Source: a virus. Taken from it: 21,545 nt of DNA. Positions 1 to 21,545 of this stretch are shown piece by piece. Below the pieces are notes generated by a model that saw nothing but the letters and a program-made list of their open reading frames with translations, was not told where the DNA came from and ran no database searches. Each line of letters starts with the position of its first letter. Position 1 is the first letter of the stretch. The translations under genes and the position numbers were made by a program. Location of the stretch: positions 1 to 21,545 of IMG/VR virus record IMGVR_UViG_3300036978_000507; one strand, 5' to 3'.

Positions 1-951
1 CAGACAACAGCATTCCAGCAGATCGACTCAACTGTCATTGATGCTGCTGCGACCAGTACCACTTTCGTGACTGGACTCACATCGTCAGTCGACAATTTCT
101 ACAACGACTCGATGCTCGTGTTCACGGATGGGGCTTTGGCAGGACAGGTTCGGGCGATTTACGATTACATTGGTTCCACCAAGACGATCATCTTGGAAGA
201 GGCGTTGACATCAGCACCAGTAAACGGCGCAGCCTTTGCAATTGTGTCGTTGCACATACACCCTGTGAGTCAGATACAGAGTGGGCTGGCAACGGCTGCT
301 GCATTGGCTACGGAGTCGACGAAGATCACAGCGATTGAGACATTCGCCACACGGGTCACGACTGGTCTTGTCGCGGACGGTGCGGTGTACCAGTTCACTG
401 CCAACATGCTTGAGCTTGCTCCAAGTAGCGGTGGTGGTGCGGGCGATGCTTCTCAAGCCACGCTACTAGAAGTGAAAGCCAAGACAGACCTGATTGGTAC
501 GACATCAGGCATCAGTTCGTTACTGGCTGCATCTGTGCTTACTCCCGGAACCATCACTGAGTTCCCTGATACTCTCACGATTGGAGACTCCTACACGACT
601 GCCAACGGTCGTTCTATCCAGATTCCAATTGTAGACACAGATGGTAATCAGATCTCGTCTACAGGCTCCCTGAACTTCGCTGATGCCACAGCAACCTTTG
701 TCATCAAGCGTGCCAAGGAAACCGACAGCACACGGATCATCACGGGCACAGCAGCCTTCACCGACCCTGTAGGTACGGGAACGTCAGGTGCTCCTTACGC
801 AGTCGTACAGCTTACTTCCTCAGAAACTGCTAAGGGGCTTATCGGCTACAAGTACTCAGGCGTACTGACCTTTACTTGGCCTTACGTCGGAACAGGTACT
901 GACCCAGAAGTCATGTCGTTCGAGACAGACACCTTGCTTTTTGACAATTGA
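1..951 (+). CDS. Virion/tail-like protein with C-terminal Ig-like domain (5' end missing)
   Basis: The frame is open through the left edge (it reads QTTAFQQIDSTV from base 1), so the gene starts outside the window; the GTG at 67 is only an internal codon. Three zones can be seen. The first (about bases 50-250) is a compact beta-rich module with a GQVRAIYDY core, of the kind that recurs in phage fibre and tail proteins. The second (about 260-520) is an Ala/Thr-rich, probably helical linker including the ASQATLLEVKAKTDLIG pattern common in minor tail proteins. The third (about 560-948) is a beta-sandwich-like segment (GDSYTT...IQIPIVDTDGNQI...ATFVIKRAK) resembling the BppU/Ig-like domain of upper baseplate proteins. 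The stop TGA overlaps the TTG start of terL. The role in the virion is inferred from these patterns and not proven. It sits where a small terminase would often be found. Confidence 0.55.
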   Translation, partial: QTTAFQQIDSTVIDAAATSTTFVTGLTSSVDNFYNDSMLVFTDGALAGQVRAIYDYIGSTKTIILEEALTSAPVNGAAFAIVSLHIHPVSQIQSGLATAAALATESTKITAIETFATRVTTGLVADGAVYQFTANMLELAPSSGGGAGDASQATLLEVKAKTDLIGTTSGISSLLAASVLTPGTITEFPDTLTIGDSYTTANGRSIQIPIVDTDGNQISSTGSLNFADATATFVIKRAKETDSTRIITGTAAFTDPVGTGTSGAPYAVVQLTSSETAKGLIGYKYSGVLTFTWPYVGTGTDPEVMSFETDTLLFDN

Positions 952-2861
952 AGCAACTCCACCCCATGGACTTAGAACTCGAAATCGAACCTGCCTCCAG
1001 TTACATTCGCGGTCTTTCTACGCTTCGCATTCCAGACCCAATCTACGAACATGACAAGATGATTGGTTGGAAATGGATCGAAGTAAAGATCGTAGATTTC
1101 CTAAAAGGCATCCCCGGATACGACCCATTCGTTACTGCCAAAGATTACTACTTTGACTGTGCCGAGTGGGATCGTATCATCTCGTTTATCATCAACGAGT
1201 GTTGCTTCCCAGAAGGTGAGTTGACAGGACTGCCGTACATCCCTGAGAGATGGCAGTCAGTTATCTACGCCAATCTGTTTTGCTGGAAGCATGAAGTAAC
1301 GCATCTTCGCAGGTACCGTGAGTGCTTCATATACGTCCCACGAAAGAACAGTAAAACGTCGTCATTCGGTGCCATCATCTCGTTGCTCATGTTCTTCGTA
1401 GACAAGGAAAAACGAGCACAGTCTTATTGCTGTGCCGCTGACGTAGAACAAGCGTCTAACAACTTCCGCCACTGTCAGTACATGATCGAGAACAATCCCA
1501 AGCTGATCTCCAGACTGCGAGAGAAGCGTGTCTTCAGATCTACCCGTTCATTCGAGCATACCGATGGTGCCATCTATAAAGTCTTGTCCAGTATTGCAGA
1601 CACCAAGCACGGACTGTCCCCCAACTTCGTCTACGTCGATGAAGTACATGCTCACCCGAACAGTGAGCTTATCGACGTTATGCTTACTGGAACTGCTGCC
1701 AGAACTCAACCTCTTGTACTATACACGACGACTGCTGATTATGACCGGCCTTCTGTGTGCAATAGTCTGTATGATAAAGCCAAGGCTATAGCTTCTGATA
1801 AGCAGTGGGAGCCAACATTCCTGCCAGTGATCTACGAAGCTCAGATCAATGACGACTTCAGATCAGAGAAGGTATGGCAGAAAGCCAACCCTAACTATGG
1901 TAAGTCCATTCGTAAAGACTACTTCGAACGACTGGTACGCAACGCTCAGGACAACCCTGTAGAACTTAACCGATTCCTTCGCCTCCACCTTAACGTACGC
2001 ACTAAGACAGAGACAGCGTGGATTCCATCCCATATCTGGTCTTACGGTAACGCAGATCCAGAACTCCCACTACTCTCAATCGTAGCTATCAAGCAATGGA
2101 TGTCCGAGCATCCAACATGGCATAACATCTGTCTCAACCAGAAATTCTTAACGGCTACTTCGGTTGACGTGTACATTGGTCGTTACCAGCTATACTGGTC
2201 ATGGTTCATCAAACAGATCGACTTCCTTAAAGACGAAGAGTGCTACGCTGGATTCGACAATGCTTCAGTGAAGGACATCGCATCATTCAACATGTGGTTC
2301 CCTCGCTACGGTGTTATGCTCCATTGGGGCTGGTGTCCGGCAGCGTCTATCTATCAACGCTCACAGGAACAGAATCTGCCATATAGCCAATGGTGGGAAG
2401 CTGGAGTTATCAATGCAACATCCCCTCTGGATACCGTGGACGAGAACGCAATCCTTACTGCACTAATCGGAGATGACGGCAACAAGGGCATACTGGCACA
2501 CTTCACAGGCTGTAGGGAAGTATGCTTTGACAGATGGGGTTCCCACCACGTCTACACGTCCCTCAAGCAGTACGGCTACCCTGCCCGTGCCTATCCTCAA
2601 TCATTCCTCGGAATGAACGAACCATGCCGTCGTATGGAAGCTCTGGTCATGGATCACCAGTTCTTTCACGGTGGGCATCCTGTACTGGACTGGATGATCG
2701 GAAATGTAGTTATTATGCAAAGTAGGGATGGACAAATACGCCCTGACCGATCAAAATCCACTAATAAAATAGACGGTATTGTAGCTGGTCTGATGGCCAT
2801 GGGGTCGTCATTCTACCCTGAAGTAGAAACCATATCCGACATTCGCGGTCTGAAGAAGTAA
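948..2861 (+). CDS. terL: Terminase large subunit (packaging ATPase/nuclease)
   Basis: This is the DNA-packaging motor, which pumps DNA into the prohead through the portal and cuts it. The ATPase part has a Walker A-like loop PRKNSKTS (residues 131-138), a Walker B FVYVDE (227-232) and a TTTADYD coupling motif (260-266). The RNase H-like nuclease part has candidate metal-binding Asp residues at GFDNAS (D437), CFDRWGSH (D528) and KIDG (D609). This order fits the HK97/terminase_1 type. About 65 residues (roughly 365-430, Trp-rich) lie between the two halves, more than the short linker I expect. The start is uncertain: TTG 948 overlaps the previous stop, ATG 966 is in frame six codons later, and neither has a strong ribosome binding site. 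The portal gene follows after 9 bases. Confidence 0.93.
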   Translation: MKQLHPMDLELEIEPASSYIRGLSTLRIPDPIYEHDKMIGWKWIEVKIVDFLKGIPGYDPFVTAKDYYFDCAEWDRIISFIINECCFPEGELTGLPYIPERWQSVIYANLFCWKHEVTHLRRYRECFIYVPRKNSKTSSFGAIISLLMFFVDKEKRAQSYCCAADVEQASNNFRHCQYMIENNPKLISRLREKRVFRSTRSFEHTDGAIYKVLSSIADTKHGLSPNFVYVDEVHAHPNSELIDVMLTGTAARTQPLVLYTTTADYDRPSVCNSLYDKAKAIASDKQWEPTFLPVIYEAQINDDFRSEKVWQKANPNYGKSIRKDYFERLVRNAQDNPVELNRFLRLHLNVRTKTETAWIPSHIWSYGNADPELPLLSIVAIKQWMSEHPTWHNICLNQKFLTATSVDVYIGRYQLYWSWFIKQIDFLKDEECYAGFDNASVKDIASFNMWFPRYGVMLHWGWCPAASIYQRSQEQNLPYSQWWEAGVINATSPLDTVDENAILTALIGDDGNKGILAHFTGCREVCFDRWGSHHVYTSLKQYGYPARAYPQSFLGMNEPCRRMEALVMDHQFFHGGHPVLDWMIGNVVIMQSRDGQIRPDRSKSTNKIDGIVAGLMAMGSSFYPEVETISDIRGLKK

Positions 2862-2870
2862 GGACTACTC

Positions 2871-4709
2871 ATGTTTAACTGGCTCAGCCGCAAGAAGAAT
2901 AACACCGTCTCACGTTCAGCAGTATCCAACCTGCTGGACATTGTTGCAGGAGCCGTATCAAATGCCGGAACAATGACGTGGAAAGACCTGTTCGGGACAC
3001 TCAACCACGAGCAGTCTTACACCAGTGACACGTCCAACGCTCTGAAGCTGTCAGCAGTTAAATGTGGTCTGGACATCTACACTGGCATGATCGGTTCCAT
3101 CCCACGTCGAATGTACGCACTGGAGTCCGGTACTCAGGCCAAGACTCGTGTCGTCGCCACAACAGACCACCCAGCATCCCGTATCTTCTCCCATTACTTC
3201 CATCCAGAACTATCTTCGGACGAAGGTCTGTTGACCATTGTCTACGACATCCTGATGGATGGTAACGCATACTTCATCCGAGAGAACGATACTCAAGGTC
3301 GAACCAGCCGACTGTACTATGTTCATCCTTCCAGAATCTCTCGTGGGAACATCTTCCGTGCTACTGGTGAAGAGACTCTGACCATCGGGCGTAAGGCTTC
3401 CAAGGGAGAACTACTCTACCGCATCGACTCTGGCCTATCGTACCGAGACATCAAAGACCAACCATTGTTACTCTCACGAGACATGATGGTCCACTTCAAG
3501 GGTAAGGTCCTCGACAACGAATACCACCGTGCCCATGGCTTTGTAGCCAACTCTGTCAAGGCACTGGACCTCTACCGTGCTTCTGAAGAGTTCGGCTGGA
3601 AGTTCTACTCCAAGGGCATCGCTACCCAGATGTTCCTGACCACAGAAAACCGACTGGCACCTGAAGTACTCAAGCGTATTGAAGCCAACTTCACAGACGA
3701 CCCCAACGCTCCACTGGAAGACATCTTCCGCACCCGCGTACTGGAACAGGGACTCAAGCCAGTCCACATGGGTATCCCGTTCCAGCATCTCCAGTTTATC
3801 GAGACTCGTGCATTCAGCGTAGAAGATGTAGCTCGTGGATTGAACGTCCCTCCTGCCCTGCTGCACAGTTACATGGGCACCCAAGCTGGCAACGCTGATC
3901 TATCCCAAGCTGTTGCTCTGTTCGTCCAGACAGGCATTGGTCCGTTACTCACACGCATCGCCAGTCAGTTCCGCACAGAGCTACTACCATTGCCTTCTCA
4001 GATGCTGTACGGCTTTGAGTTCGAACTGCTCTACCTCTACCGCAACGTCATTGACAAGTTCTCTTCTGCTCTCAGAAACTTATTCGAGATTGGATTCATT
4101 GACCGTACCTACGGTGCTGGTCTGCTGGGTATGCACATCGACCCCAATGACGAGTCCAGTTCACTACGCTACGTGCCTGTCAACCTGATGACTGTCCAGC
4201 ACTCTCTGCATCTTGAAGAGGGTGCTCGACTGGCTAACGAGTCACTGGAAGTCCAGACTGAAGGTGCTGAGAAAGCCAATGAGGGTATGGTGTCTGCTGA
4301 CGAGCACGCAGCAGTACAGGAGAAAGCAGCCACTGCTGCAGCACCCTCCGGTGGCAAGATGGACAAGTCCCCATCACAGGACAACATCGACAAGCGTCTT
4401 CGTAATGCTGAAGAGAAAGTCAAGGCAGCATTCCTGAACGTAGTCAACGGACTGAAGCAGTACGAGACTCGTGTACTGGACCAGAAGAAGCAGTCACGTC
4501 CTGACGACTTCGATGCTGCCAAGACTGAGTTCTACGCACCCGATGGCAAGTTCGCTAATATGCTCAACGAGCAACTTGAGTCTTGGGAAGGTCTGGTTGG
4601 TGCAGCCAATACAGCATGGGATACGCCACGCACACTAGCCAAGGTTTGGATCACTAATCAGTCACTACCAGAAGGATCAGAAAATGAAATCACTTGTACT
4701 GAATCGTAA
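2871..4709 (+). CDS. Portal protein (HK97-type), with long C-terminal extension
   Basis: The portal is the dodecameric channel at one capsid vertex and the docking site of the terminase. The core (about residues 40-430) has family features: an N-terminal WKDLFG segment, KCGLDIYTGMIGSIPRRMY, an ILMDGNAYFIRE strand followed by LYYVHPSRI, and the late FIETRAFSVEDVARGLNVPP segment, which corresponds to the conserved region preceding LLG/LLHSYMG in this family. At 612 residues it is longer than usual portals. The last 170 or so residues are Ala/Glu/Lys-rich and charged, likely helical (KRLRNAEEKVKAAF), and could be an internal or barrel-like extension. The ATG at 2871 is well supported by TAAGGA at 2859-2864, which overlaps the terL stop. 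The end overlaps the protease gene by 26 bases, suggesting translational coupling. Confidence 0.92.
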   Translation: MFNWLSRKKNNTVSRSAVSNLLDIVAGAVSNAGTMTWKDLFGTLNHEQSYTSDTSNALKLSAVKCGLDIYTGMIGSIPRRMYALESGTQAKTRVVATTDHPASRIFSHYFHPELSSDEGLLTIVYDILMDGNAYFIRENDTQGRTSRLYYVHPSRISRGNIFRATGEETLTIGRKASKGELLYRIDSGLSYRDIKDQPLLLSRDMMVHFKGKVLDNEYHRAHGFVANSVKALDLYRASEEFGWKFYSKGIATQMFLTTENRLAPEVLKRIEANFTDDPNAPLEDIFRTRVLEQGLKPVHMGIPFQHLQFIETRAFSVEDVARGLNVPPALLHSYMGTQAGNADLSQAVALFVQTGIGPLLTRIASQFRTELLPLPSQMLYGFEFELLYLYRNVIDKFSSALRNLFEIGFIDRTYGAGLLGMHIDPNDESSSLRYVPVNLMTVQHSLHLEEGARLANESLEVQTEGAEKANEGMVSADEHAAVQEKAATAAAPSGGKMDKSPSQDNIDKRLRNAEEKVKAAFLNVVNGLKQYETRVLDQKKQSRPDDFDAAKTEFYAPDGKFANMLNEQLESWEGLVGAANTAWDTPRTLAKVWITNQSLPEGSENEITCTES

Positions 4710-5421
4710 GCAGTTGCCTTCTGGCGAAACACTTGAATGCAAGGTGACGTTCAATCAGGCAGACGAACTGCTGATCTACGACATCATCATGCCTCAGAAG
4801 ACGTACGATGGTCAGACCTACGACTTCGCTACGCCATCCGACGTAACAGACTTCCTGAAGGATGCACCCCGAGACTTCAACGTACGCATCAACTCTTCAG
4901 GTGGTGAAGTCGGTGCTGCTCTGGCGATGTACAATCGTCTGCTGGAACATCCCGGCAAGGTTACAACCATCGTTGATGGGTACGCCTTCAGTTCTGCTGG
5001 CTGGCTGGCCATGGCTGGCTCTGACCGACAGATCTGCAATGGTGGGCTGTTCATGATGCACAACCCTTACCTGTACGCCAAGATCGACTCTCTGAACGAG
5101 ATCAAGAACGTGCAGAACCGCTGGGAGTCCCACCGCAACAGCATCGTAGATATCTTCACTACCAGAACTTCTATGAAGGCTGAGGAAGTGCAGAACCTAA
5201 TGGAAGTGGAGACCTACATGTCCGCTTCAGAAGCTGTCGCGAAAGGACTGTTCAACTCAGTCCGAAACTCTAAGCCTGACACTGCCATCCTCAACTGCCT
5301 GCACATTCCAGACGCAGTAAAGAACAAGGCTGATGTGATCATCGCTCAGAACCCACCTATCGACATGTCAGCCCTAAAACTACGTGCTTTGAATCTTCGT
5401 AAGAATTTTCTAAATAAGTAG
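4684..5421 (+). CDS. Prohead maturation protease, ClpP-like (S14 fold)
   Basis: This protease probably trims the capsid proteins, notably the N-terminal delta domain of the major capsid protein, during head maturation. It shows the ClpP fold order: an oxyanion-type segment INSSGGEVGAALAMYN (residues 69-84), the nucleophile Ser in GYAFSSAGWLAMAG (probably S103), the catalytic His in FMMHNP (H126), and the C-terminal helix start MSASEAVAKGLF (179-190). The third catalytic residue cannot be assigned; the usual Asp position reads MEVETYMS. An AAGGA at 4672-4676 lies 7 bases before the ATG. The gene order portal, protease, capsid is the classic HK97-like head block. Confidence 0.9.
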   Translation: MKSLVLNRKQLPSGETLECKVTFNQADELLIYDIIMPQKTYDGQTYDFATPSDVTDFLKDAPRDFNVRINSSGGEVGAALAMYNRLLEHPGKVTTIVDGYAFSSAGWLAMAGSDRQICNGGLFMMHNPYLYAKIDSLNEIKNVQNRWESHRNSIVDIFTTRTSMKAEEVQNLMEVETYMSASEAVAKGLFNSVRNSKPDTAILNCLHIPDAVKNKADVIIAQNPPIDMSALKLRALNLRKNFLNK

Positions 5422-5517
5422 TTGACGTTTACTCCCATATCGAATACTCTACACACAGTCACGGCTATGCCCACAGCAACGCATACAAGCAGCAGCCAGA
5501 TGCCACATAACAACTTT

Positions 5518-5522
5518 GGAGG
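5518..5522 (+). promoter_or_regulatory. Strong Shine-Dalgarno fixing the capsid gene start
   Basis: GGAGG is followed by 7 bases and ATG 5530. It is the best ribosome binding site in this part of the window and decides the capsid start against an in-frame TTG at 5422 and ATGs at 5467 and 5500, none of which has a good site. High-level translation is expected for the most abundant virion protein. Confidence 0.8.
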
Positions 5523-5529
5523 TTATACC

Positions 5530-6981
5530 ATGGCTTCTGCCATTGCTACTCGCGTACTCGTCTTCAACGATACGCCACTCAAGAACGACGATGTCACCAA
5601 GATGACCGTCAACCAGCTTCAGGACGAACGCACTCGCCTGATTACTGTCACAGAAGTCTTCGACGCCAAGGCTGACAAGATCAGTCCTGAAGACACGCAG
5701 TCTTACTCAGAAGCACTGGACCGCATTGAAGCCGTTCAGAACGCTCTGAGCAAGACCAACGTCGGTCTGGGCGAACGTAAGGCTGCGTTGCTTGCTACGT
5801 CTCGTATTGCCAATGCTACGAGCGGACTGACCTTCGACTTCTCCAAGGGCGTATCTACCCGCCCAGCATGGGAAGACGACAAAGAGAAGTTTGGTTTCCG
5901 TAATCAGCAGGAATACCTCGGTGCGGTCATCAATGCTTACAAGCATCGAAGTCCTGACGCTGTGGACCCACGCCTCAAAGCCGCTGTGATGGACGCCGTT
6001 GGCTCTGACGAGTTCAGCAAAGCTAACTGGGAAGCTGCTGGTATCACGGTACCTCGTGGCTTCATCAACACGGTTATGCAGCTTGAACCAGAAGCTGACC
6101 AGTTGACCAGCAAGATGACTCGTATCCCGATGACGGCACCTGTTGTCGACATTCCTTGCCGAGTAGACAAAGACCACCGTACCTCGGTAACTGGTGGATT
6201 CAATGTTTACCGTGGTAAGGAAACTTCCTCACCAACTCTCAGCAAAAACGCTATGGAGATGATCTCTCTGAAGGCACATGAACTGAATGGTGCAGCCGCT
6301 GCTACCAACCAGTTGATGGCCGACAGTCCTCTCTCTATCGCTGCTCTGATTGATCAGGGTCTGCGTCAGGAAGCTCGCTCTTACCGAATCAACGAACTGT
6401 TGAACGGTAACGGTATTGGTCGCCCACTGGGTATGTTGAACTCTGCTAACGACGCTCTGTTGACTGTTCTCCGCGAAGCCGGTCAGTCTACAGCAGTCAT
6501 CGTTAACGGCACCAACATCCTGAAGATGCGTCAGCGTGTATGGGGTTACGAGAATGCAGTATGGCTGTGCTCTCTGGACCTGTTCCCAACGATTGCTACG
6601 CTGCACATCGAGTCGCCTAACAACGCTGGTCTGGTCAAGCTGTTCTATCCTGCTGACTCTGCCAACCCAGACATGTTGCTTGGTCGTCCAATCGTTTGGA
6701 CAGAGTACATGAATGGTATCACCAGTGGTCAGGACGGTTCAGTCATCAGTGAGTGGAATTCTAACTTCCTCGCCTGCGTCAACCCAACCCAGATGCTGTA
6801 CGGTGAACGCGGTACTGGCACTCTGACTCGCAGCATCCATGTGCGATTCCTTGAACGCGAAGAAGTGTTCCTGTTCACGAGCTTCGACGATGCTCGCCCA
6901 TGGTGGAAGTCAGTTCTGACTCCTGCCAAGGCTGGTCTGACTCTGTCTCCATTTGTTGTCCTGTCTGCGACGACTGCATAA
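5530..6981 (+). CDS. Major capsid protein, HK97 fold
   Basis: This is the shell subunit of the head. From the ATG at 5530 it is 483 residues. The first 95 or so residues are charged and helical (QLQDERTRLITVTEVFDAK, SEALDRIEAVQNAL), matching the delta/scaffold domain that a prohead protease removes. After about residue 150 come features of the HK97 capsid fold: GITVPRGFINTV (171-182), MTRIPMTAPVVDIPCR, and the GNGIGRPLGMLN signature (about 293-304). The C-terminal half has LGRPIVWTEYM and the closing strand EVFLFTSFDDARPWWKS. The start was chosen for its GGAGG site; the frame stays open another 36 codons upstream, to TTG 5422, but that extension is Thr/His-rich and lacks a ribosome site. A terminator-like hairpin follows. 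Confidence 0.92.
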   Translation: MASAIATRVLVFNDTPLKNDDVTKMTVNQLQDERTRLITVTEVFDAKADKISPEDTQSYSEALDRIEAVQNALSKTNVGLGERKAALLATSRIANATSGLTFDFSKGVSTRPAWEDDKEKFGFRNQQEYLGAVINAYKHRSPDAVDPRLKAAVMDAVGSDEFSKANWEAAGITVPRGFINTVMQLEPEADQLTSKMTRIPMTAPVVDIPCRVDKDHRTSVTGGFNVYRGKETSSPTLSKNAMEMISLKAHELNGAAAATNQLMADSPLSIAALIDQGLRQEARSYRINELLNGNGIGRPLGMLNSANDALLTVLREAGQSTAVIVNGTNILKMRQRVWGYENAVWLCSLDLFPTIATLHIESPNNAGLVKLFYPADSANPDMLLGRPIVWTEYMNGITSGQDGSVISEWNSNFLACVNPTQMLYGERGTGTLTRSIHVRFLEREEVFLFTSFDDARPWWKSVLTPAKAGLTLSPFVVLSATTA

Positions 6982-6994
6982 GTCATGCAGGTTT

Positions 6995-7040
6995 GAGGGG
7001 CATGTAGTAAGGTTCACCTGAACCATGCCCCTCTTCCTTA
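6995..7040 (+). terminator. Terminator-like hairpin after the capsid gene
   Basis: GAGGGGCATG (6995-7004) is exactly complementary to CATGCCCCTC (7024-7033), a 10-bp GC-rich stem. A second inner stem, GTTC/GAAC (7012-7015 with 7020-7023), closes a 4-base loop. TTCCTT follows, so the U-tract is weak and termination may be partial. Its position just after the capsid gene would raise capsid mRNA over downstream genes. Confidence 0.6.
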
Positions 7041-7076
7041 CGATTTTCGATTCTTCTCCTGTACAGGATAAACATA

Positions 7077-7514
7077 ATGGCTACTCAGAAGTTTACTCAC
7101 TTGTCCAGCAAGTCTTTCATTAAGGCTCTGGGCACACTCACTATGAACGGATCAGTTGGTAACGCACACGTTATCGCCTACCCGTTTGACAAAGCAATGT
7201 TGGTCATCAACAACGCTGACCTGACTGGTGCTCTTACTGTCACCGTATCTGGTTCCACAGTACTGGCCGGTACGTCAGGCTTCACAACCATCAAGACGTG
7301 CGTCTTCAGTGCGGCTCTGGCCAACATGGAGATGTCTGTCGAAGTGGACAGTGAAGAAGTCAGCTACGCTCAGGACGCTGCTGGTGTGGTCTTCCTGTCA
7401 ACGGTCTTCCGTCTGACTGGTACCAACACCGACACGCTGGCTGCTGCAGTACAGGTTGTCGGATTCCGTCAGTATGACGATCTGACTCCGACTGGAACAG
7501 GCGTTACAGCTTAG
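7077..7514 (+). CDS. Small beta-rich virion protein, candidate capsid decoration protein
   Basis: I do not recognise the family. The 145-residue product is rich in Thr, Val, Ala and Gly with alternating hydrophobic residues (ALTVTVSGSTVLAG, AAAVQVVGF), typical of a compact beta structure. It has no signal peptide or transmembrane segment and almost no catalytic-type residues. It sits alone between the major capsid gene and the neck connector, where decoration (cement) proteins often lie, and terminator-like hairpins stand on both sides, which fits an abundant product. The ribosome site is modest (AGGA at 7065-7068). The decoration role rests on position and composition only; a minor head protein is the alternative. 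Confidence 0.55.
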   Translation: MATQKFTHLSSKSFIKALGTLTMNGSVGNAHVIAYPFDKAMLVINNADLTGALTVTVSGSTVLAGTSGFTTIKTCVFSAALANMEMSVEVDSEEVSYAQDAAGVVFLSTVFRLTGTNTDTLAAAVQVVGFRQYDDLTPTGTGVTA

Positions 7515-7520
7515 TGATCA

Positions 7521-7534
7521 CCACTTTCGAGTGG
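7521..7534 (+). other. Short hairpin with TTCG tetraloop
   Basis: CCACT and AGTGG form a 5-bp stem around a TTCG loop, a very stable tetraloop type, 7 bases after the stop of the preceding gene. It lies just before the longer hairpin at 7541-7574. It may protect the 3' end of the upstream mRNA or help terminate it. Confidence 0.4.
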
Positions 7535-7540
7535 AAACAG

Positions 7541-7580
7541 CCGCAGTACAGTTTCGGGGGTGGCTGTACTGCGGTTTGTC
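7541..7580 (+). terminator. Terminator-like 11-bp hairpin before the connector gene
   Basis: CCGCAGTACAG (7541-7551) pairs perfectly with CTGTACTGCGG (7564-7574) around a 12-base loop, followed by TTTGTC. The T-run is short, so termination may be partial. It ends 21 bases before the ATG at 7596 and covers the alternative GTG start at 7560, which argues against that start. Confidence 0.5.
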
Positions 7581-7583
7581 ATT

Positions 7584-7588
7584 GGAGA
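7584..7588 (+). promoter_or_regulatory. Shine-Dalgarno deciding the connector start
   Basis: GGAGA followed by 7 bases and ATG 7596. The in-frame GTG at 7560 is inside the hairpin loop and has no such site, so ATG 7596 is preferred. Confidence 0.7.
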
Positions 7589-7595
7589 CCAATTC

Positions 7596-8258
7596 ATGCC
7601 GATGTACATTGACTACTCAACTGAAGCTGCTCTCAGCACCATCGTGACTGACGACTTCGTTAAGTCCGTCAAGCGTAACATTGGTTTCGATCCAGAAACT
7701 CCCACTGACCTGCTCCCTGTAGATCTGGAAGAACTCCTCCACGAGTGTCTCCATATCTGCGAGAAGGAACAGTGGAGGTTCCTGCTTACCAAAGACGTTA
7801 CTCTCACGCTTCCCTATGAAGCCTTCTGTAACGCCGATGGTCTGTTCTTCATGCCATTCGGTCGTGCAACCTCCATCACGACCTTCTCGTACATCAAGAA
7901 CGACCTGACCACTGGCACCATTGACTCCACGGACTACACACTCTACTCAGCAGAACCCTCCAAGATCTGGGCGTCTGACTGGGCTGAGTTGTTCGTGGAC
8001 ATCAATGACGAGCAGCCATACCCAGTTACTGTCACGTACACAACTGGCTACGCTTCCTACGCTGCCATCCCCAAGAGCACCATCCGTGCGTTGAAGATCC
8101 TAGCCTACCACCTGTTCGAGTATCGAGATGCCATCTCTGAAGGTTCTGTCTCAGAACTCCCACAGGGTTACTGTCATCTCAGAGACTTGGACCTGCTCAA
8201 TGATCACCGGGCTGTCAGGTACGTCGTAGACGACTGGACGAAAGTGAGCCGTGGATGA
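7596..8258 (+). CDS. Head-tail connector, gp6-like / phiE125 gp8-like
   Basis: This adaptor forms the ring under the portal in siphovirus necks. The 220-residue product has the pattern of the family: an N-terminal helical part (LLPVDLEELLHECLHICEKEQW) followed by a strand-rich middle (FMPFGRATSITTFSYIKND, DYTLYSAEPSKIW) and the typical VTVTYTTGYASYAAIPKST strand-turn. It then ends in a helix IRALKILAYHLFEYRDAI. The start at ATG 7596 is chosen for its GGAGA site. The stop overlaps the next ATG by ATGA, indicating translational coupling with the adaptor gene. Confidence 0.85.
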   Translation: MPMYIDYSTEAALSTIVTDDFVKSVKRNIGFDPETPTDLLPVDLEELLHECLHICEKEQWRFLLTKDVTLTLPYEAFCNADGLFFMPFGRATSITTFSYIKNDLTTGTIDSTDYTLYSAEPSKIWASDWAELFVDINDEQPYPVTVTYTTGYASYAAIPKSTIRALKILAYHLFEYRDAISEGSVSELPQGYCHLRDLDLLNDHRAVRYVVDDWTKVSRG

Positions 8259-8650
8259 ACAACTACAACCGCCGCTCCCGTCCCAACCTACGGCATGTCT
8301 GTGAGTTCTGGACCCCCTCAACAGTCGTCACTGCCAGTGGAGAACTCACACAAGAGTTCTCGCTGCACTACCGTGGTCCGTTCGCCATGGAGATCCCACG
8401 TTCCCCCAACGAGATCAACGATGCCAGTAGGGCACAGTCAGAGCAAGTGTTCTATCTGATCGGCCAGTGGTGTGCTCCTGCCTCCCAGATTACTGCCGGT
8501 ATGTTCTGTGTCATTCCTCATCTCCAGAAAGTTTATGCGGTCTCAGGACCAGCAACAGACCAATGGGGAGACAGTCGTAAGCTGAAGATCAACATCATCG
8601 ACAATGTAGCACAACCAATCACCATTCAACTTATCCCCACACTAATCTAA
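8255..8650 (+). CDS. Head closure / head-tail adaptor protein (SPP1 gp16-like)
   Basis: This protein probably stacks on the connector ring and closes the filled head before tail joining. At 131 residues it fits the small beta-barrel adaptor family: an N-terminal RHVCEFWTPST strand, a VVTASGELTQEFSLHYRGPFAMEI stretch comparable to the usual 'D..G...W....WA.V' pattern, a central SEQVFYLIGQW strand, and LQKVYAVSGPATDQWGDSRKL like the usual 'Y.I..V......R' ending. It starts in the ATGA overlap with the connector gene and ends in a TAATG overlap with the next gene, as is common for neck genes. Confidence 0.75.
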   Translation: MNNYNRRSRPNLRHVCEFWTPSTVVTASGELTQEFSLHYRGPFAMEIPRSPNEINDASRAQSEQVFYLIGQWCAPASQITAGMFCVIPHLQKVYAVSGPATDQWGDSRKLKINIIDNVAQPITIQLIPTLI

Positions 8651-9279
8651 TGGCACGACCAAGACCACGGATTGTGATAAGCTTTGAACTTCCATCGGAG
8701 ATACGGAACGGGTTTCCATCTCTGATCGAGAAGGTGCAGAAGCATATTGTCCGTGAGGCTATCCGAAGTGCAATGCTCCCAGTGAGAAACGCACTCAAAG
8801 CCAAGGTCATGAGTTTGCCCAACATTAGCAATCAGTCATCTGGTGCTACAGGTCGAGCACTCGATAGCAAGTACGGCAACTCCAAGAGTGACCCATTCAG
8901 GTTCTACGGTATCGTTGGTGTTGACAACAAACATCTTGAAGCCATTACTCCTGAACGCTCACCTGTATACGCCAGTGCTCGTCACAGACAGGTGGCCTTC
9001 GGAGTTAAGCGTAGGTTGAAGAACGGCAGGGTTACTCTCAGCCGACGCAACCAACGCAGAGAAGTAAGAAGTACAATCAAGAGGAACATCGGTGCCCTGC
9101 AGAAACGATGGCCTGCTCGATACCTGCATCTTTGGGAGTACGGATTCACTCACAGATCTAAGAAGTCCACCTTCTCAGGAAGGGGCTACTTCGCATTAGT
9201 CCGTAAGGAAACAGAAGGTCAAGCCAGAGCAATCTTCAAAGAGAAAATACTGTCTCACTTCAAGAAAGCTATGTCATGA
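8650..9279 (+). CDS. HK97 gp10-like neck/tail component
   Basis: The 209-residue protein is basic and has the outline of the HK97 gp10 family, found between head closure and tail terminator. It has a leading helix (LIEKVQKHIVREAIRSAMLPVRNALKAK), a VGVD strand, then LHLWEYGF (compare the family's Y...EFGT), a short hydrophobic GYFALVRKETEGQARAIF (compare 'PF.RPA') and a C-terminal amphipathic helix. A middle segment rich in Arg (about residues 110-150) is longer and more basic than I expect for the family. There is no independent ribosome site at ATG 8650, so the gene is probably translated by coupling to the adaptor gene. Confidence 0.75.
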   Translation: MARPRPRIVISFELPSEIRNGFPSLIEKVQKHIVREAIRSAMLPVRNALKAKVMSLPNISNQSSGATGRALDSKYGNSKSDPFRFYGIVGVDNKHLEAITPERSPVYASARHRQVAFGVKRRLKNGRVTLSRRNQRREVRSTIKRNIGALQKRWPARYLHLWEYGFTHRSKKSTFSGRGYFALVRKETEGQARAIFKEKILSHFKKAMS

Positions 9280-9740
9280 CCAGCCCGTACATTATTGACG
9301 AAGGTATTCAGAAACTGATCGCTGATTCTATCCCCGGCATCCCTGTTGCCAAGTCAGCGTTCCTGCCTGCCTTCGACCTGAAGAGTACACCTGACGGTTA
9401 CGTGTTCTACGACATCAGCGAATGCACACCATACCACTCCTCAGAAGGTGTTGCGGAGGCTGGAGATCTGGAAACTTACAGCTTTATGCTGGACGTAGCC
9501 TGTGTTGCACATTCTAATACTCAAAGAAAGTTGCTGGTCACATCGGTCCTGTCGGCACTGCAACCTATAGTGGCTGGTCGAAGAACTCAGTTGACTGCAT
9601 ACGAAGTTGGGACTACCAACGTATTTATAAACTTTCTGCGGTTACTGTCGCAGGAAGAAGTGACCAGCCTTAAAACAGGACAGTCCAATCCTGATTTGAC
9701 AATGCTTGTCCTGTCGTTTTCCGGTAAAGCTACTAGCTAG
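9276..9740 (+). CDS. Tail terminator protein (gpU/gp17-like, DUF3168-type)
   Basis: This protein is thought to cap the tail tube at the length set by the tape measure and to join tail to head. Support comes from its place between the gp10-like gene and the tail tube gene, its 154-residue size, and a DUF3168-like pattern. That pattern is an N-terminal helix (IIDEGIQKLIADSI), a strand ending YVFYDIS, a strand YSFMLDVACVAH, a helix LLVTSVLSALQPIV, and C-terminal LTMLVLSFSG. It overlaps the previous gene by ATGA; its stop codon lies inside the ribosome site of the tail tube gene. Sequence similarity is weak by eye, so the call rests partly on synteny. Confidence 0.7.
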   Translation: MTSPYIIDEGIQKLIADSIPGIPVAKSAFLPAFDLKSTPDGYVFYDISECTPYHSSEGVAEAGDLETYSFMLDVACVAHSNTQRKLLVTSVLSALQPIVAGRRTQLTAYEVGTTNVFINFLRLLSQEEVTSLKTGQSNPDLTMLVLSFSGKATS

Positions 9741-9749
9741 GAGTTAACT

Positions 9750-10259
9750 ATGTCAAATCGCGATGCCTCACGAATCAAGATCAAGTGGTTTGAACAAGCC
9801 ACTGCACCAACTGGATCTGGTCCAGAAGTAGAAGCTGTCGATACCGCAAGCGATGTATACGCCTGCGTCACTGACGGTCCTACGTGGTCCGGCTTTACCC
9901 GTGGTGATGTTGAAACAACTTGCTCCAACTCGACTCTAGATCCATGGGGGAACTTGATTCGTTCCTTCCGTGGCGGTAAGATGGTCGACCTTGGAACGCT
10001 CACGTTTACTGTCGACTGGGACCCAGACGATACTAACGGTGGTCGTGAATACGCTGCATTCTTCGACGGTCGCTCAGGCGATCTTCTGGTGGAGTTCCCT
10101 CCATCAGCAGGAGAAACGACTGGTCCTATTCTGGTACTGACTGGTCACTGCAACAAGTTCACGCCAATGGGCACTGTACTGAGCGACGACAACGGTGCTC
10201 GAAGTACAGCAGAACTTGTATTCCGACTAAGCGGTATTGACGTTACTGCTCCAGTCTAA
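9750..10259 (+). CDS. Major tail tube protein
   Basis: This is the subunit of the tail tube. The 169-residue protein has the usual tail tube pattern: WSGFTRGDVETTCSNST, then SFRGGKMVDLGTLTFTVDWDPDD (compare 'g..d.G...f.l..dp' of the family), a SGDLLVEFPP strand, and a late GHCNKFTPMG with a final strand AELVFRLSGID. It lies just before the G/GT chaperone pair and the tape measure, as expected. AGGAG at 9739-9743 lies 6 bases before the ATG, giving strong translation. No Ig-like extra domain is visible. The 47 bases after it, up to 10307, are C-rich and hold no gene or clear signal. Confidence 0.85.
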   Translation: MSNRDASRIKIKWFEQATAPTGSGPEVEAVDTASDVYACVTDGPTWSGFTRGDVETTCSNSTLDPWGNLIRSFRGGKMVDLGTLTFTVDWDPDDTNGGREYAAFFDGRSGDLLVEFPPSAGETTGPILVLTGHCNKFTPMGTVLSDDNGARSTAELVFRLSGIDVTAPV

Positions 10260-10306
10260 TCCTGACCAACCCTCACACCCTTCACCCCTTTTCTTAGGAA
10301 CCCTTT

Positions 10307-10726
10307 ATGTTGCTTCAGCCTCTCAAGCGTGTACCTGTTGCTAATTCTACCACTGCAGAAATGGTTGAGCCGTCTGCTGGTACTGCCAACGCCTTCGTTA
10401 CCAAGCTGCGGGAACTCCCACAGGATGCCAACGAACGAGTGCTGGGTCATTACTTCTCTGGCCTGCGAGTACTGATCTGCCTGTACGATCACGGCAAACC
10501 ATTCCTTGCTCAGTTGGTTAATACTCTTCACTCAGAAAATGGTGAGGCATGGCCGCTGGAAGTTCAGGAAGGAGTCTCTATTCGTCAGACTCTGGACGAT
10601 CTGGATACGCCGTACCTGTGCCGTGTCATCGACTACTTCCTTGATGCTCTGAACGTCAATTCCATGGAAGAACTGAATACGATTATCCGTACTCAGTTGT
10701 GGGTGGAGAGAGACGTAAAAAACTAA
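10307..10726 (+). CDS. Tail assembly chaperone, gpG-like (0-frame product)
   Basis: This is the abundant short form of the tail chaperone pair that holds the tape measure during tail tube polymerisation. The 139-residue protein is largely helical, without transmembrane segments, and ends at a TAA placed directly after an A AAA AAC heptamer. Synteny (tail tube gene before, tape measure gene after, a second frame overlapping the end) is that of phage lambda G/GT. Some ribosomes slip at 10717-10723 to make a 254-residue fusion. The ribosome site TAGGAA lies about 7 bases before ATG 10307. Confidence 0.8.
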   Translation: MLLQPLKRVPVANSTTAEMVEPSAGTANAFVTKLRELPQDANERVLGHYFSGLRVLICLYDHGKPFLAQLVNTLHSENGEAWPLEVQEGVSIRQTLDDLDTPYLCRVIDYFLDALNVNSMEELNTIIRTQLWVERDVKN

Positions 10727-11070
10727 TTACTCCCGACGATCCACACTGGTTCGTATTGTTCCTGTGTAGCCGTTGGGGGAAGTCACTGACCGAGATTGAG
10801 TCTATGCCAATCTCAGAACTTAATGAGCATCGCTGGTTCCACGACAACTACAAGTGGGGTATGCATGACGACCTTCTTGCCATGCAGTTAACGCACAGCA
10901 TCAAGACCGTCAACCATAAATCATCTGTGCAACCATGGATGGTTAAGTCGTGGACCACGCAACGTGATTACACCTACCGTTTACAGAGGCTGATTACCAA
11001 ACCCGTTACTGCCATCAGGAGCGGGTTTTTCGCTGTAGTAAACGCGATTAAGGGTATGAAAAATGTCTAG
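10699..11070 (+). CDS. Tail assembly chaperone T part, made as a gpGT-like fusion by -1 frameshift
   Basis: This frame lies -1 to the G-like frame and overlaps it. The nominal GTG start at 10699 is probably not used: the conserved part begins after the slip site, adding about 115 residues (from base 10723) to the 139 of the G part. The sequence LTEIESMPISELNEHRWFHD followed by YKWGMHDDLLAMQLTHSI resembles the DUF4035/T-type chaperone segment ('eL.eW.ay....P.g..rdD...a'), with a long Trp/His-rich stretch. It ends overlapping the tape measure start by 8 bases. In lambda the T part binds the tail tube subunit while G coats the tape measure. Confidence 0.75.
   Translation: MGGERRKKLITPDDPHWFVLFLCSRWGKSLTEIESMPISELNEHRWFHDNYKWGMHDDLLAMQLTHSIKTVNHKSSVQPWMVKSWTTQRDYTYRLQRLITKPVTAIRSGFFAVVNAIKGMKNV
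10704..10726 (+). promoter_or_regulatory. Programmed -1 ribosomal frameshift signal (A AAA AAC)
   Basis: In the G frame the codons GTA AAA AAC TAA occupy 10715-10726, so AAAAAAC at 10717-10723 is a canonical X XXY YYZ slippery heptamer followed at once by a stop. A GGAGAG at 10704-10709 sits 7 bases upstream, an internal Shine-Dalgarno-like element of the type that stimulates -1 slippage in dnaX. Downstream, a short pairing ACTCCC (10729-10734) with GGG-A-AGT (about 10777-10783) is possible but weak. Confidence 0.85.
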
Positions 11071-13882
11071 TGGCAGCATCAATGATATCGCAATCAAGCT
11101 GGGCATTGATGCCACTGGCGTAGCCACAGGCATGAAGCACGCCACTGCCGAAGCTCTACGTGCATCACGAGAGATCGACAAAGCTGAGTCAGTCGAACGT
11201 GAGCACAACCTTGCACAGCAAGTTGCAGCAATTGATGAGGCCAACAAGACTCGTATCAAGCTGGAACGTGACGCTGCTGACGAACTTGCTGCTATCCGCA
11301 TGGCAGATGCTGACCGCAGGTTGAGTGACCGTGTTACCGCCACAGCTATGATCAACAAGTTGGTGGCACAAGAAGTCGCTGACGAGCGATCAGCAATGGA
11401 TGCCTTGGCTGCTGCTCGGTCAGCCGATGCAGACAGACGAGTTAAGGAGCGTGCCGAAGTATCGGCTATGATCTCTAAACTCGCTATTGAAGAGTCAGCT
11501 TTAGAGAAGTTATCCCTCGACAGCTTGGCAGCAGACAGGTCCGCCGACGCTGATCGCCGCACTAAAGAGCGTGCTGAAACAGCCGCTATGATCTCCAAGT
11601 ATGCTGCTCAAGAAGCTGCAGACGAGCGTAAAGCGATGGACATCGTTGCTGCTGATCGTGCAGCAGATGCTGACCGCAGAACCAAAGAACGGCAAGAAAC
11701 CGCCGAGATGATCTCACGTCTAGCTGCTCAGGAAGCTGCTGCCGAAAGATCGCAAGCTGATGCTATCGCTGCCGAACGAATGGCAGACGCTGATCGCAGA
11801 ACGAGAGAGCGTAAAGAACTTGCGGATATGGTTGCACGTTACGCTGCTCAGGAAGCCGCTAACGAACTTGCAGCACTAAAGCAGATACAGTTGGCGGAAG
11901 AGCAAGCAGCGGAAGCAAAACTTAAAGCTGCTGCCAAGGTGGACAACGACAACAATGTCGACGCCAGTCGTTTCATCGACATGGGCACGTCAGCGTACGA
12001 CAAGCACGTAGCCACACTTGTACGCCTTAACCACCACAGAGATGCAGGCCGCATATCCATAGCACAGTACGATGCTGCACTGAAGGTGCTGAACGCTGAT
12101 CTTCTTCGTAACGAAGCTGCTGAAAGAGCAGCAGGCAATGCGACTAAGCAGCACGCAGATTCTGCACGAGTGATGACGGGCGTTATGACCCAAGCATCCT
12201 TTGCAGCAGAAGACTTTATACAGGGTATCGCATTCGGGGATATTCGTACAGCATTGCTCGGTGCATCCAACAACCTGACCATGGTCGCACGAGGGCTTAT
12301 TCAGGTAGGGACGGCTTCTGGTGGAACTGCTGCAGCATTAGCAGGTGTAGCGGGTTGGTTGATCGCCATCCCTGCTGCTGCGGTAGCCATGCTGGCAGCA
12401 TTCAACTGGGCACACTATGCTGAGATGGATGTACGTTCGCTATCCAAGGCTTTGGAAGATGCCAACATCGGGCTTGAACGATTTCGCATGACAGCAGCGT
12501 TGATGCGAGATGAACTCCGTGTGGCATCTCAGATGCGTGGCATTACAGACACAAACTCAATTGATGAAATGCGATTGAAGATTCTTGATGAGCAGAAGAT
12601 CAAAGAGAGAGAGCTTCAAGACGCCCGGCGTAAAGCTGCTATCGATTCTAATGAGTTCTTAAATAACCAACTTGGTGGTTCAGAAGCAGTACTGGAACTC
12701 CAAAAACGAATCGACAAGACTAAAGAAGTAGGATCTGCCTCGGAAGTTGCTGCTGCCAGAGAACTCGAACGATTGATGTCCAATATTCGTGAAGCTGCAC
12801 GCCAAGGAAAACCTGAGACTGCAATCAACGATCTTCGACAGATGTACGAGATCCTCAACAACATGGAGCTTGATGACGCCTTCGATTGGACTGGCGACAT
12901 AACTGCTCTGGATAAACTTGAGGAAACATTTTCTCCCGGATACATATTCTCCGGAGAAGATCAGGATCGACTTAACGAAATCCGCAAGACACTCAACGAA
13001 ACTGGCAATGATCTAACCAGAATTCAAAAAGAGCAAATGTTGCTGGAGAAGCAACTACTGGAATTGGCACAAGCCAGAGCACACTTGACTGAAGTAGCTG
13101 CGATGAAAGCACGAGCTACAGCAGCCTTTGGGCAGCAGGAAGTCAACCAGAATGCTCAGGAAGTCATTGACAGCATTCACATGACCGAACTGGACAAACG
13201 CAGACTGGCCATGCAGCAGCAGATGGCTGATATACATACAGGTATGGTGGGTAGTGTTGCCTCAGACATCTTCAGCCCAACGTCGTTCGCTTCTGGCGGC
13301 ATGATGTCCATGGCTGGGATGATACTCCCAATGATGGCGATGGCAGCATTGCAGGATGAGTTCAACAGGAAACTAGCTGAGGAACTAAGACTTGAAGAAC
13401 AGCTAAGGTCCATGGCTTACGACAAAGAGAATCTTCGTAAGTCCGAACTGCTGTTCTATGCTCAGGCTACTGCTTCCCAGAAGTACTTGTACGAACTGCA
13501 GAAGCAGCAGAACAAACTGCTACAAGAATCTGCCGAACAAATGGCTATGGCTGCTGCCAGCCCGATGGCAGGTATGGGCTTCGGTGGTGCTGCTGGTGCC
13601 ATGCAGATGATGGCTGACCAAGCACTTAACATGGAACTATTGGCTGCGGAAGAAGCTCGTCTTGAGAAGCAAATTGCTGACGCAACTAGAACTACAGCAC
13701 CTGTAGCTCAAGGTGGACTCGAACAGAACGCATTAGACGCTCAAGGTAAGGCATTTGAAGAAATCTACAAGAATGCTGCTAAACAAGATAATCCACAACT
13801 CAAAGACATCAGAGAAGAGTTAAAAGGCATCAGAGCCGCTCTGGCCAACAACGGCGTTCTGACAGTAGTGCAGGGAGGTTAG
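11063..13882 (+). CDS. Tail tape measure protein
   Basis: This protein sets tail length and is extruded during DNA ejection. The 939-residue product is long, Ala/Glu/Arg-rich and mostly coiled coil. Residues 79-278 are five tandem 40-residue repeats with the core ADADRR.KER and MIS.LAAQEAADER. A motif AEDFIQG then LLGASNNLTMVARGLI (about 382-412) precedes a strongly hydrophobic stretch (about 418-447), a pattern usual in tape measures. A second Met/Ala-rich hydrophobic patch is encoded near 13290-13352. By the rule of about 1.5 angstrom per residue the tail would be near 140 nm. The ribosome site is AAGGG at 11050-11054; ATG 11063 overlaps the T frame end. Confidence 0.92.
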   Translation: MSSGSINDIAIKLGIDATGVATGMKHATAEALRASREIDKAESVEREHNLAQQVAAIDEANKTRIKLERDAADELAAIRMADADRRLSDRVTATAMINKLVAQEVADERSAMDALAAARSADADRRVKERAEVSAMISKLAIEESALEKLSLDSLAADRSADADRRTKERAETAAMISKYAAQEAADERKAMDIVAADRAADADRRTKERQETAEMISRLAAQEAAAERSQADAIAAERMADADRRTRERKELADMVARYAAQEAANELAALKQIQLAEEQAAEAKLKAAAKVDNDNNVDASRFIDMGTSAYDKHVATLVRLNHHRDAGRISIAQYDAALKVLNADLLRNEAAERAAGNATKQHADSARVMTGVMTQASFAAEDFIQGIAFGDIRTALLGASNNLTMVARGLIQVGTASGGTAAALAGVAGWLIAIPAAAVAMLAAFNWAHYAEMDVRSLSKALEDANIGLERFRMTAALMRDELRVASQMRGITDTNSIDEMRLKILDEQKIKERELQDARRKAAIDSNEFLNNQLGGSEAVLELQKRIDKTKEVGSASEVAAARELERLMSNIREAARQGKPETAINDLRQMYEILNNMELDDAFDWTGDITALDKLEETFSPGYIFSGEDQDRLNEIRKTLNETGNDLTRIQKEQMLLEKQLLELAQARAHLTEVAAMKARATAAFGQQEVNQNAQEVIDSIHMTELDKRRLAMQQQMADIHTGMVGSVASDIFSPTSFASGGMMSMAGMILPMMAMAALQDEFNRKLAEELRLEEQLRSMAYDKENLRKSELLFYAQATASQKYLYELQKQQNKLLQESAEQMAMAAASPMAGMGFGGAAGAMQMMADQALNMELLAAEEARLEKQIADATRTTAPVAQGGLEQNALDAQGKAFEEIYKNAAKQDNPQLKDIREELKGIRAALANNGVLTVVQGG
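11297..11896 (+). repeat. Five tandem 120-bp (40-codon) repeats inside the tape measure gene
   Basis: Units begin at 11297, 11417, 11537, 11657 and 11777, each exactly 40 codons. Residues shared by all units are R.ADADRR near the start, an Arg at unit position 12 and an Ala at 17, and in four units AQE near position 24. A degenerate sixth unit may precede them (residues 39-78, ending ERDAADELAAI). The exact length keeps the coiled-coil register and suggests growth by duplication. Confidence 0.85.
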
Positions 13883-13883
13883 T

Positions 13884-15005
13884 ATGGGTCTGTACAAAAT
13901 ATGGGGCTTCCAGTTACCAGATCAATCCATGTCGGCAACATGGGGTTCTCAGAAGGTCACAGAGACCTGTCTCATCGAAATGAACTCCCCACTTGAGGAC
14001 ATAATCGACGTACAGGCTGCATTACCTGGGTACGACTCTGGTATCACTCCAGAACCTACGTTCACAATTGGGTTGTCCTACCATCCAGAACGCACTGACC
14101 TGATACTGAAAGAGGCACCTTCTGTAAAGGAGCACCCCACAAGCGGTAGGCCGTTCTGGGTAATTGAGTTAGTGTACGAGACTGCTCAATGGCTGGATAG
14201 AACGCTTCCTTATGAAAACCAAGGTATAGGAAACGTCGGTCGTAATAAGCGTATCGATACCAGTCCTACAGACCTCATCAAGTATCCATGGGAGGAACCA
14301 CCCACATGGAGCGGCTCCACCAAGCAGGTGCAGGCTACCGTGTATCAAGACTCAGCAGGAGCCAAGTTGGTACACGCCAACTACCTACCACTTACAGAAG
14401 GCATTGACGTTACCATCGAGCTTGAGGTGCACACATTCACTTGGAATGTCGAATACGATATGTTCACATTCAAAACTGACATCGCACCTTTTATAGGCAA
14501 GATAAACGACGCTGTTGTCTTCACAGGACTTCGCAAACACGTACTCCTAGAGACTTGCTCCGCTGTTGAGAACTATCGAACTCAGAATATCGGTGTCCGT
14601 AACGGGCAGGACGGCGCAGGTGCAGTTGCTACTCATCACTTCGTAACCATTACTGCCACGTTTGTTATAGACAGGCGTACGGCTGTGCAAGGATACTTCC
14701 GCGAAGCCAATCGTCGTGTGTCGATGCACACTATGCAGCTTGCCAACGCTGGGAACCCTATCACGCCAATTTGGGGATACGTACCTATTGACGTAAACGA
14801 CCGAGGAGACTTCGCACAATCTCCATGGCCGCTTGCTTCGCAGGCTTACTCGGATGCTGGCGGGTTCAATAGAGGCATCGGTTTTCCTTACGACGCACTA
14901 CCTACTGCTGTCCCAGAAACTGACTTCTGGACTATTGACCCTCTGTACCCTATAGAGGCTGACCTGACAGCATTCGTTGCATTTTATGGACTTACCATCC
15001 CATGA
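13884..15005 (+). CDS. Probable distal tail/baseplate protein, family not recognised
   Basis: I do not recognise the family. The gene directly follows the tape measure, where distal tail (Dit-like) or hub proteins are coded, and has a strong ribosome site (GGGAGG at 13873-13878, 5 bases before ATG). The 373-residue product is beta-rich and aromatic, with no signal peptide or membrane segment. A segment NVEYDMFTFKTDIAPFIG, then LRKHVLLETCSAVENY and HHFVTITATFVIDRR, looks like a beta-sandwich with a final strand, and might be the tail-ring part. It ends in an ATGA overlap with the next gene. The tail role is inferred from synteny; a minor tail protein is an alternative. Confidence 0.6.
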   Translation: MGLYKIWGFQLPDQSMSATWGSQKVTETCLIEMNSPLEDIIDVQAALPGYDSGITPEPTFTIGLSYHPERTDLILKEAPSVKEHPTSGRPFWVIELVYETAQWLDRTLPYENQGIGNVGRNKRIDTSPTDLIKYPWEEPPTWSGSTKQVQATVYQDSAGAKLVHANYLPLTEGIDVTIELEVHTFTWNVEYDMFTFKTDIAPFIGKINDAVVFTGLRKHVLLETCSAVENYRTQNIGVRNGQDGAGAVATHHFVTITATFVIDRRTAVQGYFREANRRVSMHTMQLANAGNPITPIWGYVPIDVNDRGDFAQSPWPLASQAYSDAGGFNRGIGFPYDALPTAVPETDFWTIDPLYPIEADLTAFVAFYGLTIP

Positions 15006-15655
15006 ACAACAACCTTGGCGTATTCACAGTTGGTGACGCACGGCATATCCATAAAGAGATATTTGGGACACGAATGTCCCAGCCTCCTATGGATAACACT
15101 CGTGACAAGACCATCCACAACCTGCTGTACTATGCGTTACTGTTGGAAGACTTAACTGCTGCAACCGATCCGTTAACAGGGTACACACAGGCACAGATCC
15201 GTGTCATCAGATATGTGCAGCCGGGTGATGGCGTTACTCTCAACATGGAAGAGTCTACTACTACGACAGGTATCGTACAAGTCACTAACAGGCTCACGTC
15301 ATTCTCTGCTTCAGCAGGGGATCTGTTACTGGTCATACGCAATGGTTCGGAATGGTCTCCTGTTAACAGTGGAGGGCGGCGACATCAAGTTATCTTCGAA
15401 ACTGATCTGGCAGCAGCGGTAAACACTAAGCGAGATCCCAGCACAGCGACCGCACGAATCCTTCGCAGAGAAACAAACGGCGATCTAACATCGACTTGCG
15501 ACTCAATCACTGTCATAAACAGATTTATGAACATTTCAATCGACTCCGGGACATACGCTAAAGTGGAATGGCTTGACGGGGAATGGCAGCCATACGCTGC
15601 TGATTGCCCGGGGGGTTCTTTAAGTATTGATGATAGCTGTTCGGAGAGCGTGTAA
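15002..15655 (+). CDS. Minor virion-type protein of unknown function
   Basis: The family is not recognised. The 217-residue protein starts in an ATGA overlap with the preceding tail gene, so it is likely co-translated. Two parts can be seen: an N-terminal polar region with helical LLYYALLLEDL (about 41-51), and from about residue 65 a beta-rich region (IRVIRYVQPGDGVTLNM, GDLLLVIRNGSEW, HQVIFETDLAAAV, YAKVEWLDGEWQPY). The tail GEWQPYAADCPGGSLS resembles the SPWTDCPSMFEP stretch of the next protein, suggesting a shared short module. It ends with DDSCSESV, again Cys/Ser-rich. A tail-tip or receptor-binding accessory is plausible but unproven. Confidence 0.5.
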   Translation: MNNNLGVFTVGDARHIHKEIFGTRMSQPPMDNTRDKTIHNLLYYALLLEDLTAATDPLTGYTQAQIRVIRYVQPGDGVTLNMEESTTTTGIVQVTNRLTSFSASAGDLLLVIRNGSEWSPVNSGGRRHQVIFETDLAAAVNTKRDPSTATARILRRETNGDLTSTCDSITVINRFMNISIDSGTYAKVEWLDGEWQPYAADCPGGSLSIDDSCSESV

Positions 15656-16341
15656 TGCTACTGGGATGCTGCCATTGCGGCCAGACTCCGCCTCCGCCGA
15701 GCGAGTCGATTCCGCCGAGTGAATCGGTGCCAAGCGTCAGTGAGTCATCACCGAGTATAATGGGAGAGAGATGGGATTGCTCAGCCTGCACTATTTTACC
15801 AGTGAGATGGAGAGTTACTGGCATAGAGCGATCTAGATACACATTCAGCAGTGCGAGCGGATATTCTTCACCGTGGACTGATTGCCCATCTATGTTCGAG
15901 CCGTTGGACCTAGTGTTTGATGTACAGTTTGCCCCGCCGGGTGTTCCGCCAAGTTCCACCACTAATTGTCAGAGGTGGGTGTCTACCCAGAACGTTATCA
16001 ACTCATCAAGAGATAGATGCGTACCGGCCCCATGTGCAGCATGGTCTCCATCGTGTCAACAAGCTCTTTTTACAGGCAGTGTAACAAGGCCACGGGGCGG
16101 CCTGACACTACGCAGAGGGAACATGTTTGGGCGTCAACCAACGTGGCAGTTTGTTTGGAATTACGCTTTCCAGGACGGAGCATCCAACGCTGTTTCAAGA
16201 ACACTAGTCTGGACCGCGACGACCACGGTCGATATTGACGGCAATTGCGTGAAGCCAATTGTTATGAGCGGTGGTGGTGACAATACGTTAAACAGCGCAT
16301 ATCTGGGTGTAGGATATGATATTACACTGACGCCGAGTTAA
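15655..16341 (+). CDS. Cys-rich protein with SES-P repeats, probable minor virion protein
   Basis: The family is not recognised. The first 15 residues are MLLGCCHCGQTPPPP, followed by a Pro/Ser linker with repeated SES-P units (SESIPPSESVP), then a globular part with many Cys (WDCSACTIL, TDCP, NCQRW, DRCVPAPCAAWSPSCQQ) and a final beta-rich segment. LLGCC could be taken for a lipoprotein lipobox, but there is no charged n-region or adequate hydrophobic core, so I prefer a Cys cluster that binds metal or forms cross-links. It starts in a TAATG overlap with GGAGAG at 15643-15648. Cys clusters plus such linkers recall planctomycete phage late proteins (inference). From here the base composition turns more GC-rich. 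Confidence 0.5.
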   Translation: MLLGCCHCGQTPPPPSESIPPSESVPSVSESSPSIMGERWDCSACTILPVRWRVTGIERSRYTFSSASGYSSPWTDCPSMFEPLDLVFDVQFAPPGVPPSSTTNCQRWVSTQNVINSSRDRCVPAPCAAWSPSCQQALFTGSVTRPRGGLTLRRGNMFGRQPTWQFVWNYAFQDGASNAVSRTLVWTATTTVDIDGNCVKPIVMSGGGDNTLNSAYLGVGYDITLTPS

Positions 16342-16346
16342 AACAC

Positions 16347-17429
16347 ATGAAACACTGTATTTACATGTTGCCGTTCTCTGAGCAGCGAAACAGATGCTTA
16401 AACAGTGCCGACTTGATGCACGATGGCACAGTGCCAAAGGCCGTGTGCGAGACGTGTGCTTACGCGACATCAGCCAGACCATCGCCATCTGACTTCTTCA
16501 GTCAAACAGCCTCGCTCCTTGTAACTAAGCACCGCACAGGCGAGCTGCGAGCAACCCCAAAACCATGCGGCGGATGCGGTGAAACGAAGCATCGAGCACC
16601 AGATGCCCCGGCGATGCAATTCGTCTGGCCGTATTGGGACGGCGGGGCGCAGGCGGATGAACTGCGATGGTCTATCAGATCAGTCGAGACGTTCTTTCAA
16701 GGTCGGGCAAAGATCACCATCATCGGTGACAAGCCCGACTGGTATCACGGGCATGTGATCCTGAAAAAGAGAGTCCCGCACACGAAGCCGAATCGAGCGT
16801 TTCGGGACATGCTCGGCAAGGTCTTTTATATCGCAACACACGCAGAAATCGATCCTGAGTGCGTGTGGATGATGGACGACATTTATTTCCTGCGACCGTT
16901 CACGCTGGACGACATCAAGACGCCCCGTGCGGAACCTTGGCGACAGGACGAGAGCAACAGTTGGCAGAAGCGAAAGACGGCGTCGATGGAAGCTCTTGCG
17001 GCTCGCGGGCTGACTCAGCACGACTACGCAACGCACCTGCCTCACTGGCTGGAAAAAGACAAGCTGCGGACCATGTTCGACGACTTCAATTTGCATGAAA
17101 ATACCATGCTTTGGGAAGTGCTCTACGGCAACGTTTATCGAGGAACGCCGCAACGAACGCGGCCATTCTTCGCACGCTTCCAGCATCAGGCCGAGAAGGA
17201 AACATTCCAGCGACTGACCGCACGCGCGACCGTCATCAACAACACTGAGCCAGCTTGGTGCGACGGCCTGCATGACTTTCTCGCGGAGATGCTCCCGACT
17301 CCTTCGAGCGTTGAGGCGGAACATGAGACGGCAAAGCCTGTTTATGTAATCAAAAAGAAAGGGGCCGTCACAGTAAAACGTCGGCCTCTGGAAACGCACA
17401 GAGACTACGTTGAAAAGCAAGTTCAATGA
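16347..17429 (+). CDS. Stealth-like sugar-phosphate transferase / glycosyltransferase
   Basis: The product probably transfers a sugar or sugar-phosphate from a nucleotide donor to a glycan. From residue 92 it reads FVWPYWDGG, then DELRWSIRSVE (104-114), ITIIGDKPDW (123-132) and MMDDIYFLRP (175-184). This is the arrangement of the central conserved region of Stealth capsule phosphotransferases (DELRYSLRS, then NDDMFF), although the FNS motif of that family is replaced by FRDMLGKVF. The first 90 residues are unlike that family and carry CxxC pairs at C34/C37 and C74/C77 plus C4 and C17, a possible zinc-binding domain. The ribosome site is weak. The stop overlaps the next gene by ATGA, so the two are probably coupled. 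Confidence 0.65.
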   Translation: MKHCIYMLPFSEQRNRCLNSADLMHDGTVPKAVCETCAYATSARPSPSDFFSQTASLLVTKHRTGELRATPKPCGGCGETKHRAPDAPAMQFVWPYWDGGAQADELRWSIRSVETFFQGRAKITIIGDKPDWYHGHVILKKRVPHTKPNRAFRDMLGKVFYIATHAEIDPECVWMMDDIYFLRPFTLDDIKTPRAEPWRQDESNSWQKRKTASMEALAARGLTQHDYATHLPHWLEKDKLRTMFDDFNLHENTMLWEVLYGNVYRGTPQRTRPFFARFQHQAEKETFQRLTARATVINNTEPAWCDGLHDFLAEMLPTPSSVEAEHETAKPVYVIKKKGAVTVKRRPLETHRDYVEKQVQ

Positions 17430-18832
17430 TTCCACACATCATGATCATTCAGTCAGCCTACACTGACCCGCGATTGTCTGAGCGACGCTTGGAGATATCG
17501 CGACACACAGCGATTCCATCACTGGCATTCCAGACCGTGAAGCCAGTCATTCACATTGCCGTAAATCCTGACGATCCATTTCTGCCTGAACGACTCGAAG
17601 CGTTTAGGTCTACCGGCTGCGAGGTGAAAGCACTTCACCGACCAAGCTGGAAACTCTACCGAGAGAACTGGGAGCTTCCAGAGGGCCGAAAGATCGTCAG
17701 CCGCATGGACGATGATGACGTAATCTGTAAAGAGTATTGCCAGCGGACACGCGAAGCTGCTCCGGAGTCAGGCGAATGGAATTTGATTTGGCCGAACGGG
17801 TACGTTTTTTGGCGTGAGACATGCTACCTGCTGCACCATCCGGGCATTCAATTTGTTACGCTCGTGACTGATCACGACAAAGATCCGCATCAGGAACAGC
17901 ACTGGGGATACCACAAGCGATGGCAGACGAAGGTTGTCTCCAATGCAGTTGGCTGGATCTGGGTCCGTCATGGTGATGCAGCCTCATCGACGCTGCCGAG
18001 ATATCGCAGGGTAAAACAGGGCGGCATTGACGCAAAGCGGATTCCTATCAATCTTAGGGCGATCCTGCGAGCCATCGCGGATTCTGGAACAGCGAGCGGA
18101 AGCTATAAGGAACATCGCAATCCGGCTTTGCTCAGCCATGTACTACAGCAAAACAAACGGCACGAACCAACAGCACCAGCAGGTCCGCGATTTCTTGTGG
18201 TTGTCCCGACACATAGGCTTTCGGTTGCTCAGGCGACAATTGACGAGCTACAGATGTCATTCACCTACCCAACAGATTTCCACATCTTGGACGGAACGCC
18301 CTCGAAATGTCACGCCCTCAATAAAGCCTTGGCTGAATTGCTTGATCCTGCGAAGCATGACATTTATGTAACGATAGACGACGACATTCTGCCGGGGGAA
18401 AACTGGCAGCACTTTATAGCTTGTGCCTTCGACCGCATCCCGAAGCTGGGGGCGTGTGGCGTCGATTACAGCGGCACCGAAGAAGGCCGGACGCTGATGG
18501 CCAACGCAATGAACTCACCCGTGCGACAGGTCCGAGATATCCAGTTCAGAGACTCGACCGGCTACATGAATCTCGCGGGCGGATGTTTCGCAATCAGGCC
18601 CGCACTAGCCAAAGAGATTGGGCCGTATCCGTTTGCAGACGATGGCAGGCAATACCATGCAGACGAAGACGGCTGGCGATCGCATCAAGTCACGCGGCGC
18701 AGATGGCAGGTCGGCTACGTCACCAATCCCAATGAGTCCGTCAGGATGATCACGCACCAGAACACAGAACAGTATGTAGAGACAAAGGCTGCCGATGTCG
18801 CAGCGTGGCAAGCAAATCCGATCTGGCCCTAA
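17426..18832 (+). CDS. Double glycosyltransferase: rhamnosyltransferase-like plus GT2-like domains
   Basis: Two GT-A-type domains appear fused. The first (about residues 1-200) has IHIAVNPDDPFLPERLEAF and the acidic SRMDDDD (92-98), the pattern of putative rhamnosyltransferases (Pfam Rhamno_transf family). The second (about 255-468) begins RFLVVVPTHR, has ILDG, TIDDD (316-320) as the DxD metal site, then GGCFAIR (385-391) and HADEDGW (411-417) where a GT2-type acceptor-site acidic residue is expected. Both domains keep an acidic motif, so both may be active, which would add two sugars in one protein. The gene is GC-rich compared with the tail genes. Which sugars or acceptors are used cannot be read from sequence. 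Confidence 0.75.
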   Translation: MIPHIMIIQSAYTDPRLSERRLEISRHTAIPSLAFQTVKPVIHIAVNPDDPFLPERLEAFRSTGCEVKALHRPSWKLYRENWELPEGRKIVSRMDDDDVICKEYCQRTREAAPESGEWNLIWPNGYVFWRETCYLLHHPGIQFVTLVTDHDKDPHQEQHWGYHKRWQTKVVSNAVGWIWVRHGDAASSTLPRYRRVKQGGIDAKRIPINLRAILRAIADSGTASGSYKEHRNPALLSHVLQQNKRHEPTAPAGPRFLVVVPTHRLSVAQATIDELQMSFTYPTDFHILDGTPSKCHALNKALAELLDPAKHDIYVTIDDDILPGENWQHFIACAFDRIPKLGACGVDYSGTEEGRTLMANAMNSPVRQVRDIQFRDSTGYMNLAGGCFAIRPALAKEIGPYPFADDGRQYHADEDGWRSHQVTRRRWQVGYVTNPNESVRMITHQNTEQYVETKAADVAAWQANPIWP

Positions 18833-18849
18833 ACCTAAAGGAATAACAC

Positions 18850-19257
18850 ATGGCAGTCCTGACAATCACCGCAGCGAATGTTGTGCCCGGAACGGGAACC
18901 AAAACGAAAAGCGGCACCGCAGGTGCAGCAATCACGCAAGGGCAGCCGGTCTACCTCGACGCGACCGCCATAACGCTCTTTCCTGCTGATGCTGATGTGC
19001 TCGCATCTGTTGCGGTTGTCGGAGTCGCACTCAACGCCGCGTCGGCAGGTCAGCCAGTCACCTACCAGATTTCCGGGCCCATCACGATCGGGACCACGGT
19101 TGTGGTTGGTACAGCCTACTACGCATCGACGACCGCTGGCGGGATTTGCCTTGAGTCAGATTTAGCGTCTGGGGACTTCGCCACGTTTCTGGGCTTCGCG
19201 ACATCGGCCACGGTGATCACGCTCGACATCAAAGCGGCTGGCGTGGCAAAGGCATAG
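18850..19257 (+). CDS. Small Ala/Thr/Gly-rich virion-like protein (DUF2190/cement-like)
   Basis: The 135-residue product has the pattern ITQGQPVYLDATA...ADVLASVAVVGVALNAASAGQPVTYQ...IGTTVVVGTAYYAS, followed by ATSATVITLDIKAAG. It is a beta-rich form seen in many small phage proteins often annotated as capsid cement or hypothetical. No catalytic residues are apparent. A good ribosome site (AAAGGA at 18837-18842) gives 7 bases to the ATG. It is unusual in standing between two glycosyltransferase genes, far from the capsid gene. It may be a surface protein and even the protein that the neighbouring enzymes decorate; that is speculation. Confidence 0.55.
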   Translation: MAVLTITAANVVPGTGTKTKSGTAGAAITQGQPVYLDATAITLFPADADVLASVAVVGVALNAASAGQPVTYQISGPITIGTTVVVGTAYYASTTAGGICLESDLASGDFATFLGFATSATVITLDIKAAGVAKA

Positions 19258-19304
19258 AGAACACTGAAAGCATAGCTACATTTCACACCCTGTGGAGTCC
19301 CCCA

Positions 19305-20243
19305 ATGCCCGCTGTAGTCCCCGCCGAGCACGTAGTTGGTTGCGTACACGACGGTAAGGTCGAAGAGTTCAAGACCCTGCTGGAAGAACGTGGTGTGACC
19401 AAATGGAAGTTCGGTAACGTCGATCCCAACCATTCACGCAGAGTCATCGACCTATCTGGTTCTCCAGAATCTTTGATCGAGGTACTGAAGATTGTCAACG
19501 ACGGTTACGAACGCCCACAATACGAGACTCCATACATCCCCGGATCATGGCAGTACGCCGTGACATCTGTGCTGGCACGTCTGGATAATACTCTTCCAGA
19601 AACTATTGCGTCCTTAGCTTCCAGTGGGTTTGATACTCCCATCATCTCCATTGACGGCCCAGACAATCCTGTGTGGCACACCAAGCTGAGTGGAAACTTC
19701 ATCTTCCGTGGAGAGAACATCCGGTCCTACGCTCACTGGTACCTGACGCTGCAGGAACTGTACTTCAGGAATCCGTACGCTCAGTACTACGCCATCTTCC
19801 AAGATGACTTCGTCTGCGTACCGAATCTGAAGGCGTATTTGGAATCTTGCGAATATCCTGAAAAAGGATACTGGAACCTCTTCACATTCATGGAGAATGA
19901 TGTTATGGTTTCGCAAGTCAGCCAAAAGGGCTGGATGCCAGCAGCAAGGGCAGTACAAGGCCACCAGCTTGGTCGAGGTGCAGTTGCTCTGGTCTTCAGT
20001 CAGGAAGCTGTCATCAAATTGTTGTCCAGTCGATACATGCAGACCAGGATCATGGATGCCGTCAAAGGTCACAGATCAATTGACGGTGCTGTGGTTTCTG
20101 CCATGCACTTGGAAGGCTGGACAGAATACGTCCACAATCCTTCTCTCGTCCAGCACACAGGTGAAGTCTCTTCAATGGGGAACCGAAAGCACCCCATCAG
20201 CAAATGTTACATCGACGGTTATGATCCCTTAGCAATTCCATAG
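19305..20243 (+). CDS. Glycosyltransferase, GT-A type
   Basis: This is a predicted sugar transferase of 312 residues. A leading domain (about 1-75) is not recognised. From about residue 84 it reads AVTSVLARLDNTLPETIASL, then TPIISIDGPDN and, after a helix, YYAIFQDDFVCVPNLKAYLE (161-180), where QDD is the likely DxD metal/nucleotide-sugar site. Near the end VQHTGEVSSMGNRKH resembles the His/Ser/Gly segment ('QH.G..SS') common in GT-A enzymes of this sort. Codon style is back to that of the tail genes. The site TGGAG at 19292-19296 precedes the ATG. It was probably in the late operon before the GC-rich genes arrived. Confidence 0.75.
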   Translation: MPAVVPAEHVVGCVHDGKVEEFKTLLEERGVTKWKFGNVDPNHSRRVIDLSGSPESLIEVLKIVNDGYERPQYETPYIPGSWQYAVTSVLARLDNTLPETIASLASSGFDTPIISIDGPDNPVWHTKLSGNFIFRGENIRSYAHWYLTLQELYFRNPYAQYYAIFQDDFVCVPNLKAYLESCEYPEKGYWNLFTFMENDVMVSQVSQKGWMPAARAVQGHQLGRGAVALVFSQEAVIKLLSSRYMQTRIMDAVKGHRSIDGAVVSAMHLEGWTEYVHNPSLVQHTGEVSSMGNRKHPISKCYIDGYDPLAIP

Positions 20244-20252
20244 GACATCCCC

Positions 20253-21488
20253 ATGTCAGCGTACACCACTCGCGACACATGCCGTATTTGCGGCTGTGCC
20301 GACCTGCAACCCGTATACAATTTCGGTAAGCAGTACATCAGTAATTTCGTAGACCCCGGTCAGGCATACGACAGCGAGCCATGCCCGATTGAGTTGGTCT
20401 CCTGCCCTAACTGCACGCTGGTGCAGAATCCACACACAGCACCACAGGAACTCCTCTACAGTGGGTTCTACTGGTACCGCTCTGGCGTTACTGCCACAAT
20501 GCGTGAAGCCTTGGCTGATGTGGTCCGCGATGCTATGTCTCAGGTAGACCTCCAGCCCATGGATGTCGTACTGGACATCGGCTCGAACGATGGGACGCTC
20601 CTTGGCTTCTACCCAGACAATGTGGTTCGCGTTGGTGTAGAACCAGCTAAGAACCTAGCCTCTGAACCACAGGAGCGAGTGGACCTGTTGATCAATGACT
20701 TCTGGTCAGAGGAAGCCTACACTAAGCATCTGGGTGATGACAAGGCTACCATCATTACTGCCTGTGGTATGTTCTACGACCTAGACAATCCTAACCCGTT
20801 CATATCAGCCGTACAGATGACTCTGCATCCAGAGGGCATCTTCATCGCACAGCTAATGTGCCTGAAGAACATGATCGCCTGCAATGACATCGGCAACATG
20901 GCTCACGAGCATCTGGAGTTCTACACTCTCAGAAGTCTTGATGTCTTGCTGTCAGAACATGGTCTGGTCATTGCCGATATTACAACCAACAATGTCAATG
21001 GTGAGTCTTACCGTCTGTCCATCCGCCACGAGACTTGGGAAGGTCAGACAGAGGAAGCTGCACGACGTGTACTCGATGCCTTCGCTGCAGAAGCCACCAT
21101 CATGGACGACCTAACAGCATTCATCAGACGTATGGAAGACAACCGTGATGAAGTCTATGACGCTGTTCAGGATGCTGTCTCTGATGGTAAGGTAGTCTGC
21201 GTGTACGGTGCCTCTACCAAAGGTAACTTCCTGCTACAGTGGTACGGACTGGACGATGAACTGATCAGATTCGCTGCTGACAAGTCACCTGAGAAGTGGG
21301 CCAAAGTCACAGCAGGTACCGACATTAAGATCTACGCTGAGGCAGTCGTACGTCAGCAACGCCCAGACTTCTTCCTAGTTCTTCCTTATGCTTTCTTACC
21401 AGAATTTATTGAACGGGAAAAGGATGAACGATGGCGTAAAGCTGGTGGCAAGTTTATCGTACCCCTGCCTGAATTGAGGATCGTATAA
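20253..21488 (+). CDS. Sugar C-methyltransferase (zinc-binding, SAM-dependent)
   Basis: The 411-residue product has the three-part architecture of C-methyltransferases that act on nucleotide-linked keto-sugars (TylC3/EvaC type). An N-terminal zinc-binding part has CRIC (C10, C13) and CPNC (C51, C54). The central SAM domain has DIGSNDGTLL (108-117), followed by a helical part with AHEHLEFYTLRS. The C-terminal part has VYGASTKGNFLLQWYG, FAADKSPEKW and a final FIVPLPELRI (compare the family's 'YGAsgrGNtLLny', 'vDkNp.K' and 'Ggkfi.PlP'). It would use SAM to methylate a 4-keto-deoxysugar. The next gene makes such a keto-sugar, which supports this. AGGA at 20242-20245 is its ribosome site. Confidence 0.88.
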   Translation: MSAYTTRDTCRICGCADLQPVYNFGKQYISNFVDPGQAYDSEPCPIELVSCPNCTLVQNPHTAPQELLYSGFYWYRSGVTATMREALADVVRDAMSQVDLQPMDVVLDIGSNDGTLLGFYPDNVVRVGVEPAKNLASEPQERVDLLINDFWSEEAYTKHLGDDKATIITACGMFYDLDNPNPFISAVQMTLHPEGIFIAQLMCLKNMIACNDIGNMAHEHLEFYTLRSLDVLLSEHGLVIADITTNNVNGESYRLSIRHETWEGQTEEAARRVLDAFAAEATIMDDLTAFIRRMEDNRDEVYDAVQDAVSDGKVVCVYGASTKGNFLLQWYGLDDELIRFAADKSPEKWAKVTAGTDIKIYAEAVVRQQRPDFFLVLPYAFLPEFIEREKDERWRKAGGKFIVPLPELRIV

Positions 21489-21545
21489 TGCGTGCTCTTA
21501 TTAGTGGAGTCTGCGGGCAGGATGGTTCCTATCTTGCGGACATAC
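21488..21545 (+). CDS. gmd: GDP-mannose 4,6-dehydratase (3' part beyond the window)
   Basis: Only 19 codons are visible: MRALISGVCGQDGSYLADI. This matches the start of GDP-mannose 4,6-dehydratase (usual form ALITGITGQDGSYLAE), with the NADP-binding GxxGxxG pattern reading GVCGQDG. The enzyme converts GDP-mannose to GDP-4-keto-6-deoxymannose, the precursor of GDP-fucose, GDP-rhamnose or perosamine. The ATG overlaps the methyltransferase stop as TAATG, and TGAGGA at 21475-21480 is its ribosome site. A related dehydratase/epimerase of the extended SDR family is less likely but cannot be excluded from so short a piece. Confidence 0.8.
   Translation, partial: MRALISGVCGQDGSYLADI

Follow-up and report, generated by a model that had tools for sequence, protein, structure and literature searches.

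The question raised by this locus is whether two overlapping ORFs, here called G and T, are separate genes or a single gene read in two frames by the ribosome. They lie in a viral DNA of 21,545 nucleotides (IMG/VR record IMGVR_UViG_3300036978_000507, positions 1 to 21,545; one strand), which is referred to below as the window. Mechanical ORF calling reports them as two separate ORFs, as the original prediction had said of automatic annotation. That prediction held that a −1 frameshift joins tail chaperone G to T and that an internal Shine–Dalgarno sequence of the dnaX type accompanies the shift site. From the comparisons described here, G and T are very probably (at about 95%) connected by programmed −1 frameshifting of the ribosome, of the type known from lambda G/GT, with an RNA stem as its likely stimulator. 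The coordinates of the features are collected in Table 1.

Table 1. Features of the G–T region and the adjoining long ORF (window coordinates)
Feature	Position	Strand	Basis
G, tail assembly chaperone (predicted), 139 aa, 0-frame product	10307..10726	+	ATG start; fold like HK97 tail assembly chaperone
GGAGAG, Shine–Dalgarno-like, at most a minor stimulator	10705..10710	+	weak against null; not generally conserved
Slippery heptamer A_AAA_AAC, in G phase	10717..10723	+	sequence; kept in 45/45 relatives
G stop TAA, immediately 3′ of heptamer	10724..10726	+	sequence
T, read in the −1 frame, adding 115 residues for a predicted 254-residue G–T fusion	10723..11070	+	frame translation
3′ stem-loop, arms 10730–10738 and 10771–10779, likely −1 stimulator	10730..10779	+	folding, covariation, codon null
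13-position RNA hairpin inside T, upstream of tape measure start	10999..11028	+	covariation, codon null
Candidate tape measure protein, 939 aa	11063..13882	+	position and size; start overlaps T end by 8 nt

The slippery heptamer and its genomic setting

Upstream of G, the window encodes terminase, portal and capsid proteins (Pfam matches) as well as connector and neck proteins (PHROGs matches). The order at the locus is connector, (tail), G, T and the 939-aa ORF. The two overlapping ORFs thus follow the tail tube genes and precede the tape measure gene, and their order and sizes fit a G/GT pair of the lambda type; the tube and tape measure genes were assigned from position and size only, and the 939-aa candidate had no family match in PHROGs or Pfam. 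It may be noted that four ORFs of 360, 468, 312 and 411 aa follow the tail genes (16347–21488). They do not resemble tail proteins and may encode sugar- or methyl-transferases.

G ends in GTA AAA AAC TAA, and the G frame divides the heptamer AAAAAAC as A AAA AAC. Beginning 78 nt upstream of this point, the −1 frame stays open as far as the stop at 11068–11070; its translation from C10723 begins LITPDDPHWFVLF... and adds 115 residues to the 139 of G. Hence the canonical X XXY YYZ phase of the heptamer, the stop directly behind it, and the location of T in the −1 frame with deduced products of 139 and 254 residues, all of which had been predicted, were confirmed by the letters and their translation.

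The bare 7-mer AAAAAAC is common, occurring twice in the window where 1.65 occurrences are expected. When the phase was considered, only five XXXYYYZ sites were found among the 7066 codons of the window's likely genes, and the one at the end of G is the only one that abuts a stop before an open −1 frame. Another candidate, at 15607–15616 (CCC_GGG_G and G_GGG_GGT, both in phase), was rejected as a frameshift site since its −1 frame meets stops. It lies 39–42 nt before the end of the ORF at 15002–15655, and a neighbouring ORF is in the −1 frame.

To compare the fold of G, PDB candidates from Foldseek were realigned by VIA-align 2. The predicted model of G (pLDDT 90) matched best the HK97 tail assembly chaperone 2ob9 (Z 6.4) and YqbN 3klu (Z 6.2), the next match having a Z of 2.6; sequence identities were 11% and 6%, respectively, and these Z values are below the level that proves a relationship. 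Weak matches of G in BFVD include several viral tail assembly chaperones. The model is therefore supportive of a tail assembly chaperone fold: its moderate Z agrees with the gene order and does not by itself prove membership of the family. The model of T was of low confidence (pLDDT 68), and a fold search with it was not interpretable. At the sequence level, T gave marginal matches to phrog_337 'tail protein' (E 0.006, 7 of 16 members), to PF06223 (E 0.07, 4 of 16 members) and, by hhalign, to lambda T (E 0.11). Neither G nor T had a confident match to a named family in PHROGs or Pfam, and the PDB sequence search gave no relevant match.

Conservation of the shift site among relatives

When IMG/VR was searched with T and with T alignments, 45 related contigs were obtained; a search with the G alignment returned contigs from the same set. 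No relative of G or T was found among annotated phages (best tblastn E 0.07) or among bacterial and archaeal genome contigs. Two of the 45 (L016 and L017) are almost the same as the window, and several others nearly duplicate one another; the set does not amount to 45 independent lineages, about 16 being clearly distinct.

An in-phase slippery heptamer was present at the homologous place in all 45 contigs, as A_AAA_AAC in 42 and as G_GGA_AAC in three (L043, L044 and L065). Seven contigs (L060–L066) were found after this rule had been drawn, and all seven obey it. In a tree of poor resolution, the two G_GGA_AAC lineages tested did not group together as one clade. Since three relatives carry G_GGA_AAC, the slippage rule has been kept while the letters changed, and the family is a naturally occurring collection of shift sites that differ in spelling and agree in logic. 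Conservation of this kind across the sequences is decisive in rejecting a chance heptamer. In the most distant relative, L066 (2441–2600), the in-phase A_AAA_AAC is kept and the G stop lies 31 nt further on.

The same comparison bears on other explanations of the two frames. A homopolymer run is an error-prone context, and the frame change could in principle be a sequencing error or mark a single broken gene; the relatives refute this, as 46 records, drawn from many metagenomes and in some cases lacking a homopolymer, show the same frame change at this site, and the probability left to it is negligible. Alternatively, T might be an independent gene, unfused to G, with its own start at GTG 10699 or at some other internal codon. 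A mechanical ORF with that GTG start does exist, and many relatives have some ATG, GTG or TTG 21–27 nt upstream of T. The GTG, however, is not preceded by a Shine–Dalgarno sequence, and every contig retains the heptamer in phase while the neighbouring codons vary. Moreover, no ATG, GTG or TTG precedes the conserved part of the T frame in L018, L026, L035, L036, L039, L040, L044, L046 and L061–L064; in these lineages, T must be reached by a shift. An independent T is therefore very improbable.

Transcriptional slippage on the A run was also considered; mixed mRNAs would then arise, and T would be reached by normal translation. The run of six A residues in most members would suit such a process, but the three relatives with GGGAAAC have no run longer than three, and bacterial cases have been described for runs of about nine (PMC5009743). 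An in-phase XXXYYYZ together with a 3′ stem is, moreover, a mark of ribosomal slippage. We regard the transcriptional route as highly unlikely, and favour frameshifting by the ribosome.

Candidate stimulators and the proposed mechanism

The 100 nt 3′ of the heptamer folded better than shuffled sequences (z −2.0), with a stem of 9 bp that is a 10-bp helix in most relatives and starts 6–7 nt after the heptamer. This is the standard place for the stimulator stem of a −1 shift. In the alignment, 93% of the cells of the 10-bp helix were paired in the first set of sequences and 90% when later sequences were included, compared with 30–61% when the partner was slid by 1–3 columns. One A–U pair is changed to G–C on both sides in five sequences, and RNAalifold independently recovered the same helix.

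As both arms of the stem are coding, synonymous codons were reshuffled to obtain a null. For 22 sequences, 205 pairs were observed against 148 ± 6 (maximum 169), and the summed energy was −512 against −328 ± 14. The exact figures overstate independence because the sequences are related, and the effect is still large. For the window alone the excess was modest (P 0.05 for energy, 0.12 for pairs). A good stem is missing in L066 (in this register) and, in part, in L040 and L043.

The motif GGAGAG upstream of the heptamer behaved differently. It is present as predicted, at a gap of 6 bases rather than 7. Immediately 5′ of the heptamer, the strongest pairing with the 16S tail was −6.4 kcal/mol in the window and also in L042, a value equalled by 5% of the in-phase sites in the window's genes and by 11% of the sites within G and T. 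The Shine–Dalgarno was absent or weak in L040, L041, L049 and L051. A codon-preserving test on 11 lineages gave P values of 0.04 to 1.0 for single lineages and a summed P of about 0.009. This weak joint excess points to a possible slight tendency toward Shine–Dalgarno-like purine runs, and it is, with the pairing energy, what would favour GGAGAG as the main, dnaX-like stimulator of the shift. Given the ordinary sites that pair as well, the lineages that lack the motif, the short spacing and the far better conservation of the 3′ stem, we consider such a role improbable. Upstream pairing would stimulate the shift slightly at most; the better candidate is likely the 3′ stem.

The frameshift joining G and T as originally predicted thus stands, upheld by phase, position, gene order, conservation and the chaperone-like fold of G. 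The dnaX-like Shine–Dalgarno finds little support, and the conserved 3′ stem-loop had been missed. E. coli dnaX has the heptamer A_AAA_AAG with a Shine–Dalgarno about 10 nt upstream. The present locus shares with it a heptamer based on six A residues and, a few nt further 3′, a stem-loop, but its site ends in AAC and not AAG, and a Shine–Dalgarno about 10 nt upstream is not a conserved feature. Shifting would also give a longer product here, whereas in dnaX it occurs at about 50% and yields the shorter one (PMC5009743).

We propose that most ribosomes would terminate at the TAA and release the 139-residue chaperone G. A minority would slip at A_AAA_AAC, where tRNA-Lys would occupy the P site and tRNA-Asn the A site; once the two tRNAs had paired anew with AAA AAA, translation would proceed in the −1 frame and yield the 254-residue G–T fusion. 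Slippage would likely be stimulated by the stem-loop of 9–10 bp that starts 6–7 nt downstream. In E. coli, which may not be the host, A_AAA_AAC is much less shift-prone than A_AAA_AAG (PMC5009743). A weak shift site combined with a 3′ stem would therefore be a reasonable design for a modest rate. In lambda, G and GT are made at about 30:1 and both bind the tape measure protein, the major tail protein being recruited by T (PMC5009743); by analogy, G and the fusion would coat the tape measure protein here, and the T part would recruit the major tail protein.

The lambda G/GT frameshift and its conserved counterparts are the subject of Xu, Hendrix and Duda (2004), as cited in PMC5009743, and the frameshift predicted here is itself of that already known kind. 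Shared with lambda are the location just before the tape measure gene, the −1 direction, the heptamer near the end of the upstream ORF and the size of G (139 aa compared with 140 for lambda G). Unlike in lambda, where the shift site is G_GGA_AAG, the heptamer is A_AAA_AAC or G_GGA_AAC and the stop follows it immediately; nor do G and T have clear sequence similarity to those of lambda. The same two heptamers occur in the g–t frameshifts of the haloarchaeal viruses HCTV-1 and HCTV-2 (PMC5009743), whose hosts are archaea; the likeness noted here is one of heptamers. If the present reading is right, the users of G/GT frameshifting gain an uncharacterised phage family that is unnamed in PHROGs and Pfam. 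Some tailed-phage shifts appear to work without stimulators (PMC5009743), whereas conservation of the 3′ stem here suggests that stimulation does occur in some tail-chaperone frameshifts, a point relevant to the way in which the G:GT ratio is set by phages.

A second RNA hairpin near the end of T

Towards the T stop, the codons used for conserved residues hardly vary (AAA CCC ... GGG TTT), because these codons form a hairpin (AAACCCG...CGGGTTT) of 13 paired positions with a 4-nt loop. For 19 distinct sequences, 233 pairs were observed against 147 ± 6 under synonymous reshuffling. Among 21 distinct aligned sequences, 97% of cells pair, compared with 33–55% when slid, and there are 20 two-sided changes at four pairs. 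The hairpin is the most stable 34-nt window in many loci, with a mean of −17.5 kcal/mol against about −4.7 along T. It is a much stronger RNA element than the 3′ stem.

The hairpin ends 32–38 nt before the tape measure start in most lineages (54 in L028, and an uncertain 13 in L065), and a Shine–Dalgarno-like stretch lies between the two. When IMG/VR was scanned with the pattern of the hairpin, 42 matches were obtained, of which 35 were contigs of this phage family; in the other seven, the hairpin is not spanned by a long ORF and resembles an intergenic terminator. A classic intrinsic terminator is nevertheless not favoured in the phage family, as many lineages have an interrupted U tract (TTTATGG, TTTGAGG). 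Nor is a DNA element favoured, since G–U pairs in the mRNA sense are common (21) and A–C mismatches, which would be G–U on the other strand, are few (4). Rfam gave nothing at the gathering score, its sole mention being a sub-threshold Trp_leader match, and no described hairpin before a tape measure gene was found among the literature titles and abstracts listed. A covarying hairpin at this place, matching no catalogued RNA family, is the newest part of these findings.

The hairpin may control expression of the tape measure gene, in our view its most likely role, in a stretch of RNA that few ribosomes would cross. Tentatively, the T region could then carry two selected RNA elements, the 3′ stem setting the frameshift rate and the 13-bp hairpin setting tape measure expression, by insulating the ribosome-binding site, attenuating transcription or protecting the mRNA; we hold this two-element arrangement to be possible, at somewhat less than even odds. 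If true, the proportions in which G, GT and tape measure protein are made from one transcript would be fixed.

The overlap between the stop of T and the tape measure start (11063–11070) is 8 nt in the window, as it is in lambda (T 10115–10549, H from 10542), and takes the form ATGA in many relatives. Such an overlap would permit translational coupling of the tape measure protein to frameshifted ribosomes.
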